Positions 1 to 64,000 of a stretch of 64,000 nucleotides of DNA are shown one piece after another. The stretch is from Salinicoccus carnicancri Crm. GTDB lineage: Bacteria; Bacillota; Bacilli; Staphylococcales; Salinicoccaceae. The DNA lies in NCBI RefSeq assembly GCF_000330705.1, contig NZ_ANAM01000001.1, forward strand, positions 186,001 through 250,000, read 5' to 3'. The translations under genes and the position numbers were made by a program. The notes under the pieces were generated by a model. It ran no database searches. It saw only the letters and a program-made list of their open reading frames with translations, and was not told where the DNA came from. Numbering within the stretch: the first letter of the stretch is position 1; each line of letters begins with the position of its first letter.

Positions 1-705
1 GATGGTATATTCTGCGGAGGTTTGATCATTGAAGAAGGTTTTAGGCTGACAGGCCAGAAAATGACCGTCGAACTGTTGACCGCCGACGGAACAGAAATCA
101 GAAAGGGTGATGAAATTGCCCGAATCCGGGGCAATGTGCGCGCCATTCTCACTTCGGAACGTATCGTTCTGAATCTGGTGCAGCGTATGTCCGGTATCGC
201 GACAATGACAAAAAGGCTGAATGACATCACTGCAGGTACAGAGGCTGTTGTCATAGACACCCGGAAGACGACACCGGGTCTTGGCATGTTCGAGAAATAT
301 GCAGTGACCGCAGGGGGTGGGAAGAACCATAGGAGGACATTGAATGACGGCATCATGCTGAAGGACAATCATATTTCCTTCATGGGATCGATGACACGGG
401 CAGTGGAAAGGTCGAGAGAGATCCAGGGGCCGATGGACAGGATCGAAGTTGAAATAGAAGACACCCGGATGCTTGAGGAGGCAATCAGGAACGAAGTGGA
501 CATCATCATGTTTGACAACTGCTCTCCGGAGTGGATCAAAGCGCACATCGGCAAAGTCCCTGACACAATCAGCACCGAAGCATCCGGAGGTATAACTGAA
601 GATGGACTGCGGGCATATGCGGAATCGGGGGTCGATTATATTTCAGTCGGTGCCCTCTTCCATCAGCAGCAGGCACTAGATATTTCATTAAAGGTGGTAT
701 ATTGA
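1..705 (+). CDS. nadC: Nicotinate-nucleotide pyrophosphorylase (quinolinate phosphoribosyltransferase), 5' truncated
   Basis: Converts quinolinate and PRPP to nicotinate mononucleotide in de novo NAD synthesis, in the cytosol. The reading frame is open from base 1, so the gene is cut by the window edge. The UUG at 22 is internal and not a real start, because family members are about 280 residues and the N-terminal part is missing here. Family signatures are clear: DTRKTTPGL, then EKYAVTAGGGKNHR and LKDNH in the middle, and EASGGI near the end. The stop codon at 703-705 is followed directly by the nadA start, so the two are translationally linked. In Bacillus this gene lies in a nadBCA operon repressed by NiaR (YrxA); the upstream part is outside the window. 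Confidence 0.95.
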   Translation, partial: DGIFCGGLIIEEGFRLTGQKMTVELLTADGTEIRKGDEIARIRGNVRAILTSERIVLNLVQRMSGIATMTKRLNDITAGTEAVVIDTRKTTPGLGMFEKYAVTAGGGKNHRRTLNDGIMLKDNHISFMGSMTRAVERSREIQGPMDRIEVEIEDTRMLEEAIRNEVDIIMFDNCSPEWIKAHIGKVPDTISTEASGGITEDGLRAYAESGVDYISVGALFHQQQALDISLKVVY

Positions 706-1806
706 ATGTTCAATCCAACAGAAACAATTCCGAGAAGAATTCCGGAGTATTACATACAGGCAGCGAATGAAGAACTGGAAGCAAGAATCAGGGAGATAAA
801 AAAGGAAATGGGAGACAGACTTTTCATGCCCACGCACCACTACCAAAAAGATGAGGTGGCACAGTTCGCCGATATAATGGGTGACTCCCTGCAGCTGGCA
901 CGCATCAGCAGGGATAATAAAGAGGCGGAGCATATCGTTTTTAACGGTGTCCACTTCATGGCCGAAACGGCGGATATACTGACGGGTGATGACCAGAAGG
1001 TGTACCTGCCCGACTTGAACGCAGGCTGCTCCATGGCCGACATGGCGGACATCGATCAGGCTGTTCTGGCTTATGAAAGACTTTCAGCAAGGCTGGAAGA
1101 AGGCATATTGCCGGTGACATATGTCAATTCGACCGCTGCAATAAAGTCATTCGTCGGGGAGCAGGGTGGTTCGTGTGTGACCAGCGGCAATGCCAAAAAA
1201 GTCATCAAGTGGGCGCTTGAACAAGGACGGCGGATTTTATTCCTCCCGGACCAGCATCTTGGCAGGAACACAGCATATGATCTTGGAGTGCCACTGGAGC
1301 AGATGGCAGTCTGGGATCCGATCCATAAGGAGCTAGAGTATGAAGGCAACGATGAAGACCTGCGCATCATCCTCTGGAAGGGGCATTGTTCAGTTCATGA
1401 GAAATTCTTCCCCGCCCATATCGACCAGATTCGCCAAAAGAAGCCGGATGTGAATGTGCTGGTGCATCCGGAGTGCACTTTTGAAGTCGTTCAGAAAGCG
1501 GATTACAGCGGCTCTACGAAATACATCATCGATATGCTGGAGAATGCCCCGGCGGGATCGAAATGGGCTATCGGGACCGAGATGAACCTTGTCAGCAGGT
1601 TGAAGGATACTTACACCCATCTGGAAGTGGAATCGCTCAACCCGATCATGTGCCCGTGCCTGACGATGAACCGCATCGACCTGCCGCACCTTGCGTGGTG
1701 TCTGGATAAGGTTGTACAGGGGGACCGGGCGAACATCATCAAAGTGGACGACCGCACCGCCCACTACTCAAAGGTTAGTCTGGAGCGCATGCTGTCAATC
1801 GTATAA
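706..1806 (+). CDS. nadA: Quinolinate synthase A
   Basis: Condenses iminoaspartate with dihydroxyacetone phosphate to give quinolinate, using an oxygen-sensitive [4Fe-4S] cluster. At 366 residues it is the long Bacillus-type NadA. Three candidate cluster cysteines lie in GCSMADM (near residue 108), GHCSVHEKF (near 228) and MCPCLTMN (near 318-320), matching the spacing known for the B. subtilis enzyme. HPECTFEVV and GTEMNLVSRL are further family motifs. The AUG directly abuts the nadC stop and has AAAGGTGG upstream. An intrinsic terminator follows at once, so nadA is the last gene of its operon. Confidence 0.96.
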   Translation: MFNPTETIPRRIPEYYIQAANEELEARIREIKKEMGDRLFMPTHHYQKDEVAQFADIMGDSLQLARISRDNKEAEHIVFNGVHFMAETADILTGDDQKVYLPDLNAGCSMADMADIDQAVLAYERLSARLEEGILPVTYVNSTAAIKSFVGEQGGSCVTSGNAKKVIKWALEQGRRILFLPDQHLGRNTAYDLGVPLEQMAVWDPIHKELEYEGNDEDLRIILWKGHCSVHEKFFPAHIDQIRQKKPDVNVLVHPECTFEVVQKADYSGSTKYIIDMLENAPAGSKWAIGTEMNLVSRLKDTYTHLEVESLNPIMCPCLTMNRIDLPHLAWCLDKVVQGDRANIIKVDDRTAHYSKVSLERMLSIV

Positions 1807-1810
1807 AAAG

Positions 1811-1840
1811 AAAAAAAGCAACCGTCAGGTTGCTTTTTTC
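1811..1840. terminator. Bidirectional intrinsic terminator between nadA and the methionine synthase-like gene
   Basis: A 12-bp stem with a GTCA loop has A-rich and T-rich flanks (AAAAAAGCAACC / GGTTGCTTTTTT). It sits between two convergent genes and can serve both. Confidence 0.9.
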
Positions 1841-1855
1841 TTTAAACCAGTCTTT

Positions 1856-2959
1856 TTACGACCAGACTTCATGTGCAATTTTAACGATATGTTCAAGTTT
1901 TTGCCACTGCTCATCCTCCGTCAGCAGGTTCCCCTCTTCAGTCGAGGCGAAACCGCACTGTGGACTGAGGGCGAGCTGTTCCAGGGGCACATATTCTGCC
2001 GCTTCATCAATGCGTTTCTTCACTTCCTCCTTATCCTCCAATTTCCCATGTTTGGAGGTGACAAGTCCCAGTATGACTGTGAGGTCATCCCTGTCAACAT
2101 GGCGCAGGGGTTCGAAGCCGCCGGCACGTTCAGTGTCGTACTCCAGGAAGAACCCGTCAATGTTGAGACTGCCGAAGATATGAGCGGCAACCGGCTCATA
2201 TCCGCCGGAGGAAATCCATGTTGAACGGAAGTTTCCGCGGCATATATGCATTGTGATTCTAAGGTCATCGGGCCGGTCGGAAACTGCCTCATTGATCGTT
2301 TCCAGGTACTTTCGAACCAGATAGTCGGGGTCCATCCCCTTTTCCCTCAGCTGATATTTTTGTTCGTCGGAGCAGAGATACGCCCAGGCTGTGTCATCAA
2401 GCTGGAGATATCTGCATCCCGCATCGTAGAACGAACGGATGGCTTTTTTATATGCTGCAGCCAGATCGCTGAAGAAGTCATTTTCATCAGGGTAGACCTG
2501 TCTGTCGATTTCACCCCGGAAATGAAGCATGCTCGGACTGGGAATAGTGAACTTCGCTGTGTGGCTTCCTGCCTGCCCCTTGAGATATTTGAAATCCGCA
2601 AGGAAAGGGTGGTCGCTGAAATCCAGCTTTCCATCCACTTTGATGCCCCGGGATTTCGTCTCCTGTTCCTTGAACTGTATGCCGCCCCCAGTCCAGTATC
2701 CTTTGACACCAACCAGATTTTCAAGGAAGTCGAAATGCCACCAGGCACGGCGGAATTCCCCGTCTGTCACCGCTTCGAGGCCGATGTCCTTTTGTTTCTG
2801 GACGATTCTTGCAATCTCTTCGTCCTCCACCTGCCTCAGGCCTTCCGCGGAAAGCTCACCCGATTCGTGCAGCCTGCGGGCTTCCCTGATCTTTTCAGAA
2901 CGGAGCAGACTGCCCACATGATCGGCCCTGTATACTTTTTTTGACTGCGTTACTGCCAT
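1856..2959 (-). CDS. Cobalamin-independent methionine synthase-like protein (MetE C-terminal domain, YxjG/YxjH type)
   Basis: Resembles the B. subtilis YxjG/YxjH family, which carries only the catalytic C-terminal domain of MetE and is thought to methylate homocysteine. It has 367 residues against about 750 for full MetE. Zinc-site candidates are visible: the HxC pair in MHICRGN (near residue 240), a Glu in FLEYD, and a late Cys in SPQCGFAS (near 335). The start has GAGGAGGGG seven bases upstream. It is divergent from a LysR gene, with a perfect palindrome between them. In Bacillus the homologue is under an S-box; I see no S-box here, so the LysR neighbour is the likely regulator. The methyl donor cannot be told from sequence. 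Confidence 0.85.
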   Translation of the reverse strand: MAVTQSKKVYRADHVGSLLRSEKIREARRLHESGELSAEGLRQVEDEEIARIVQKQKDIGLEAVTDGEFRRAWWHFDFLENLVGVKGYWTGGGIQFKEQETKSRGIKVDGKLDFSDHPFLADFKYLKGQAGSHTAKFTIPSPSMLHFRGEIDRQVYPDENDFFSDLAAAYKKAIRSFYDAGCRYLQLDDTAWAYLCSDEQKYQLREKGMDPDYLVRKYLETINEAVSDRPDDLRITMHICRGNFRSTWISSGGYEPVAAHIFGSLNIDGFFLEYDTERAGGFEPLRHVDRDDLTVILGLVTSKHGKLEDKEEVKKRIDEAAEYVPLEQLALSPQCGFASTEEGNLLTEDEQWQKLEHIVKIAHEVWS

Positions 2960-3026
2960 CAGAATCCCCTCCTCTTTAATATTGTTTAAATGCTATCATG
3001 TATGTAAGATATAGTCTAACTGTTAA

Positions 3027-3043
3027 ATGGCATAGGATGCCAT
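3027..3043. promoter_or_regulatory. Candidate LysR operator
   Basis: A perfect inverted repeat ATGGCAT-AGG-ATGCCAT lies midway between the divergent methionine synthase-like and LysR genes. LysR regulators usually bind such dyads next to their own gene. The assignment is by position only. Confidence 0.5.
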
Positions 3044-3076
3044 AACAAAAATCTATAACGGAAAAGGAGGGAAGCG

Positions 3077-3985
3077 ATGAAACTGCATCAGCTGAAATAT
3101 TTTATAGAAGTCGTATCGAGCGGCTCCATCAATGAAGCGGCACGCCGGCTGTACATATCCCAGCCGACACTGTCGAAAGCGATCAGGGAATTGGAAAAGG
3201 AAGTGGGTTTTACTTTGTTCACAAGAACCTCCACCGGCATCTCGCTGTCACAGGACGGAGCGGAATTTTTGAGTTATGCCCGTCAGATCAACGAACAGGT
3301 GGAACTTCTCGAGAGCAGGTATTTCAATAAACAGCCTTCACAGCAGTTGTTTTCTGTATCCTCCCAGCATTATTCATTCGTAGTGGATGCTTTCGTCGAG
3401 ACGATCCGCAAATACGGCGGGGATAAATACCAGTTTACAATCAGGGAGACACGGACGTATGAAATCATCGATGATGTGAAAAATCTGACCAGTGAGATTG
3501 GTATCATGTATATCAGTGCTTTCAATGAGAAGGTGCTGCTGCAGCTCATGAAGGACAAGGGGCTTTTGTTCAATGAACTCTTTGAGGCAATGCCGCATAT
3601 TTTCATCAGCCAGAAAAATCCGCTGGCCAAAAAGGATGCGGTGACAATCGAGGAACTTGAAGCTTATCCGAGGCTGACATTTGAGCAGGGACAGTTCAAT
3701 TCGTTCTATTATTCCGAGGAGATTTTCAGCACCTTGCCGAGTCCGAAAAGTATACAGGTCAGCGACAGGGCCACGCTCTTCAATCTGCTGATTGGACTTA
3801 ACGGCTATACCATCTCCACCGGTATCCTGAGTGATGATCTGGATGACTCTGAAATTGTACAGGTGCCGCTTGTGGCCGAGGATACGATCAAGGTCGGATG
3901 GGTGGTCAACAAAAAAACAGAGCTCAGCACGATGGCCAAGCTCTTTTTGGAAGAATTGAAGCATACGATCCGTCATATGCGCTGA
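3077..3985 (+). CDS. LysR-family transcriptional regulator
   Basis: A DNA-binding regulator with an N-terminal winged helix-turn-helix (about residues 1-60; GSINEAARRLYISQPTLSKAI is the recognition region) followed by a periplasmic-binding-like effector domain. Its 302 residues are standard for the family. The start has AAAGGAGGG nine bases upstream. It is divergent from the MetE-like gene and probably controls it, perhaps sensing a methionine-related metabolite; the ligand cannot be inferred. The stop codon abuts the stop of the convergent YtoQ-like gene with no spacer, so there is no room for a terminator between them. Confidence 0.88.
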   Translation: MKLHQLKYFIEVVSSGSINEAARRLYISQPTLSKAIRELEKEVGFTLFTRTSTGISLSQDGAEFLSYARQINEQVELLESRYFNKQPSQQLFSVSSQHYSFVVDAFVETIRKYGGDKYQFTIRETRTYEIIDDVKNLTSEIGIMYISAFNEKVLLQLMKDKGLLFNELFEAMPHIFISQKNPLAKKDAVTIEELEAYPRLTFEQGQFNSFYYSEEIFSTLPSPKSIQVSDRATLFNLLIGLNGYTISTGILSDDLDDSEIVQVPLVAEDTIKVGWVVNKKTELSTMAKLFLEELKHTIRHMR

Positions 3986-4426
3986 TCATTTATAAATGTA
4001 TTCAAGGATTTCCATTGCCTGATCCACTGTCGAGACCGTTACATTCGCCTTGTTCGACAGTTCTTTGAGCGGGTGGATCAGCTCTTCCGGACGGACGAGG
4101 ATCAACGGTTTGGCAAGTGCAACGGCAGTGCTTGCATCCATTGCGGTGTTCCACTGTTTATATTTTTCGCCGAACAGTGCAATGACAACGTCGGACTTCT
4201 GCATCAGCACCTGGGTACGCAGATTATTGATGGCAGAAGCAGCATCGTCCTTATAATAACTTCCGGGCTGCTCGCCGAGAATATTTTCACCGATATTATC
4301 GGAAAGGTCGTGGTCCGTCTGGGGTCCTGTGAAGGTCAGTGGCAGGTCCTTTTCCTTTGCTTTCTGTACGACCGTATCCCGCCAATCATCGTGGATCTGT
4401 CCAGCCAAATATACTGTAAGTTCCAT
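3986..4426 (-). CDS. YtoQ family protein (nucleoside 2-deoxyribosyltransferase-like fold)
   Basis: A protein of 146 residues matching the YtoQ family, which has no firmly known reaction. It opens with MELTVYLAGQIHDDWR and contains FTGPQTDHDLSDNIGENI and a DVVIALFGEKYKQWN segment, as in nucleoside deoxyribosyltransferase-like folds. An upstream in-frame AUG exists at 4444, but the AUG at 4426 has GGGAGGG at proper spacing and matches the usual family start, so I chose it. It is convergent with the LysR gene and ends one base from it. Confidence 0.82.
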   Translation of the reverse strand: MELTVYLAGQIHDDWRDTVVQKAKEKDLPLTFTGPQTDHDLSDNIGENILGEQPGSYYKDDAASAINNLRTQVLMQKSDVVIALFGEKYKQWNTAMDASTAVALAKPLILVRPEELIHPLKELSNKANVTVSTVDQAMEILEYIYK

Positions 4427-4598
4427 CTTTCTTTTCCCTCCCATATAGTTGTTAATTCAATCATATATAAAAGTGCAGCGTTTTCATAATAAATTGACCA
4501 GGCAATGATATATTGGGAATAATGGTTTTGTGATAAAATACTAACTGTATACCAGTGTTTTGTACAGGATGATTACGATTAGGAAAGGAACATCGAAT

Positions 4599-5264
4599 AT
4601 GAAAGTTGCCCTATTTGATTTCGATGGCACACTGTATCCGCATGAAACATTCACGATTCTGATGGAGCGTCTGAAACACCATCCGAAATTCGGCAAGAAC
4701 TACGGGAGGTTCATCAGAAAGTTTGCTCCTTTCTATATAGGCTATAAATTGAAACTTGTCAAAAAGACGAAGATGCAGCATAAGGCGATGGAATATTATA
4801 TCCGTTCCTTCAAGCATAACTCCAAACCGGAAATAGAGCAGTTCTTCAGTGATGTCGCCAGTGACATGGCTCTGGAGTTAAGGGACTCCCTGGTCCGGAA
4901 AATCAGGCAGCTGCAGAAGGACCACTACTACATCATGCTGATATCCGGTGCATTTGTACCGTTGCTTGAAGCGATATTCAAAGGTTTCAACATTGACTGC
5001 ATCGTCGGCTCTGAAGTGCACTACAAAGACGGCAGGCTGGATGTCAAGCCGCAGTTCGAACGCGTTCACGCAGAGAGGAAAATAGATATCATCAGAGATC
5101 ACTTCAGGGGCAGGGAGGTCGACTGGAATAGCAGCGAGGCCTACAGTGACAGCTACTCGGACCTGAAGATGCTCGAGCTGGTGGGAAGGCCGGTGGCAGT
5201 GAAACCCGATCCCGAGCTGCTTGCTGTCGCAGCCAAAAATAACTGGACGATCCACCGGGACTAG
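4599..5264 (+). CDS. HAD-superfamily hydrolase, subfamily IB (SerB-like)
   Basis: Probable phosphatase of the haloacid dehalogenase superfamily. Motif I is FDFDGTLYP at the N terminus, motif II is MLISGAF near residue 125, and the acidic motif IV is AYSDSYSDLKML near residue 190. This order and the helical cap fit HAD-IB enzymes such as phosphoserine phosphatase, but the substrate is unknown. The AUG at 4599 has AGGAAAGGA upstream and starts just before motif I; the in-frame codon at 4560 would add residues not typical of the family. It stands alone, and only a weak hairpin follows. Confidence 0.85.
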   Translation: MKVALFDFDGTLYPHETFTILMERLKHHPKFGKNYGRFIRKFAPFYIGYKLKLVKKTKMQHKAMEYYIRSFKHNSKPEIEQFFSDVASDMALELRDSLVRKIRQLQKDHYYIMLISGAFVPLLEAIFKGFNIDCIVGSEVHYKDGRLDVKPQFERVHAERKIDIIRDHFRGREVDWNSSEAYSDSYSDLKMLELVGRPVAVKPDPELLAVAAKNNWTIHRD

Positions 5265-5339
5265 CCGGTTCTTTTATTAGCTCCTGTCTGTCTGGAATGG
5301 TAAAATGGATGAATAAGGAAAATAATGGAGGCGTTTCAT

Positions 5340-5669
5340 ATGAGTCTTATTGACATAGATGAAAATGAGCTGTACCCGACGGAGAAAATCGGTCCGGCCG
5401 TGGAGGGAACGATCATCTACAAAGTTGGTGAGCAGACACATTTTAAAGGTGCCTACATCACCACGAATGAGAGAATGATCATGAGTGTGGATATGAACGG
5501 TGAACCGTACAGGCGGGTGTTCAGTTATCAGGATATTGTACGGGCGCTCGTTGAGGAGAACACCCTGTATATTGAATTCCCCGAAGGTATGGGCAAAGTG
5601 GCCATGGTTGACGTTACAGAGGGCAATCTGCAGGAGTTTGCGGATTACGTCAATGAAAAAGTGAAATAA
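5340..5669 (+). CDS. Hypothetical small cytosolic protein
   Basis: I do not recognise this 109-residue acidic protein. It has no signal peptide or membrane segment. Alternating strands (GTIIYKVGEQTHFKGAYITTNERMIMSVD) recall a bacterial PH-like fold, but this is only a visual impression. The AUG at 5340 has GGAGG at good spacing, whereas the codon at 5325 lies before that site. A shared terminator follows and reads into a small gene on the other strand. Confidence 0.7.
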   Translation: MSLIDIDENELYPTEKIGPAVEGTIIYKVGEQTHFKGAYITTNERMIMSVDMNGEPYRRVFSYQDIVRALVEENTLYIEFPEGMGKVAMVDVTEGNLQEFADYVNEKVK

Positions 5670-5676
5670 AGGTCAA

Positions 5677-5717
5677 ATGACCAGCATCGGAGAAACTTTA
5701 CCGGTGCTGGTCATTTT
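5677..5717. terminator. Bidirectional terminator overlapping a small minus-strand gene
   Basis: Stem ATGACCAGCATCGG / CCGGTGCTGGTCAT pairs over 14 bp with one G-U pair, a 10-base loop and a following T-run. It follows the gene ending at 5669 and overlaps the last codons of the minus-strand gene at 5698-5874. Confidence 0.85.
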
Positions 5718-5874
5718 CTGCTTTTGCCCTTTTGTATTTCTCATAAGCCCTGCTTGCGAGCATGACGAGATAGAATATCAGTACACCGCCGGCCGCGTTT
5801 GCAGCATCAGTGATGAAGAGCAGGAAGATAAGCAGGAATATCGGGGCGATGATGAATACGGTTAGATTTCTCAT
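5698..5874 (-). CDS. Small membrane protein, 58 residues
   Basis: A short gene with an AUG preceded by AAGGAG at ideal spacing. The product begins MRNLTVFIIAPIFLLIFLLF and continues with a second hydrophobic run (GGVLIFYLVMLAS), then a basic tail (RAYEKYKRAKAEN). This predicts two membrane spans with a cytosolic basic end. No function is recognised. Its stop lies inside the shared terminator hairpin with the convergent gene. A plus-strand frame over the same bases has no ribosome site and reads as a shadow. Confidence 0.75.
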   Translation of the reverse strand: MRNLTVFIIAPIFLLIFLLFITDAANAAGGVLIFYLVMLASRAYEKYKRAKAENDQHR

Positions 5875-6202
5875 TAAAGAAGCTCCTTGTTTAATATAAT
5901 GTCAGTTTAACAGATTAGTGTCTTTTATACCCATTGCTTCTGACTGGGTGATATTGCCTCCCTCTCTGATTGGTATGACACATTTTTAAATTGTATGTCA
6001 TACTTAATGAGAATATTCTTTTATATCTCAGTGAAAAGGAGTATAATTAAGAGTAATAAATATTTTTGAAACTTCAATATACGCTATACTAATTCTGGTA
6101 TGGTGTCTATTGATTGTAGAAACAGAGGTTCTTGCGGTCTGATTTGTGATTTCTGTAACGTTTATGAGCTTCTGGTCTTGATTATATATACAAGGGAGCA
6201 TT
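5875..6202. promoter_or_regulatory. AT-rich intergenic region ahead of mqo with an inverted repeat
   Basis: This 328-base stretch holds no convincing gene. A perfect 8-bp inverted repeat (GTATGACA at 5973-5980, TGTCATAC at 5996-6003, 15-base spacer) is a candidate operator. A TATAAT-like hexamer at 6042-6047 lacks a good -35. About 200 bases separate the repeat from the mqo start, so mqo may have a long leader, but I see no known riboswitch. Confidence 0.4.
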
Positions 6203-7723
6203 GTGGTTATTATGAACAGTGTATTGAACAAAACGGATGTCATCCTGGTCGGTGGCGGGATAATGAGTGCCACCCTGGGGACATTGCTTAAAGAATTGAA
6301 ACCGGAATGGGATATCAAAGTGTTCGAGAAACTTGACAGGACCGCCCAGGAAAGTTCGGATGCGATGAATAATGCAGGGACTGGTCACTCTGCTCTATGT
6401 GAGATGAACTATACGCCCGAGATGGCGGACGGTTCGCTGGATATTACGAAAGCGATCAGAATCAATGAGCAGTTCCAGCTTTCCAAGCAGTTTTGGTCCT
6501 ATCTGGTTGACCGAGGACTGATTGAAAAGCCGAATGATTTCATCATGCCCGTGCCCCACTTAAGCTTCGTTGAAGGAGACAAAAATGTCGAATTTCTGAA
6601 AAAGCGCGTAAAAGCGCTCACTGGCAGCCCTCTTTTCGAAGGCATGGAATTTGCCGACGATGAGGCGACACTGGAGAAATGGATTCCATTGATGATGGAA
6701 GGCCGCGGCACGGAAGAACCGATTGCAGCGACTAAAATTGAATCGGGTACGGATATCAACTTTGGCAACCTGACACGCAAGCTGTTTGACGTGCTCCAGG
6801 GAGAAAAGGAAGTCGATATCCATTTTGAACACAGCGTCGAGGATATCCGCAGGACAGAAGGTGGAGAGTGGCAGGTCAAGGTCAAAAACCTGAAGACCGG
6901 GAAACATGAATACCATACTTCAAGGTTCGTATTCATCGGTGCGGGAGGCGGCAGCCTTCCACTTCTGCAGAAGACCGGTATACCGGAATCAAAAAATGTA
7001 GGTGGCTTCCCTGTAAGCGGTCTGTTCATGGTGTGTCAGAACCCTGAGGTTGTTGAGAAGCATAATGCCAAGGTATACGGTAAAGCGAAAGTGGGTGCAC
7101 CGCCGATGTCCGTGCCCCACCTTGATACACGTTATATCGACGGTAAGAGGTCTCTTCTTTTCGGACCATTCGCGGGGTTCTCGCCCAAGTTCCTGAAAAC
7201 GGGCTCCAATATGGATCTTCTGGGCTCGGTGAAGCCGTATAACGTTTTGACAATGCTTTCTGCAGGTGCCAAGGAGATGGGTCTGACGAAGTATCTGATT
7301 CAGCAGCTGCTGTTGTCCGAAGAAGAGAGGATGGAAGATCTGCGTGAATTCATTCCGGAAGCCAGAAGCGGTGAATGGGATGTGGTGACCGCCGGACAGC
7401 GTGTACAGGTTATCAAAGACACGGACAAAGGCGGTAAAGGCACATTGCAGTTCGGTACTGAAGTCATCACTTCAGAAGATGGTTCCATTGCCGCACTGCT
7501 CGGAGCGTCGCCGGGTGCCTCTGTGTCAGTTGATGTAATGCTTGATGTAATGAGCAGATGCTTCAAGGAAGATTTCCCGGAGTGGAAAGATAAGATTAAA
7601 GAGATGATTCCTTCATTCGGCATTTCACTGACCGACAACCCGGAATATTTCAGGGAAATTGACGAAAAGATTTCGAGAAATCTCGGCCTGAATACACATG
7701 AGGAAGGTGTCCTTCTCAGCTGA
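6203..7723 (+). CDS. mqo: Malate:quinone oxidoreductase
   Basis: Membrane-associated FAD enzyme that oxidises malate to oxaloacetate and passes electrons to menaquinone, serving the TCA cycle and respiratory chain. The FAD-binding Rossmann motif [16 protein letters not shown] lies at the N terminus, and the family motif [17 protein letters not shown] follows near residue 55. Length (506 residues) fits the family. The start is ambiguous: the GUG at 6203 lies four bases after AAGGGAG, and an in-frame AUG follows at 6212. A strong terminator follows, so it is a single-gene unit. Confidence 0.95.
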
Positions 7724-7732
7724 TTGACGAAG

Positions 7733-7766
7733 CCCGGCAGTTCATTCGAACTGCCGGGTGTTTTTA
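7733..7766 (+). terminator. Intrinsic terminator after mqo
   Basis: An 11-bp perfect stem (CCCGGCAGTTC / GAACTGCCGGG), a four-base loop and a T-run. The T-run suits the plus strand only. Confidence 0.9.
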
Positions 7767-8468
7767 GTTATATACCGGTTCCTTCTCTTCGTTTTTCTGC
7801 TCAGGCGCAATGTGCCCGTCCTCAAGTGTATAGATCCTGTCGGCGTAGTCGAAAAGTCTTTCGTCGTGGGTGATCATCAACCCAACAGAGTTGTTGACTC
7901 TGATATTGTCACGTATCATTCCCATCACTTCTGTGGCCCTTTTGGCATCGAGACTTGCTGTCGGTTCATCGGCAAGAATCATTACTGGTGCGTTCATCCA
8001 GGCCCTCATTATTGCGACGCGCTGCTTCTCTCCGCTGGACAGGACATTCGGATAAGCTTTCAACCTGTGACCGAGCCCGATTTCCTTCAAAAGTTTTTCC
8101 GCCCTCTGTCTGGCATCCTTTGAAGTCAGCCCGGCCTGCTCCCCTACGAACGCCAGTTGATCAATGACTTTCATATAAGGGATCAGGTGGGAGGATTGGA
8201 ATATGAATCCGATCCCTTTGAGTCTCATTGAAGTGAGGTCCTTCTGTTTTATGTCAAGATAATCTTCATTGTTCAGGGATACATTACCACCGGAGCGGCT
8301 GAGCAGCCCGCCGATAATTGAAAGCAGTGTCGTCTTACCGGAACCGGAGGCACCTTTCAGTATGACCAGCTCCCCTTGACCCACTTCCATATCGATTCCT
8401 TTCAGCACTTGCGTTTCTATATCCCCTTTTCCGAATGATTTCGTCAGGTTATTTATGACTAATCCCAT
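7764..8468 (-). CDS. hrtA: Heme exporter ATPase, HrtA-like
   Basis: ATP-binding subunit of a MacB/LolD-type exporter. The whole protein reads closely like S. aureus HrtA, the ATPase that with HrtB removes toxic heme from the membrane. Walker A is GASGSGKTT (near residue 40), the Q-loop lies in [11 protein letters not shown], the signature is the variant LSSGEKQR, Walker B is VMILADEPT, and the H-loop is ITHD. Its AUG follows the hrtB stop by one base, and its ribosome site GGAGGAG lies inside hrtB, so the two are coupled. The order hrtB-hrtA is the reverse of S. aureus. Heme as substrate is inferred from similarity. Confidence 0.85.
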
Positions 8469-8469
8469 C

Positions 8470-9513
8470 TTATTCTCCTCCTATAGCATCTAATGGATCG
8501 ATTTTGATGATACGTACGAGTGACAGTATGGCACCAAGTAATGCCACCACAAGGAACAGTCCAGAAGCGATCACCATGAGACTGGTGTTGAGGTAGAACG
8601 GCATGGATACAGGGATGACGTTATTTAGTACGAACATGATGACCACAGACAGGACGACTCCGATGAGTGTGATGAGCATGACTTGTATGAGTATCACTTT
8701 AACCAACTCACTGTTTTTGGTTCCTATCGCTTTCAGAATGCCGATCTGTGATGACTTCTGTATCGTTATGACGTAGAAGAAAGCAGACAGCACAATCGCT
8801 GAAATGATGAACAGGAAGACAATCATGAGGTTTAGTGGCTGCTGCTCAGCCTGATAGCTTGGTATCGCCTGTTTGATGTCAGCTTCACTGACCATTTTTA
8901 CATCTTTGATATCATTGATATCATCGGAAATATCGCTCGTATTTTCAGACAGCGCAACGGCGGCGATACTGGTACGTTCGAGTCTGTCCATACCGTCGTC
9001 TGTAACGTATGCCATGGAAGTGTGGGAATACATGATGTCGTCAGTGAAGCCTGTAATTTCGAATGTCACATCCGTATCTTTCAGTTCTACGGTATCCCCG
9101 ATACTGTATCCTTCATCAGTCAATTTATAATTCAATAGAATTTCATCGGAATTCTCAGGGAGCCGTCCTTCGTCAGCCTGAGGAACAATACTTTCATCCG
9201 TATTGGTAAATATCACATCAGTGGTTGAGTCCGGTGTGATCAGGCTGTCTGCTGAAAACTCTATGCTGTGCCCTTCATCTGTTATTCCTTCAATCTGCTC
9301 TTCGATATTTGATTGTGTCAATGAATCATCGACACCCTCTGAGATTACAAAATATTCCTGGCTCCAGGCTTCGACGCCCGAGACATTTTCTTTGGCCAAC
9401 CCTTGAGCAAGGGCGGAGATGAACAGTACCAGAAACGCGAGCAGGAAAAGGATCAGTGTAACAAGTACATATTTGAATTTGTAAAACTTAAGTTCTCTTA
9501 ATGCGAGCTTCAT
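8470..9513 (-). CDS. hrtB: Heme exporter permease, HrtB-like
   Basis: FtsX/MacB-type permease of 347 residues with the expected layout: one N-terminal membrane helix (residues about 15-37), a large external domain, then three helices in the C-terminal third. It reads closely like S. aureus HrtB, including the junction [17 protein letters not shown] and the segment [16 protein letters not shown]. Export of heme or a similar hydrophobic toxin is inferred. HssRS, which controls hrtAB in S. aureus, is not next to it here, but a direct repeat resembling the HssR site lies upstream. First gene of a two-gene operon. Confidence 0.85.
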
Positions 9514-9580
9514 ATTCAGGGTTCCTTTCTCAATGTTTGAACCCTACTGTACACCCGTGGTATAAAGCGAATATAAAAAT

Positions 9581-9600
9581 AGGATAAACTGTATATAAAC
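9581..9600 (-). promoter_or_regulatory. Candidate HssR-type direct repeat ahead of hrtB
   Basis: Read on the minus strand, two copies of GTTTAT stand 11 bp apart (GTTTATATA, two bases, GTTTATCCT). The S. aureus hrt promoter carries a GTTCATATT direct repeat with the same 9+2+9 spacing. The position, 70-90 bases before hrtB, is suitable. The match is partial. Confidence 0.45.
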
Positions 9601-9680
9601 TTTTCAGTGATATGATGGTTATCACATTCATGTTTCAACTGTTGTGCAGGTGGTATAGACAAGTAGCTCCAATAATTACT

Positions 9681-9730
9681 AAAAAGCAGACCTTCCGTAA
9701 TGAATCTCATTACGGAGGTCTGCTTTTTGT
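9681..9730. terminator. Strong bidirectional terminator after the PadR operon
   Basis: A long stem of about 22 bp with a single bulged T and an ATC loop, with A and T runs on the outer sides. It ends the padR/membrane-protein operon on the minus strand and insulates hrtBA. Confidence 0.92.
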
Positions 9731-9741
9731 ATCGGTATGTG

Positions 9742-10440
9742 CTATTTATTTCTGTATCGCCCGGCGTTTTTTTCAGGCTTGAAAAGCAGGCAGAGTCCCG
9801 ATGCCGACAGGATAATGCCAAGCAGTACAGGAATCCAAAGACTCATTTCGAGTGACGGGCCAATATCGATGGCATTTTTCAAAAACCCCGGGATCATGAG
9901 AATCAAAAAAGAGATTGCGCCACCGATGAAAACCAATCCATATTCTTTCCATGCGGGCCAATTCCTGAACAAGGTATACTGTATTGCATGGAAAATGAGG
10001 AATACAAATCCGACTCCGGCCAGGGACATGATGACAATGTAAAAAATCTCTGCTGTAACATCGATTGTGACGGATAACGGTGCATCATCAATAATGTTGA
10101 AAGCCAGACTCATCAAATATGAAAACAGATATAATATTCCAAGGTAAGTCAATGCTATCTTTCCGGCAAGTTTCCATACATTCCTCCTGGGCAGTTCCTC
10201 GATGATGCTGTCGGCATATGTCCTATAGTCTTTTCCGGTAACTTCTTCGATTTTTTTGCCATTCCTCTGAGCTTCTATTATGTGGGTAAGAAGGTCGTTC
10301 AGTATTTCCTCGGTCTCTTCATTTTTGGAAGTGTAATTCAGTCTGATATAGACCAGTATATCCTCGTAGACTTCTTTGTTGTGCTGATTCAGTTTTTCCC
10401 TCAGCCTATTGTTCTCTTTTATCAGTGGTTTTTCTGACAT
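9742..10440 (-). CDS. PadR-partner membrane protein (DUF1129-like)
   Basis: A 232-residue protein with a soluble N-terminal third (LNDLLTHIIEAQRNGKKIEEVTGKDY resembles the DUF1129 helical region) followed by four predicted membrane helices (about residues 88-110, 125-150, 165-185 and 195-217). PadR genes are commonly followed by such membrane proteins, whose role is poorly known. Its start codon lies 35 bases inside padR, giving tight translational coupling. Export or signalling linked to envelope stress is possible but not shown. Confidence 0.7.
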   Translation of the reverse strand: MSEKPLIKENNRLREKLNQHNKEVYEDILVYIRLNYTSKNEETEEILNDLLTHIIEAQRNGKKIEEVTGKDYRTYADSIIEELPRRNVWKLAGKIALTYLGILYLFSYLMSLAFNIIDDAPLSVTIDVTAEIFYIVIMSLAGVGFVFLIFHAIQYTLFRNWPAWKEYGLVFIGGAISFLILMIPGFLKNAIDIGPSLEMSLWIPVLLGIILSASGLCLLFKPEKNAGRYRNK

Positions 10441-10765
10441 GCTGTGTGTCCTCCTTGAGTATCGAATCGATTGGACCGAGGATTCTATCCCACTCTTCAG
10501 TCATGAGCTTCAGTGCGTTTTTTCCTTCCTCGGTAATGAAGTAGTATTTTCTTTTTGGTCCGAAATCAGATGTGCGTTTCTCACTGTAAATATAATTGTT
10601 TCTCTGGAGTCTCAGCAGTATGGGATAGATTGTCCCTTCGCTTACATCGGCAAGGCCAAGGTTCTGAAGCTTTTCCGATAATTCATATCCGTATACGATA
10701 TCATCATGGATTATCTTAAGGATGCAGGCTTCCATGAGGCCTTTTAGAATCTGGGTTCTGTTCAC
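10406..10765 (-). CDS. PadR-family transcriptional regulator
   Basis: Small winged-helix regulator of 119 residues. The family hallmarks are GLMEACILKIIHDDIVYGYEL at the N terminus, EGTIYPILLRLQRNNYI in the recognition helix, and the wing KRKYYFITEEGKNAL. A short C-terminal helix would dimerise. It overlaps the membrane-protein gene behind it. A perfect 11-bp inverted repeat lies 43 bases upstream, between its start and a good promoter, which suggests autorepression. The nearby heme exporter operon is separate, so a link to it is only possible, not evident. Confidence 0.88.
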   Translation of the reverse strand: MNRTQILKGLMEACILKIIHDDIVYGYELSEKLQNLGLADVSEGTIYPILLRLQRNNYIYSEKRTSDFGPKRKYYFITEEGKNALKLMTEEWDRILGPIDSILKEDTQHVRKTTDKREQ

Positions 10766-10807
10766 GTCTTCACCTACTTTGCATTACATGATAGCGAGGT
10801 GGAATAA

Positions 10808-10834
10808 AAGCTATTTTGTTATGCAAAATAGCTT
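10808..10834. promoter_or_regulatory. Candidate PadR operator
   Basis: Perfect inverted repeat AAGCTATTTTG / CAAAATAGCTT with a five-base spacer, just downstream of the -10 of the promoter at 10841-10869 and upstream of padR. Position suits an autorepressor. It lacks a T-run after the stem. Confidence 0.6.
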
Positions 10835-10840
10835 GGGTAC

Positions 10841-10869
10841 ACTTTACTATACCTTGTGGGATGTGTCAA
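10841..10869 (-). promoter_or_regulatory. Promoter for the padR operon
   Basis: On the minus strand, a perfect TTGACA (10864-10869) is separated by 17 bases from TAAAGT (10841-10846), followed by the inverted repeat and padR. Confidence 0.6.
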
Positions 10870-10882
10870 ATGGTATATTCCG

Positions 10883-11044
10883 CTACGTCTTCATCTGTTT
10901 TTTGTTCTTTATGAACAATATTGTGAAGACAAGGTCTGTGATGAGCAATGCAATGATTGCATAGACCAGGCTGTCAGTCAGCAGCAATAAGGTGATGAAG
11001 GCAAGTACCGGCAGTACCAGGAATGAAATGAAAAACATATTCAT
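10883..11044 (-). CDS. Small membrane protein, 53 residues, downstream of nat
   Basis: Short gene starting 20 bases after the N-acetyltransferase stop, on the same strand, with TAGGAG before its AUG. The product begins MNMFFISFLVLPVLAFITLL and has two hydrophobic spans (about residues 3-22 and 25-45) and a basic tail (KNKKQMK). The order and spacing place it in one transcript with nat. I recognise no family. Its 3' end lies next to the padR promoter. Confidence 0.72.
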   Translation of the reverse strand: MNMFFISFLVLPVLAFITLLLLTDSLVYAIIALLITDLVFTILFIKNKKQMKT

Positions 11045-11064
11045 GTTTCTGCTCCTAATCAGAT

Positions 11065-11826
11065 TTAAATTTTCAGGTTGAAGTATTTTTCTGCTAGTTC
11101 GTAGAATTGCCCGGGCAGGACTTCTGTTTTGTCAACATGACCATCCGCCCAGATCGTATAATTTTTATCGGTAAGCGTGTGTCTGCCAGCTTCTGTGAAT
11201 GCTGTAATAAGCGGCTCTTTATTGAACGGGGAAGTTTCGCTCTCTTTTATGATCTTCTGGACACGATCCAGTTCCCCGATTCCCGCTACTGGATCGTTGA
11301 GGTAGAACTTATAACCGGGTGTCCACCCTTTTTGAGATGTGGCAAGGTTCATCATCAGAACATGGCCGTCTGACACTTCAGTGACTTTAAACGATCCGTT
11401 TCTGGAATGCACAGTGTCACCATTCATAGGAACCGGTCTGAGCGGCAGGTTCCCACCGAAACCTGTATCGATGAGATAGGCTCTCCTCCCATGTTTCACA
11501 AGAAACATGACATGTGTTTTAGTACCGAAGTCCGTGCCGTTATGAACTCTGCCGTAATACATTGCAGAATCGAAGCCGTTTTCCGATAAAAACAAGTGCA
11601 ACAGTGGATTCAGTTCATAGCAGAGTCCCCCTTCGTTCTGTATGAGCATCTTTTCAATCAGGTTATCCCGGCTGATGGCATTCGTCCGGTTGAACATGAC
11701 GGCAGTGTTTTCAAATGGTATTGCCTTTGCCGTCAGTTCAAGAACATTTTCAAGGTTCTCGAATGCAATCTGGAAATTTGTCTGTAAACAGATCCGCTTG
11801 CGGAACATCGTGTTAAGGTCATTCAT
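11065..11826 (-). CDS. nat: Arylamine N-acetyltransferase
   Basis: Transfers acetyl from acetyl-CoA to arylamines or hydrazines. All three catalytic positions are visible: Cys in EGGLCYELN (near residue 69), His in THVMFLV (near 107) and Asp in YLIDTGFGG (near 122). Length (253 residues) suits the short Firmicute members. The natural substrate is unknown. A small membrane protein gene follows 20 bases later. The region upstream to the ferritin terminator holds no convincing gene. Confidence 0.92.
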   Translation of the reverse strand: MNDLNTMFRKRICLQTNFQIAFENLENVLELTAKAIPFENTAVMFNRTNAISRDNLIEKMLIQNEGGLCYELNPLLHLFLSENGFDSAMYYGRVHNGTDFGTKTHVMFLVKHGRRAYLIDTGFGGNLPLRPVPMNGDTVHSRNGSFKVTEVSDGHVLMMNLATSQKGWTPGYKFYLNDPVAGIGELDRVQKIIKESETSPFNKEPLITAFTEAGRHTLTDKNYTIWADGHVDKTEVLPGQFYELAEKYFNLKI

Positions 11827-12050
11827 GGTATGGCCTCCCTGAGGCAGATTATAACATTATACAAGTGTACAGGACAGAATCATGGTTACGCCGTACAATG
11901 CATCCAGCCATGAAAATTTCGTTTAGGAGAGAGGTTCTGAAAGGTCAGATCAAGACGTCAGTCGGTTCGACCATACAGGGCAGCATGAAGCATGAGGAGG
12001 AAGGCTTCAGGAAAATTGTCATGCAGCTGTCAATGATGTGAAAGAGATAT

Positions 12051-12082
12051 AAAAATGGACCGGCAGTGCCGGTCCATTTTTT
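12051..12082. terminator. Terminator after ferritin
   Basis: AAATGGACCGGCA / TGCCGGTCCATTT stem with one loop base, flanked by A and T runs. It lies just past the ferritin stop on the minus strand. Confidence 0.88.
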
Positions 12083-12087
12083 GACGC

Positions 12088-12588
12088 CTACGCTTCATTG
12101 AAATCCCGCTTCCCAAGCTCTCTTTCATAAATGAACAGAGCATTGGCATCATCTTTGATCCTTTCGATATAGTCGATATGGCGTTCGAATGTCGCCTCTT
12201 CCTCCACCTGCTCATCAAGGAACCATCGGATGAAGGATAATGTTGCGTACTCCTTTTCATCAGTGGCGATATCAGAGATGTTATAGAATGATTTCGTCAC
12301 TTCCTTCTCCTGTGCAAGCCCGGCCTTGAAAGTATCAAGGATGGAATTATAGTCAGTTGCAGGTGCCGGGATTTCCTTGAAAATCGCGTGAACACCCCGG
12401 TCATTCAGGTAGTCATAAAGTTTTGTGCCATGGAATCGTTCCTCTTTGGCCTGCTGGATATAAAAATTGGCAAAACCATCATAGCTTCTGGACTCACAAT
12501 ATGCTGCCATTGCCATATATTCATGCGCGGCTGCAAATTCATTGTTCATCTGGTTATTCAAAGCTTCTTTCAATTTCTCAGATAACAT
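12088..12588 (-). CDS. ftnA: Bacterial non-heme ferritin
   Basis: Four-helix iron-storage protein forming a 24-mer shell that oxidises and stores iron. Ferroxidase residues can be seen: Glu in [12 protein letters not shown] (near residue 17), Glu and His in KEERFHGTK (near 50 and 53), Glu near 94, and Glu/Gln in FLDEQVEEE (near 127). At 166 residues it has normal length. The start has AGGAGGAATT upstream. No clear PerR or Fur box could be read in the 170 bases ahead of it. Single gene. Confidence 0.95.
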
Positions 12589-12761
12589 TTTGAATTCCTC
12601 CTTCTATAAAGCCTACTTGATAAATACCCTCTTATCATCAAATATACCATATTGCTACTGATTTAAAAAAATCAAACTGTTTACACTTTTAATTCCTATT
12701 TATATAATATGATATCAATGTGGATACAAAACCTGTAGAGAATTATTGAGGAGGCGTCGCT

Positions 12762-13676
12762 ATGAATATAGAAAATCTGGAAGCATTTGTACATGTCAAT
12801 CATTTCGGAAGTATCAACAAAGCTTCCAAAGTACTCTTTCTGTCACAGCCTTCTGTTAGCTCAAGAATAAAATCACTTGAACGTGAACTTGGTGCACAGC
12901 TGTTTGAGCGCAGTGGACGCCGGCTGATACTGACTGAAAAAGGTTCGGGATTTCTGCCTTTTGCAGAAAATATGGTGGATACTCTGAAAAAAGGAAAAGC
13001 CTATCTGGATGACAGCAGGAATGACAACAGGCTCACTGTCGCCAGTTCCAGTCTGGCTTCCTGTTATCTTCTTCCAGACATTCTTGCCGCAGTTAAAAAA
13101 GAGCTTCCTGAATTGAATGTAAAGATAATTACTGCACCGAGTGAAGAGGTCGTACGCATGGTTTCGCGAGGAGAAGCCGAACTCGGTTTTGCAAGCAATG
13201 TATCAGCACCCGGATTGAGCATACACAGAGCCTTGGAGAGTCCAATAAGGCTCATTGTGCCACAGGGACATGGATTCATAGGAAGTAAGCCGGATGCAGA
13301 GAAGCTCAGTGGGCACACAATCGTATTTTTTGCCTGCGGATCGATGGATTGGACAATGGTGAATAATCTGTTTATGAAACTGGAAAGACAGCCTGATATC
13401 AAATATGAAGTGGACAGCATGGAGACAGCCAAAGGCATCATTTTGAACCACTCGGCCATTGGGTTTTTACCGGAACTCAGTGTCCGGAGGGAAATTGAGG
13501 GAGGATTACTGCATGCAATCGACATACCTCAATTGACCGACGTTGCACTGAAGACGGATATGATCTATCGGGAGAACTCAGACTCAGCCAGCATAAAGGA
13601 AGTCATCAGCATCATCGGGGAAACCGCTTATGACGTGCCAGCCGAAACAGCAATTATAGACACTCTCTATAAGTGA
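12762..13676 (+). CDS. LysR-family regulator, likely activator of the downstream sulfur operon
   Basis: Winged-helix LysR protein of 304 residues (HTH near residues 18-38, GSINKASKVLFLSQPSVSSRI). It lies directly ahead of, and in the same direction as, an ABC transporter and flavin monooxygenase set. That setting recalls B. subtilis YtlI (AscR), the activator of the ytm sulfur-acquisition operon, so a similar role is inferred from context. GAGGAGGCG precedes the start. The spacer to the next gene (about 100 bases) carries an imperfect dyad that could be its operator. Confidence 0.85.
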   Translation: MNIENLEAFVHVNHFGSINKASKVLFLSQPSVSSRIKSLERELGAQLFERSGRRLILTEKGSGFLPFAENMVDTLKKGKAYLDDSRNDNRLTVASSSLASCYLLPDILAAVKKELPELNVKIITAPSEEVVRMVSRGEAELGFASNVSAPGLSIHRALESPIRLIVPQGHGFIGSKPDAEKLSGHTIVFFACGSMDWTMVNNLFMKLERQPDIKYEVDSMETAKGIILNHSAIGFLPELSVRREIEGGLLHAIDIPQLTDVALKTDMIYRENSDSASIKEVISIIGETAYDVPAETAIIDTLYK

Positions 13677-13733
13677 AAATGAAAAAACTATAATACGGCA
13701 TCTTGTCCCTCAGCAAGCAGGGTGGTATACTTG

Positions 13734-13749
13734 GTATCATTAATCATAC
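13734..13749. promoter_or_regulatory. Candidate LysR operator before the sulfur operon
   Basis: Imperfect dyad GTATCATTAATCATAC with GTAT/ATAC ends, 28 bases before the ATPase start, in the only non-coding gap of the locus. LysR sites often have such T-N11-A dyads. Confidence 0.35.
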
Positions 13750-13777
13750 TTTTCAGGTAGGAATTTGGAGGGGTTCT

Positions 13778-14560
13778 GTGATCAAAGTCTCGGGTCTTAA
13801 GAAAGCATTCAACAATATCGAGGTGCTGAAGGATATCAATTTTGAAGTGAATGACGGAGAAACGGTAGCCATAATCGGTCCGTCTGGATCGGGGAAGTCA
13901 ACTCTGCTCAGATGCCTGAACTATTTGGAGAAACCTGATGCAGGGCTCATAAGCATAGGCGGGGTCACGGCTGAGACAAAAAAAGTGAAGAAGTCGACAA
14001 TCAACAGACTGAGAATGGAGACCGCAATGGTCTTCCAGCATTACAATCTGTTCAAAAACAAAACGGCTTTGGATAATATCACCTACCCCCTGGCAGCTTC
14101 AAAAAAAGCAGGCTCGGAAGAAGCTGTGAAAATCGGTGAAAGACTGCTCAGACAGGTGGGCATCCTGGACAAAGCAAAACATTATCCGGTGTCTTTATCC
14201 GGCGGTCAGCAGCAAAGGGTTGGCATAGCAAGGGCACTGGCTGTGGACCCTCATGCATTATTGTTTGATGAACCTACATCCTCGCTTGATCCTGAGTGGG
14301 TGGGCGAAGTGCTGAAGGTGATTTCGGATATATCCAAAAATGACAAGACGATGATCATAGTGACACATGAAATGGATTTTGCCAGGGAAATCGCTGACAG
14401 GGTGATATTCATGGCAGACGGCAACATCGTCGAAGAAGGACATCCGGCGGAAGTATTCGACAATCCTCAGAATGAGCGGACCAGGAAATTTCTGAAGAAA
14501 TATATGCAACGGGCAGCAGACAGTCAGGAAAGAACTGAACTGGAACTGTTAACAGTTTAA
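13778..14560 (+). CDS. Polar amino acid-type ABC importer, ATP-binding subunit
   Basis: ATPase of the PAAT importer family (260 residues), related to TcyN/YxeO, which handle cystine or S-modified cysteines. Walker A is GPSGSGKST (near residue 34), the Q-loop is VFQHYNLF, the signature is LSGGQQQRVGIARAL, and Walker B is ALLFDEPTSSLD. The GUG at 13778 has GGAGGGG at good spacing and gives the normal family N terminus; the longer frame from 13703 adds unrelated residues. The permease follows 14 bases later. No solute-binding protein gene is in the operon. Confidence 0.9.
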   Translation: MIKVSGLKKAFNNIEVLKDINFEVNDGETVAIIGPSGSGKSTLLRCLNYLEKPDAGLISIGGVTAETKKVKKSTINRLRMETAMVFQHYNLFKNKTALDNITYPLAASKKAGSEEAVKIGERLLRQVGILDKAKHYPVSLSGGQQQRVGIARALAVDPHALLFDEPTSSLDPEWVGEVLKVISDISKNDKTMIIVTHEMDFAREIADRVIFMADGNIVEEGHPAEVFDNPQNERTRKFLKKYMQRAADSQERTELELLTV

Positions 14561-14574
14561 AAAGGAGGTATCCC

Positions 14575-15246
14575 ATGAATTTTGATATCGGGTATATGAT
14601 TGAAATAATACCTGAACTGCTTGTGTATATTCCAATCACTCTGTACCTTGCAATAGTATCCATGCTCATTGCAGTCATCATCGGCGTAGCGCTGTCGCTG
14701 ATCCTCGTCAATAAGATCCCTGCGGCAGTACAGTTGTCAAAACTGTATATCTCTTTCTTCCGGGGTACACCTGTTCTTGTACAGCTCCTGATGATCTACT
14801 TCGGGCTGCCGCAGCTCTTCCCATGGCTGAATTCAATATCGGCAGTGAATGCCGCAATCATCGCGTTCAGCCTGAATACTTCAGCCTATCTCGCAGAGAT
14901 ATTCAGGGCGGCGCTTACATCGGTGGATAAAGGGCAGACCGAAGCTGCAATATCTACCGGTCTTACATATCGCCAGGCGGTATGGGGCATTGTGCTCCCC
15001 CAGGCAATAAGAAATGCAGTCCCGGCTACCGGAAACATGTTCATAGGTCTGATAAAGAACTCTTCCCTGGCCTTCACAATCGGTGTTACAGAACTGCTGG
15101 CACAGGGGAAACTCCTCGCTACGGCAACGTTACAATTTTTTGAAGCGTATCTTGCAGTCGGCATAATATATTGGTGTATGACCATACTCTACAGCTGGCT
15201 TCAGAAATGGTATGAAGCAAAAATCAACAAACCCTATGAAGCATAG
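14575..15246 (+). CDS. Polar amino acid-type ABC importer, permease subunit
   Basis: Inner-membrane permease of 223 residues with about five helices. The EAA loop that docks to the ATPase is clear (EAAISTGLTYRQAVWGIVLPQ), and FFRGTPVLVQL is the usual PAAT motif before it. An AAAGGAGG site precedes the AUG. Together with the ATPase it resembles TcyBC/YxeNO. It would need a binding protein from elsewhere. The monooxygenase follows within 26 bases. Confidence 0.9.
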   Translation: MNFDIGYMIEIIPELLVYIPITLYLAIVSMLIAVIIGVALSLILVNKIPAAVQLSKLYISFFRGTPVLVQLLMIYFGLPQLFPWLNSISAVNAAIIAFSLNTSAYLAEIFRAALTSVDKGQTEAAISTGLTYRQAVWGIVLPQAIRNAVPATGNMFIGLIKNSSLAFTIGVTELLAQGKLLATATLQFFEAYLAVGIIYWCMTILYSWLQKWYEAKINKPYEA

Positions 15247-15271
15247 TGGTAAAGAGCAGGAAAAATTATGA

Positions 15272-16627
15272 ATGGGAAGTGATTCAAGTATGAGCAGAAA
15301 ACAGATAAAATTAGGCCTTCTCATCCAGGGACCGGGTTCTCACCCTTATTCCTGGAGGGCGGATGACGCCGTTATAGACGGCAGTATAAATTTTGAATAC
15401 TATCTGGACGTTACAAGAAGAGCAGAAGCGGCAGGTTTTGAATTTCTGTTTATAGCGGACGGCGTCCATATCAATGAGAAGTCGATACCTCATTTCCTCA
15501 ACCGTTTCGAACCTCTGACACTATTGTCTGCACTTGCCCCGCTCACTTCGAGGATAGGACTGGCAGGTACCGTATCGACCACATACAGCGAACCTTATAA
15601 TGTTTCAAGACAGCTGGCAACAATCGACCAGATAAGCCGTGGGCGCGCAGGGTGGAACGTCGTTACAACGCCTCTTGAAGGCAGCGCCGGCAACTTCAGC
15701 AAAGGGAATCATCCGGAGCATTCGACCAGATATAAAATGGCCGGTGAATATATAGAAGTCGCCCAGGGGCTTTGGGATTCATGGGAGGATGATGCCTTTG
15801 TCAGGAATCGTGAGACCGGCGAATTCTTTGATAGGGACAAACTTCATACGTTGGACTACAGAGGGGAATTCTTCAATATCAAAGGGCCGCTGAACATTCA
15901 AAGATCCAGGCAGGGACAGCCGGTAATCTTTCAGGCGGGTGCTTCAAAAACGGGAAGAGAGTTTGCAGCAAAGTATGGCGAAGCCGTCTTCACACATGCG
16001 CAATCGTTCGAAACCAACAAGGAGTACTATGATGACATCAAAGAGCAGGCTGTTAAGAATGGCCGCAAGAAAGAAGATGTGCTGATTCTACCCTCGCTGT
16101 CCCCGATTATCGGTGAAACCGAAGAAATCGTTGCAGCGAGACATGAGGAGATCAAAAATCTGATTACCATCGACAAGGCACTGGAAGTGCTGGGAAGATT
16201 CTTCGATCATTATGACTTCAGTGTGCATCCATTGGATGAGCCTTTTCCTGATATCGGGGATATCGGTAAGAACAGTTTCCGGTCCACTACTGACAATATA
16301 AAAAGGAAAGCTTTTGAACATGCTTCCACGCTTCGGGAGGTGGCGCTGGAAACAGCGTCTCCGAAAGATGTTTTTTCCGGGACCTACCGGCAGGTGGCAG
16401 ATAAAATGATTGAATGGGTAGAAAATGGAGCGGCAGATGGCTTTGTGTTTACACCTCAGATATTCGGCAGCCAGTATGATGAATTTCTGGCACATGTCAT
16501 ACCTTTGCTGGAAGAGGAAGGCAGCTATACACGTGCATATGCCGGAGAGACGCTCAGAGAAAATCTGGGGCTTGATTTCAGGGAAAACCGTTATACAAAA
16601 GAAAAAGCCGGAAATGTAAAGGCATAA
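15272..16627 (+). CDS. FMN-dependent monooxygenase, NtaA/SnaA/DszA family (YxeK/YtnJ type)
   Basis: Luciferase-like class C flavin monooxygenase of about 451 residues. Family stretches include LGLLIQGPGSHPYSWR at the start, GRAGWNVVTT, YKMAGEYIEV and the QAGASKTGREFAAKYGEAVF strand. In B. subtilis the relatives YxeK and YtnJ act on S-modified cysteines taken up by a linked ABC importer, and the same gene partners here suggest a similar organosulfur substrate. It needs reduced FMN, which the next gene can supply. Starts at 15272 or 15290 are both possible; neither ribosome site is decisive. Confidence 0.87.
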   Translation: MGSDSSMSRKQIKLGLLIQGPGSHPYSWRADDAVIDGSINFEYYLDVTRRAEAAGFEFLFIADGVHINEKSIPHFLNRFEPLTLLSALAPLTSRIGLAGTVSTTYSEPYNVSRQLATIDQISRGRAGWNVVTTPLEGSAGNFSKGNHPEHSTRYKMAGEYIEVAQGLWDSWEDDAFVRNRETGEFFDRDKLHTLDYRGEFFNIKGPLNIQRSRQGQPVIFQAGASKTGREFAAKYGEAVFTHAQSFETNKEYYDDIKEQAVKNGRKKEDVLILPSLSPIIGETEEIVAARHEEIKNLITIDKALEVLGRFFDHYDFSVHPLDEPFPDIGDIGKNSFRSTTDNIKRKAFEHASTLREVALETASPKDVFSGTYRQVADKMIEWVENGAADGFVFTPQIFGSQYDEFLAHVIPLLEEEGSYTRAYAGETLRENLGLDFRENRYTKEKAGNVKA

Positions 16628-16657
16628 GGCTGATTATTGGTCAGAAAGGAAGATTTC

Positions 16658-17197
16658 ATGCATGATATTGTAATCATTTCAGGCAGCCCGTCGGTTGACT
16701 CCAGATCTCAGAAAGTACTCGGGTACATTGGTGACAGGCTCAATGAGAAAGGTCTGTCCATCGGTCATATATCAGTGAGGGATATTCCCGGAGAAGACCT
16801 GATGTTTGGAAATTTCAACAGCCCCGAAGTAACCGGTACTTCAGAAAAAATCCGCAATGCAAAAGGGATCATAGTTGGCTCCCCGGTGTACAAGGCAGCC
16901 TACTCCGGAGTGCTGAAAAGTCTGTTTGATATCCTTCCGAAGGATATCATGAAAGACAAGCCGGTGCTCCCGGTAATGTCGGGAGGCAGTATATCCCATC
17001 TGCTGGCCCTGGAGTATGCACTTAAACCGCTGATTTCGACGCTGAAAGGCACTACACTGAAGGGTGTGTATTATCTGGACAGCCAGATTGATAAAACTTC
17101 AGCCTTTCCTATACAGGATGAGGAACTGATACAGCGTACAGAAGTTCAGGTGGAAGAGCTGCTTGGAAAAATGGGAGTTGAAGGAGTTTTCCCATGA
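16658..17197 (+). CDS. NADPH-dependent FMN reductase (SsuE-like)
   Basis: Flavodoxin-fold reductase of 179 residues. The phosphate-binding motif ISGSPSVDSRSQKV lies at the N terminus, and the flavin-binding loop is VGSPVYKAAYSGVLKSLFDILP, typical of SsuE/MsuE. It would supply FMNH2 to the monooxygenase 30 bases upstream, so this is a two-component system. AAAGGAAG precedes the AUG at 16658, which I prefer over the codon at 16637. Last gene of the operon; a strong terminator follows. Confidence 0.9.
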   Translation: MHDIVIISGSPSVDSRSQKVLGYIGDRLNEKGLSIGHISVRDIPGEDLMFGNFNSPEVTGTSEKIRNAKGIIVGSPVYKAAYSGVLKSLFDILPKDIMKDKPVLPVMSGGSISHLLALEYALKPLISTLKGTTLKGVYYLDSQIDKTSAFPIQDEELIQRTEVQVEELLGKMGVEGVFP

Positions 17198-17207
17198 AAC
17201 ATATAAT

Positions 17208-17245
17208 AAAAACGGCATCCGGTCAATTGACCGGATGCCGTTTTT
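17208..17245. terminator. Bidirectional terminator
   Basis: A 17-bp perfect stem around an AATT loop, with A5 and T5 flanks, between the convergent FMN reductase and metC genes. Confidence 0.93.
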
Positions 17246-18371
17246 ATATGCTGTCGAGTGCCTGTCTTATGTCTGCAATGAGATCGTCAGACTTCTCAAT
17301 GCCAACTGAAAGTCTGAATAATCCCTGGGTAATGCCCCTGTCCTGTCTCTCATCTTCAGTGAGTGCCAGGTGACTGGAGGTCCTCGGATGGGACAATATG
17401 GATTCTACCCCTCCCAGACTTACAGAAACGAGGGGAATATTCAGTTTATCCACGAATTCCTGCGCCTTCGACTCGTCTTTTATCCGGAAGCTTATTACAG
17501 CTCCTCCGTGACTTGCCTGGGACAGATGAAGTGGGTCTCTCCCTGGATAGTAGATATCGCCGACACCTTCATGAGAGTCGAAGAACTGATAAAGCTTTTC
17601 CGTGTTTTCCGTGGACTGCTTCCAGCGGATTGCCAGTGTTTTCAAATGCTGGCCCAGTGTCCAGCAATCATACGTCCCGAGTCCAGTGCCCATGACGACC
17701 TGCATTTCCTGGACACTCGTCTTAAGGTTTTCGTCATTTAAAATGACTGCGCCTGCCAGCACATCGCTGTGCCCCCCGAGAAATTTTGTGGCACTGTGGA
17801 CGACAATATCAGCACCGAGACTGAGCGGATTCTGTCCAAGAGGCGTCATGAATGTATTATCCACTATGGTGATCAGGTTGTTCTTACGTGCTATTTCAAT
17901 GATTTTTCTGATGTCGGTCACCTTTAATGTAGGATTGGAAGGTGTTTCAATATATATTGCTTTCGTATTTTCTGTAATGGCGTCTGTAACGTTATCGGGA
18001 AAGGTTTGATCAACTTCTGAAAAGCTCAGTTTATAACGTTTCAATATGGTTTTGCTCAGTTCATAAGTGCCGCCGTACATATCTACAGGCATTATGATAT
18101 GGTCTCCCGGGGAGCATGTCATCAGTGATGCGGCAATTGCCGACATTCCTGAATTGAATGCGAACCCGTATTTTCCATTTTCAAGCCGTGCAAGCTTCTC
18201 CTCCAATTTCTCTCTGTTCGGATTGCTGTTCCTTACATAAAGATGGGCTTCTTCATCATCAAGGCTCTTGCGTATGAATGCGGTTGAATAATAAAGCGGC
18301 TGGTTGGCAGTGTCATATTCACGACCGCGTTTATTGTCGATGATCATGTCTGTTTCAATTGAGTTCTCCAT
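17244..18371 (-). CDS. metC: Cystathionine beta-lyase, MetC-type
   Basis: PLP enzyme of the Cys/Met metabolism family that would cleave cystathionine to homocysteine, pyruvate and ammonia. The PLP lysine is in [12 protein letters not shown] (near residue 195), with YGGTYEL and the PLP-phosphate region before it. It has 375 residues. It starts three bases after the metI stop, with AAAAGGGG inside metI as ribosome site, so the pair is one operon under the upstream T-box. The lyase role, rather than gamma-synthase, is inferred from its pairing with MetI, as in B. subtilis metIC. Confidence 0.85.
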   Translation of the reverse strand: MENSIETDMIIDNKRGREYDTANQPLYYSTAFIRKSLDDEEAHLYVRNSNPNREKLEEKLARLENGKYGFAFNSGMSAIAASLMTCSPGDHIIMPVDMYGGTYELSKTILKRYKLSFSEVDQTFPDNVTDAITENTKAIYIETPSNPTLKVTDIRKIIEIARKNNLITIVDNTFMTPLGQNPLSLGADIVVHSATKFLGGHSDVLAGAVILNDENLKTSVQEMQVVMGTGLGTYDCWTLGQHLKTLAIRWKQSTENTEKLYQFFDSHEGVGDIYYPGRDPLHLSQASHGGAVISFRIKDESKAQEFVDKLNIPLVSVSLGGVESILSHPRTSSHLALTEDERQDRGITQGLFRLSVGIEKSDDLIADIRQALDSI

Positions 18372-18373
18372 GT

Positions 18374-19465
18374 CTATCCCCTTTTCGATTTATTTATTGC
18401 CTGTATCAGATCGGCTTTGATATCTCCCACATTTTCAACGCCTGTTGAAACCCTCAGCAACTGCTCATCAATGCCTCTTTTGACCTTCTCCTCATCAGGC
18501 ATATCAGCATGAGTCTGTGTGAACGGAAAAGTGATGAATGTTTCTGTGCCGCCCAGACTTTCTGCAAATGTACAGACGTTGATATGTTCAAGCACCCTGG
18601 CCGCACTGTATGCCTCATTAAGACGCAGGCTCAGCATACCTGTTTGGCCCGAATATAACACTTTGTCTACTGTTTGATCTGCAGTAAAGTACTCGGCAAG
18701 AATTTTGGCATTCTCTGTTGCACGTTCCATGCGGAGATGAAGTGTTTTCATCCCTCTCAACAGCAGATAACTGTCAAAAGGCGATAATGTTGCCCCTGTC
18801 ATATTGTGGTGTGCTGCAAGCGTTTCTGCGAGTTGTGCATTCTTTACTGTAACGACGCCAGCAAGTACATCGTTATGGCCGCCGATATACTTGGTTGCAG
18901 AGTGGAGTACGATATCCGCCCCATCCCTGAGAGGTGTATAGTAATATGGCGTCAGAAAAGTGTTATCCAGTATCGTCAATATGCCCCGGTTGTATGCCAG
19001 TTCATATAACGGTTTAAGAGGAACTTCTATCATCGACGGATTTGTCAAGGGTTCGATGAAGAATGCCTTTGTATTTCTATTAATCTCCTCTTCAATTGCA
19101 GGAAGATCGGCAAAATCCACATATTTGAATTTCACGCCATACTGGGATTCATAAAAATCAAAAATCCTGAAAGTACCACCGTATAAGTCAAAACTGACCA
19201 ATACTTCATCACCGGGCCGGAAAAGACCGCACACAAGCTGAATCGCAGCCATACCGCTGGATGTAGCAAATGAAGCAATTCCTTCCTCAAGTTCTGCAAA
19301 TGCCTCCTCGAAATGCGAACGTGTCGGGTTACCGGTCCTGGTATAGTCATAGCCTGTGGATGCCCCGACACTTCTGTGTTCGTATGCTGTAGCAGTGTAA
19401 ATTGGATTGGTGGTTGCCCCTGTGGGGTCAGTGTTAAGCCCTATTTGTGCCAATTTCGTTTCCAT
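18374..19465 (-). CDS. metI: Cystathionine gamma-synthase / O-acetylhomoserine thiolyase, MetI-type
   Basis: PLP enzyme joining an activated homoserine to cysteine (or sulfide). The sequence follows B. subtilis MetI through METKLAQIG, STGYDYTRTGNPTR, HSATKYIGGHNDVLAG (PLP lysine) and FAESLGGTETFITFP. The AUG at 19465 carries AAGGAGGT at ideal spacing. The longer frame from 19516 runs back through the T-box terminator and is not the gene. First gene of metIC, 363 residues. Confidence 0.92.
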   Translation of the reverse strand: METKLAQIGLNTDPTGATTNPIYTATAYEHRSVGASTGYDYTRTGNPTRSHFEEAFAELEEGIASFATSSGMAAIQLVCGLFRPGDEVLVSFDLYGGTFRIFDFYESQYGVKFKYVDFADLPAIEEEINRNTKAFFIEPLTNPSMIEVPLKPLYELAYNRGILTILDNTFLTPYYYTPLRDGADIVLHSATKYIGGHNDVLAGVVTVKNAQLAETLAAHHNMTGATLSPFDSYLLLRGMKTLHLRMERATENAKILAEYFTADQTVDKVLYSGQTGMLSLRLNEAYSAARVLEHINVCTFAESLGGTETFITFPFTQTHADMPDEEKVKRGIDEQLLRVSTGVENVGDIKADLIQAINKSKRG

Positions 19466-19480
19466 TATCACGACCTCCTT

Positions 19481-19748
19481 TATATAAAAAGCCTTCGACA
19501 TCCCTACTGCTTTCAAACAGGATCAGGAGGACGAAAGCCCATCGCGGTACCACCTCATATTCACTGGAACATCACTGTTCCAGCCTCACACAGTATCAAT
19601 CAGTACTGTACCGCTGTATTGGGCGGACCCGCGGCATAATCAGCTGCAGCTCAGGGACCATGTTCATTTCCGCGACAATGCTGCATTTCAGCCTTAGGCA
19701 GCTCTCTGTGAATTGTCCCGGCAACTACTCATCCCATCTATGCCGTTT
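19481..19748 (-). promoter_or_regulatory. T-box riboswitch, probably methionine-specific
   Basis: On the minus strand the conserved T-box AGGTGGTACCGCG (19543-19555) is plain. Upstream lie stem I elements (GATGAGTA, then AGAGAGCTGCC and GAAATGCAGC). A candidate AUG specifier is at 19659-19661 in GAACATGGTCC. Downstream, GCTTTCG can pair with CGAAGGC, followed by a T-run just before the metI ribosome site, forming the terminator. Uncharged tRNA-Met would let metIC be read. Confidence 0.93.
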
Positions 19749-20138
19749 AAGTTTATATTTAAACTGTAAGTTTAGATTAATATACAAATTAAAATAGATA
19801 AAGTCAATGGTATTATCTGATAAATTCAAATTATCCGAAACGAAAGAATATAATGCCATGCGCACAATGAAAAACGGCAAAAATCATTTTTTTCGGCAAC
19901 ATATCCAATGCTTAACAAACATTACAAAAGCAACTGTAAAATATTTTTTTGAAACCTTTTATATCGTCCTTAAAAACCTTCATAAAGGGTTTGTATCGAA
20001 ATAAGCAACGCCGGTCGCACTATCATAACAACATCATTATAAACTGAGTTATATTATGATTTTAATAAAAGGTGGAAAAGACTGCTTATAAAAGTTATAA
20101 TATTAAATAACGATAAAATAATGGGAGACTGGTTACAT
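19749..20138. other. AT-rich intergenic region
   Basis: About 390 bases between the T-box and the RacA-like gene. It holds the metIC promoter side and the upstream region of the next gene. An open frame at 19807-20004 has no ribosome site and an unconvincing product. No terminator or known RNA family is seen. Confidence 0.5.
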
Positions 20139-20930
20139 ATGAGAGAAACTAATCACGCAGTATATTACACAACAGCTCAAGTAAAAGATATGGTGGAACT
20201 TTCCGATCAGAATGTTCGTAAATATGTAAGAATGCTCGAAGAGAGAAAATATGAAGTCGCAAAAGATGAACATAACAGACGCCTTTTTTCACAGGAAGAT
20301 ATCGCTGTGCTGAAAGAATTCATAAAGCTTGCAAAACAGCCCGGCTATACACTGGAGACAGCAGCCGATGAAATCATTGAGAAAGTACCGCATATTGTTT
20401 ATGAGAAAGGGGAAAATGCGCCTGCGAGCGTTACTAATAACGATATAAACAGAATGATCGGTGCTGTGATGGACAAACTCGAAACAATGCAGCAGGAAAA
20501 CCGTGAACTGAAGCATAATGTAAATCATCTTGTTGAAAGGCTCGAAGCCTACAGTAAATATAACGAACCTTTATCCCTTGAATATCGCAGCAGTTCTGAT
20601 GGAGAACAGTTCCCGGACTGGGAAGACGCAGAGGTTTCAACGGAACTGGGTGAGAGCCGTTCCATGGGGGAAATGCCGGAGGAAAAAAATCCTGTACAGG
20701 AGGAAGCTGAGGAGGTTGCTCAGGAAGAAACTGAAAGTGAAGATATTCCGGATGAAGCACCGGATATGGCTGCAGATTCCAAAAATTCAAATATTGATAT
20801 GAGCAGCTATGCCAATGACGAGGGACAAAACAATAGAGAGAACAACGATCGTGAAGAAGGTACAGCTGCCGGAAAAGAAGAAGAGAAAGGCGGATACTTC
20901 AGTAAGTTATTCAGCATCTTCAAGAAATAG
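20139..20930 (+). CDS. MerR-like HTH protein with acidic linker and C-terminal amphipathic tail (RacA-like)
   Basis: A 263-residue protein with three parts. The N terminus is a MerR-type HTH (YYTTAQVKDMVELSDQNVRKYV, with NRRLFSQEDIAVL). A coiled-coil stretch follows (MDKLETMQQENRELKHNVNHL, residues about 110-145). Then comes a long acidic low-complexity linker. The last residues, GGYFSKLFSIFKK, form a likely membrane-binding amphipathic helix. This is the layout of RacA, which tethers chromosome regions to the cell pole membrane. A role in DNA anchoring is inferred from architecture. GGGAGA precedes the AUG at 20139. Confidence 0.7.
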   Translation: MRETNHAVYYTTAQVKDMVELSDQNVRKYVRMLEERKYEVAKDEHNRRLFSQEDIAVLKEFIKLAKQPGYTLETAADEIIEKVPHIVYEKGENAPASVTNNDINRMIGAVMDKLETMQQENRELKHNVNHLVERLEAYSKYNEPLSLEYRSSSDGEQFPDWEDAEVSTELGESRSMGEMPEEKNPVQEEAEEVAQEETESEDIPDEAPDMAADSKNSNIDMSSYANDEGQNNRENNDREEGTAAGKEEEKGGYFSKLFSIFKK

Positions 20931-21269
20931 AAGGTGAATGGGATTGGTCATGCAATTTCAATGATGGAAGCAGGTCATAAGATGGATAAGAATTAGCTTC
21001 AGAGAGGAACGGCGATATTAATCACACTGGCGATCGTGCTCTGACGATACAGATCCGATCGATATCCCAGGCAGATGGGTGGTAATATAAGCAACGCCCA
21101 ACGTTATGATCGGCAACGCCTTTTACACAGTAGTCAAATCAGATGTAAAGGACATATGACGTTACAGAATCAGTATTTAAAAAGCATTGTCCGGCAGAGC
21201 ATGATTATTGGCGAACGTCCTTTTGTTAAAAGAGGGCGTTTTAATTTTCAACGGGGAGGAGAACTGGAA
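20931..21269. other. Intergenic region with a terminator-like hairpin before the SDR gene
   Basis: About 340 bases without a convincing gene. A hairpin at 21214-21248 (AACGTCC..TTTT pairing with AAAA..AGGGCGTT, then a T-rich run) lies 22 bases before the SDR start. It could terminate transcription from upstream or act as a leader attenuator. The long frame from 21075 into the SDR has no ribosome site. Confidence 0.45.
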
Positions 21270-22094
21270 ATGAAAAAGGTAATCTGGATAACCGGTGCCT
21301 CGAGTGGTTTTGGCATGGCAACTGCACTGCAACTTCTGAGGAATACGGAACATAAAATTTGTGTCAGTGCCAGAAGGCATGAATTGTTGGATATCCTTGT
21401 CGAAGAAGGGGGATATGCCTTTCCATTGGATGTAACGGACAGTGTTGAGGTGCACTCGGTCAGACGAAAGATAGAAGATGAGGTGGGGGAGATAGACGCT
21501 GTGCTCGTCAATGCAGGTTACGGGGTGTATGGCCCTGTGGAGGCAGTTCCAAAGGAAGCCGCCCTCCGGCAGTTTGAAGTCAATGTTTTCGGTGCGTTGG
21601 AGACCATTCGTGCTGTACTGCCCGGCATGAGAAAGAATAAGGGAGGACGCATCGTCATTACGAGTTCAACGGCTGCTCATGTATCGAGTGCGGGGATGGG
21701 GTACTATGCTGCAACAAAGCACAGCATCAAAGCTTTGGGTATTGCATTGCGACAGGAAGTGAAGTCATTCGGCATAGATGTCGTAATGATCGAGCCGGGG
21801 GTGGTGGATACACCTTTCGGCAATGTAGCCCTTGACAAAAACTATATCAATACAAAGGATGGGGCGTATGCCCCCCTGATGAAAGAAGTGAAGCAGTACA
21901 TGCTTAGTGCATTACAGCGGGCACCGGGGCCTGAAGAGACACGGGATGTCATGGTCAGGGCGCTTGTCGGGGAAAAGGTCAAGCCCATATACAGGACGAC
22001 GAAAGGGTCACTCGGTCTGACAGCTCTGAGCAGGCTGCTTCCTGCCGCGGCTTACGACTTTATAATACAAGAAGGTATGAAGCGGTTGAAATAG
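21270..22094 (+). CDS. Short-chain dehydrogenase/reductase
   Basis: Classical SDR oxidoreductase of 274 residues. The NAD(P) motif TGASSGFGMATAL is at the N terminus, NAGYG follows near residue 90, then the catalytic Ser in ITSSTAAH and the YxxxK pair in YYAATKHSIKALG. The Arg after CVSAR favours NADP. The substrate is unknown. The AUG at 21270 has GGGGAGGAG upstream and begins just before the cofactor motif. A membrane-protein gene follows closely. Confidence 0.9.
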   Translation: MKKVIWITGASSGFGMATALQLLRNTEHKICVSARRHELLDILVEEGGYAFPLDVTDSVEVHSVRRKIEDEVGEIDAVLVNAGYGVYGPVEAVPKEAALRQFEVNVFGALETIRAVLPGMRKNKGGRIVITSSTAAHVSSAGMGYYAATKHSIKALGIALRQEVKSFGIDVVMIEPGVVDTPFGNVALDKNYINTKDGAYAPLMKEVKQYMLSALQRAPGPEETRDVMVRALVGEKVKPIYRTTKGSLGLTALSRLLPAAAYDFIIQEGMKRLK

Positions 22095-22175
22095 GTGTGT
22101 GCATACTGCTTTATTTCAGAGCGGGATAATGTCATCATGTATGAGACGTCATCACTTTCGGATAGGACGGATATA

Positions 22176-22817
22176 ATGCTTGAATCATTTACAATAGGAT
22201 CCTTTGAAATTCCATCTATGTATGTCGCTCTGGCAGCGGCGTTCCTGATCTCCTATATGATGATATGGAATTCGGAAGAAAAGAAACATCTGTTCAGTCA
22301 TTGGCTGAATGCAGCAATCATCCTTTTTCTGATATATAAATTCTCCTATATCATCTTCAATTGGAATGCATTCATTGGGGAGCCTTTAAGTGTATTTTAT
22401 TATAACGGTGGCCAGCCGGGACTGCTGATGGGGATGATTGTCATGTTCATCTATATGGCATACCGTTCCAACAGCCTGTTCTATGCAGAGTCATACAGCA
22501 TTTTCAGTGTTGCATTCATAACGTTATATGGAGTGTTTGAACTCAGGCTGATCACGCAGCCGCCGTATATCATCATGGCTGTCGCATCGCTTGCGGCCCT
22601 GATTGCAATCTACTTTACCTGGAACAGGTTCAGGGCAATACTGATGGTGTTCATAACGCTTTTCATCGCGCAGATGGTCATCCGCTTCTTCATTTTCAAC
22701 GGAGAGAGCATACTGGCATTGACACTTATGCAGTGGTGGATTCTCGGCAGCATCTTCTATGTACTGCTTACAACGGAAAAAGGCATGAGGGATGAAAATG
22801 GACCGCAGCTCCCATAA
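22176..22817 (+). CDS. Multi-pass membrane protein of unknown function
   Basis: A 213-residue hydrophobic protein with about seven predicted helices starting near residues 12, 38, 72, 98, 125, 150 and 178. The opening LESFTIGSFEIPSMYVALA faintly recalls the Lgt N terminus, but the catalytic Lgt motifs are absent. The AUG at 22176 has AGGACGG upstream; the longer frame from 22095 is less likely. Its stop lies inside the loop of the terminator. No function is assigned. Confidence 0.68.
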   Translation: MLESFTIGSFEIPSMYVALAAAFLISYMMIWNSEEKKHLFSHWLNAAIILFLIYKFSYIIFNWNAFIGEPLSVFYYNGGQPGLLMGMIVMFIYMAYRSNSLFYAESYSIFSVAFITLYGVFELRLITQPPYIIMAVASLAALIAIYFTWNRFRAILMVFITLFIAQMVIRFFIFNGESILALTLMQWWILGSIFYVLLTTEKGMRDENGPQLP

Positions 22818-22836
22818 GGGACACGGTCCATTTTTG
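22795..22836 (+). terminator. Terminator overlapping the end of the membrane-protein gene
   Basis: AAAATGGACCG pairs with CGGTCCATTTT, with the stop codon in the loop, then a T-run. Confidence 0.85.
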
Positions 22837-22855
22837 TATTCTTATGGAAGTTATT

Positions 22856-23854
22856 CTAATAAACCTCTCCACATGTTACGGCCATCAAAGCTTTGATTGT
22901 ATGCATACGGTTTTCCGCCTGTTCAAAGACTTTGGAGTATCCGGCTCTGAATACTTCGTCAGTAACTTCAAAACCACTTTCCCCGAATTTCTCATATACC
23001 ATCTTCCCGATGTCGGTTTCAGTGTTATGGATGGCCGGGAGACAGTGCAGAAAAATAGTATCTGATTTACCGGTCATATCAATCATGTCCTGGTTGACCT
23101 GATACGTGTTCAGAAGTCTATATCTTTCATCCAGCTGTTCCTCTTCACCCATTGAACACCAGACATCGGTATAGATTACATCGCTGCCTATGATGCCCGC
23201 TTCGACATTCGCGGTGATCAGTGATTTACTGCCGGAGATTTGCTGAAGCTCTTTTGCCAGATTTTGAACGGAAATTTCGGGCTGCAGGGAATCGGGCGCC
23301 ACAATATTGATATCCACACCGAGTATCGCTCCGGTAACGAGCAGGGAATGTGCTACGTTATTTCTGCCGTCGCCCACAAATGTGACAGTTTTACCCTGGT
23401 AAGTACCAAGATGCTCCTTGATTGTCAGGAAATCAGCGAGCATCTGTGTCGGATGCCAGTCATTGGTCAGTGCATTCCAGACAGGGATGCCGGAATGTTC
23501 TCCAAGCGCTTCGACCGTCTGCTGTTCAAAGCCTCTGAAGGCAATGCCGTCGAACATGGAACCCAGTACTTTTGCCGTATCCTCTACGGACTCCTTGGCT
23601 CCAAGCTGTAAGTCATTCTTATTAAGGTATTCAACAGTGGCCCCGAGCTTTCCGGCAGCTACAGTGAAAGCGGATCTGGTCCTCGTGGACTGTTTTTCAA
23701 AAATAAGTGCAATTTGCTTCCCGCTCATGAATCGCTGCGGGATACCGTGCTTCTCTTTAGTTTTAAGATGTTCCGCGAAGTCGATAAGCGTCTCAAGCTC
23801 TTCTTTATCAAAGTCATATTCCTTTAAAAAGTTTCTGCTTTGAAAGTTAACCAG
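22856..23854 (-). CDS. Ornithine carbamoyltransferase, start codon unclear
   Basis: Forms citrulline from ornithine and carbamoyl phosphate (or the reverse, if catabolic). The carbamoyl-phosphate motif [14 protein letters not shown], and the ornithine-site motifs DVWCSMG and HCLPA are all present. The first AUG (23728) would lose about 40 family-typical residues. Coding similarity ([15 protein letters not shown]) continues upstream to about 23880, yet no AUG, GUG or UUG is in frame. I list the CUG at 23854. One extra G in the GGGG at 23872-23875 would put a UUG at perfect distance from AGGAG. Whether it is argF or arcB cannot be decided. Confidence 0.8.
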
Positions 23855-24004
23855 TTTTAATTGTTTTGCCGCCCCAAGAAATCATCTCCTAAAAAAGTAA
23901 TTAAAAATTATTATACAATAAAAACACTGAAAATCAAATAAATATTTAAAATATTGCATAAAAATTATATTAAAAACTGGGAATAATTATATATATGCTA
24001 TGGA

Positions 24005-24033
24005 TTGACTTTATCCTGGAAATGACCTAAAAT
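24005..24033 (+). promoter_or_regulatory. Promoter of guaC
   Basis: TTGACT (24005-24010), 17 bases, TAAAAT (24028-24033), about 64 bases before the guaC start. Confidence 0.6.
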
Positions 24034-24040
24034 ACCGAAT

Positions 24041-24080
24041 GGCGAACAAATATTAATGATTATAGCCATAATATTCGTAT
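24041..24080 (+). promoter_or_regulatory. Possible PurR-box pair before guaC
   Basis: GGCGAACAAAT and, on the opposite strand, ATACGAATATT flank the start of the guaC transcript. B. subtilis guaC belongs to the PurR regulon, and PurR boxes contain a central CGAAC. The match is incomplete. Confidence 0.3.
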
Positions 24081-24096
24081 TAAAGGGGTAAAAACC

Positions 24097-25080
24097 ATGG
24101 ATAATGTATTTGATTATGAAGATATTCAGCTGATTCCTAATAAGTGTATCGTAAACAGCCGTTCGGAATGTGATACATCCATAACGCTTGGAAACCATAC
24201 TTTCAAACTTCCTGTCGTGCCGGCAAATATGCAGACCATCATTGATGAAAAGATTGCCCTGACCCTGGCTGAAAAAGGCTATTTCTATATAATGCACCGT
24301 TTCCAGCCGGAGGATCGCATCAATTTTATAAATGATATGCACTCCAAAAATCTGATAGCCTCAATCAGTGTAGGCGTCAAAGAAGAGGAGTATGCATTTA
24401 TCGATCAGCTTCAATCGGAAGGACTCGTCCCTGAGTATATGACAATAGATATCGCACACGGCCATTCGAATGCTGTAATCAGGATGATCGAATACATCAA
24501 AGAACACATACCGGAAACATTCCTCATTGCCGGAAATGTCGGCACACCTGAAGCGGTACGTGAGCTGGAACATGCAGGTGCGGATGCGACAAAAGTAGGC
24601 ATTGGACCGGGCAAAGTGTGTATTACCAAGGTCAAAACCGGTTTTGGCACGGGTGGATGGCAACTTGCTGCCCTGCGCTGGTGTGCAAAGGCTGCCACAA
24701 AACCGATCATTGCCGACGGGGGCATAAGGACACATGGGGATATCGCCAAGTCGGTCCGCTTCGGTGCTTCGATGGTCATGATAGGCTCTCTGTTTGCAGG
24801 CCATGAGGAATCGCCGGGAGAGACTGTTGAAAGGGATGGCAGGAAATACAAAGAATATTTCGGTTCAGCATCTGAATTCCAAAAAGGCGAGAAGAAAAAC
24901 GTCGAAGGGAAAAAGATGTTCGTGGATTATAAAGGGCCCCTCAAAGATACACTGGTTGAAATGCAGCAGGATCTGCAGTCATCGATTTCCTATGCAGGGG
25001 GAAACACCCTTGAGGCGATCCGTACGGTGGATTATGTAATGGTTAAAAACTCCATTTTCAATGGGGATAAAGTCTATTGA
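24097..25080 (+). CDS. guaC: GMP reductase
   Basis: NADPH-dependent deamination of GMP to IMP in purine salvage. It is an (alpha/beta)8 barrel of the IMPDH/GMPR family, 327 residues. The catalytic Cys lies in [11 protein letters not shown] (near residue 175), PANMQTI and [18 protein letters not shown] are typical, and there is no CBS insert, which separates it from IMP dehydrogenase. It has its own promoter and a terminator. Confidence 0.95.
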
Positions 25081-25084
25081 TATG

Positions 25085-25122
25085 AAGAAACGGGGACTGG
25101 CTTTAGCCAATCCCCGTTTCTT
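25085..25122. terminator. Bidirectional terminator between guaC and tyrA
   Basis: AAGAAACGGGGA..TGGC pairs with GCCA..TCCCCGTTTCTT around TTTA; serves both convergent genes. Confidence 0.9.
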
Positions 25123-25984
25123 ATGTCCAGTCTGATTCATCCAGGTTATGAAGGTCATGATAGCGGTGCCGTGATTCTATCATCATTTCCTGCATCGTCT
25201 CCACATCTTCGTTTTCAATGGCTTTTGTCAGCTGGTCGAGCTGCTCTTTGAAGCCGTCGATATGATTGAGAAGATGGTCTTTATTCATGATGAAGAGCTC
25301 TGGCCATAATTTCTCATTGATGTTGGTGATGCGTGTAAGATCCCTGTAGCTGTCCCCGGTATACGCTTTCGTATCCCGGTTCGTATCATCACTGTTGATG
25401 AGGGATACTGCGATGACATGCGCCAGCTGGCTGGTAAAGCCGATAACTTCATCGTGAAAGTCCGGCGTAATGGATGTCACATTCCTAAAACCGATTTCCC
25501 TGACGAATGAAGATAGCATTTCAATGTTTTCCGGTTTGTTCCCGGGCGTGGGTGTGAACAGGTAGTTCGCGCCCCGGAATACTTCACCGCTTGCGAATGA
25601 AAGACCTCTGTTCTCCCGGCCTGCCATGGGATGTCCAAAGACAAAATCGGCATTATCAGACAGTAGTGGTTCGATTTCTTCAATGATGGAGCGCTTGACT
25701 CCCGTTACATCCGTCAGTATGACATTTTCCTTGAAATAGGGAGCATATTCGGCGACCAGGGATTTCAGGATCATGGGATAGACTGAAAAAATGACCAGGT
25801 CGGCATGCGGGATGATTGATTCGGGCGTTTCATAGCCTTTTTTGATCAACCCGCTGTCTTCAGCATTCCTGAGCGATTCAGCATCGATATCAATGGCATA
25901 TACTTCATGTTCAGGTGCATTCGATTTTATGGCAAGGGCGAATGAGCCCCCGATGTTTCCGAGTCCTGCAATTACTATTTTCAT
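25121..25984 (-). CDS. tyrA: Prephenate dehydrogenase, short form without ACT domain
   Basis: Converts prephenate to 4-hydroxyphenylpyruvate for tyrosine. The NAD motif GLGNIGGSFALAI is at the N terminus, GHPMAGRENRG is the prephenate-site region, and FTSQLAHVIAVSL follows. At 287 residues it stops after the dehydrogenase core, whereas B. subtilis TyrA (about 370) carries a C-terminal ACT domain for feedback. Feedback control may therefore rest on the DAHP synthase next door. It is divergent from the aro leader. Confidence 0.92.
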   Translation of the reverse strand: MKIVIAGLGNIGGSFALAIKSNAPEHEVYAIDIDAESLRNAEDSGLIKKGYETPESIIPHADLVIFSVYPMILKSLVAEYAPYFKENVILTDVTGVKRSIIEEIEPLLSDNADFVFGHPMAGRENRGLSFASGEVFRGANYLFTPTPGNKPENIEMLSSFVREIGFRNVTSITPDFHDEVIGFTSQLAHVIAVSLINSDDTNRDTKAYTGDSYRDLTRITNINEKLWPELFIMNKDHLLNHIDGFKEQLDQLTKAIENEDVETMQEMMIESRHRYHDLHNLDESDWT

Positions 25985-26068
25985 GAATGAACCTCCACTT
26001 CCAATGTATTAGATTAGTATAAACGTAAACAAATTTATGCGCAATGCAATATTTCTGACAATTCTGCA

Positions 26069-26097
26069 TTGACAAAGCAATATGGCTGCTATATAAT
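26069..26097 (+). promoter_or_regulatory. Consensus promoter of the DAHP synthase operon
   Basis: Perfect TTGACA (26069-26074), a 17-base spacer and perfect TATAAT (26092-26097). Transcription should start near 26104, giving a leader of about 290 bases. The strongest promoter in the window by eye. Confidence 0.85.
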
Positions 26098-26131
26098 TGC
26101 TCTCAACACATCTCAAAAGAGGCGATTATAT

Positions 26132-26185
26132 ATGTTACTCACTAAACAACAACAGCATAATCGATTTTACTTTAGCTATTTTTGA
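26132..26185 (+). CDS. Leader peptide rich in Phe and Tyr (17 residues)
   Basis: A tiny frame 28 bases into the predicted transcript, with AGAGG at proper spacing. It encodes MLLTKQQQHNRFYFSYF and a UGA stop. The last six codons are Phe-Tyr-Phe-Ser-Tyr-Phe. This is the composition expected of an attenuation sensor: ribosomes would stall when charged tRNA-Phe or tRNA-Tyr is scarce. It directly precedes a cascade of alternative hairpins and a terminator ahead of DAHP synthase. The function is inferred from position and design. Confidence 0.75.
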   Translation: MLLTKQQQHNRFYFSYF

Positions 26186-26188
26186 TAC

Positions 26189-26372
26189 CGTTTGTACCCA
26201 TCACATTGAGTACAAACGTAAAACGAACCTTTATGTTTGTATCAAGTGATGGCTAAAGCATTTTGTGATGTCTAGCCATTTATCCTAAATAAGTGGCTAG
26301 AGTACCTGTATATTATTTTATAAACTCCACCGCCACTTATTTAAGATATAAGTGGCGGTTTTATTATTATCA
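26189..26372 (+). promoter_or_regulatory. Attenuator with mutually exclusive hairpins and terminator
   Basis: Pairings that exclude one another: (1) CGTTTGTAC 26189-26197 with GTACAAACG 26210-26218; (2) CCATCAC..GTACAAAC 26198-26217 with GTTTGTAT..GTGATGG 26235-26252; (3) ATGGCTA 26249-26255 with TAGCCAT 26273-26279; (4) CTAGCCATTTAT 26272-26283 with ATAAGTGGCTAG 26289-26300; (5) antiterminator AAATAAGTGGC 26287-26297 with GCCACTTATTT 26332-26342; (6) terminator ACCGCCACTTAT 26329-26340 with ATAAGTGGCGGT 26348-26359 and a T-run. It contains no T-box sequence. Pairings 5 and 6 compete directly. Confidence 0.78.
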
Positions 26373-26396
26373 AAATTTAATGGGAGGTTTTATTTT

Positions 26397-27434
26397 ATGA
26401 TTATTCACGTAAAGCAGGGCGCACGGGAACAAGAGATTCAGGAGTTGACGGCAAATATTGAGGAGGCAGGTTTCGAGGTCCATCGTTCAGACGGTAAGAA
26501 CCGTACCATCATCGGGCTGATCGGCGATACTTCGAAAATTACAGAAAACGACATGAAGAGATTCCAGATAGTAGAGGATGCACACCGTATTTCGGCACCG
26601 TACAAAAAGGCGAATCGCCATTTTCATGAAGACGACAGCATAATCGATATAGATGGTGTGAAAGTAGGGGCTGAGAATTTCATGGTATGTGCTGGCCCAT
26701 GTTCAGTAGAGAATGAAGAAGATACGGTGGCTCTCGCAAAACGCCTGAAAGCTGCCGGAGCGAATACATTAAGAGGCGGTGCATTCAAACCGAGGACATC
26801 CCCTTATGCTTTCCAGGGACTTGGAGTTGAAGGCCTGCGCATTCTTCAGACTGCCAAGCAGGAAACAGGTCTGCCGGTAGTATCTGAGTTGATGTCAACG
26901 GAGTACCTCGATGATTTTGTCGAAATGGTGGATGTCATCCAGATCGGTGCACGCAATATGCAGAATTTCGACCTGCTGAAGGCAATAGGTAAGACGGATA
27001 AACCGGTCCTGTTGAAGCGCGGCATGTCAGCAACGATGAAAGAGTGGCTGATGTCCGCCGAGTACGTCATGGCGGGCGGAAATGAAAATGTCATCTTCTG
27101 TGAGCGCGGAATCCGTACATTTGAAACGGCAACAAGAAACACGCTCGATTTGCAGACAGTGCCGGTAATCCAGAAAGAATCCCACCTTCCCATAGTGATA
27201 GATCCATCCCATGCTGCGGGAATCAGACACATCATCCCTTCCATGGCGAAGGCAGCAGTGATGTCCGGTGCGAATGGCCTGCAGATAGAAGTGCACCAGG
27301 ATCCTGAAAATGCATGGAGTGACGGCCAGCAGTGCCTGACACCTGATGAGTTCGATGAACTGATGACAACCATCAACATGCTTCTTGAAATCGAGAAAAA
27401 GAAGACCGGTATGGAAGCGATCGTTCAGAAATAG
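26397..27434 (+). CDS. 3-deoxy-7-phosphoheptulonate synthase (DAHP synthase), type I-beta
   Basis: First step of the shikimate pathway: PEP plus erythrose 4-phosphate gives DAHP. Residues about 1-70 form a ferredoxin-like (ACT-like) regulatory domain as in the Thermotoga enzyme, known there to bind Tyr/Phe. The barrel follows, with the metal Cys in VCAGPCSVE (near residue 100), [20 protein letters not shown] and IDPSHAAG. The AUG at 26397 has GGGAGG upstream. Unlike B. subtilis AroA, it has no fused chorismate mutase; a separate one follows 20 bases later. Confidence 0.93.
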
Positions 27435-27454
27435 GAATTGAAGGAGGGATGCCA

Positions 27455-27751
27455 ATGGAATCGCATGACAAACTCAGGACCAGGATTGATGACATCGACC
27501 GGGAACTTGTGGAGCTGTTTGAGGCCAGAATGCGTGTATCTTCGGAGATAGCGGAGTATAAACAGAAGAATGATATTCCAATCTTCGATGAAGCAAGGGA
27601 AGAGGAAGTCGTTGAGAAGAATGTGGGAAGACTGACAGACAAAACTCTGGAACGGCATGCAGATTCATTTTTCAGACATCTGATGGCACTCTCCAGGAAA
27701 AGACAGCATGAAAATCACAAAAATTACAAATCTCCCATTAACAATATATAG
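27455..27751 (+). CDS. Chorismate mutase, AroQ class
   Basis: Short all-helical protein (98 residues) that would turn chorismate into prephenate for Phe and Tyr. The first helix LRTRIDDIDRELVELFEARM and the following ISSEIAEYKQK-like stretch are the AroQ active-site helix pattern (Arg, Lys and Glu positions kept). GAAGGAGGG precedes; the AUG at 27455 is at better spacing than the one at 27449. Cotranscribed with DAHP synthase and ended by a terminator. Confidence 0.9.
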   Translation: MESHDKLRTRIDDIDRELVELFEARMRVSSEIAEYKQKNDIPIFDEAREEEVVEKNVGRLTDKTLERHADSFFRHLMALSRKRQHENHKNYKSPINNI

Positions 27752-27756
27752 TGAGG

Positions 27757-27782
27757 AAGCCGGGCCGAGCCCGGCTTTTTAA
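27757..27782 (+). terminator. Terminator of the DAHP synthase operon
   Basis: AAGCCGGGC / GCCCGGCTT with a CGA loop, followed by a T-run. Confidence 0.92.
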
Positions 27783-27790
27783 TATACAAA

Positions 27791-27837
27791 AACACCTTCG
27801 GACGGGTACATGGACATTGTACAGCAACGAAGGTGTT
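27791..27837 (-). terminator. Terminator of metYA
   Basis: AACACCTTCG / CGAAGGTGTT arms enclose an inner GTACA/TGTAC hairpin. On the minus strand the stem is followed by TTTGTATATT. Confidence 0.75.
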
Positions 27838-27866
27838 GTCATATCGGGGTATCTTTTTTCATTCTA

Positions 27867-28799
27867 TCATGGCCAGTGTTTCTGCTTTACCATATTCTCA
27901 AGGTCGTAATACGTATTCTGGTATGTTTCATTTATCCAATTGTTGAACAGTATATGGCCATGGCTTTTCCAGTTGAATACGGGATGGCGGGAGGATTCAT
28001 CCCCAGGGAAATAATTGTGGGGGAGGTCTATATGCTGACCGTCTGATATATCACGTTCGTATTCCTGTTTCAAAGTATCTCGTTCATATTCGAGATGGCC
28101 GAATATGAACAGATCCCTTCTCTCCTTTGATGCAGTGATGTCCGGTCCGAATTCGGGGTGTTCAGTAAGGACGTCGAGGTCCGGTGTATTTCTGAGAGCA
28201 TTCCAATCCACCGTTGTATGCCGTGATTGCGGAACGCTGTATATATCATCAAATCCCCGGAGCAGAGGATGATCCGGATAAATATTGCTGTATTCAAAAA
28301 TACCGAACAGCTTGGCGGGGAGTTCCTGTTTGCCAATGCCGAAATAGTGGTTTAGTGCAAACTGTGCACCCCAGCATATGAAGAAGCGGGAATATACATG
28401 GGTCTGTGCCCAGTTGATGATATCTTTTAATTCATCGATATAATCCACTTGTTCGTATTCCAGTTTTTCAACCGGCGCACCGGTGACGATCATACCGTCG
28501 AATTTCTGATTCCTGATTTCATCAAAGGAATTATAATATTTCTGAAGATGACTTGTCGGTGTGTTGCGGCTCCGGTGGGTGGACATATACAGGAATTCGA
28601 CATCAATCTGCAGAGGAGTATTTCCCAGGAGACGGAGGAGGTGCAGTTCGGTCTCCTCCTTTTTGGGCATAAGGTTCAATATGAGCATCCGGAGCGGACG
28701 GATGTCCTGGGTGTGCGCTCTAGACGCCCCAATGGTATAGACATCTTCTTTTTTGAGGAGCTCCCTTACAGGCAACCCCTCGATTACTTTAATAGGCAT
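27867..28799 (-). CDS. metA: Homoserine O-acyltransferase MetA
   Basis: Activates homoserine for methionine synthesis. The acyl-enzyme Cys lies in FICWGAQFALNHYFGI (near residue 142), followed by SVPQSRHT, and the His/Glu pair is in FGHLEYE. Its 310 residues are typical. Despite the historical name homoserine O-succinyltransferase, Firmicute MetA proteins usually use acetyl-CoA, and pairing with MetY supports acetyl. It begins one base after the metY stop, so both are under the SAM-I riboswitch. Confidence 0.94.
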   Translation of the reverse strand: MPIKVIEGLPVRELLKKEDVYTIGASRAHTQDIRPLRMLILNLMPKKEETELHLLRLLGNTPLQIDVEFLYMSTHRSRNTPTSHLQKYYNSFDEIRNQKFDGMIVTGAPVEKLEYEQVDYIDELKDIINWAQTHVYSRFFICWGAQFALNHYFGIGKQELPAKLFGIFEYSNIYPDHPLLRGFDDIYSVPQSRHTTVDWNALRNTPDLDVLTEHPEFGPDITASKERRDLFIFGHLEYERDTLKQEYERDISDGQHIDLPHNYFPGDESSRHPVFNWKSHGHILFNNWINETYQNTYYDLENMVKQKHWP

Positions 28800-30080
28800 T
28801 TATATCGCATCCAGACCTTTTCTTAGATCATCCAGAATGTCGTCGATGTGTTCCAAACCGACGGAAAGGCGCACTGTTTCAGGTTTTACTCCACCTTTTT
28901 GCTGCTCATCTTCCGTCAGCTGTGAGTGCGTCGTTGAAGCGGGGTGGATAACAAGTGATTTAGCATCCCCTACATTGGCAAGCATGGAGAAGAGCTCCAG
29001 TGATTCTATGAATTTTATGCCTGCATCATACCCGCCGCTGACACCGAATGTGAAAACTGCTCCGGCTCCTTTGGGAAGGTATTCCTTTTGCAGTTCATGG
29101 TACGGGCTGGATTGAAGTCCTGCATAATCGACCCATTCCACTTTTGCATGCTGCTCGAGGAATTCGGCCACCTTCTGTGAATTTTCAACATGGCGTTCCA
29201 TGCGCAGTGAGAGTGTTTCAATGCCCTGGGTCAGAAGGAAGGCATTGAATGGTGAAAGGGCGGCCCCTGTGTCACGGAGCAGAGTGGTCCTGATCTTGTA
29301 AGCAAGCGCCGCAGGACCAAATGCTTCTGTAAACACGAGACCATGATATGAAGGGTCCGGTTCCGTGAGTCCCGGAAACTTGCCGTTAGACCAGTCAAAG
29401 TTGCCGCCATCAACGATGACACCGCCGATGGAAGTTCCGTGGCCACCGAGGAATTTGGTGGCAGAGTGTACAACAACATGTGCGCCGTGCTCAATAGGCC
29501 GGCAGAGATAAGGGGTGGCGAAAGTATTGTCTACGATAAGGATGATGCCGTTATCATCTGCAATTTTGGCGAGTGCTTTGATGTCTTCTACGTTACCTTC
29601 AGGATTTCCGATGGTCTCGACGAATATCGCTTTAGTATTCTCCTTTATTTCACGTGAAACATTCTCCGGGTCTTTAGTGTCTGTGAGTGTGGTTTCTACG
29701 CCGAATTTTCTGAGTGTGTGTGTAAACAATGTGTGGGTGCCGCCGTACAGGCTGGATGTTGAAATGACATGGTCCCCGGCTATTGCAACAGCCTGCACGG
29801 CATAGGTGATTGCAGCCATACCCGATGCAACACCTACCCCTGCAACGCCGCCTTCAAGTTCTGCAACGCGTACTTCAAGTGCATTTGTTGTCGGGTTCAT
29901 AAGCCTTGTATATATATTTCCTGCATCTTTCAAACCGAACAGATCGGCTGCATGTTTGGTATCATCAAAAGTGTAGGATGTCGTCTGATAGATTGGAAGG
30001 GCACGTGAATTTGTAGCGGGGTCCACTTCCTGGCCGGAATGCAGTTGCTTGGTTTCAAAACGGAAATCTTCAGTCATCAT
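28800..30080 (-). CDS. metY: O-acetylhomoserine sulfhydrylase
   Basis: PLP enzyme making homocysteine directly from O-acetylhomoserine and sulfide. It is longer (about 426 residues) than MetI/MetC, as MetY proteins are, with extra loops such as [22 protein letters not shown]. The PLP lysine is in [13 protein letters not shown] (near residue 205), and [11 protein letters not shown] is typical. GGAGG lies just before the paired AUGs at 30080 and 30077; the AUG at 30092 overlaps that site and is not used. First gene of metY-metA. Confidence 0.94.
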
Positions 30081-30105
30081 TAACGCCTCCATATAATTTT
30101 AAATA

Positions 30106-30244
30106 ATAAAAAAGAGCCTTCCTTTTTAAAGATAAGGAGACTCCCGTGTCACTCATCTTTCAGGAAAAAACCTGCTGGAGTTAGCACCTTACTGAAAAGG
30201 TTGCCGGGTTTCTCAGGGCCAGTCCCTCCACCGCTCTTGATAAG
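30106..30244 (-). promoter_or_regulatory. SAM-I (S-box) riboswitch controlling metYA
   Basis: On the minus strand the full S-box core reads in order: CTTATCAAGAGCGGTGGAGG, GGCCCTGAGAAACCCGGCAACC, AAGGTGCTAACTCCAGCA, and GAAAGATGAG. A terminator hairpin (GAGTCTCCTT with AAGGAAGGCTC) and a T6 run follow, 26 bases before metY. SAM should switch transcription off. Confidence 0.97.
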
Positions 30245-30349
30245 TAATTATTTAATTGAATATCATCTTACTAACTTCTTTCAGATTTGTCAAACACTTT
30301 TAAACATTAAGACAAATGAGTTTTGTGTAAGTTTACAGAGGGAGACGAT

Positions 30350-30619
30350 ATGGAAAATCTGGATTTTATAATCATTCTGCTCATGTTACTCGTAATAGTC
30401 CTGTTTATATTCAGCCGGGGAGTGCTGGCAAACATCAGGAAGTCTTCAACAAGAAAAGATCGTCTCGGTGAAATGATCAGGAAGGTTTGGGAGTATGACA
30501 GGCAAGGTAAAGGAAAGTATGAAACAATTGAGAAATTGATGCAGGATTTCAATCTCGGAAAGCGGGAAGCGGCATACCTGCTTGATAGAGCGATGAAAGA
30601 GAAGGAGGAAAACAGATGA
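30350..30619 (+). CDS. Small membrane-anchored protein upstream of the esterase
   Basis: An 89-residue protein with one N-terminal membrane helix (NLDFIIILLMLLVIVLFIF) and a charged cytosolic part ending in a helical AAYLLDRAMKEKEENR. AGGGAG precedes the AUG at 30350. Its stop overlaps the esterase start by four bases (ATGA), so the two are coupled. It occupies the place that secG has in many Firmicutes before the esterase, but it has one span, not two, and I do not recognise it as SecG. Confidence 0.72.
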   Translation: MENLDFIIILLMLLVIVLFIFSRGVLANIRKSSTRKDRLGEMIRKVWEYDRQGKGKYETIEKLMQDFNLGKREAAYLLDRAMKEKEENR

Positions 30620-31356
30620 AAATAACACAGCCTGACCCGGTATACCTGGAGGAGGGGGATAAAGCAGTCATTCTACTGCATTCCTTTACCGGTACTACAA
30701 GAGACATGAAAGAGCTTGGGGAATACCTGAATACGAACGGTTACGCAGTGTCCATACCGATATTTGAAGGTCATGGCATGGGGCCGGATGCCCTTGTTGA
30801 ATCAAGCCCTTCCGAATGGTGGGATAACGTTGTCGAAAGTTATGAAAAGCTGAAGGATGAAGGGTATGAAAGAATTTTCATCGCCGGTGTATCGCTCGGC
30901 GGTATATTGTCCCTGAAGGCGGCCTACTCACTGGACGATATAAATGGTGCTGTTGTGATGTCTGTACCGCAGGGCAAGGATATCGAAGACCTCAATAAGA
31001 GGGTGGTATCCTATACAGAAAATTTCATGGAATTCGTCGGCAGAAATGATGCAGAGATCGATGCGCGACTGAAGGAACTGGAAAGGGAACCCATGGCATC
31101 CCTGCCGGAATTTGAATCACTGATTGAGGAAGTGCACAGCAGGCTTGGCGAAATCACAGTGCCACTGGCAGTGAAATATGGCGGTAAGGATGCTCCATTG
31201 TATGAAGAGAGTGCAGATCATATATACGAAAATACTGGTTCAGAGGCGAAGGATATGAAAGTATATCCGAATACCGGTCATCTTATGACGAAAGGGAAGG
31301 ATAAAAAACTGCTGTTTAAAGATATACTGCATTTCCTGGATTCCATAGAAGCATAG
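30616..31356 (+). CDS. Carboxylesterase (Est30/YvaK type alpha/beta hydrolase)
   Basis: Hydrolyses short-chain esters; 246 residues. The nucleophile elbow is GVSLGG (Ser near residue 94), the oxyanion region is LLHSFTGTT near the start, the acid is in KYGGKDAPL (near 193), and the His is in NTGHLMT (near 223). This matches the Geobacillus Est30 family. Coupled by overlap to a small membrane protein. A terminator begins at its stop codon. Confidence 0.92.
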   Translation: MKITQPDPVYLEEGDKAVILLHSFTGTTRDMKELGEYLNTNGYAVSIPIFEGHGMGPDALVESSPSEWWDNVVESYEKLKDEGYERIFIAGVSLGGILSLKAAYSLDDINGAVVMSVPQGKDIEDLNKRVVSYTENFMEFVGRNDAEIDARLKELEREPMASLPEFESLIEEVHSRLGEITVPLAVKYGGKDAPLYEESADHIYENTGSEAKDMKVYPNTGHLMTKGKDKKLLFKDILHFLDSIEA

Positions 31357-31382
31357 CACTGCTGCAGGCAGTGCTATTTTTT
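31354..31382 (+). terminator. Terminator after the esterase
   Basis: TAGCACTGC / GCAGTGCTA stem using the stop codon, then T6. Confidence 0.9.
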
Positions 31383-31466
31383 AGTTTGATATTTGTAAAG
31401 TTTAGTAAAGAAGTGTACCATTAAATTATTATTTAAAAAATTCTAATTTCATACGGAGTGGTTATT

Positions 31467-32543
31467 TTGGCGAATGTTAAGGATGTCCTTAAAATAGGTT
31501 TTGCCTACACCGGTGTTGTGGTCGGGGCAGGCTTTTCCACCGGACAGGAGATTCTCCAATTCTTTACGAATAATGGTTATATCAGTATTATTGCTGTTCT
31601 TTTATCAGGATTCCTCATACTGTTCACGGGAAAATGGACGGCTGACGTAGGTTACGACCTCGAAGCCGAATCCCATGTGGATTCAATCATGAACACATTC
31701 GGCCCTTTCTTCGGCCGTCTCATAGATTACATACTGGCGTTTTTCCTTTACGGAGTGGCGGTCATAATGATTGCCGGAGCCGGATCTACCTTTTATGAAA
31801 GTTTCGGCACGCCTCCATGGCTGGGCTCACTCATACTTGTTATTGCTGTATATATCACATTGAATTTGAATTTCAATAAAATTGTAATCGCTTTAGGTGT
31901 TGTCACACCGTATCTTCTGGTGGTCGTCATCATCATCGCGCTGGTCACATATTTCAACTCTCCGATGCCTTTATCCGAAGCGGACCGGTTTGCAAAACCG
32001 GAGCTTACCGTCGACGGTGCCTGGTGGTGGGATGCAATCACCTACAGCGGATTCACCATCGCGGTTGCCTTCAGCTTCCTGACGATGATGGGCGCTGACT
32101 CCAAATCGCGCAAGGTGGCCGGCTATGGCGGTATCGCAGGCAGCATCATAATCCTTGTACTGATGCTTATGATCAATCTGGGGATACTGTCACGGCTTGA
32201 CGCTGTAAATGACGTCGAGCTGCCTATGCTTCTGCTGGGTGGCGAAATACATCCTGCACTCGGCATTCTGCTGGGCATAGCGATGCTGCTTGTCATCTAT
32301 AATACAGCTGTTGGGATGCTGTACCCATTCCTGATCAGGTTTCTTGCCCCCAAAAGCAGAGGTTACAGCATCCTCCTGCCCGTGTCGCTTGTTCTTGGGT
32401 ATATTCTGAGCTTTGCCGGCTTTGCGGATCTGGTGGGGACAGTCTATCCGGTCATGGGATATGTTGGACTTCTGCTGGGCGCCGGATTGTTCGTCAAATG
32501 GATTGCCCTTCTCGGCAATAAAAAGAACAGAACCAGAGTCTGA
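31467..32543 (+). CDS. YkvI-family membrane transporter-like protein
   Basis: Integral membrane protein of about 358 residues with roughly ten helices and a LeuT-like start (GFAYTGVVVGAGFSTGQEILQFF). B. subtilis YkvI is the closest family I recognise; its substrate is unknown. The UUG at 31467 is nine bases after CGGAG and is preferred over the GUG at 31458. It is convergent with the cysteine hydrolase gene, with only a weak hairpin between them. Confidence 0.8.
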   Translation: MANVKDVLKIGFAYTGVVVGAGFSTGQEILQFFTNNGYISIIAVLLSGFLILFTGKWTADVGYDLEAESHVDSIMNTFGPFFGRLIDYILAFFLYGVAVIMIAGAGSTFYESFGTPPWLGSLILVIAVYITLNLNFNKIVIALGVVTPYLLVVVIIIALVTYFNSPMPLSEADRFAKPELTVDGAWWWDAITYSGFTIAVAFSFLTMMGADSKSRKVAGYGGIAGSIIILVLMLMINLGILSRLDAVNDVELPMLLLGGEIHPALGILLGIAMLLVIYNTAVGMLYPFLIRFLAPKSRGYSILLPVSLVLGYILSFAGFADLVGTVYPVMGYVGLLLGAGLFVKWIALLGNKKNRTRV

Positions 32544-32568
32544 TCCGGGCACACCTTCCGGGTGTGAC

Positions 32569-33084
32569 TCATTTTATGGTTATGTGCATGTTGGAAAGTA
32601 TTTCAAGGGTCATATCATGGAGATACGAATTCGAGCTGGCGACAAGTCCTTTATCGATAGTGATATCTGCATGAGGAAATATATTCTGTATGACCATGAT
32701 ATTGGCGAGTATGCAAATATTTGTTTCGACCCCGACAAATTCAATGATGTGATTGGCTTCCACTTCCTCAATATATGTTTCCTGTATTTTCTTTGATTCC
32801 TCCGGCGGGATTCCGTAGAAGGTCTTTACGTATTCATCTCCGTATTTATCGAGAAGGGCAGAAAAGTCGGAATGGATTTCCTCATCAAACCGTATGCTCC
32901 CTGTTGTCCTGTTGCCATGCTCGAATTCGGGATAGAGATTCTTAGTGTAGATTATGGATTCATTCTCAGCAATCGCCTTTTGTATGCGTTCAGTTATCCC
33001 GGACTTTATCCGGGTCGTCCACTCACTGTAGCTTGAGCCGGATTCGTCAAATGTGTCATTCTGCAAATCTATGGCAATAAGCAT
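32569..33084 (-). CDS. Isochorismatase-family cysteine hydrolase
   Basis: Small alpha/beta hydrolase of 171 residues. The catalytic triad is visible: Asp in IDLQNDTF (near residue 10), Lys in YVKTFYG (near 87), and Cys in GVETNICILANIM (near 124). Family members act on isochorismate, nicotinamide or other amides; no siderophore or nicotinamidase context is seen, so the substrate stays open. Divergent from the guanidine locus. Confidence 0.85.
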   Translation of the reverse strand: MLIAIDLQNDTFDESGSSYSEWTTRIKSGITERIQKAIAENESIIYTKNLYPEFEHGNRTTGSIRFDEEIHSDFSALLDKYGDEYVKTFYGIPPEESKKIQETYIEEVEANHIIEFVGVETNICILANIMVIQNIFPHADITIDKGLVASSNSYLHDMTLEILSNMHITIK

Positions 33085-33186
33085 CTATATATCACTCCTG
33101 TTTATATGCGTTCTTAATATAAGGTACCCGTTATCTTGTATTTCTAAAGAAAATATATTAAGATGAAACTAAGTGAATACCAAATG

Positions 33187-33311
33187 TCCCCTAGGGTTCC
33201 GCTGCTTCTGCAGGCCAGGTCCGAGAGGGGGCTCATGGCATGCTGCCATGTCACGGAGGGAAAAAAGCCCGGGAGAGAATTATATTCTCATCCCGGGCTT
33301 TTTATATTATT
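33187..33311 (+). promoter_or_regulatory. Guanidine-I (ykkC) riboswitch
   Basis: The conserved core is present in order: CTAGGGTTCCG, GGTCCGAGAG, and CACGGAGGGAAAAAAGCCCGGGAGA. The GCCCGGGA then pairs with TCCCGGGC before a T-run, forming the expression-platform terminator. It lies directly ahead of the SMR pair. Guanidinium should relieve termination. Confidence 0.95.
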
Positions 33312-33324
33312 ATGGAGGGTCTTT

Positions 33325-33660
33325 ATGAATATGCAATGGATAAAAGTCGTCACTGCAAGCATCTTCGAAGTCGGCTGGGTCATCGGCCTGACCCATGCAG
33401 GCAGCTGGTATGAATGGGTTTTCACACTTGTCGCAATATACGCCAGTTTCTATCTGATGATCGACGCCGGGAAATACCTGCCGGTTGGTACAGTCTATGC
33501 AGTGTTCGTCGGTCTTGGGGCATTCGGCACAGTATTGTCTGAAATTATATTGTTCGGCGAGCCGTTCAGACCGCTGAAGATAATATTGATAGCGTTGATT
33601 CTTGCGGGTGTAATCGGACTTAAGATGGTCACGGATGACAACGAAAGTGAGGTACAGTAA
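33325..33660 (+). CDS. SMR-family guanidinium exporter subunit (YkkC-like)
   Basis: Four-helix small multidrug resistance protein of 111 residues. The proton/substrate Glu is in SIFEVGWVIGLTHA (near residue 13), and GTVYAVFVGLGAFGTVLSE is the helix-3 motif. The guanidine-I riboswitch ahead marks it as a guanidinium exporter. It pairs with the next gene, as YkkC with YkkD in B. subtilis. GGAGGG precedes the AUG at 33325; the frame from 33163 runs through the riboswitch and is not real. Confidence 0.9.
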   Translation: MNMQWIKVVTASIFEVGWVIGLTHAGSWYEWVFTLVAIYASFYLMIDAGKYLPVGTVYAVFVGLGAFGTVLSEIILFGEPFRPLKIILIALILAGVIGLKMVTDDNESEVQ

Positions 33661-33662
33661 TC

Positions 33663-33977
33663 ATGGCATGGTTCTCATTGGTCATTGCAGGATTGTTTGA
33701 GGTCACCGGTGTATTATCGATCAATAAACTTCACAGGGATAAAAATATTTCTTCGCTGCTGATATTGCTCACAAGCTTCGGTCTGTCTTTCCTGTTCCTT
33801 GCCTATGCGCTCCAGACATTGCCGATGGGGACTGCCTACGCAGTCTGGACAGGTATCGGTGCATCCGGCGGGGCGCTTCTGGGCATGTTCTTCTATGATG
33901 AATCCAGGGATTGGAAGCGGGTTGCATTCATCCTGCTCATCATTTTCGCAGTCGTCGGGCTGAAATTGATTTCATGA
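33663..33977 (+). CDS. SMR-family guanidinium exporter subunit (YkkD-like)
   Basis: Second SMR protein, 104 residues, four helices, with Glu in AGLFEVTGVLSINK and GTAYAVWTGIGASGGALLG. It begins two bases after the stop of its partner. The two different subunits likely form an antiparallel heterodimer. Its end overlaps by six bases the end of the convergent LysR gene. Confidence 0.9.
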   Translation: MAWFSLVIAGLFEVTGVLSINKLHRDKNISSLLILLTSFGLSFLFLAYALQTLPMGTAYAVWTGIGASGGALLGMFFYDESRDWKRVAFILLIIFAVVGLKLIS

Positions 33978-34868
33978 TTTGAAATGATGGGTTTCTATGC
34001 TGTCCTCATTGAACATATCAACCAGCGTGCGCGTACTTTTGGAATGGAATTTGACATCCGGAGTAAGCAGATGAAAATAACGGGAGAGCTCCGTGCTTTC
34101 CCGGTTTATGATCTTGAGAGAACCTGTTTTCAGCTCTTCTCCGATGGTGTGGTGTGAAAGCAGGGTAAGGCCGAGGCCGTTCGTCACGGAACTTTTTACA
34201 GCCTGGGTACTGCTCAGGGTGATGGTTTTTGGGCTGATGCCGAGTGAGGTGAACAGCTGATCCTGATAGCTTCTTGTGCCGGAACCATCTTCCCTGACAA
34301 TCCAGGTGGCCGCCCCGAGTGCTTTATCATCAAGGGAGTCCGGCATGTCACAGTTGCCTATGATATACATCCGGTCCCTGATAAGCCGGGTGATGTTGAG
34401 GTTTTTATCGGTCTCACGCTCTTCATCTTCTATGATACCGATATCCAGATCGTGCGAATTGACCATCCTGATGATTGACGATGAGTTGCTTATCGATACT
34501 TCAGGTTTGATTCGCGGATATTTTCCAATCAGCTGTGCAATGATTTTGGGAAGGATGTATTCGCCGTATGTATAACTGGCGCCGATGTGTACAGGGCCCC
34601 TGGACTCATTCTGCAGGTCCTGTATAAGATGCTGCATCCTTTCATCGATGCCGATCATCTCTTTGGCATAATGGTAATAGATTTCTCCGGCAGGATTCAA
34701 TCTGACCATTTTCCCTGATCTGTCGATGAGCGTGACGCCGAATTCCTCTTCCAGTTTCCTGATATATTTTGAGACGGCAGGCTGGGTCATATGCAGCGAT
34801 TCTGCGGCAAGGGTGAAACTTTTCTTATCGACGACCGTCACGAATACTTTAAGTGTCTGGTTTATCAT
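33972..34868 (-). CDS. LysR-family regulator (CysL-like) of the yeiH-type gene
   Basis: LysR regulator of about 298 residues. The HTH lies in KSFTLAAESLHMTQPAVSKYI near residues 18-38, and the effector domain opens with GPVHIGASYTYGEYILPKI. It is divergent from the YeiH-family gene, a pairing seen widely (CysL/YeiE types). It therefore probably activates that gene in response to a sulfur metabolite. The AUG at 34868 is seven bases from AAAGGGG and is preferred to 34874. Confidence 0.86.
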   Translation of the reverse strand: MINQTLKVFVTVVDKKSFTLAAESLHMTQPAVSKYIRKLEEEFGVTLIDRSGKMVRLNPAGEIYYHYAKEMIGIDERMQHLIQDLQNESRGPVHIGASYTYGEYILPKIIAQLIGKYPRIKPEVSISNSSSIIRMVNSHDLDIGIIEDEERETDKNLNITRLIRDRMYIIGNCDMPDSLDDKALGAATWIVREDGSGTRSYQDQLFTSLGISPKTITLSSTQAVKSSVTNGLGLTLLSHHTIGEELKTGSLKIINRESTELSRYFHLLTPDVKFHSKSTRTLVDMFNEDSIETHHFKS

Positions 34869-34969
34869 CTGCATGCCCCTTTCATAACTTAACGGTTATA
34901 GATGTCATTATTATATACTATTTAACTTATCTTTCATATGGCGCTATCATGAATTATGGAGGTGCTATT

Positions 34970-35965
34970 ATGATGAGAACTGTTAAATCAAAAGGTTTCA
35001 TAGCGGGTGTATCATTCACACTGATGATTGCCGTATTCGGAATCCTGCTTGCCGAACTGCCTGTTTTCGAGTACATCGGACCTTTGGCAACCGCAATAAT
35101 ACTTGCATTTCTGTACCGTCAGATCTTTGGATATCCGTATAAAATTGCATCCGGAGTGCAATTTTCTTCAAAAATCCTGCTTCGGGCGGCCATCATACTA
35201 TATGGTCTCAAGCTGAATATAGATGTCATACTTTCAGAGGGGCTGACGCTGCTTGCCCAGTCTGTCATCGTCATCATCTTCTCAATTGTAATGTCATTCA
35301 TTCTGGCGAAGATGATGAGGGCAGACATGAATATCTCCATGCTGCTGGGGATCGGTACAGGGGTTTGCGGTGCGGCGGCAATAGCCGCTGTCGCCCCGAT
35401 ACTCAAATCCAAGGATGAGGATACAGCAATCAGCATCGGCATCATAGCACTGATGGGAACGCTTTTTTCAATCGCCTACATTTTCCTGAGACCCTACCTC
35501 CCGTTGGCAGCGGAAGATTACGGTTCTTGGGCAGGTCTCAGTCTGCATGAGCTTGCCCATGTTGCCCTCGCAGCAGAACCTGCCGGGACCGACGCATTAG
35601 CCATCGCATTGCTTGCAAAGTTATCGAGGGTATTTCTGCTGATTCCACTGTGTTTCGTACTGATTTTCGTCATGAGAAAAAGGGAGGGGGAAGAGAGTGT
35701 CAAAAAACTCCCATTCCCTTATTTCCTCATCGGTTTTGTGCTGATGAGCATTTTGAACAGCTATGTACTGGGGGGCTACATCACAATCCCCGAAAAGGTC
35801 ATGGAGAGCATTTCAGGCATAACCTCGCTGCTGCTTGCCATGGCAATGACCGCTCTCGGGCTGAACATCGATCTGAAGGATACGGTACACCGTGCCTCAA
35901 AACCTTTTGCAGTGATACTGGCTGTATCTGTCATGCTGTCAATATTTGTTTTCGTGATGATATAA
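34970..35965 (+). CDS. YeiH/UPF0324 family membrane protein (putative sulfate or sulfite exporter)
   Basis: Membrane protein of 331 residues with about ten helices. Family stretches are ILLRAAIILYGLKLN, GIGTGVCGAAAIAAVAPI and LSLHELAHVALAA. Members are annotated as putative sulfate exporters; the transported ion is not firmly shown. TATGGAGG precedes the AUG at 34970. Controlled probably by the divergent LysR. Confidence 0.85.
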   Translation: MMRTVKSKGFIAGVSFTLMIAVFGILLAELPVFEYIGPLATAIILAFLYRQIFGYPYKIASGVQFSSKILLRAAIILYGLKLNIDVILSEGLTLLAQSVIVIIFSIVMSFILAKMMRADMNISMLLGIGTGVCGAAAIAAVAPILKSKDEDTAISIGIIALMGTLFSIAYIFLRPYLPLAAEDYGSWAGLSLHELAHVALAAEPAGTDALAIALLAKLSRVFLLIPLCFVLIFVMRKREGEESVKKLPFPYFLIGFVLMSILNSYVLGGYITIPEKVMESISGITSLLLAMAMTALGLNIDLKDTVHRASKPFAVILAVSVMLSIFVFVMI

Positions 35966-35970
35966 AAAAT

Positions 35971-35993
35971 CCGCTCCCGGTTTTGGGGAGCGG
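35971..35993 (-). terminator. Hairpin after the yeiH-like gene, better placed as a minus-strand terminator
   Basis: CCGCTCCC pairs with GGGAGCGG. On the plus strand only CCTTTG follows, while on the minus strand the stem is followed by ATTTTTTATA. Its T-run therefore suits a transcript coming from the right. Confidence 0.55.
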
Positions 35994-36009
35994 CCTTTGA
36001 TACTGTCAC

Positions 36010-36138
36010 TTATCTAAGGTACTGTTCAACATTTTCATTGTTTGTCATGATAAGGAACACTTTGCCTTTATCCATTGCATATTCATATTTTTTGAGATTG
36101 ACAAATGGCCCCTGAATAATTAGTATTACAATATTATG
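36010..36138 (-). pseudogene. Possible short gene remnant on the minus strand
   Basis: An open stretch of about 43 codons reads FVNLKKYEYAMDKGKVFLIM then TNNENVEQYLR and a stop, just before a minus-strand terminator. It has no start codon with a ribosome site; the only AUG (36075) would give 21 residues. The composition looks protein-like, faintly like the end of YflT-type general stress proteins. Could be the tail of a lost gene or chance. Confidence 0.3.
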
Positions 36139-36167
36139 CTTGAATTAAAATGGAAGGTGGAAACATC

Positions 36168-37478
36168 ATGAATGCAGTATTAATCGCTGTTCTGGTCATG
36201 ATTGTCCTGAGTCTGCTCAGGCTGAATGTAGTGCTTGCCCTGTTCATCGGTGCGCTCGCAGGAGGGCTCACGGCGGGTATGCCGGTTGCGGATGTCATCA
36301 CTACATTCACCGGGGGCATTGTCGGTGGTGCTGAAATTGCGCTGAGCTATGCACTCCTCGGTGGATTTGCAGCACTGATTGCATACAGTGGCATCACTGA
36401 AGTACTGGTCGATTTCATCATCGGTGCTTTGAATAAAGACCGGTCGAAAAAAGCGAGGATTATCGCCAAGGTCTCCATCATTGCCGCACTGCTCACAGTT
36501 GCGGTGATGAGCCAGAATCTGATTCCGGTACACATTGCCTTTATACCCATCCTCATACCTCCGATACTCAGTCTGATGAATGAACTGGAAATCGACAGGC
36601 GTCTGATTGCCATCGTTCTGACATTCGGACTGACATTTCCGTATGTCTTACTGCCGGTCGGTTTCGGTCAGATATTCCAAAATACGATAGTGACGAGTTT
36701 TGATACAGTCGGGGTAGACATTGCATTCGGTGATGTCGCCCCGAACCTGATCCTTCCCGCCAGCGGCTTTGTTATCGGTCTCGTCATTGCTCTGTTTTAT
36801 TATAGGAAGAAAAGGAATTATGAAACGATTCAGCTTGCCACGCACCAGAAAAGGGAAGTCAGTACCGCAACAGTCATTACGGCAGTGTTGTCCATACTGG
36901 CAACATTCACCGTCCAGATTATGACGGATTCAATGATATTCGGGGCGCTCGCCGGAATCATGATATTCTTCCTGTCGTTCAGGTTTAAGTGGAAAAGTCT
37001 GGATGCCGAACTGATAAACGGCATACAGATGATGGCATATATAGGCATAGTAATGCTTGCAGCCAACGGTTTTGCCACAGTCATTACTGAAACGGGACAT
37101 GTCATGTCACTGGTGGAAGGGATAGCGGAAGCCCTGGCCGGCCAGAAAATAATGATTGTCATTTCCATGCTGCTGGTCGGACTGGTAGTAACGATGGGAA
37201 TCGGTTCATCTTTTGCGACGATACCGATCATTGCAAGTATATTCGTTCCCATGGGCATAGAGCTGGAACTTTCTATTCCGGCAATCATTGCAATCATCGG
37301 TACGGCAGGAGCTCTCGGGGATGCAGGTTCCCCGGCATCCGATTCCACCCTTGGCCCGACAGCCGGTCTCGATGCGGATGGACAACATGATCATATTTGG
37401 GACACATGTGTCCCAACCTTCATATTTTTGAATATTCCTGTACTGGTGACTGGTTTCATAGCAGGGATTGTCCTATGA
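36168..37478 (+). CDS. Na+/H+ antiporter family protein (NhaC/YuiF-like)
   Basis: Integral membrane carrier of 436 residues with about eleven helices. Diagnostic stretches are MSQNLIPVHIAFIPILIPP, GIGSSFATIPIIASIFVPMG and the end motif GDAGSPASDSTLGPT followed by NADGQHDHIWDTC-like residues. These match B. subtilis YuiF and related NhaC-like proteins. Some are thought to move amino acids instead, so the substrate is open. GAAGGTGG precedes the AUG at 36168. Confidence 0.82.
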   Translation: MNAVLIAVLVMIVLSLLRLNVVLALFIGALAGGLTAGMPVADVITTFTGGIVGGAEIALSYALLGGFAALIAYSGITEVLVDFIIGALNKDRSKKARIIAKVSIIAALLTVAVMSQNLIPVHIAFIPILIPPILSLMNELEIDRRLIAIVLTFGLTFPYVLLPVGFGQIFQNTIVTSFDTVGVDIAFGDVAPNLILPASGFVIGLVIALFYYRKKRNYETIQLATHQKREVSTATVITAVLSILATFTVQIMTDSMIFGALAGIMIFFLSFRFKWKSLDAELINGIQMMAYIGIVMLAANGFATVITETGHVMSLVEGIAEALAGQKIMIVISMLLVGLVVTMGIGSSFATIPIIASIFVPMGIELELSIPAIIAIIGTAGALGDAGSPASDSTLGPTAGLDADGQHDHIWDTCVPTFIFLNIPVLVTGFIAGIVL

Positions 37479-37488
37479 TCGGACATAC

Positions 37489-37514
37489 AGATCCATTACC
37501 GCGGTAATGGATCT
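37489..37514. repeat. 26-bp perfect palindrome between antiporter and MATE genes
   Basis: AGATCCATTACCG and its exact reverse complement meet without a spacer, 10 bases after the antiporter stop and 32 before the MATE start. The following bases lack a T-run, so it is either a weak terminator or an operator for the MATE gene. Confidence 0.6.
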
Positions 37515-37546
37515 ATTAGTGAAAAATACCGGAACGGAGCAGAAAA

Positions 37547-38917
37547 ATGTATCATACAGATTCAAAAAGGGAAATGTACGCCATTCTTATGCGTATACTA
37601 TGGCCCATACTCATCACCCAGATACTCCTTTATTCCATGAATATGATCGATACGATGATGTCCGGCCGTGCAAGTGTCGAAGACCTTGCAGGAGTTGCCA
37701 TAGGGTCCAGTTTCTGGGCGCCGGTTTCCACAGGCATCAACGGCATACTGCTTGCGGTGACAGCAATCGTTGCAAATCTGATGGGGGCGGATGAGAAAGA
37801 GAAGGTGCACAATACTGTAACGCAGGCGATGTATATTGCAGTGGCCATTGCAGTGATCGTACTGCTCTCGGGATTGTTCTTCCTTGATGACCTGCTCAGG
37901 ATGATGGATCTTGCTGCGGACGTACATGATATCTCCTATCATTATCTCATTGGACTGTCCACCGGTATAATACCGTTATTCCTGTTCAGTGTGCTGCGGA
38001 ATTTCATTGATGCGCAGGGGCTTACAAGAGTATCGCTATACGTTATTTCCATGTCTCTTCCGCTCAATGTCTTCTTCAATTATTCATTGATTTTCGGGAA
38101 CTTCGGGTTCCCGGAACTCGGTGGTATCGGAGCGGGATATGCGACAGCCATCACATACTGGCTCATTTTTTTCATCGCCGTATTCATGACTTTCAAAGTT
38201 GAAATGCTTGCGGCATTTAAACTGTTCAGGAGGATGGCAGTGCCATCACCGGAAGTGATGATCCACCATCTGAAGATCGGCATCCCGATCGGTGTGCTTC
38301 TATTTGTGGAAACGAGCATTTTTTCACTGATGACACTTCTCATCGGCATCATGTTCACAACTGATATCATTGCCGCGAACCAGATTGTCCTCAACTTCAC
38401 GACAATGCTTTTCATGCTGCCGCTGAGTATATCGATGGCAATGACCATCGTGATCGGTTTCAGTGCAGGAGGGGGCAGGTTCCATGATGCCAGGCGTTAT
38501 AAAATGATGGGGCTCGCAACAAGCCTCGCCTTGATTTCTGCCTCTTCCCTGCTGCTGTACATCTTCAGGGAGCAGATTTCATATTTCTACACTGATGATC
38601 CGGCAGTGGTGGCCATTGCTTCACCGCTGTTTCTATTCGCCATCATCTACCAGGTGTCGGATGCTCTTCAGGCCCTGTTCCACGGTGTGCTCCGAGGATA
38701 TAAGGATGTCATCATCCCGTCCGTTATTGCGGTCGTCTCATATTGGCCCGTCGGCCTCACCGCAGGATATCTCCTGGCGGCATACACAGCACTTGGGGTG
38801 TATGGTTTCTGGATTGGCATTTCACTCGGCCTGACATGTGCAGCTGCCGGATTTTTCATGCGGCTCTTTACCATTGAGAAAAGAAATATGTTTGGACAGG
38901 GGGAAAGCGCGCAATAG
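37547..38917 (+). CDS. MATE-family efflux protein
   Basis: Twelve-helix multidrug and toxin extrusion carrier, 456 residues, driven by Na+ or H+. The N-terminal half has ILWPILITQILLYSMNMIDT and GRASVEDLAGVAIGSSFW, and the second half repeats the fold (IGIPIGVLLFVETSIFS). DALQALFHGVLRGYKD is typical of the DinF/NorM group. The substrate is unknown. A large palindrome precedes it. The SDR pseudogene follows 35 bases later. Confidence 0.9.
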   Translation: MYHTDSKREMYAILMRILWPILITQILLYSMNMIDTMMSGRASVEDLAGVAIGSSFWAPVSTGINGILLAVTAIVANLMGADEKEKVHNTVTQAMYIAVAIAVIVLLSGLFFLDDLLRMMDLAADVHDISYHYLIGLSTGIIPLFLFSVLRNFIDAQGLTRVSLYVISMSLPLNVFFNYSLIFGNFGFPELGGIGAGYATAITYWLIFFIAVFMTFKVEMLAAFKLFRRMAVPSPEVMIHHLKIGIPIGVLLFVETSIFSLMTLLIGIMFTTDIIAANQIVLNFTTMLFMLPLSISMAMTIVIGFSAGGGRFHDARRYKMMGLATSLALISASSLLLYIFREQISYFYTDDPAVVAIASPLFLFAIIYQVSDALQALFHGVLRGYKDVIIPSVIAVVSYWPVGLTAGYLLAAYTALGVYGFWIGISLGLTCAAAGFFMRLFTIEKRNMFGQGESAQ

Positions 38918-38952
38918 TAGAGTACTCTGTATCATATAGGAGGGATACTTGA

Positions 38953-39154
38953 ATGGCTGAAATGAGTAACCCTTTATATAAGCATTACGATGGCAAGTTT
39001 GAAAAGCAGGAACAGCCATATCCGGGTGTGCAGAATAAAATGCATCCGGTGCCCGACTGCGGCGAGGAGTCATATGCTGTTCGCGTTGGACAGTGCGAGT
39101 TTCACGACAGGGCAGGTGTATGGTATTACAGGCGGGACACCGATCAATCAGTAA
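38953..39154 (+). pseudogene. Short-chain dehydrogenase (general stress type), internal deletion
   Basis: The first about 41 codons (38953-39075) read as the N terminus of YhdF/YdaD-type stress dehydrogenases, with KQEQPYPGVQNKMHPVPD, and have a good GGAGGG ribosome site. At 39074 the sequence jumps, in the +1 frame, to a typical C terminus of the same family: LDSASFTTGQVYGITGGTPI, with a stop at 39152. About 210 central codons, including the catalytic Tyr and Lys, are missing. A simple internal deletion explains this. A terminator follows. Confidence 0.8.
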
Positions 39155-39159
39155 CGAAA

Positions 39160-39192
39160 GAATCCTCCAACTTCTTGTTGGAGGATTCTTCT
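39160..39192. terminator. Bidirectional terminator
   Basis: GAATCCTCCAAC / GTTGGAGGATTC with a TTCTT loop, between the pseudogene and the convergent aldehyde dehydrogenase gene. Confidence 0.88.
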
Positions 39193-40552
39193 ATCTCATC
39201 ATCAACCGAATGAGCTTCCTGAAGATTTTTGCATCAGGATATCTGAAGGGTATATCAAACCGTGTGGTCTGCTTCAGTATGCTTTTATCATGGGTGAATG
39301 TGTCGAACGAATATTTGCCGTGATATTTTCCCATCCCGCTGTTACCGCGTCCGCCGAACGGCAGGTATGGTGTGGCCAGGTGGAACATGGCATCATTCAC
39401 TGCACCGCCGCCGAACGGTACATCCTTGATGACGGTTTCGATTTCAGATTCATTTTCGCTGAAAATGTATAATGCAAGCGGATCCTGCATGTCACGCAGA
39501 TCCAGCACTGCTTTATCCAGACTGCCGTAGGAAAGGACAGGCAGTACAGGACCGAAAATCTCTTCCTGCATTGACGGATGGTCGAATTCCACATTGTCAA
39601 TTATCGCGGGTTCGATTCTACGGTTTACGGCATCTGTGCGGCCACCGTATACGATATCCCCTTGAATCAGCCGTTTGATCCTGTCGAAATGACTGCCGTT
39701 CACTATGCTCATATATCTGCCGTGCCGGAAATCCTCATTGTAGAATCTGTGAGTATAGTACTTCAAGTGCTCCAGCAGTGCATTTTTTATGGATTCTTCG
39801 GCATACACGAAGTCCGGTGCCACACAGGTCTGGCCGGCATTGGAAAATTTTGCCCAGGCAATCCGCTTGGCCGCAAGTTTCAAATCCGCATTCGCAGTGA
39901 CGATCGCCGGCGATTTTCCACCGAGTTCAAGCGTGACGGGAATGAGGTTTTCTGCAGCATTTTTCATTACAATCTTACCAACATGGGTGCTGCCTGTGTA
40001 GAATATATAGTCAAAAGGCAGTTTGAGCAATGCCTGGTTGGTTTCTATGCCGCCTTCGGCAGCATATATATATTCGGAAGGAAAGATGCGTTCCATGATC
40101 CTGGTGATGACTTCTGCGACCATGGGCGTGTGTTCGGAAGGTTTCAGAACGGCAGTATTTCCTGCACTGATGGCACCAATCAGAGGTGAAATTGTCAGAT
40201 TGAACGGATAGTTCCATGGTGCGATGATCAGGGTCACCCCGTAGGGTTCTTTATATATAGCCGATGTTGAGCCGATGTGGGTGATGGGAGTCTTCACTTT
40301 CGTTGTTCCAGCCCAGTCTTCCAGGTGCTTTACTGCGTGGTTGATTTCAGTGTAGACGATGCCAATTTCAGTCATGTATGTGTCGGGTTTCTGTTTGTTG
40401 AAATCAGCAAGCATAGCTTCGGCCAGTTCATTCTCATAGTATTTAATTCCGCGCTTCAGCTGTTTCAGGGCATCTATCCTGAACTTTACATCCTTTGATT
40501 TTCCTGATTGATAGAATTGCTTTTGTCTGGCATAGATTGATTCATACATCAT
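39191..40552 (-). CDS. Aldehyde dehydrogenase (class 3, YwdH-like)
   Basis: NAD(P)-dependent oxidation of aldehydes to acids. The sequence has 453 residues, the short class without an N-terminal extension. APWNYPFNLTISPL and the Glu in VTLELGGKSPAIV (near residue 208) precede the catalytic Cys in FSNAGQTCVAPDFV (near 242). EEIFGPVLPVL and the PFGGRGNSGMGKYHGKYSF end are typical. GAGGAGTGG precedes two adjacent AUG codons. Probably detoxifies medium-chain aldehydes. Single gene. Confidence 0.93.
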   Translation of the reverse strand: MMYESIYARQKQFYQSGKSKDVKFRIDALKQLKRGIKYYENELAEAMLADFNKQKPDTYMTEIGIVYTEINHAVKHLEDWAGTTKVKTPITHIGSTSAIYKEPYGVTLIIAPWNYPFNLTISPLIGAISAGNTAVLKPSEHTPMVAEVITRIMERIFPSEYIYAAEGGIETNQALLKLPFDYIFYTGSTHVGKIVMKNAAENLIPVTLELGGKSPAIVTANADLKLAAKRIAWAKFSNAGQTCVAPDFVYAEESIKNALLEHLKYYTHRFYNEDFRHGRYMSIVNGSHFDRIKRLIQGDIVYGGRTDAVNRRIEPAIIDNVEFDHPSMQEEIFGPVLPVLSYGSLDKAVLDLRDMQDPLALYIFSENESEIETVIKDVPFGGGAVNDAMFHLATPYLPFGGRGNSGMGKYHGKYSFDTFTHDKSILKQTTRFDIPFRYPDAKIFRKLIRLMMR

Positions 40553-40703
40553 TTACCACTCCTCACAGTAAACTGGTACCCATTTCTTCTGCTTTTAATG
40601 TTGTAAAATACCTTTGGTTTGCATGTGTTGCAAGTCACCGTTCCCGTCAGAGGGCAGAAAAACCTTCAATGCCGGGGTATAAGACAGGTTTAGTGAAAAA
40701 ACA

Positions 40704-40731
40704 TTGCAAATTTTCCGTTTCTCCATATAAC
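40704..40731 (+). promoter_or_regulatory. Promoter of the first small HTH-like gene
   Basis: TTGCAA, 16 bases, TATAAC, about 30 bases before the start at 40761. Confidence 0.45.
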
Positions 40732-40760
40732 TGAATTATGTATGTGAAGCGGGTGATGTG

Positions 40761-40940
40761 ATGGAGACGGAATCCAGGATTACAGAGGGCAGGCTGACGG
40801 CGTATCAGATCAGTGAGGCACTGGGGATATGCATTGAGACGGCAAGCGATCTGTTGGAAGAAAAACTGAAAATCGATGATTTGGATCAGGAGGTAAGAGA
40901 CAGGGCCAAAATGCTGGAACAGGCATTGTTCGGCCAGTAA
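40761..40940 (+). CDS. Small HTH-like protein, paralogue A (59 residues)
   Basis: Acidic protein of 59 residues with GRLTAYQISEALGICIETAS, which looks like a helix-turn-helix, then a helix LDQEVRDRAKMLEQAL. It is clearly related to the next small protein over most of its length (both carry LTAYQIS, a following E/D pair and a K-L-rich end). The start is the AUG at 40761; the ribosome site is weak. It has its own promoter. A hairpin without a T-run follows (40943-40966). No known family is recognised. Confidence 0.68.
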   Translation: METESRITEGRLTAYQISEALGICIETASDLLEEKLKIDDLDQEVRDRAKMLEQALFGQ

Positions 40941-41008
40941 AGTCCCGCTTTTCGAAAGGGGGACATGTGGTTTCTGATCTGGGTAGCAGTCCCTTGTTTT
41001 CGTTTTCA

Positions 41009-41036
41009 TTGTCAATAATTCATCATGTGGTATAAT
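41009..41036 (+). promoter_or_regulatory. Promoter of the second small HTH-like gene
   Basis: TTGTCA, 16 bases, and a perfect TATAAT, 42 bases before the start at 41078. Confidence 0.6.
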
Positions 41037-41077
41037 TGAACTTGCTTCAGGAGAATTGATTGGGGGAAGGTGAAATT

Positions 41078-41260
41078 ATGGATACAGGTTTGAATTTAGA
41101 ATTGCTGACTGAAAAACTGACAGCATATCAGATCAGTCGTGCGGTGGATATTTCCATAGATGACGCTCAATCAATCATCGATAAAGAAATAGATCATGAA
41201 GAGTTGGATAAAGAAACAGTTGAAAAACTCAAGACGTTAAGTGATAAATTGAACAACTGA
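41078..41260 (+). CDS. Small HTH-like protein, paralogue B (60 residues)
   Basis: A 60-residue acidic protein with LTEKLTAYQISRAVDISIDD as helix-turn-helix-like core and LDKETVEKLKTLSDKLN as C-terminal helix. Paralogue of the gene 320 bases upstream. GGGGAAGGTG lies before the AUG at 41078. It has its own promoter and its own terminator, so each copy is transcribed separately. Such short proteins could be DNA-binding or antitoxin-like, but no partner toxin is adjacent. Confidence 0.72.
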   Translation: MDTGLNLELLTEKLTAYQISRAVDISIDDAQSIIDKEIDHEELDKETVEKLKTLSDKLNN

Positions 41261-41262
41261 TC

Positions 41263-41289
41263 AGCTGGGCCGGGGGCTCAGCTTTTTTA
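41263..41289 (+). terminator. Terminator after paralogue B
   Basis: AGCTGGGC / GCTCAGCT stem with one G-U pair, then T6. Confidence 0.82.
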
Positions 41290-41370
41290 TTACGACTTTA
41301 GATGGTTTTAAAGCCAACTGCGGGATGATACGATTGATTTAATCAGCAACCTATGAAAAGGAGACTTTCA

Positions 41371-41904
41371 ATGAACCTGCTTGTCATATCCGGGAGCGCC
41401 TTTCCCGGCTCCCACACCAATGCGGTTGCCCGTCTTATAGAATCCCTGGTTGAACAGCCTGAACATAAAGTGACCTTGGTCGATCTATGCGGCTGGGACA
41501 TCCCGGTTCTCGGCCAGGGGAAAACAGTGGATGTCGGGGAACTGAAGCGTCTTGCATATGAAGCGGACGCAATGATGATTGGAACACCGAATTATCATAC
41601 TTCCTATTCGGGCATTTTAAAGAATGCTCTGGATCATCTTTCGATAAATGAATTTGAAATGAAACCGGTCGGCCTCTTCTGCAACAGCGGCGGCATGAGG
41701 AATTCCGATCCACTTACGCAGCTGAGAATGGTGATGAGAGGCGTCCATGCAATGGTGATACCCACCCAGGCTTCGACGTGCGACTCGGATTTTGTGAAAA
41801 CGGACGAGGGGCTTATCCTCGAAAATGAGCAGATTAGAGAACGTCTGAGCATAATGATAGACACACTTGTAAAACAGACATATTCGGAAACGGTAAGCAT
41901 CTGA
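41371..41904 (+). CDS. NAD(P)H-dependent FMN reductase
   Basis: Flavodoxin-like reductase, 177 residues. The phosphate loop is ISGSAFPGSHTNAVARLIE and the flavin loop is GTPNYHTSYSGILKNALDHL, as in SsuE/azoreductase relatives. AAAGGAGA precedes the AUG at 41371. Unlike the copy at 16.7 kb, it has no monooxygenase partner, so it may be a general flavin or quinone reductase. Its last codons form the terminator stem. Confidence 0.88.
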   Translation: MNLLVISGSAFPGSHTNAVARLIESLVEQPEHKVTLVDLCGWDIPVLGQGKTVDVGELKRLAYEADAMMIGTPNYHTSYSGILKNALDHLSINEFEMKPVGLFCNSGGMRNSDPLTQLRMVMRGVHAMVIPTQASTCDSDFVKTDEGLILENEQIRERLSIMIDTLVKQTYSETVSI

Positions 41905-41924
41905 ACAGGGTGCTTACTTTTTTT
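41893..41924 (+). terminator. Terminator overlapping the FMN reductase stop
   Basis: GTAAGCATC pairs with GGTGCTTAC across the stop codon, then T7. Confidence 0.85.
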
Positions 41925-41980
41925 AGGGTTATGGGCTAGAATGGTGTAATGAGTGAACTTAAAATAAGGGAAAATGAAAA

Positions 41981-42769
41981 ATGAAACAAAAAACGAAGCA
42001 GGATATTCCGATCCTTATATTGTTGGGTGTGATGGTGGTGTTCTTCGTCGCCTTCCTGATTTCTGAGACGACTCTTATGGACAGGGAGGAAAAATATATC
42101 CATAGCTTTGAATCGGCGGTGGATGCTCAGCTGGAGAGCAGTACTCAGGATGTGAAGCTTGAGGGTGACGGTGCAGTCGAAGCAGATGAGGAGGATATCA
42201 GAAATGCAATGGATATCGGACGGAGCAGCACCGATTTCCAGTTCCTGAAACTGGATGAAACAGCGGATCTGACACCTGAACAGCTGAATGAATCCCTTGA
42301 GGGCAAGGGAATCCTCGAAGGACTGGGAGAGACCTTCCACGCTGCACAGGAACAATATGGCCTGAATGCCCTGTATCTGATCAGCCATGCGCAGATAGAA
42401 ACCGGGAATGGCAGGTCCTCCCTTGCAGGAGGGATCGAAGTGGGGGATACCACTTATTACAATTTCTTCGGCATAGGTGCATTTGATAAAAAAGCTGTGT
42501 CGGAAGGCTCCGGTTATGCAGCTGAATCTGACTGGTCAACCCCTGAGAAGGCTATCATGGGAGGTGCCCGTTTCATAAGTGAAAATTATGTGTCGAACGG
42601 GCAGGATACACTTTACACGATGCGGTGGAATCCTGAAAATCCGGGGGAGCACCTGTACGCCACGGATATACACTGGGCGGTCAAAATCGGAAATATCATG
42701 GAGAGTCACTATAATGCACGCGGATTGTCAGCGGGTGAATTCCACAAGGATTATTATACAAAAGAGTAA
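41981..42769 (+). CDS. Membrane-anchored glucosaminidase (SagB-like)
   Basis: Cell-wall hydrolase that cuts glycan strands of peptidoglycan. The N-terminal membrane anchor (PILILLGVMVVFFVAFLI) keeps it at the outer face. The glucosaminidase domain starts near residue 120; the catalytic Glu is in ISHAQIETGNG, and YYNFFGIGAFD and the WNPENPGEHLYATDIHWA stretch are typical. S. aureus SagB has this layout and trims nascent glycan strands. Single gene with its own terminator. Confidence 0.87.
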   Translation: MKQKTKQDIPILILLGVMVVFFVAFLISETTLMDREEKYIHSFESAVDAQLESSTQDVKLEGDGAVEADEEDIRNAMDIGRSSTDFQFLKLDETADLTPEQLNESLEGKGILEGLGETFHAAQEQYGLNALYLISHAQIETGNGRSSLAGGIEVGDTTYYNFFGIGAFDKKAVSEGSGYAAESDWSTPEKAIMGGARFISENYVSNGQDTLYTMRWNPENPGEHLYATDIHWAVKIGNIMESHYNARGLSAGEFHKDYYTKE

Positions 42770-42796
42770 AAAGCACTCCAGACGGAGTGCTTTTCT
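42768..42796. terminator. Bidirectional terminator
   Basis: AAAAGCACTCC / GGAGTGCTTTT with an AGAC loop, between convergent sagB-like and fdhD genes. Confidence 0.9.
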
Positions 42797-43592
42797 ATAT
42801 GCTGTCACCGGTTGGGACAACGCGCCACGGATGACTGTAAATATTGAATGAACTGCCCCGTATGAAGCCGACTGCCGTAATGTTCAGGTCTTCTGCAAGC
42901 CTGATGGCAAGGTCTGTAGGTGCCGATTTGCTGAGGACGATGCCCACACCGATTTTGGCTGCTTTTGTCAGCACCTCTGAAGAGATGCGCCCGCTGAATA
43001 CGAGTATCTTGTCAGAGACGGGTATCCTGTTTTCAATGCAGTAGCCGTACAGTTTGTCCAGTGCGTTATGCCTGCCGATATCTCCGCGGTGCACAATCAT
43101 CTCCCGGGCGGTACCAAGGCTTGCATTGTGTATGCCTCCGGTCTTCTTGAAAATGGTGCTGGTGTCCTGCATTTCCTTCATCAGTGCAGTGCATTGCTCC
43201 GGCGTTACGGTTGTTTTTGACATCGATACTTTGGCGGTATCGACATCGCTCTGGAAATAGAACTGCCGGCTCTTCCCGCAGCAGGATCCGAGTATTCTCC
43301 TGGAATACGTAAAATGATCGGTCGGGACATGGCTGCTCAGTTCTATATGACAGAATCCCCCGTGGTCATCCAGGTTCATCGACTTGATGTCACTGTATTT
43401 TCGGATGGCGCCTTCAGATGCCAAAAAGCCCATGATGAGTTCCTCCAAATGGTCGGGAGAACAGACAAGTGTAGCGAACTCGATATTATTTATATAGATC
43501 GTCATAGGGAATTCTTCAGCAATTGCATCGTTCGTCTCCTCGAATGCCCCGTTGTCATATCTGACGATTTTCCTTTCTGAAGTGATGTCCAA
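42795..43592 (-). CDS. fdhD: Formate dehydrogenase accessory sulfurtransferase FdhD
   Basis: Transfers sulfur to the molybdenum cofactor, needed for active formate dehydrogenase-type enzymes. The Cys pair in RRILGSCCGKS (near residue 105) is the sulfur relay site; GGIHNASLG and HRGDIGRHNALDKLYG are typical. It starts with UUG, with GGAGG eight bases upstream. It is divergent from the MFS carrier and YdeP-type molybdoenzyme genes, which supports a joint role. A cre-like sequence (TGAAAGCGCTTTAT near 43625-43638) lies in the gap. Confidence 0.94.
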   Translation of the reverse strand: MDITSERKIVRYDNGAFEETNDAIAEEFPMTIYINNIEFATLVCSPDHLEELIMGFLASEGAIRKYSDIKSMNLDDHGGFCHIELSSHVPTDHFTYSRRILGSCCGKSRQFYFQSDVDTAKVSMSKTTVTPEQCTALMKEMQDTSTIFKKTGGIHNASLGTAREMIVHRGDIGRHNALDKLYGYCIENRIPVSDKILVFSGRISSEVLTKAAKIGVGIVLSKSAPTDLAIRLAEDLNITAVGFIRGSSFNIYSHPWRVVPTGDSI

Positions 43593-43744
43593 AATAACGA
43601 CCTCCTTTTTTGCAGATTATATATTGAAAGCGCTTTATTTGTTCAATATAATATTCATTAACCGAACTTCAGCATATGACCGCGCATATATTATAGCATG
43701 ATTCAGTGTTTGTTACGTCAATAAATTAAAACGGGGGAAATGAT

Positions 43745-45016
43745 TTGAAAACAAAGAAAAATCGCTGGCTTATTGCATTGGCAGGAGTGGGGATACATAT
43801 TTCGATAGGTTCCGTATATGCCTGGAGTGTATTTACAGTACCGTTGCAGAGTGAGATGGGATGGAGTCTGAGCAATGTCTCCTTCACGTTCAGTCTTGCG
43901 ATTTTATTCCTTGGCCTCTCTGCAGCTTTCATGGGGCATTTTGTGGAAGCCAGGGGACCAAGGGTGTCAGGTCTTGTTTCAACATTGTTCTTCGCTTCGG
44001 GGATGGCGCTTTCAGGGGTGGGGGTACAGCTGGAGAGCCTTGCACTAATGTACGCCGGCTATGGGGTGCTTGGCGGGATCGGGCTTGGAATCGGCTATAT
44101 AACACCGGTCTCAACACTCGTCAAATGGTTTCCTGACAGGCGCGGCATGGCCACCGGACTTGCCATCATGGGATTTGGATTCGCCGCTATGATCGCCAGC
44201 CCGGCAATGGAATGGTTAATTGTGAATGTCAGCATTTCCGGAACTTTCTATATTCTTGCCGCCATCTATTTTGCAGTGATGTTTGCGTCAAGCCACTACC
44301 TGGAACGTCCGCCCGAAGGCTACACGCCACCCGGTGTGGACCTGGATAAGAAAATGACAGCCAAAAAAGATGTGGTACAGTTGACGGCGAATGAAGCAGT
44401 CAGGACACGGCGCTTTTATTTCCTGTGGATAATGCTGTTTTTGAATGTGACGTGCGGCATAGCGATACTTGCAGTAGCGAGTCCAATGGCACAGGAAATT
44501 GCCGGACTTTCTGCAGGCGCTGCGGCTGTAATGGTGGGCATAATGGGCGTATTCAATGGCGGCGGGCGCCTGGTGTGGGCATCGATTTCCGATTACATCG
44601 GCAGGCCCAATCTATACTCGCTGTTCTTCATCATCCAGATTGTCCTGTTCCTGCTTCTGCCGTCTGCAGGCCATGCACTCTTGTTCCAGGCGATGCTCTT
44701 TATCATCATCTCATGTTATGGCGGTGGATTCTCAGCAATTCCTGCGTATATCGGAGACATTTTCGGGACGAAACAACTGGGTGCAATCCACGGGTATATA
44801 TTGACGGCGTGGGCTGCAGCCGGACTTGCCGGACCATTTATATCCTCAACAGTATATGAAGCTACCCGGAACTACACGCTGACGCTGTATATATTTGGAG
44901 CATTGTTCGTCGCCGCACTGGCAATCTCCATAATGATCAGAAAAGATACAAGGAGGTTAGAAGCGGAGAATTCAGATCAGAGTGAGTTGATAAAGCCGGG
45001 CTTTGAGGTACAATAG
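43745..45016 (+). CDS. MFS transporter, oxalate:formate antiporter family
   Basis: Twelve-helix major facilitator protein, 423 residues. The start IHISIGSVYAWSVFTVPLQ and GYITPVSTLVKWFPDRRGMATGLAIMGFG are hallmarks of the OxlT group. The UUG at 43745 is the likely start, after ACGGGGGAAATGA. The YdeP-type molybdoenzyme begins 29 bases later and fdhD is divergent, so the carrier may move a small carboxylate linked to that enzyme. Substrate not proven. Confidence 0.88.
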   Translation: MKTKKNRWLIALAGVGIHISIGSVYAWSVFTVPLQSEMGWSLSNVSFTFSLAILFLGLSAAFMGHFVEARGPRVSGLVSTLFFASGMALSGVGVQLESLALMYAGYGVLGGIGLGIGYITPVSTLVKWFPDRRGMATGLAIMGFGFAAMIASPAMEWLIVNVSISGTFYILAAIYFAVMFASSHYLERPPEGYTPPGVDLDKKMTAKKDVVQLTANEAVRTRRFYFLWIMLFLNVTCGIAILAVASPMAQEIAGLSAGAAAVMVGIMGVFNGGGRLVWASISDYIGRPNLYSLFFIIQIVLFLLLPSAGHALLFQAMLFIIISCYGGGFSAIPAYIGDIFGTKQLGAIHGYILTAWAAAGLAGPFISSTVYEATRNYTLTLYIFGALFVAALAISIMIRKDTRRLEAENSDQSELIKPGFEVQ

Positions 45017-45045
45017 TTATATAATATCAATAAGGAAGTGTAAAT

Positions 45046-47403
45046 ATGGGAAAAACGCTGCACCCGGGACCGATGAGCAAGACGAAAAAATGGGACCCTG
45101 CCCTCTGGGCAAGTCCTGTACCTTTCGGTCTGACCAAAGTGAAACCCCGCCATATAAGGGATACAGCCAAAATCGCATGGGATAACAAAGACAACCTGAA
45201 CTATGCGAAGAATATCATTACCAAGGGTGTATGCGATGGTTGTGCACTCGGTGTGGGGGGGCTCCAGGACCAGACCCTCAAAGGTCCGCATATGTGCACG
45301 ACCCGCTTCAATGTGCTCAGGTTGAACACGGCCCCGCCAATCAGACCGGAAATCCTGCACCAGGATATCGATGAGCTGCGCAAACTCTCGAGCAGGGAAC
45401 TCAGGGAATTGGGGCGTGTTCCTTATCCGATGATGCGGCGCAAAGGAGACCGTAAATTCATCCGCATTTCATGGGATGAAGCGATGGATAAAATTGCAGA
45501 AAAGATGAGGAAACTTGATCCGAAACAGTATGCATTTTACCTTACGAGCCGTGGAATCACGAATGAATCCTATTATACGGCAGCAAAAGTATCGAGATTC
45601 CTGGGCACAAATAATATCGACAATGCTTCAAGAATCTGTCATTCTCCGAGTAAAACAGCGATGAAACGTTCCGTGGGGGTAGGCGCCTCCACCTGCAACT
45701 ATCAGGACTGGATGGGCACGGATGTCCTTGTGTTCTGGGGCAGTGTCGCTGCAAACTCGAGTCCGGTTTCCACCAAATATATGATGGAAGCCAAGAAACG
45801 CGGAACCAAAATCATCGTGATTAATCCGTACAAAGAGCCTTCCATGGAGAAATACTGGGTCCCGTCGGTAACAGAGTCCGCATTGTTCGGCACCAGGATT
45901 GCAGATGACTTCTATGAAGTGAACATCGGCGGAGACATCGCAATGATGCACGGAATCATGAAACACTGGTTTGGAATGGAAGCGGAAGCGGAAGGTTCCG
46001 CCATCAACCATGAATTCGTACATAATCACGTGAATAACTATGAAGAACTGAAGGAGACTGTCAGCCGCCAGTCCTGGGAGGAAATTGAGCAGTCTTCAGG
46101 CATCAGCCGCGAACGCATAGGTGAGCTTGCCGGGCTTATGGCCCGCTCTGAAAATGGGGTGATGGTGTGGGCGCTCGGCCTGACTATGCATAAGCATGCC
46201 ACCGATAATATTTCACAGGTCTGTAACCTCTCTCTCCTCCGTGGATGGCTCGGCCGGAAGTACAACGGTCTGATGCCGCTCAGAGGACATTCAAGTGTCC
46301 AGGGGTCAGGTGAAATGGGTGCCGATCCGTTTGTGCTCCCGGGTGGTGATTATGATGAGGCCAACCGTGAAAGGATTGAAGATGTCTGGAATTTCAAACT
46401 GCCTCAATGGCCTGGCGACTCCGTCGGCATCACCATCGAAAATGCCATGCTTCCGGATGATAACGAGCGGAAGCTGAAACTTTATTATATGTCCGGGGGA
46501 AATTTCCTGGAGACGATGCCGGACCCGGATTTTGTGGCAGAAGCACTGGCCAATCTGGAAATCCGTGTCCATCAGGATATCATCCTGAATACTTCCACGC
46601 TGCTGGATGCCAAAGAGACGGTCATCGTGCTCCCTGCCAAGACGCGTTACGAGCAGGATGGGGGGGGATTGTCGACTTCAACTGAACGGATGATCTATTT
46701 CTCGCCTGAGATTGAAGGGAACCGCAACCGCATCAAAGAGGCGCGGAGTGAATGGCAGATCTACGTCGACCTTGCCAGGCGGGTGAAACCCGATGAGGCG
46801 CATCTGGTCGGCTTCAACTCCGGGCAGGAGATCCGCGAGGAGATTGCGAAAGCCAATCCGCAGTATGACGGTGTTCAGTATCTGAAAAATTCCGGTGATG
46901 TGTACCAATACGGCGGGGCATGGCTTTGTGAGGGCGGGGTCTGTCCGACACCTGATGGACGGGCGAATCTGATCAGCATCGATATCCCGGACAACAATAG
47001 GAAAGCCGGCGAGTTCAAGCTGCTTATGAGACGCGGTAAACAATTTAATTCCATGGTGTACGGCGACCATGATGCATTCAACGAGATGGGCCGGTACGAT
47101 GCCCTGATCAGCGAAGAGGATGCCAGATCACAGGGGATCCAGGAAGGCGAACCGGTTGTCATCTATAACGTAAACGGAGTATTCCAGGGGTTTGCAAGGC
47201 TGGCGGACATCAAACCTGGGAACATCGGGATACAGTTCCCCGAGGGGAATTATCTGGTACCTAAAGGGATATATGAAAACTTCGCAGAAATGCCGGACTA
47301 TACTGTGGATGTGAAACTTGAAAAGGCGGATCATTTCAATGCGAACAAAGACAGACAGTATTATGAAAAGCCGGTGGCGGACCTTGAGGATAATCCGAAC
47401 TGA
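45046..47403 (+). CDS. FdhF/YdeP family molybdopterin oxidoreductase
   Basis: Large molybdopterin enzyme of 785 residues, resembling E. coli YdeP and other formate dehydrogenase-H-like proteins. ITKGVCDGCALGVGGLQD near residue 60 is the family N-terminal Cys cluster, probably for an Fe-S centre. The Mo-ligand region reads NNIDNASRICHSPS, so a Cys rather than selenocysteine is likely. The C-terminal molydopterin-binding part has FPEGNYLVPKG. It lacks the four-cluster ferredoxin domain of large formate dehydrogenases. Reaction unknown; YdeP is linked to acid resistance. Cotranscribed with the MFS gene. Confidence 0.86.
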   Translation: MGKTLHPGPMSKTKKWDPALWASPVPFGLTKVKPRHIRDTAKIAWDNKDNLNYAKNIITKGVCDGCALGVGGLQDQTLKGPHMCTTRFNVLRLNTAPPIRPEILHQDIDELRKLSSRELRELGRVPYPMMRRKGDRKFIRISWDEAMDKIAEKMRKLDPKQYAFYLTSRGITNESYYTAAKVSRFLGTNNIDNASRICHSPSKTAMKRSVGVGASTCNYQDWMGTDVLVFWGSVAANSSPVSTKYMMEAKKRGTKIIVINPYKEPSMEKYWVPSVTESALFGTRIADDFYEVNIGGDIAMMHGIMKHWFGMEAEAEGSAINHEFVHNHVNNYEELKETVSRQSWEEIEQSSGISRERIGELAGLMARSENGVMVWALGLTMHKHATDNISQVCNLSLLRGWLGRKYNGLMPLRGHSSVQGSGEMGADPFVLPGGDYDEANRERIEDVWNFKLPQWPGDSVGITIENAMLPDDNERKLKLYYMSGGNFLETMPDPDFVAEALANLEIRVHQDIILNTSTLLDAKETVIVLPAKTRYEQDGGGLSTSTERMIYFSPEIEGNRNRIKEARSEWQIYVDLARRVKPDEAHLVGFNSGQEIREEIAKANPQYDGVQYLKNSGDVYQYGGAWLCEGGVCPTPDGRANLISIDIPDNNRKAGEFKLLMRRGKQFNSMVYGDHDAFNEMGRYDALISEEDARSQGIQEGEPVVIYNVNGVFQGFARLADIKPGNIGIQFPEGNYLVPKGIYENFAEMPDYTVDVKLEKADHFNANKDRQYYEKPVADLEDNPN

Positions 47404-47455
47404 TGGTTGAAGAGGTGGAGGGAAGCACTGCTTTTCCTGTCATAACGCCTGAATG

Positions 47456-47480
47456 GCCTGTTTGAAGTATTCAAACAGGC
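47456..47480. terminator. Hairpin after the YdeP-type gene
   Basis: An 11-bp perfect stem GCCTGTTTGAA / TTCAAACAGGC with a GTA loop; the T-run is poor, so termination is probable but not certain. Confidence 0.55.
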
Positions 47481-47530
47481 GGTTATTGTGCTAAAATACT
47501 AAAAAGTCTCAATATAAAAGGGGAAATATT

Positions 47531-48871
47531 ATGGAAAGATCACAATGGGGGAGTAAACTGGGATTTGTACTTGCTGCGGCAGGTTCTGCGATCGGCCTTG
47601 GAGCGTTGTGGCGCTTTCCTTACATGACAGCGGAACATGGCGGCGGGGCTTTTCTTCTTGTATTCCTGATTCTTACTTTGTTTGTCGGCATGCCGCTGCT
47701 GCTCTCTGAATTCGTCATCGGACGCGCGGGCCAGAGGAACCCGATAGAAGGATTTGAATATCTCGGAAATAAGAAAGCATACAGAGTGTTCGGCTGGCTG
47801 GGGAATATTGCAGTTTTTCTGCTTTTGTCATTTTACAGCGTCATCGGCGGATGGATTCTCATCTATATTATTGTCGCAATCGGGGAAATGATGAATCTCC
47901 TGCAGATAGACAACTACGGCTCTGCATTTGAAATGATCATAGCCAATCCTCTGTACGCACTGCTGGCGCAGGGTGCATTCATATTCCTGACCGCCTTCAT
48001 TGTGGCGCAGGGAGTGCAGAAAGGCCTGGAACGTGCATCTAAAGTGATGATGCCGCTCCTGTTCGCTCTGTTCCTGATTGTCATCATCCGTTCTGTCACA
48101 CTGCCGGGAGCGGTGGAAGGGATACAATTCTTCCTCACACCCGATTTCTCAATGATAAGTTCAGAAGGCCTTCTGTATGCATTGGGGCAGTCGTTCTTTG
48201 CACTCAGTATCGGTGCCACAACGATGATTACATATGCATCATATCTCGGGAAAGAGCAGAATCTCACACAATCTGCATTTTCAATCGTCATCATGAACGT
48301 TGCGATTTCAATCATGGCGGGTCTGGCAATATTCCCGGCCATCGCTTCGCTGGATATGGAAGCCGCAGAAGGGCCGGGTCTTGTATTCATCGTTCTCCCG
48401 CAGGTATTTGGTGCAATTCCGTTCGGGATGCTCTTCTATATATTGTTCCTTGGTGCATTCCTGTTTGCTACATTTACTTCATCCATTTCGATGATTGAAA
48501 TAAACGTTGCAAACACGATAAAGGGCAATGAGAACAGACGCAGAAAAATGGCGTATATATTCGGACTGCTTGTCTTCCTGGCCGGGATTCCTTCAGCATT
48601 GTCCTACGGTGTGCTGAGTGATGTCATCATTTTCGGCCGATCCATATTCGACAATGTTGACTTCCTGGTATCGAACGTTATGCTCCCGACAGGGGCTTTC
48701 ATCTCGACAATATTCGTCGGTTATATCATCGACCGCCGTGTGACGATGGGGCAGCTGAATGTGGATGAGAACAGCAGCATGTTCGGATTCTTCAGATTCT
48801 GGCTCTTCATGCTCAGGTTTGTGCTGCCGGTCATCATTTTAATAGTGTTTGCGGTAAGCATCTTTGGATGA
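47531..48871 (+). CDS. Sodium-dependent transporter, NSS (SNF) family
   Basis: Na+-coupled carrier with the LeuT fold, 446 residues and about eleven or twelve helices. The start WGSKLGFVLAAAGSAIGLGALWRFPYMT is the unmistakable NSS signature that binds Na+ and substrate. Substrates in the family are amino acids or related osmolytes; a halotolerant organism may use it for either. Single gene with a terminator. Confidence 0.93.
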   Translation: MERSQWGSKLGFVLAAAGSAIGLGALWRFPYMTAEHGGGAFLLVFLILTLFVGMPLLLSEFVIGRAGQRNPIEGFEYLGNKKAYRVFGWLGNIAVFLLLSFYSVIGGWILIYIIVAIGEMMNLLQIDNYGSAFEMIIANPLYALLAQGAFIFLTAFIVAQGVQKGLERASKVMMPLLFALFLIVIIRSVTLPGAVEGIQFFLTPDFSMISSEGLLYALGQSFFALSIGATTMITYASYLGKEQNLTQSAFSIVIMNVAISIMAGLAIFPAIASLDMEAAEGPGLVFIVLPQVFGAIPFGMLFYILFLGAFLFATFTSSISMIEINVANTIKGNENRRRKMAYIFGLLVFLAGIPSALSYGVLSDVIIFGRSIFDNVDFLVSNVMLPTGAFISTIFVGYIIDRRVTMGQLNVDENSSMFGFFRFWLFMLRFVLPVIILIVFAVSIFG

Positions 48872-48878
48872 CCGCAGG

Positions 48879-48909
48879 AAGAGAAGGGTAGCTTATCCTT
48901 CTCTTTTTT
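48879..48909 (+). terminator. Terminator after the NSS gene
   Basis: GAGAAGG / CCTTCTC stem and T6. Confidence 0.88.
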
Positions 48910-48947
48910 CATTTGAATGAAGTGTAAAAAAGTATAGAATTAAAACA

Positions 48948-48964
48948 TGTCAGATTTTCTGACA
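48948..48964. promoter_or_regulatory. GlnR/TnrA box ahead of glnRA
   Basis: TGTCAGATTTTCTGACA fits the GlnR consensus TGTNA-N7-TNACA in every fixed position, 60 bases before glnR. It should mediate autorepression in nitrogen excess. Confidence 0.88.
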
Positions 48965-49023
48965 TCGATTAGGAAATCAGGAAAAGCTGTGCTAATATTT
49001 TTACATGATTTGAGGTGATCGTT

Positions 49024-49359
49024 TTGGATAATGATCAATTGAGAAGGAGTACTCCTGTTTTCCCCATGTCCTCTGCCATGAAATTGACCGGTTTATCAGC
49101 GAGACAGATCAGGTATTATGAATCACTGTCCCTCATCGTGCCCGAACGCAGTGAGGGTAACCACCGTCTCTTTTCAATGAATGATCTGGATGTGCTGCTG
49201 AACATCAGAAATTACATGGAGAAGGGGTTCACCATGAAAAGGATCGGGGAGATTCTCAATGACTCTCAAACATATGACACACCGGAAGTCCTGAAGCACA
49301 GAGAGCATCAAAGGCCGCTTTTAAACCGCGGTGATCTATCGAGATTTTTCAATAATTAA
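49024..49359 (+). CDS. glnR: Nitrogen regulator GlnR (MerR family)
   Basis: MerR-type repressor of 111 residues that shuts down glnRA when feedback-inhibited glutamine synthetase contacts it. The HTH is in SSAMKLTGLSARQIRYYESL, followed by NHRLFSMNDLDVLLNIR. The C-terminal tail (PLLNRGDLSRFFNN) is the part that senses glutamine synthetase in Bacillus. The UUG at 49024 lies after GAGGTGATC; the upstream GUG at 49015 overlaps that site. glnA follows 14 bases later. Confidence 0.92.
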   Translation: MDNDQLRRSTPVFPMSSAMKLTGLSARQIRYYESLSLIVPERSEGNHRLFSMNDLDVLLNIRNYMEKGFTMKRIGEILNDSQTYDTPEVLKHREHQRPLLNRGDLSRFFNN

Positions 49360-49373
49360 CGGGAGCGTGAGCT

Positions 49374-50708
49374 ATGAAAAAATTTACGAGAGAAGACATC
49401 AAGCGTATTGCCGAAGAGGAAAACGTCAGATATTTGAGACTCCAGTTCTCGGATATTCTGGGAACGATCAAGAATGTTGAGGTACCGATCAGTCAGATCG
49501 ATAAAGCATTGGACGGGGAAATGATGTTCGATGGTTCTTCAATCGAAGGCTTCGTGCGTATTGAAGAGTCCGACATGTATCTGGTACCTGATTTGAGCAC
49601 GTGGACAATTTTTCCCTGGAGTGCCGGCAACGCCAAAGTAGCCAGGCTGATCTGCGATATCTATGACGTTGATGGAAAACCATTTGACGGCGATCCAAGA
49701 TCCAATCTGAAACGGGTCCTCAAAGAGATGGAGGACATGGGATATTCCGCTTTTAATCTCGGGCCTGAACCGGAATTTTTCCTTTTCAAGCTTGATGAAA
49801 ACGGCAACCCGACAACAGAACTGAACGACCAGGGCGGCTATTTCGATCTTGCGCCTACAGACCTTGGGGAAAACTGCCGCAGGGACATAGTGCTGGAACT
49901 TGAGGATATGGGATTTGAAATCGAAGCATCCCACCACGAAGTCGCCCAGGGACAGCACGAAATTGACTTCAAGTATGAAGATGCGATTTCGGCGTGTGAT
50001 AATATCCAGACATTCAAGCTTGTCGTCAAAACTGTGGCAAGGAAGCATAATTTGCATGCGACATTCATGCCAAAACCATTGTACGGCATCAACGGCAATG
50101 GGATGCATTTCAACGTCTCCCTGTTCAAAGGCAAAGAAAATGCCTTCTATGATGAGGATGATGCCATCGGCCTGAGCCAGGATATGAGATATTTCATGGC
50201 GGGTATCCTGAAGCATGCACGAGGTTTCACCGCCGTCTGCAATCCGCTTGTGAACTCCTACAAGCGTCTGGTGCCAGGCTATGAAGCACCGAGTTATATC
50301 GCCTGGAGCGGCAAAAACCGTTCACCGCTGCTCAGGATTCCAACATCAAGGGGACTTTCCACACGTGCCGAAGTCAGATCTGTGGATCCTTCTGCAAACC
50401 CTTATATGGCACTTGCAGTCATCTTGAAAGCAGGCCTGGAAGGAATCAAACATAAAATTGGTCTCCCTTCACCGGTCAATGAAAACATCTACGAAATGAC
50501 ACGCGAAGAACGTGAAGCGGTAGGTGTGGAGGACCTGCCGTCCACCCTTTATACTGCGCTCAAGGCGCTAAGGGAAGATGAAGTCATACAGGATGCTCTC
50601 GGCGCCCATATATACAGGCAGTTCAACAGCAATAAGAGTGTGGAGTGGGACATGTACCGCTCCCAGGTTTCCGAGTGGGAGCTTAACCAGTATCTGAACC
50701 AATATTAG
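49374..50708 (+). CDS. glnA: Glutamine synthetase, type I
   Basis: ATP-dependent amidation of glutamate; a dodecamer in the cytosol. 444 residues, the Gram-positive GSI-alpha type without the adenylylation loop. [19 protein letters not shown] (near residue 55) holds the Arg known to mediate feedback in Bacillus; [23 protein letters not shown] and [12 protein letters not shown] carry the metal and ATP site residues. In the glnRA operon. Confidence 0.96.
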
Positions 50709-50744
50709 AAAAACTTGCGGGAATCATTCCCGCAAGTTTTTTTG
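50709..50744. terminator. Bidirectional terminator after glnA
   Basis: AAAAACTTGCGGGA / TCCCGCAAGTTTTT stem with an ATCAT-like loop and T7. Confidence 0.93.
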
Positions 50745-51938
50745 CTTTTCTTTAAGATATTCATTAATCTCTTTTTTCATCATCTTTATATTCTCCTTAT
50801 ATATATGGTAGTCTCTGTCGGCTGTTTTCGTATCACTGTAGCGCGTCTCGATATAAGTTGTGAGCCTCTGCTTATCAATGATGTCAGTCAATCCCAGTCG
50901 GGTGATCCATTCCGGGATTGTCTCGTTTTGGTAACGACCCATATTTTTTCCCGCCAGCCATTTTTCAAACTCAAAATAGACTTTTCTGACCCGGTCCTCC
51001 GGAACGTCGGCTCTTACCAGCCTTTTTTTCTGTGGGGCAGTGGGGGGTGAAGTGGAAATTGTCTGTTCTATTTCTCTCTTGTCAGTCTGAGGCGGATTTC
51101 TCCTTTTATAATAGATGTACAGTCCTGTAATGACTGCAATGATGAACAGTACAGCCATTATCGTGTCGACAGGAAGCTGTGCCACAGCGGGATCCTGGTC
51201 GAATTCCGGTCTGGTCTCATCCTCGCCGTCTGAATCGGGAATCGTTCCTTTCTCCAGTGCGGGACGTTCAAATTCGACATTTTCCAATATATGAAAAAAA
51301 GGCCGGAGCAGGAATATGAAGCCATTCAGCAGCAGTAAGACAATATATTTTGCGATAAATACAATATAGTGATAGACCAGTCCCAAAGAAATGCCAAGGA
51401 GAATGAAGAGCCCTGAAAGTGTGATGAATATATAAGAATTCTTCCCCATCGGCCAGGCATTGCCAACCAGGAGGATGAATATCCTGCCAATGAAAAAGAA
51501 TAGGACAAGGCTGAGAAATATCATGTGAAAATGCAGGGCATGGGCGACTGTCTCCTCTGTCGTCAAAATATTTGTACCGATAAGCAGCAGAAAAGTAACG
51601 ATGAGCGTTATGTTGGAGAATGTGGTCTCGACATCATCATGCAGATATTCAAGCCTCAGTAGCGGCAGATAGGCAAGCAGCAGTGCTGCCAGCCAGTGGA
51701 AGCCGGACAGGAGAGCGATGATGATGACAAATGGCAGCATGTAATAGATCCTGTTCAGCCTGCAGTGCCTCACGATCAGGAAGCTCGCTGTCATCACGGC
51801 GAGGACAATGAAGATGAACGGCATGATCAACGTCTCTTTGCCGTTATGGACATTGATTATCAACACAATGAACAGCAGCAGGAACATGTCAGTGAGGTAT
51901 GTATGGGCGAACAGTAGTGTATATTTGAACCTGCTCAT
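50724..51938 (-). CDS. Membrane protein with C-terminal DUF4129-like domain
   Basis: A 404-residue protein with about seven N-terminal helices, an acidic external linker (residues about 235-260), one more helix (IMAVLFIIAVITGLYIYY), and a cytosolic C-terminal domain (RVRKVYFEFEKWLAGKNMGR) resembling DUF4129. In B. subtilis the third gene of the moxR-DUF58 operon is YebA, which has a transglutaminase core between the same two parts. That core is absent here. Overlaps the DUF58 gene by four bases. Confidence 0.72.
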   Translation of the reverse strand: MSRFKYTLLFAHTYLTDMFLLLFIVLIINVHNGKETLIMPFIFIVLAVMTASFLIVRHCRLNRIYYMLPFVIIIALLSGFHWLAALLLAYLPLLRLEYLHDDVETTFSNITLIVTFLLLIGTNILTTEETVAHALHFHMIFLSLVLFFFIGRIFILLVGNAWPMGKNSYIFITLSGLFILLGISLGLVYHYIVFIAKYIVLLLLNGFIFLLRPFFHILENVEFERPALEKGTIPDSDGEDETRPEFDQDPAVAQLPVDTIMAVLFIIAVITGLYIYYKRRNPPQTDKREIEQTISTSPPTAPQKKRLVRADVPEDRVRKVYFEFEKWLAGKNMGRYQNETIPEWITRLGLTDIIDKQRLTTYIETRYSDTKTADRDYHIYKENIKMMKKEINEYLKEKQKNLRE

Positions 51939-53137
51939 CTTCTCGCCTCCCCGGTTTTTGTGGATTCAAAGGGGATTATGCCGTAATCATCCAGCTGGAA
52001 TACATGGGCACCTTTTGCTTCAAGGACAGAGAGACTTTGTGAGATCGGGTCATCAGCCACGCCGGTAAAAATGACATGGGTCGGTATTTCTTCATGCATC
52101 TGTACATGCCTGAGCAGCCGTTCGAAATGGAGTGTATATGTGACGGTATCCGTGCGTGCGAGTGTCTCCAGTGTGCGTCTGTAGTGCAGACTGCCAGTAC
52201 TTTTCTCAAGACTGAAAAAGGAACGGCTGTTCAGCATCACCATGTTCGTAATGATCTTGTATGGTATGCCCGCTTCAGCCGCTTTGCCGGTGACAAAGGC
52301 AACCTTTTCAAATATGGTCTCGATGTTTCCGGGTGGCGCATATGAATTTTCAGAACGGAGGTTGATAAGTATGAGCCAGGACACCCGTGTCATCTTGTCA
52401 TACAGTCTGGTCTGCAGTTCACCGGTCTTTGCAGATGCCTTCCAGTGGATGTCGCGCATACTGTCTTCCGGGATATAGCCACGTGTACCATTTGTCATCA
52501 GAGGATCGGAGAACAGCGCATTCCTTTCTGTGAATCCCCCGGGCATCATACGGTTCTCCATTTCCCTGTTGTGGAGGGCATGACGGTCTGGATAGATGAT
52601 GATTTCATGGTCGGTTTTACCGTACTGTTCAAGGTCTATTGAGCCGAACCCGAAAATTCTGGGGATTTTCAACTCCGATCTGACGATTTTGCTCACCCCT
52701 CTTGAATATCCGCTGAAAGGGATTGTGATAAGTGTCCGGCTTTTCGGCATTACAGTGAAGGTGACGGCTGTGATGGTATGCTGTCTTACACCGGTTGAGA
52801 TATCATCCTGAAAACGGATGTCGTCCCCGGCGGAGATCGTGAGCCTGCCGGCCAGAATCGGCATCATCCCGTCCTGCGAGATTCTTATGCGAAGGAGATC
52901 ATTCTGGTTTTTAAACATCCGGGTCTCTTTATCGATGATTTCGAATCTGAGCTTTTTGGCCACATTCCTTTCATACAGATAGTTCAGCACAGCGGACGAT
53001 ATGAACAGGCCAAGGGAAACGGCAATCAGCCTGTTTAACTGGATTCCATAGAAAATGTTCAGGGTGAACAAAATGATTACAGCCCCTGTGAAAAAGTTCA
53101 TCGTCTTTGAGTCGCTGAAGACAGATTTAAACTTCAT
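51935..53137 (-). CDS. DUF58 protein (YeaD-like)
   Basis: A protein of 400 residues with two N-terminal helices (about residues 12-48) and a DUF58 domain with RDIHWKASAKTGELQTRLYD (near residue 220), followed by a von Willebrand A-like C-terminal part. DUF58 proteins work with MoxR ATPases, probably in assembly or maturation of envelope complexes. The AUG at 53137 overlaps the end of moxR and suits the operon; the frame from 53188 runs back inside moxR. Confidence 0.85.
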   Translation of the reverse strand: MKFKSVFSDSKTMNFFTGAVIILFTLNIFYGIQLNRLIAVSLGLFISSAVLNYLYERNVAKKLRFEIIDKETRMFKNQNDLLRIRISQDGMMPILAGRLTISAGDDIRFQDDISTGVRQHTITAVTFTVMPKSRTLITIPFSGYSRGVSKIVRSELKIPRIFGFGSIDLEQYGKTDHEIIIYPDRHALHNREMENRMMPGGFTERNALFSDPLMTNGTRGYIPEDSMRDIHWKASAKTGELQTRLYDKMTRVSWLILINLRSENSYAPPGNIETIFEKVAFVTGKAAEAGIPYKIITNMVMLNSRSFFSLEKSTGSLHYRRTLETLARTDTVTYTLHFERLLRHVQMHEEIPTHVIFTGVADDPISQSLSVLEAKGAHVFQLDDYGIIPFESTKTGEARR

Positions 53138-54086
53138 CGCGCAAAACCCCGTATTCGACAGGAACTTCTGCAGAATTGATGATGTCAAAGGCTACAGCAT
53201 CTGCCTCTGTCAGTGCCATGCCCTCGATATTCAGCACAAGGCGGTGGCTGATGACAAAAGGAGCAATATATTTGATATCGTCGGGCGTTACATAATGCCT
53301 GCCTCTGATAAGTGCAATCCCTTTGGCGGCCTGCAACAGGGCGATGGTACCGCGTGGCGATACACCGGTGTCGACATGTTCATGGTTCCTGGAACTATGT
53401 ATGATATCGAGTGCATACTCCTGTACCGCATCATTGACTTCAACTGATGACAACCGGCTCTGAAGTTCAATGATTTCATCTTTGGAAAATACAGGCCGGA
53501 CACCATCCAGTGCATTTTGGGCACCATGGGTATCGAGCATCAATTTCTCTTCCTCCCTCGAAGGATATCCGAGGTCTATTTTCATCAGAAAACGGTCCAT
53601 CTGGGCTTCGGGCAGATCGAATGTGCCCTGCCTGGACTCTATCGGATTCTGTGTGGCAAGGACGATGAATGGTTCATCCACCGGGATGCGCACTCCGTCT
53701 ATCGTCACCTGTTTCTCCTCCATCACCTCAAGCAGGGCTGACTGGGTTCTCGGCGTCGCCCTGTTGATTTCATCTGCAAGAAGTATATCGGTATCAACCG
53801 GCCCTTTGCGAAGTTCAAACTCCTGAGTTTTGGGGTTGTATATATTGAGGCCGGTTATATCAGAAGGCAGTATGTCCGGCGTAAACTGGATCCTTGTAAA
53901 GGTTCCTCCTATCGCCCGTGCGACAGATTTTGACAGCATGGTCTTTCCTGTTCCGGGAACGCTTTCAAAAAGGATATGACCTTTCTGAAGCAGGCTCACG
54001 AAGATGAGTTCAATCACTTTCTCCTTGCCGATAATCACTTTGCCCATCTCATCTTTAAAATGACCCAGTTTTTCCTGGATATCCAT
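53127..54086 (-). CDS. MoxR-family AAA+ ATPase
   Basis: Chaperone-like ATPase of 319 residues. Walker A is SVPGTGKTMLSKS (near residue 43), Walker B is DILLADEINRATPRTQSALLEVMEE (near 105), and sensor 1 is VLATQNPIE. FDLPEAQMDRFLMKIDLGYP and the C-terminal lid follow. First gene of a three-gene operon with DUF58 and a DUF4129-like membrane protein. The target complex is unknown. Confidence 0.92.
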   Translation of the reverse strand: MDIQEKLGHFKDEMGKVIIGKEKVIELIFVSLLQKGHILFESVPGTGKTMLSKSVARAIGGTFTRIQFTPDILPSDITGLNIYNPKTQEFELRKGPVDTDILLADEINRATPRTQSALLEVMEEKQVTIDGVRIPVDEPFIVLATQNPIESRQGTFDLPEAQMDRFLMKIDLGYPSREEEKLMLDTHGAQNALDGVRPVFSKDEIIELQSRLSSVEVNDAVQEYALDIIHSSRNHEHVDTGVSPRGTIALLQAAKGIALIRGRHYVTPDDIKYIAPFVISHRLVLNIEGMALTEADAVAFDIINSAEVPVEYGVLRDEV

Positions 54087-54196
54087 AAAACTCCCCCTTT
54101 TCCTTTATTCTAATATTACAGGGGAAAATGTACAATGCTGTGTTGATGAATGAAATAACCATCCGTGGGCAATGGGGTATAAAAGAGAGGTGTGTT

Positions 54197-54295
54197 ATGG
54201 AAAATTACAGGCCTGTCATTCCGGGCGACGGTGCCTGGAGCATCCCGACAGCTGCCAGAATTTCGAATATGCAGTCGTGTTCAGTGAGGCAATAG
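54197..54295 (+). CDS. Possible 32-residue peptide gene
   Basis: A short frame starts MENYRPVIPGDGAWSIPTAA and ends two bases before a hairpin terminator, with GAGAGGTG before the AUG. The ribosome site and terminator argue for expression; the lack of any recognised relative and the small size argue against. It may be the relic of a longer gene. Confidence 0.35.
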   Translation: MENYRPVIPGDGAWSIPTAARISNMQSCSVRQ

Positions 54296-54297
54296 GA

Positions 54298-54330
54298 AAA
54301 TCCCGATGCAGACGCATCGGGATTTCATCT
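54298..54330. terminator. Terminator after the Na/Pi cotransporter gene
   Basis: AAATCCCGATGC / GCATCGGGATTT with an AGAC loop; abuts the stop of the minus-strand cotransporter gene. Confidence 0.88.
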
Positions 54331-55998
54331 TTATTCATAGATTACAGTGTCTTCGGAAAGTTCGTCGTAGTCTTCATCAAGGTTGGTTTCGGAAATGTTA
54401 CGGGCATTATAACCGATCCGCTCGAGGTTGCTGATGAGGTCTACATACAGCAGACCGCCGTCCGTGGAGCATGTTCCCTTGTTCAGGCGTTTGACGTGCT
54501 GTTTTCTGAGCTTGTTCTCAATCTTATAGGATTTCTGGCTGAGTCTGATGACTTCCTCCAGTTCCTGCGGACTGTAGATGTCGAGTGTATCGATGGCCTT
54601 CTTGAATGATTTGTATACATGTTCGTAAAGGTTCTGGAGGCCTTCTTTTGCTTCGTCGGAAATCTCGATCTTTTCTCTGAATTTCTTGTTGTAGGATTCG
54701 GTGTACTCATTGATCTGTATGCTTACCTTGTACAGTATGCGTGTGATTTCAAGCAATGTCGCCTGTCTTTCAATATCTTCATCACTGATGTCATATTTCG
54801 AGGCATCGATGAGATATTTCTTGATGCTGTCCTGCAGTGTATCCACGACATTGATTTTTTCTTTGATCTCTTTATATTTCTTGCTGTCTCCTGATTTGCT
54901 GAAGCTCTGGGAATCATCGAGAATACTGAGCGTCAGGTTTCCAAGGTTTTTAACTTCGGCCTGGGCACCCTGCAATGCAATGCCCGGAGAGCGTTTCAAC
55001 AGCAGTGGATCAAGCTGGTTCGGCTGGAATTCCTCTGAAAAATCCTTGCCTGGAATAAGCTTGGTTACAATCCAGGCGAGCGCGAAGACGAAAGGAAGGT
55101 GTATCAGAGTATTCGTGATGTTGAAGAATCCGTGGCCGAAGGCAATCGTCATCTCAGGATTCAGTTCGAATGCTCCCTGCAGGTAAGTGATAAGTCTTGT
55201 GAACAGGGGAAGGCCGATCAAGAATATTGTGGCGCCAATCACGTTGAAGACCACATGTACAGCAGCAGCCCGCTTGGCTGCGATGGATCCGACAAGTGCT
55301 GCAAGTATAGCTGTGACAGTAGTGCCGATGTTATCCCCCAGGAGGATTGGCAACGCAGCATCGAGCTCTACAAGGTTATTTGCATAGAAGCCCTGCAGTA
55401 TTGCAATGGTTGCACTTGAACTCTGAACGATGACTGTAAGTACAGTTCCTACAGCAATGCCGAGCAGAGGGTTATGGGAAACATCCAGCATCAGATTTGA
55501 GAATGATTCCAGGTCTGCGAGAGGTTTTACCCCGTCGCCCATCAACTCAAGTCCATAGAAGAGAGCACCAAAACCGAACAGGACCCTTCCGAGATTATTT
55601 GCCTGCGGTCTGCTGCCCAGGAAGAAAATCATGAATGCCCCAAGGGCAAGAATAGGGAGTGAATAGGCACCGATATCAAGACCGATGATGAAAGCCGTGA
55701 CAGTAGTGCCGATGTTGGCTCCCATTATGACTCCAATGGATTGTCTGAGGGTCATAAAACCGGCGGAGACAAGCCCGATGGTAATGGCAGTCGTACCTGA
55801 ACTGCTCTGTATCAGTATAGTAACAATGATTCCTGCAAGAACCCCCAGCAATGGATTGGAAGTCATCCGGTTCAGGATTTCTCTGAGGCGGTCGCCGGCA
55901 GCTGCCTGGAGTCCGTCACCCATCATTTTAAGTCCATAAAGAAAAATACCTAGCCCGCCTAAAAATAGGAAGATGACCTCCATCGGACTGAGTTCCAT
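54331..55998 (-). CDS. Na/Pi cotransporter family protein with PhoU-like tail
   Basis: A 555-residue protein of the NptA/YjbB family. The N-terminal two thirds contain two inverted repeats with the signature QSSS (TILIQSSSGTTAITIGL near residue 62, TVIVQSSSATIAIL near 190) and GANIGTTVT / GDNIGTTVT. The last third (about residue 340 on) is helical and PhoU-like. It should move phosphate, or sense it, at the membrane. A PhoP-box-like repeat lies in the divergent gap, though on the other strand. Confidence 0.9.
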   Translation of the reverse strand: MELSPMEVIFLFLGGLGIFLYGLKMMGDGLQAAAGDRLREILNRMTSNPLLGVLAGIIVTILIQSSSGTTAITIGLVSAGFMTLRQSIGVIMGANIGTTVTAFIIGLDIGAYSLPILALGAFMIFFLGSRPQANNLGRVLFGFGALFYGLELMGDGVKPLADLESFSNLMLDVSHNPLLGIAVGTVLTVIVQSSSATIAILQGFYANNLVELDAALPILLGDNIGTTVTAILAALVGSIAAKRAAAVHVVFNVIGATIFLIGLPLFTRLITYLQGAFELNPEMTIAFGHGFFNITNTLIHLPFVFALAWIVTKLIPGKDFSEEFQPNQLDPLLLKRSPGIALQGAQAEVKNLGNLTLSILDDSQSFSKSGDSKKYKEIKEKINVVDTLQDSIKKYLIDASKYDISDEDIERQATLLEITRILYKVSIQINEYTESYNKKFREKIEISDEAKEGLQNLYEHVYKSFKKAIDTLDIYSPQELEEVIRLSQKSYKIENKLRKQHVKRLNKGTCSTDGGLLYVDLISNLERIGYNARNISETNLDEDYDELSEDTVIYE

Positions 55999-56338
55999 AA
56001 ATATTCCCCCAATTAGGCACCTTGGCGCCTTTACGTTAATTTAATTGATTTTACTTGAAATTTACATGCGATGTTACGGTTTTCATTATAGGACGGAATA
56101 TAATAAAATGCATTAAAATAAATAATTTAACCCGGGTTAAATTCTTACATTTGCAATAATATGGCTTTTGATGAAATTTTAAAAATTTTTTAACAGACCC
56201 TTAACAATATGACATGGGCTGCCATTCTGGTATGCAGGTGAATATATTGAATTATGTAAAAGTTCAGTCGACATACGGGGGCTGGTGTGAGACACTGGTA
56301 TTTAACCCAAAACAACTGCGAACAGGAGGAAATCGGCT
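55999..56338. promoter_or_regulatory. Divergent regulatory region with palindrome and PhoP-like repeat
   Basis: A 20-bp perfect palindrome (AATTTAACCC and its complement) lies at 56124-56143. TTAACA occurs twice 11 bp apart (56190-56195, 56201-56206) followed by ATATGACA, the pattern of PhoP boxes in Bacillus. Both neighbours are phosphate-related (a Na/Pi cotransporter and a HAD hydrolase). No gene lies in these 340 bases. Confidence 0.45.
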
Positions 56339-57448
56339 GTGACTGTGGTACTATTCGATGTTGACGGGGTGTTTCTCAGTGAGGAAAGATGCTTTGATGT
56401 GTCTGCCCTCGCAGTGCACGAAATGCTGTACAGCCCCAGATACTTAAATTTGAAGAAGGAAAAGTTCAAGATTGATTATACAGATGAGGAGATAGACGAC
56501 ATACGGGCATCTGTTTTCAGCAATGACGAAGTGCTTGAAAGGTTCAAGAAAATGGGGCTCAATTCCAATTGGGATATGCTGTTTGTTACCTTTTCCGTCC
56601 TCTATATAAATCTGATCAGGCATTCCGGTATCAACGTGGATAATGTGGACATTTCCGATATCTACACAGTCGGCGAGATGCTGGCTGATGTGGATGTGGA
56701 TTACAGCCATGTTGTGGATTTCCTGAAAGAAGGGGACTATACGAAAGATACGATCTATACGGAACTGATTGAATATGCCCGTCGCAGAATCGGACTTTCA
56801 GATCCTGGAATATTCGATATGCACGGCCCGGTATGGACGACCGGGCAATACAAGTACCAGGAATGGTACCTTGGGAGCACTGATGTCAAAACGTCGACCG
56901 GTATGGAGGCTGAAGAGGAAGGAAAGAAAGGTTTCATCAATGATGAGGAATGGATCCGCCCCCCCGGGGAAATCAAAGCCATGCTGAAACGGCTCATTGA
57001 ATCAGGTGTGGAGATCGGAGTGGCCACCGGCAGGCCGAGACAGGAAACACTGATTCCTTTCCATCAGCAGAGTTTCATGGATGTTTTCAGGAACAACAGA
57101 GTCTCCACGGCATCGGAGGTCCTTGCAGCCGAAGGAGTGGAAGGTGTTGATGTCTCCCTTGCAAAACCGCATCCCTACAGTTATCTGTGGAGTCTTTACG
57201 GCCATGATGAAACGCATTTTGAAGACGCGGTCAATAAACGTAACGTATCAGGAGAAAAAATTTTCATCATCGGCGATTCCATTGCTGACTTCTACTGCGC
57301 TGATGCAGTCGGTGCGGATTTCATCGCTACTCTGACGGGACTGACCGGCCGGGAAATCATACCGGACTTCGAAGCCCTTGGGGTGACAGACATGGTAGAG
57401 TCCGTTTTGGAAACCGAAGAAATCATATTAAAAAACCATCACAAATGA
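56339..57448 (+). CDS. HAD-superfamily hydrolase, large
   Basis: A 369-residue HAD protein. Motif I is VVLFDVDGVFLSEE at the very start, motif II is IGVATGRPRQE (near residue 225), the Lys is in VSLAKPHPYSYLW, and motif IV is FIIGDSIADFYCADAVGAD (near 310). A long helical cap (residues about 15-210) is larger than in common phosphatases. Substrate unknown. A GUG start with AGGAGGA upstream. Divergent from the phosphate carrier. Confidence 0.85.
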   Translation: MTVVLFDVDGVFLSEERCFDVSALAVHEMLYSPRYLNLKKEKFKIDYTDEEIDDIRASVFSNDEVLERFKKMGLNSNWDMLFVTFSVLYINLIRHSGINVDNVDISDIYTVGEMLADVDVDYSHVVDFLKEGDYTKDTIYTELIEYARRRIGLSDPGIFDMHGPVWTTGQYKYQEWYLGSTDVKTSTGMEAEEEGKKGFINDEEWIRPPGEIKAMLKRLIESGVEIGVATGRPRQETLIPFHQQSFMDVFRNNRVSTASEVLAAEGVEGVDVSLAKPHPYSYLWSLYGHDETHFEDAVNKRNVSGEKIFIIGDSIADFYCADAVGADFIATLTGLTGREIIPDFEALGVTDMVESVLETEEIILKNHHK

Positions 57449-57463
57449 TTGTGATGGTTTTTT
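57429..57463. terminator. Bidirectional terminator
   Basis: AAAAAACCATCAC / GTGATGGTTTTTT, between the HAD gene and serA. Confidence 0.93.
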
Positions 57464-57468
57464 GCTGT

Positions 57469-59061
57469 TTACGAAAGGTCGACCTGCTTCAGGCCGTTAA
57501 AACCTTTGATTTTGCTCAGTTCCTCCATTGCTTCATCGTTCACGGCCTGGTCAAGTGAGAGGGAAAGGAGTGCATTTCCCCCTTCGTCGTGCCTGCCGAG
57601 CTGCATGCTCGCAATGTTGACTCTGTGGGTGCCGAGTGTGATGCCCATCTCCCCGATGATACCCGGTCGGTCCTGATGGTCTATGAACAGGAGGTGTTTC
57701 GTCGGTTTGATATCCACCTGGAACTCATTGATCTTGACTATGCGTTCGCCGTAGCCGTTAAGCACACTTGCGCCGAGGACAAGTGTCTCTTCATCATTGA
57801 TCAGTTCAGCCTCCAGATAGTTGCTGTATCCGTGGGCCTTTCCCTTCTTTTCAACTTTATAGACGACATCCTGTTCCTGGAGCAGGTAGAGTGCGTTGAT
57901 GATATTGACGTTCTCCCCGAGGTGGGGTTTGAGCATGCTGGAGACGAATGAGCGTGTCAGCATGCTCGTATCATCGATTGCAAGCTCCCCGTGGTATTTA
58001 AGCTTGATTTCGGAAGGGGGACGGTTCATCAGCTGGATGCCGACTTCCCCCATGTGGCTTGAAATGTTGATATACGGCTTGAGTTCTTTATTGATATTCT
58101 CGCTGATGCGCGGAGCGTTGACGGCATGGACAATTGTGTTGTTTTCAAGGATATCGATTATTTCCCGGGAAACACTGATGGCGACTTTCTCCTGTGCTTC
58201 CACTGTGGAGGCGCCGAGGTGTGGCGTGACCACCACGTTTGGATGATTCAGCAGTTTCATGTCTGTGGGAGGCTCCTCCTCGAAGACATCAAGGGCAGCT
58301 CCGTCCGCCCTGCCCCCGTCCAGTGCTTTGAGCAGTGCATCTTCGTCGATAATCCCCCCGCGGGCAACATTGACGATTTTCAAGCCCGGTTTCGTCTTGC
58401 CGAAGAAGTCTTCACCCACAATCCCTTTTGTCTGGGGGGTGAGAGGAGTGTGGACGGTGAGGAAATCCGCCCGGGCGGCAATTTCATCGACTTCCATCTT
58501 TTCGATTTCTGCTTCCTGTGCTTTATCGTCCGACAGATAAGGGTCGAAGGCGATGATTCTCATACCGAAACTCTGCGCACGTTTGGCCACACCCAATCCG
58601 ATTTTCCCGACGCCGATGATGCCGAGCGTCTTGCCGTACATTTCCGTTCCCTTGTGCCCTTTTCTGTTCCATGTACCTTCTGAAAGTTCTTTGTGTGCAG
58701 CGGGGATGTCCCGTGTGAGTGACAGCATCATGGCCATCGTATGTTCAGTCGCACTGATCGTATTGCCGTCAGGTGCATTTATGACTATGACACCATGCTT
58801 CGTTGCAGCATCGATATCGATGTTGTCCACACCGACACCGGCACGTGCGATGACTTTGAGCTGTCTCGCATATCGGATGATTTCTTCAGTTACGGTCGTC
58901 TGGCTCCTGACGATCAGTGCATGGTATTCGTGGACCGTTTCCAGAATCTCCTCTTCACTGAGCCCGGTGTTTACATCCACATCATAATTGGGATGGTCGA
59001 GGAGTTCCTTGATGCCGTCTTCGCTTACAGGGTCGAGCACGAGTATTCTATAGTTCTCCAT
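57469..59061 (-). CDS. serA: D-3-phosphoglycerate dehydrogenase
   Basis: First step of serine synthesis. 530 residues, the long form: substrate- and NAD-binding domains (GKTLGIIGVGKIGLGVAKRA near residue 145; catalytic His in VVTPHLGASTVEAQ near 280), an intervening domain, and a C-terminal ACT domain (LLFIDHQDRPGIIGEMG) for serine feedback. The AUG at 59061 has AGGAGGCG upstream. It overlaps the end of the aminotransferase gene by 14 bases. Confidence 0.95.
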   Translation of the reverse strand: MENYRILVLDPVSEDGIKELLDHPNYDVDVNTGLSEEEILETVHEYHALIVRSQTTVTEEIIRYARQLKVIARAGVGVDNIDIDAATKHGVIVINAPDGNTISATEHTMAMMLSLTRDIPAAHKELSEGTWNRKGHKGTEMYGKTLGIIGVGKIGLGVAKRAQSFGMRIIAFDPYLSDDKAQEAEIEKMEVDEIAARADFLTVHTPLTPQTKGIVGEDFFGKTKPGLKIVNVARGGIIDEDALLKALDGGRADGAALDVFEEEPPTDMKLLNHPNVVVTPHLGASTVEAQEKVAISVSREIIDILENNTIVHAVNAPRISENINKELKPYINISSHMGEVGIQLMNRPPSEIKLKYHGELAIDDTSMLTRSFVSSMLKPHLGENVNIINALYLLQEQDVVYKVEKKGKAHGYSNYLEAELINDEETLVLGASVLNGYGERIVKINEFQVDIKPTKHLLFIDHQDRPGIIGEMGITLGTHRVNIASMQLGRHDEGGNALLSLSLDQAVNDEAMEELSKIKGFNGLKQVDLS

Positions 59062-60196
59062 AATACGCCTCCTGTGCGGCAGCGACTGCTCTGCCATAGT
59101 AATTTTCATTTCTGTAATCAGTGAGTATCGCTTCGATTGCGGTGAGCACCCTGATCATATCGTGGGGGAACATATAACCCATGTGCCCGATGCGGAGTAT
59201 TTTGCCTTTGAGATCCTTCTGCCCACCTGCGATCGTGATCTGATGCTCACTTTTAAGCTTATTCTTGATCACTTTCAGCTCATCTTCACTCGATTGGAAA
59301 GCAGTGACGGTCGGCGAGGCATGTTCATCGGCCACCAGCATAGTGAGGTCCAGTGCCCTGAGCCCGGCCCGGAGCATATCCCGCATATTTCTGTGGCGTT
59401 CAAATACATTTTCGATGCCTTCCTCTCGATAAGTTTCCAGCACCTTCTCAAGCCCCTGGATCAGGGAGACTGCAGGTGTGAATGGTGTGGAGTGCTCCTC
59501 CAGGGCTTTGAAATACCGGTTGATATCGAGATAGAAACGTGGCAGGTCGTTGTCCGACGCCTTCTGCCTCGCTGTATCATTCATCGCAACAAATGCGAGT
59601 CCCGGCGGAAGCATCAGTGCTTTCTGGCTGCCTGTTACAAGACAATCGATATTATCCTGCTCCATGTCGAATGTCATACCTCCGACGATGCTTACCCCGT
59701 CGACGATGAACAGCGTTTCGCTGCTGTAGGATTTAACGGCTTCACCGAGTTCATTGAGCGGATGGATTACCGCTGTCGAGGTTTCACATGACTGTGAAAA
59801 TACTGCTTTGACATTTTCTTTTGTGTCCAGAAATTCTTTGAATCTTCCTGGATCTGCCGCTTGGCCCCATTCGACATCGTACACATGGACCTCGAAAGGA
59901 TATGTTTTTGCAATATTCCTGAAGCGGTCGCCGAATGAACCACTCACTATGATGACAATGGATTCGTCCGGCCTGACGAGGTTCACCATCGCAGTTTCAA
60001 GTGCACTTGTACCGCTTGAAGAAAGGATGGCAACAGGGTTTTTTGTGCCGAGTATCGCTTTCAATCCGGGCTGGATATTTTCCATCAGCTTATTGAAGTC
60101 GTTTGAACGGTGGCCGATCATGCCTTCGGCCATACGGCTTGAAACCTCGGGGGGGATGGGTGTAGGACCAGGTGTAAGCAACAATTTTTGTTCCAT
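59048..60196 (-). CDS. Class V aminotransferase (alanine-glyoxylate / serine-pyruvate type)
   Basis: PLP enzyme of 382 residues. LLTPGPTPIPPEV is the family start, SSSGTSALETAM binds the PLP phosphate, DGVSIVGGMTFDM has the Asp, and the PLP Lys is in TGSQKALMLPPGLAF (near residue 190). Overlap with serA suggests it acts as the transaminase of the serine route, replacing SerC, a view held for staphylococcal relatives; this is inference. GGAGGAAG precedes the AUG at 60196. Confidence 0.88.
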   Translation of the reverse strand: MEQKLLLTPGPTPIPPEVSSRMAEGMIGHRSNDFNKLMENIQPGLKAILGTKNPVAILSSSGTSALETAMVNLVRPDESIVIIVSGSFGDRFRNIAKTYPFEVHVYDVEWGQAADPGRFKEFLDTKENVKAVFSQSCETSTAVIHPLNELGEAVKSYSSETLFIVDGVSIVGGMTFDMEQDNIDCLVTGSQKALMLPPGLAFVAMNDTARQKASDNDLPRFYLDINRYFKALEEHSTPFTPAVSLIQGLEKVLETYREEGIENVFERHRNMRDMLRAGLRALDLTMLVADEHASPTVTAFQSSEDELKVIKNKLKSEHQITIAGGQKDLKGKILRIGHMGYMFPHDMIRVLTAIEAILTDYRNENYYGRAVAAAQEAYYGEL

Positions 60197-60313
60197 GAAA
60201 TCTTCCTCCATTAAATAGATGATAACAATGATAACAAAGTTTTCTGTATTTTCCATCAATATATGGATGAGACGGCTTCAAATGTGTAAATTTACAAATA
60301 AATGCGTTTTCAT

Positions 60314-61375
60314 TCAATTGTCCTTGCCGTCTTTCAGAATCTCATCCACGAGGCTGTGCGCCTCCTGATACTGATCCCTGTAGGAGTCCCCGCCTAATGT
60401 ATGGGTAACATCATTCAGTCCCTGAAGTTCCAGTTCTTCCAGAATCATCTGGTGCATGGCTGCGGAATATTCGCTCATGTCATTCTCCCGGGGCGGCATC
60501 ACAAGGATGAGGGACCAGTTCTGCAGGTCTATGAAGTAGTCGAATACCGCCTTCAACTGATGGAATTCATGCCCCACAGCGTGCATCTTCATATAGATTT
60601 TCGTCATCATCACATCAGTATCCGCAAAGAACACTTTCCGTGTCCCCGGAGAGTGAATGTTCCTTTTATTATTCTCGAACTGTCCGATGCCCACTGCGTG
60701 AAGATCCTTCACATCCAGTTCGTCGGCGGCGACATGCTGCGCAGCGCGGTATTCCTTTGCATATTCTGTGGAATAGCTGGTGGAATATCTGCGGGCAAGG
60801 TCCTGGACCAGTGATGATTTTCCTGTAGCCGGGGCGCCCAGTACAAGGACATTCTGAACGAAAAATCGTCTGAACGGCCGGGTAACATAATCCCAGTTCA
60901 GTATGGGCTCTTCCCGTATGCTTGTCCCGCTGATGCCCAGGATCTTACGGTCCACCATTGTGATACGCGTATCTATTCCGCTCCATTTCTCATCAAAGAA
61001 ATTACTGAGAGGATCGACATATTCTTCCTCGCCTACATAATAGGTCATTTTCCCGACCTTGAAATCCAGTCCATCGAACCCCTGCCCAATCTTCTCTGCA
61101 AGCATTTCCAGCCATGGCTTCCAGCCGTGGGGATATCTCGGGATATCCGTTTCATCCAGTTTGATGACCGACACGTTTTCATCATTTCGCAGCAGCTGAC
61201 GCATCGCCTTCACCCTGTTATCCAGTGACATTCCGTATGTATTGCCGCGGTCTCCTTCATATCCGCTGACGATGACGAGTGCATGCCTGTTTTCACGTTT
61301 GGCACGCACGATCTGTTCAAAATGTCCGACATGGCACGGGGCGAATGTTCCAAAATATATACCAAGGTCTCTCAT
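60314..61375 (-). CDS. nadR: NadR-type bifunctional NMN adenylyltransferase / ribosylnicotinamide kinase
   Basis: A 353-residue protein with two enzyme domains. The N-terminal nucleotidyltransferase has GIYFGTFAPCHVGHFEQI and GISGTSIREEP. The C-terminal kinase has a P-loop GAPATGKSSLVQDL near residue 175 and a DTDVMMTKIY-type Asp. The HTH domain of enterobacterial NadR is absent, so it is not a repressor here. It would salvage nicotinamide riboside to NAD. The AUG at 61375 has GGGAGATG upstream. Confidence 0.9.
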   Translation of the reverse strand: MRDLGIYFGTFAPCHVGHFEQIVRAKRENRHALVIVSGYEGDRGNTYGMSLDNRVKAMRQLLRNDENVSVIKLDETDIPRYPHGWKPWLEMLAEKIGQGFDGLDFKVGKMTYYVGEEEYVDPLSNFFDEKWSGIDTRITMVDRKILGISGTSIREEPILNWDYVTRPFRRFFVQNVLVLGAPATGKSSLVQDLARRYSTSYSTEYAKEYRAAQHVAADELDVKDLHAVGIGQFENNKRNIHSPGTRKVFFADTDVMMTKIYMKMHAVGHEFHQLKAVFDYFIDLQNWSLILVMPPRENDMSEYSAAMHQMILEELELQGLNDVTHTLGGDSYRDQYQEAHSLVDEILKDGKDN

Positions 61376-61530
61376 ATCAGCATCTCCCATCGATTGATCT
61401 GTTAGACTAGTTATAACAATATGAAAACGTATTATCAAACCGGTGCACTTTCTGGAGTACGATGAAAAATGAAAATTATGCTACAATCGTATGGTAATAA
61501 ACTACGTAAAAATGGAAGGTAAATTAAAAC

Positions 61531-62373
61531 ATGTTGAAATGGGTAAATATATTTAAAGGTTTTCTGATGGGGATATGCGAGCTCATCCCGGGTGTGAGCA
61601 GCGGTACGATGGCGCTTCTGCTCGGCATCTATGACCAGTTCCTTGGGGCAATCAGCAGAATTGTCTCCAGACACTGGAAAAAGGCTGTCCTATTTCTGCT
61701 TCCTCTCGTCATCGGCATGGGCCTGGCGATAGTGACAATGTCATCGCTTATCGATTATCTGCTCAGAAACCACACGATGGCAGTGCATTGGTTCTTCATC
61801 GGACTGATCCTGGGTGTGGTGCCGATGATGCTCAGAATAGCCAATTATAAAGTGGAATTCAGATGGCCGCATTATATGCTTGTCGCCATTGTTGTGGCCG
61901 GACTCTTCATAATGGGGATGCTGCGGGCGGAAGAGATGCCGGCAGAGGGGGTACCGGTTACAGCGCCGCTCCTCATCAAACTGTTCTTCAGCGGAATGCT
62001 GGCTTCAGCAACGATGCTGCTGCCGGGGATTTCAGGCTCGCTTGTCCTCCTGCTTCTCGGTTCGTATTCCATCATCATCTACTCACTGAGTGAGCTGACA
62101 TCTCTGAATCTCGCTGTGCTTCCCATGCTGATTGCTGCAGGGCTTGGAATTCTTTCGGGACTGCTCGTGGCGAGCCGGATCATCCAGTATATGCTGCGCC
62201 ATTACACATATCTGACATATGCGGCGATACTCGGTCTGGTCCTTGGATCCGTCTTTGCAATCTATCCGGGACTGCCCGCGACACCGCTGACCTGGCTGAC
62301 TACGATCGCCGTATTCATCGCAGGTCTCATGATAAGCTATTACATGGGTAAGGAGAACGAAGACACTATTTAA
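61531..62373 (+). CDS. popT: DUF368 membrane protein (PopT-type undecaprenyl phosphate flippase)
   Basis: Membrane protein of 280 residues with about eight helices. FLMGICELIPGVSSGTMALLLGIYD at the start and the inverted second copy ATMLLPGISGSLVLLLLGSY are the DUF368 signatures. DUF368 proteins (PopT) were shown to return undecaprenyl phosphate across the membrane for cell-wall synthesis; alkaline or saline conditions favour them. An IRG-like GTPase gene follows 17 bases later in the same operon. Confidence 0.9.
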   Translation: MLKWVNIFKGFLMGICELIPGVSSGTMALLLGIYDQFLGAISRIVSRHWKKAVLFLLPLVIGMGLAIVTMSSLIDYLLRNHTMAVHWFFIGLILGVVPMMLRIANYKVEFRWPHYMLVAIVVAGLFIMGMLRAEEMPAEGVPVTAPLLIKLFFSGMLASATMLLPGISGSLVLLLLGSYSIIIYSLSELTSLNLAVLPMLIAAGLGILSGLLVASRIIQYMLRHYTYLTYAAILGLVLGSVFAIYPGLPATPLTWLTTIAVFIAGLMISYYMGKENEDTI

Positions 62374-62390
62374 CTAGAGAGGTGAGTATT

Positions 62391-63446
62391 ATGTCCGGAG
62401 GACATCCACTGGTCAAGGCTTTCCATAAATATATCGAGGGCACAATCGACTACCGCATCGGAGTGATGGGCCAGGTAGACGCCGGAAAAAGCGCGCTGGT
62501 CAGTGCACTGGCCGGGGCCGATACACACATTTCCACCCGGACCGATGCCACGCGTACGATCTCTTCCCATAAATACGGAAAACGGGGGCAAATCCTCGAT
62601 TTTCCCGGTGTAGGCACGACTGAATACTCCCCGAAACAATATAAGAAACTGATCCGCAAAGCAGATCTCGGCCATGTCCTGTATGTCTTCTCATCAAAAA
62701 TCAGGGAAGCGGATGAGGAAATCATCCGCTTCCTTGCAAAAAGGAAGACGGGTATCACCTTCATCTACAGCAAATCCGACACACTGGTCGACGTATCAGG
62801 AGCGAGGGAGCAGAAGATGCTCATGCATGACAAAGACACGGAACTGCATGTCACATTCAAAAAGCACCTCTCCCAGCCGCTCAATTATCATTTCGTCAGC
62901 GTCAGGGACAATATCGGAATCGAAGGGCTCCAAGCCGCCCTGCAGCCGATATTCGAAGCGAAGGACAAAGAGTTCGCCAGGCGGGTGCACAGTGCGGAGT
63001 ACATGGAGAAATTTTTGAATAAAAGACTCAATACCCTTGCGTCTAAACTATTATCGCCGGGGTTGAAGGATATCATTCTCCAGAGAGCATATCGCTCCAT
63101 AGAGGAGATGACAGAAGCACATTTCGAAGTCACCCCCGAAGATGGCGAAACAATCGTCAGGGCGATACCCAGGGCCGCAGACTACATCAACAAGGCCAAA
63201 AAGACGGATAACACAGGGATGAAATCGAAGGAGTACCTCAGCCAGCTGGCAACGCTGTTCGGTACAGTATTCAAACTGAGGAAGCTGAACATCATATCAT
63301 TCATAGTATCCACCCTTGGTGAAGCCGGTATCAAAAACATATATCCGGTACTGAAAGGTATATTCGAGTACGTCGGGGATATGAACGACTTTGCACGGGA
63401 AATACTGAAGCATTACAGCAGGGAACAAAAAGAGACATCTGAATGA
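62391..63446 (+). CDS. IRG-like dynamin-related GTPase
   Basis: GTPase of 351 residues. G1 is GVMGQVDAGKSALV (near residue 26), G3 is DFPGVGTTE (near 66), and G4 reads YSKSD (near 118). The C-terminal half is helical, with a hydrophobic stretch (IISFIVSTLGEAGIKNIYPVLKG cut short here) that may bind membranes. The pattern recalls immunity-related (interferon-inducible) GTPases found sporadically in bacteria. Cotranscribed with the DUF368 lipid carrier flippase. Role unknown. Confidence 0.78.
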   Translation: MSGGHPLVKAFHKYIEGTIDYRIGVMGQVDAGKSALVSALAGADTHISTRTDATRTISSHKYGKRGQILDFPGVGTTEYSPKQYKKLIRKADLGHVLYVFSSKIREADEEIIRFLAKRKTGITFIYSKSDTLVDVSGAREQKMLMHDKDTELHVTFKKHLSQPLNYHFVSVRDNIGIEGLQAALQPIFEAKDKEFARRVHSAEYMEKFLNKRLNTLASKLLSPGLKDIILQRAYRSIEEMTEAHFEVTPEDGETIVRAIPRAADYINKAKKTDNTGMKSKEYLSQLATLFGTVFKLRKLNIISFIVSTLGEAGIKNIYPVLKGIFEYVGDMNDFAREILKHYSREQKETSE

Positions 63447-63456
63447 AACCTGAAAA

Positions 63457-63496
63457 ATAACCCGAAATCCATGGCCGGTGGAATTCGGGTTTTTTA
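63457..63496 (+). terminator. Terminator after the GTPase gene
   Basis: AACCCGAAATCCA pairs with TGGAATTCGGGTT (one mismatch), followed by T6. Confidence 0.9.
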
Positions 63497-63606
63497 ATTG
63501 AATGATAAAATGGAGGAGTGAACACTCTGACGCAATCGTTTGCAATAAAAACTTTATAATACAATTTATAATCACCTTAAACATTGTCAAATATGCATAT
63601 AATACT

Positions 63607-63621
63607 ATGCAATCGTTTGCA
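63607..63621. promoter_or_regulatory. cre / LacI-family operator
   Basis: ATGCAATCGTTTGCA fits the cre consensus in all fixed positions. A near copy, ACGCAATCGTTTGCA, lies 77 bases upstream (63530-63544). It lies just upstream of the sugar-carrier promoter. Confidence 0.65.
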
Positions 63622-63629
63622 AAAATATC

Positions 63630-63658
63630 TTGACTTATATGTTTTCTAAATATAAAAT
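63630..63658 (+). promoter_or_regulatory. Promoter of the sugar ABC lipoprotein gene
   Basis: TTGACT, 17 bases, TAAAAT; 50 bases before the start codon. Confidence 0.65.
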
Positions 63659-63667
63659 CATCTGTAC

Positions 63668-63685
63668 AAGCGTTTGATAACGCTT
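63668..63685. promoter_or_regulatory. LacI-type operator downstream of the promoter
   Basis: Perfect inverted repeat AAGCGTT-TGAT-AACGCTT straddling the expected transcript start. It overlaps a cre-like TGATAACGCTTACA. Confidence 0.6.
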
Positions 63686-63707
63686 ACATAACCGAGGAGG
63701 TACTCAA

Positions 63708-64000
63708 ATGTCTAAAACAAAGTGGGGTTGTTCGTTATTGCTGTCATTGACGCTTCTGCTGGGTGCATGTGGAAACAGTGGCGATGGTGGTGGCTCTGTT
63801 TCAGAAGGCAGTGACGGAGAAGGGGGCAGCGGTGACGGAGAAGTGACAATCGACGTTTACCAGTTCAAAGTTGAATTTCGTGAGCAGTTCGAAGAACTCA
63901 TTGCACAGTACGAAGAAGAGAATCCTGATGTAACTATCAACGTTGAGACTGTAGGCGGAGGAAATGATTACGGTGCTACACTCAAATCCAAAATCGCATC
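63708..64000 (+). CDS. Extracellular sugar-binding lipoprotein of an ABC importer, 3' truncated
   Basis: Runs off the window end after 97 codons. The N terminus is a lipoprotein signal peptide with lipobox LLGACGN (Cys near residue 23), followed by a Gly/Ser/acidic linker (residues about 25-47). The mature domain opens with VTIDVYQFKVEFREQFEELI and YEEENPDVTINVETVGGGNDY, typical of family 1 carbohydrate-binding proteins such as MsmE. GAGGAGG precedes the AUG. Three CcpA/LacI-like sites upstream indicate sugar control. The rest of the operon lies outside. Confidence 0.85.
   Translation, partial: MSKTKWGCSLLLSLTLLLGACGNSGDGGGSVSEGSDGEGGSGDGEVTIDVYQFKVEFREQFEELIAQYEEENPDVTINVETVGGGNDYGATLKSKIA

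Follow-up and report, generated by a model that had tools for sequence, protein, structure and literature searches.

The leader preceding the DAHP synthase gene in the window (the whole 64,000-nucleotide stretch of Salinicoccus carnicancri Crm DNA that was analysed, to which all coordinates below refer) is very probably a ribosome-read transcription attenuator acting on the first enzyme of aromatic synthesis, and one of a homologous family of such leaders in the Bacilli. This reading is based on the anatomy of the leader, its conservation, the covariation of helices S0, S1 and S2, and the dependence of a further helix, S3, on the ribosome when transcripts are folded to 26285. The leader most likely works by the classical mechanism, with a likely sensor, helix S0, that is built from the leader codons themselves. 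The sequence further predicts that the leader is transcribed and translated, that S3 relays to the terminator in time and that Phe/Tyr supply is what it responds to; a response to both amino acids is suggested by the codons.

A sigma-70 type promoter, TTGACA-17-TATAAT, has been identified at 26069-26097 on the forward strand, matching the consensus at 12 of 12 positions, and transcription would be expected to start near 26104. All 29 rows of the family alignment share the first hexamer, and L004 is the only locus in which the second deviates. About 290 nt of leader lie between this promoter and the DAHP synthase gene. The leader contains a ribosome binding site, AGAGGCG (26118-26124, forward strand), with a G-rich ribosome site at the equivalent place in the relatives' leaders, and then the open reading frame MLLTKQQQHNRFYFSYF (26132-26185, forward strand), which has 17 codons and a UGA stop; five of its last six codons specify Phe or Tyr, and the peptide ends in RFYFSYF. 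A short Phe/Tyr-rich ORF with its ribosome site thus sits between promoter and terminator, as in an attenuator. Promoter, ribosome site and leader ORF are all present as the initial annotation described them. Downstream on the same strand lie the presumably regulated gene for a type I DAHP synthase (26397-27434; PF00793, NF006421), 98% identical to its S. sediminis counterpart (L022), and a chorismate mutase gene (27449-27751; PF01817, TIGR01805), the second of a presumed operon. A prephenate dehydrogenase gene, identified by gene reading and profile searches, lies at 25121-25984 on the reverse strand, in the opposite direction to the leader.

Eight helices, all on the forward strand, are drawn in the leader. 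S00, found by folding (26108-26118 with 26261-26271; 10 bp with a T-T mismatch at the sixth position), links the transcript start with the S3 region; 8-10 of its 10 pairs are kept in all 29 family leaders, one pair being UA in 16, CG in 12 and UG in 1. S0 (26170-26188 with 26239-26258; 19 bp and one bulge) emerges both from folding and from covariation over 56 distinct sequences. Its 5' arm is made up of the aromatic codons TTT-AGC-TAT-TTT and the stop codon, its 3' arm is GTATCAAGTGATGGCTAAAG (26239-26258), and the bulge separates its outer half (26170-26180) from its inner half (26181-26188). Next come the S1 hairpin (26189-26218, pairing 26189-26197 with 26210-26218; -12.8 kcal/mol), which keeps 9 bp or more in every one of the 29 leaders, and S2 (26198-26252, pairing 26198-26220 with 26232-26252; -22.5 kcal/mol), found by folding and covariation. 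The S3 hairpin (26248-26280; -13.2 kcal/mol) is present in 29 of 29 family leaders but has little backing elsewhere, being supported in just 6 of 33 loci outside the close aroG set. The S4 hairpin, from folding (26271-26301; -16.8 kcal/mol), holds one strand of the antiterminator S5 (26286-26343, pairing 26286-26297 with 26332-26343; -14.1 kcal/mol), which was identified by folding and comparison with shuffles. The intrinsic terminator S6 (26329-26359; -19.3 kcal/mol) was the one found by a terminator search for which shuffles gave a mean of 0.2, and it is followed by the tail TTTATTATTA (26360-26369).

These helices exclude one another in a chain. S0 encloses S1; S2 is incompatible with S1 and with inner S0, and S3 with outer S0; further 3', S3 excludes S4, S4 excludes S5 and S5 excludes the terminator S6, giving the series of mutually exclusive helices ending in a terminator/antiterminator choice that is typical of an attenuator. 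The exclusive hairpins, antiterminator and terminator of the initial annotation correspond to S1-S6, all present with coordinates that agree within one base; the main helix S0, together with S00, had been overlooked. RNA folding, which had been proposed as a check, places 26104-26370 at z -7.84 below shuffles (0 of 200). Before the terminator closes, the competing combinations have calculated energies of -43.0 kcal/mol (S0+S1+S4), -40.3 (S1+inner S0+S3+S5), -38.1 (S2+S4) and -36.1 (S2+S5).

In the proposed switch, the codons of a leader that is untranslated or just vacated would pair with 26239-26258 to form S0 and block S3; S4 would then keep the antiterminator strand and S6 would form, leaving the gene off. 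When Phe or Tyr is scarce, a ribosome stalled on F12-Y13-F14 would mask outer S0, while inner S0 and S1 would persist and hold 26239-26246 from S2; S3 would form, S4 would be lost, S5 would form and the terminator would be blocked, turning the gene on. With Phe and Tyr both plentiful, a ribosome pausing at the UGA would break S1, so that S2 would form and S3 would be weakened, or, if the ribosome left, S0 would reform, the gene being off in either case. The preferred route has the S0 codons masked by the ribosome during a stall, with S0 reforming once a ribosome has finished and left. This three-state logic, with control codons within a helix arm, is also that of E. coli pheL and trpL, which have fewer relay helices than the window leader.

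The ribosome was represented in folding calculations by holding the RNA 5' of its edge, set at P+12 or P+15, single-stranded. With no ribosome, transcripts to 26285 give 1.0 for S0 and 0.0 for S3. A stall on F12-F14 (P+12) gives 0.77-0.83 for inner S0, 0.90-0.96 for S1 and 0.90-0.97 for S3, the F14 stall being weaker at edge P+15 (0.12, 0.64 and 0.89, respectively), and a ribosome at the stop gives 0 for S1, 0.60 for S2 and 0.80 for S3. The same is seen across the family: in each of the 29 leaders S3 stands at 0.00 without a ribosome and at 0.82-0.98 when one stalls on the two codons preceding Ser, while with a ribosome at the stop S2 has a mean of 0.67 (0 to 0.79, L115 having no S2 in this state) and S3 is still 0.54-0.91. 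S1 is the first helix to form, reaching 1.0 at transcript end 26230. At 26262, contrary to the model, S2 dominates on a stall (0.98-1.0; edge P+12), and the model then requires S1 and inner S0 to persist in time; kinetically, S1 would need to outlast S2. At 26306, S2 and S4 dominate in all six stall/stop states tried (S2 0.98-1.0, S4 1.0). At 26345, S5 stands at 0.97 with no ribosome, 0.54-0.65 on F12-F14, 0.34 at Y16 and 0.95 at the stop, which is the wrong order for the model, and at 26362 every state has the terminator formed (0.98). Because the equilibrium folds go partly against the terminator choice, that choice would have to be kinetic; of all the steps, the S0/S3 step alone tracks ribosome position in these calculations. 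Equilibrium folding was rejected as proof of the switch, as the longer transcripts do not show the terminator choice and partly contradict it.

Within the Salinicoccus family (f1), DAHP synthase is found in 33 of 33 genomes and the leader in 30 of 33, using a covariance model, R1, built from 21 f1 leaders; the three of the 33 in which R1 did not find it (L118, L119, L121) belong to genus g5. Twenty-nine leaders were aligned (A1) and the thirtieth, L122, was handled separately. The aligned peptides end in YFSYF in 27 of 29 and in YFGYY in the other 2. Identity is 97.4% over the core codons and stop, 56.3% over codons 2-10, 50.4% in the S4-S5 linker and 46.7% in the S6 loop, compared with 47.4% at third positions and 40.5% at fourfold sites in the aroG genes of these genomes. 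In Phe/Tyr codons the third base is 98.2% identical in the leader core versus 72.7% in aroG, and Phe is encoded by TTC 257 times versus TTT 56 times in aroG, while the leader core has TTT in 29 of 29. Since the core is far more conserved than the silent sites of aroG and the bias against TTT is reversed, a constraint on the RNA besides the peptide is indicated; the 97% identity of the core is explained by its codons forming the covarying helix S0. The aromatic codons and the pairings are kept and the flanking codons and linkers vary, the pattern that the initial annotation had named as support for its proposal.

The arms of all eight helices can be paired at 8 bp or more in 29 of 29 leaders, a count made with no shuffled control, and many helix pairs are invariant within this close set. 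For S00+S0+S1+S4+S6 taken together, the family alignment has 27 double-change cells versus 9.7 in shuffles (0 of 500 as high), with pair types not in excess (500 of 500 shuffles as high); for S2+S4+S6 there are 20 versus 7.8 (0 of 500). No measure of covariation for S1+S3+S5 exceeds shuffles in this alignment, so S3 and S5 are without covariation support of their own in the family set. The separate leader L122, from genus g2, stands before a DAHP synthase that is 60% identical and reads MQHIHLTTTQSFYFSYFR; it folds with z -9.29 and retains S0-S6 with 15, 12, 18, 12, 17, 15 and 18 bp, respectively, the sequence of S4-S6 being unrelated to that of the window leader. Where the window has UGA this leader has AGA, with a T in place of A in the 3' arm to match; S00 was not seen in it by eye.

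R1 also matches 34 of 398 genomes of the class, at 43 sites in 11 of 146 genera. With three of the 34 being Salinicoccus, 31 are from outside the family, and the idea of a leader private to the family was overturned. A second model, R2, built from 57 cores with the R1 sites included, matches the same 34 genomes at 44 sites; genus g41 accounts for many of the class matches. In the order, 33 of 157 genomes are matched. Of these, 30 belong to f1 and 3 to f3; there is none from f4, whose many genomes are most likely Staphylococcus and its near kin. Among 67 named DAHP-synthase loci outside the family R1 found no match. The family also overlaps Rfam RF02863 (sRNA_2410), which matches 19 of 200 genomes of the class at E 0.001, five of them above its cut-off, and 0 of 14 control genomes; 25 of the 26 sites listed coincide with R1 sites. 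On the window leader RF02863 matches 26172-26372 with 55.9 bits (E 2.1e-8), the sole match in its own genome at E 0.001, as against a gathering cut-off of 61 bits, which is passed by four of the six relatives given, the four being aroE leaders. By these matches the window leader is judged homologous to RF02863, yet it is no member by Rfam's own rule. Anatomy and conservation lend good support to the ribosome-mediated Phe/Tyr attenuation of the initial annotation; the likely sensor S0 was missed there and the homologous family not recognised.

The genes 3' of the sites encode DAHP synthase (30, all f1), the pheA product (18, all f1, including a second site in the window's own genome, L151), the aroE product (8) and a TrpX-like ABC substrate-binding protein (29), with single cases of transketolase (L158), a class I/II aminotransferase (L231), a sodium symporter (L186) and a polar amino-acid ABC permease (L200). 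Profile search confirmed one to three genes of each kind, and the others were assigned by reading, with the gene at L176 excluded; those confirmed include L136 (aroE), L151 and L152 (pheA), L158, L231, L186 and L200. Every site whose downstream gene was read lies on the same strand as that gene, before a gene of aromatic synthesis or precursor supply or for an aminotransferase or transporter. The TrpX-like proteins at L135, L140 and L160 match PF04392 and score 296-339 bits on the TrpX profile versus a cut-off of 390. For the L200 permease the top named matches are cystine and ectoine permeases, with HisM and HisQ lower, and no profile but the general permease domain is above cut-off. By eye, the S4-like hairpin of the pheA leaders L152 and L153 has a T-run of its own, and these leaders may have two tandem terminators.

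Across the wider alignment (A5; 57 rows, 56 distinct, with redundant rows removed beforehand and L181-L200 outside it), 93.8% of the cells of S0+S1 are paired over the 56 distinct sequences, versus 35-43% in slid controls. Double changes are seen in 12 pairs and 77 cells, against 7.1 and 25.3 in shuffles, and 0 of 500 shuffles are as high on any of five measures. The S0 changes fall within codons: column pair 11:112 is UA in 36 rows, CG in 10 and UG in 9; 10:113 is UA in 44, UG in 7 and AU in 5; and 22:101, at the change from stop to Arg, is AU in 35 and UA in 21. The end pairs fail, the innermost (27:96) in 32 rows and the outermost (8:115) in 13. For S2 there are 19 double-change cells against 4.6 in shuffles (0 of 500). 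As kinship alone can push covariation above shuffles, the slid controls and codon-linked changes weigh more. The downstream helices were scored in 54 of the 57 loci with 100 shuffles per locus. S5 was matched or beaten by at most 5 of 100 shuffles in 46 of 54 (21 of 21 close aroG loci, 25 of 33 others), and S4 reached the same level in 38 of 54 (19 of 21 and 19 of 33). S3 did so at at most 10 of 100 shuffles in 27 of 54 (21 of 21 and 6 of 33). The terminator chosen for scoring at L135 and L160 was weak.

The codons follow the gene. Counting the three codons before Ser in the 57 cores, aroE leaders have YYF in 8 of 8 and pheA leaders FFF in 5 of 5, the 22 aroG leaders have FYF (12), LYF (7), YYF (2) and SYF (1), and the 21 transporter rows (a label given by default, L176 included) have FYF in 11. 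Over all 18 pheA sites, which come from only two genera and are not independent, the three codons are FFF in 14, DFF in 2, FFI in 1 and LFF in 1; Tyr is absent from them in 18 of 18, though it does appear downstream of the Ser and, in some leaders, also further towards the N-terminus. Before a TrpX-like gene, L198 and L199 have YYYSYY. L186, matched by RF02863 and absent from the R1 and R2 lists, has IWYSYRR before the sodium symporter, and L200 has RHHHSHS before the polar amino-acid permease; these two are single cases with modest E-values (1.6e-4 with RF02863 and 5.1e-4 with R1, respectively). Both can still form the S0 duplex (-23.2 and -17.8 kcal/mol, calculated with no control). The TrpX-like proteins at L135, L140 and L160 carry Phe/Tyr leaders and not Trp ones, and may possibly be Phe or Tyr transporters; the trpX of S. 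suis is described as being under Trp T-box control (PMC9382623), which leaves room for Phe/Tyr-type relatives under an aromatic leader.

Together these data make it probable, at a somewhat lower level than the attenuator reading of the window leader itself, that a single homologous scaffold serves in the Bacilli as a recodable, ribosome-read amino-acid sensor, its codons forming one strand of the switch helix and having been recoded, with compensating downstream changes, for Phe (pheA), Phe and Tyr (DAHP synthase), a Tyr-rich set (aroE, transporter), Trp/Tyr (one sodium symporter) and His (one permease), and that RF02863 should be re-filed as a cis-regulator. The scaffold precedes eight kinds of gene, four of which have a single case each, with codons suited to them. 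If the reading holds, this would be the leader-peptide counterpart of the T-box, the codons would predict which amino acids unassigned transporters carry, the classification of an Rfam family would be corrected, and there would be a natural series in which to study the joint evolution of codons and RNA pairing.

The C-terminal peptide, with its Ser and often a final Arg, is constant across many genera, and such constancy would also suit an arrest peptide of the TnaC type, with nascent YFSYF(R) stalling the ribosome on a free amino acid and not on starvation for charged tRNA. This is unlikely, however, as the peptide varies with the gene (FFF, YYF, HHHSHS, IWYSYRR) on a constant scaffold, and the codons for Ser (AGC) and Arg (AGA) belong to the S0 strands, which explains their constancy without arrest. 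Direct binding of tRNA (as in a T-box), a TRAP-like protein or a metabolite, with no part for translation, is scarcely credible: the codon content follows the gene, which is needless for such sensors, the T-box model RF00230 has no match at the leader, and TRAP (PF02081) is absent from 33 of 33 family genomes in a search whose positive control matched in B. subtilis, though this genome has many T-boxes (15 matches at E 0.001) and a T-box stands before the DAHP synthase of Selenomonas ruminantium (L076). The initial annotation was right to see neither a T-box nor a TRAP signature here, no Rfam match to such being found at the leader.

It is also quite improbable that these sites are genes of a trans-acting small RNA, as which Rfam files sRNA_2410 (RF02863 is typed 'Gene; sRNA'), a homologous RNA. 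That filing agrees with the discrete 195-nt RNA reported for E. faecium, where a Northern blot showed two transcripts (PMC5593968); a terminated leader would, however, yield an identical band, and the sites whose gene was read all precede amino-acid-related genes on the same strand. An additional role in trans would be conceivable. The words aroE, shikimate and leader are absent from the main text of that report. We infer that the short sRNA_2410 of E. faecium is a terminated leader, and an RNA catalogued as an sRNA of unknown role is probably, on the ribosome-read reading preferred here, a family of amino-acid sensors.

Leader-peptide attenuators have usually been seen as separate inventions of each operon, and the Firmicutes as T-box territory. 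The initial suggestion that control of Phe and Tyr through one peptide might be undescribed does not hold as worded, as a Phe-Tyr-Phe leader in C. glutamicum and His and Leu attenuators in Firmicutes have already been published (PMC4046766, PMC11802643, PMC2965389, PMC9413887, PMC5794164). The C. glutamicum aroR-aroF system is like the window in having a Phe-Tyr-Phe leader before DAHP synthase, with ribosome-mediated attenuation (PMC4046766); compared by its description, it differs in belonging to an Actinobacterium and in a Phe-only response, being reported as induced by Phe limitation with Tyr without effect (PMC11802643). The S. aureus ilv-leu operon, from the NCBI family Staphylococcaceae shared with Salinicoccus, is described as having leader-peptide attenuation, but with Leu/Ile codons and an antiterminator that pairs with the poly-U tail (PMC5794164). 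The Firmicute His leaders have a similar codon-run ORF, terminator and antiterminator, but concern His genes, and the accounts cited make no link to aromatic leaders in what they were seen to contain (PMC2965389, PMC9413887). The uORFC-13-1 motif before aroF, again by its description, has an upstream ORF with a Phe codon, a terminator and a DAHP synthase gene as here, and is given as confined to Acholeplasma and environmental sequences (PMC8632094); scanning the window with Rfam gave no match of that name. Putative attenuators before aro operons, including those of E. faecalis, L. lactis and S. pneumoniae, appear in a database-derived list (PMC1173090), and in the literature on Salinicoccus leader peptides only His was found. 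Within the literature searched, what is new is a helix S0 built from codons, homology that extends over many genes and genera, the fit between codons and gene, and the likely re-filing of RF02863.

The pattern FYFSYF* was tried as a class-wide finder and rejected, as it hit 7 of 299 genomes with 3 true leaders; the others are within or opposite another ORF (L128-L130) or have no listed ORF or leader context (L124). In a further locus, L069 (Bacillota MAG31, about 1150-1290), where R1 has no match, an ORF, MMHTTFAAEYGYYYFYFTGRSQ, was seen by eye upstream of DAHP synthase, followed by a hairpin and T-run, and is perhaps an aromatic attenuator in its own right. In four Salinicoccus genomes (L017, L019, L020, L021) the second DAHP synthase is listed with one TAA inside the match, which is absent from the five other second copies listed. 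Elsewhere in the window, one of the 15 T-boxes of the genome lies at 19524-19749 on the reverse strand (80.2 bits, under the Rfam cut-off of 93), before two Met-type genes that by reading resemble the cystathionine synthase/lyase type, and a SAM riboswitch (30150-30246, reverse strand) and a guanidine-I riboswitch (33180-33277, forward strand) are both above their Rfam cut-offs.
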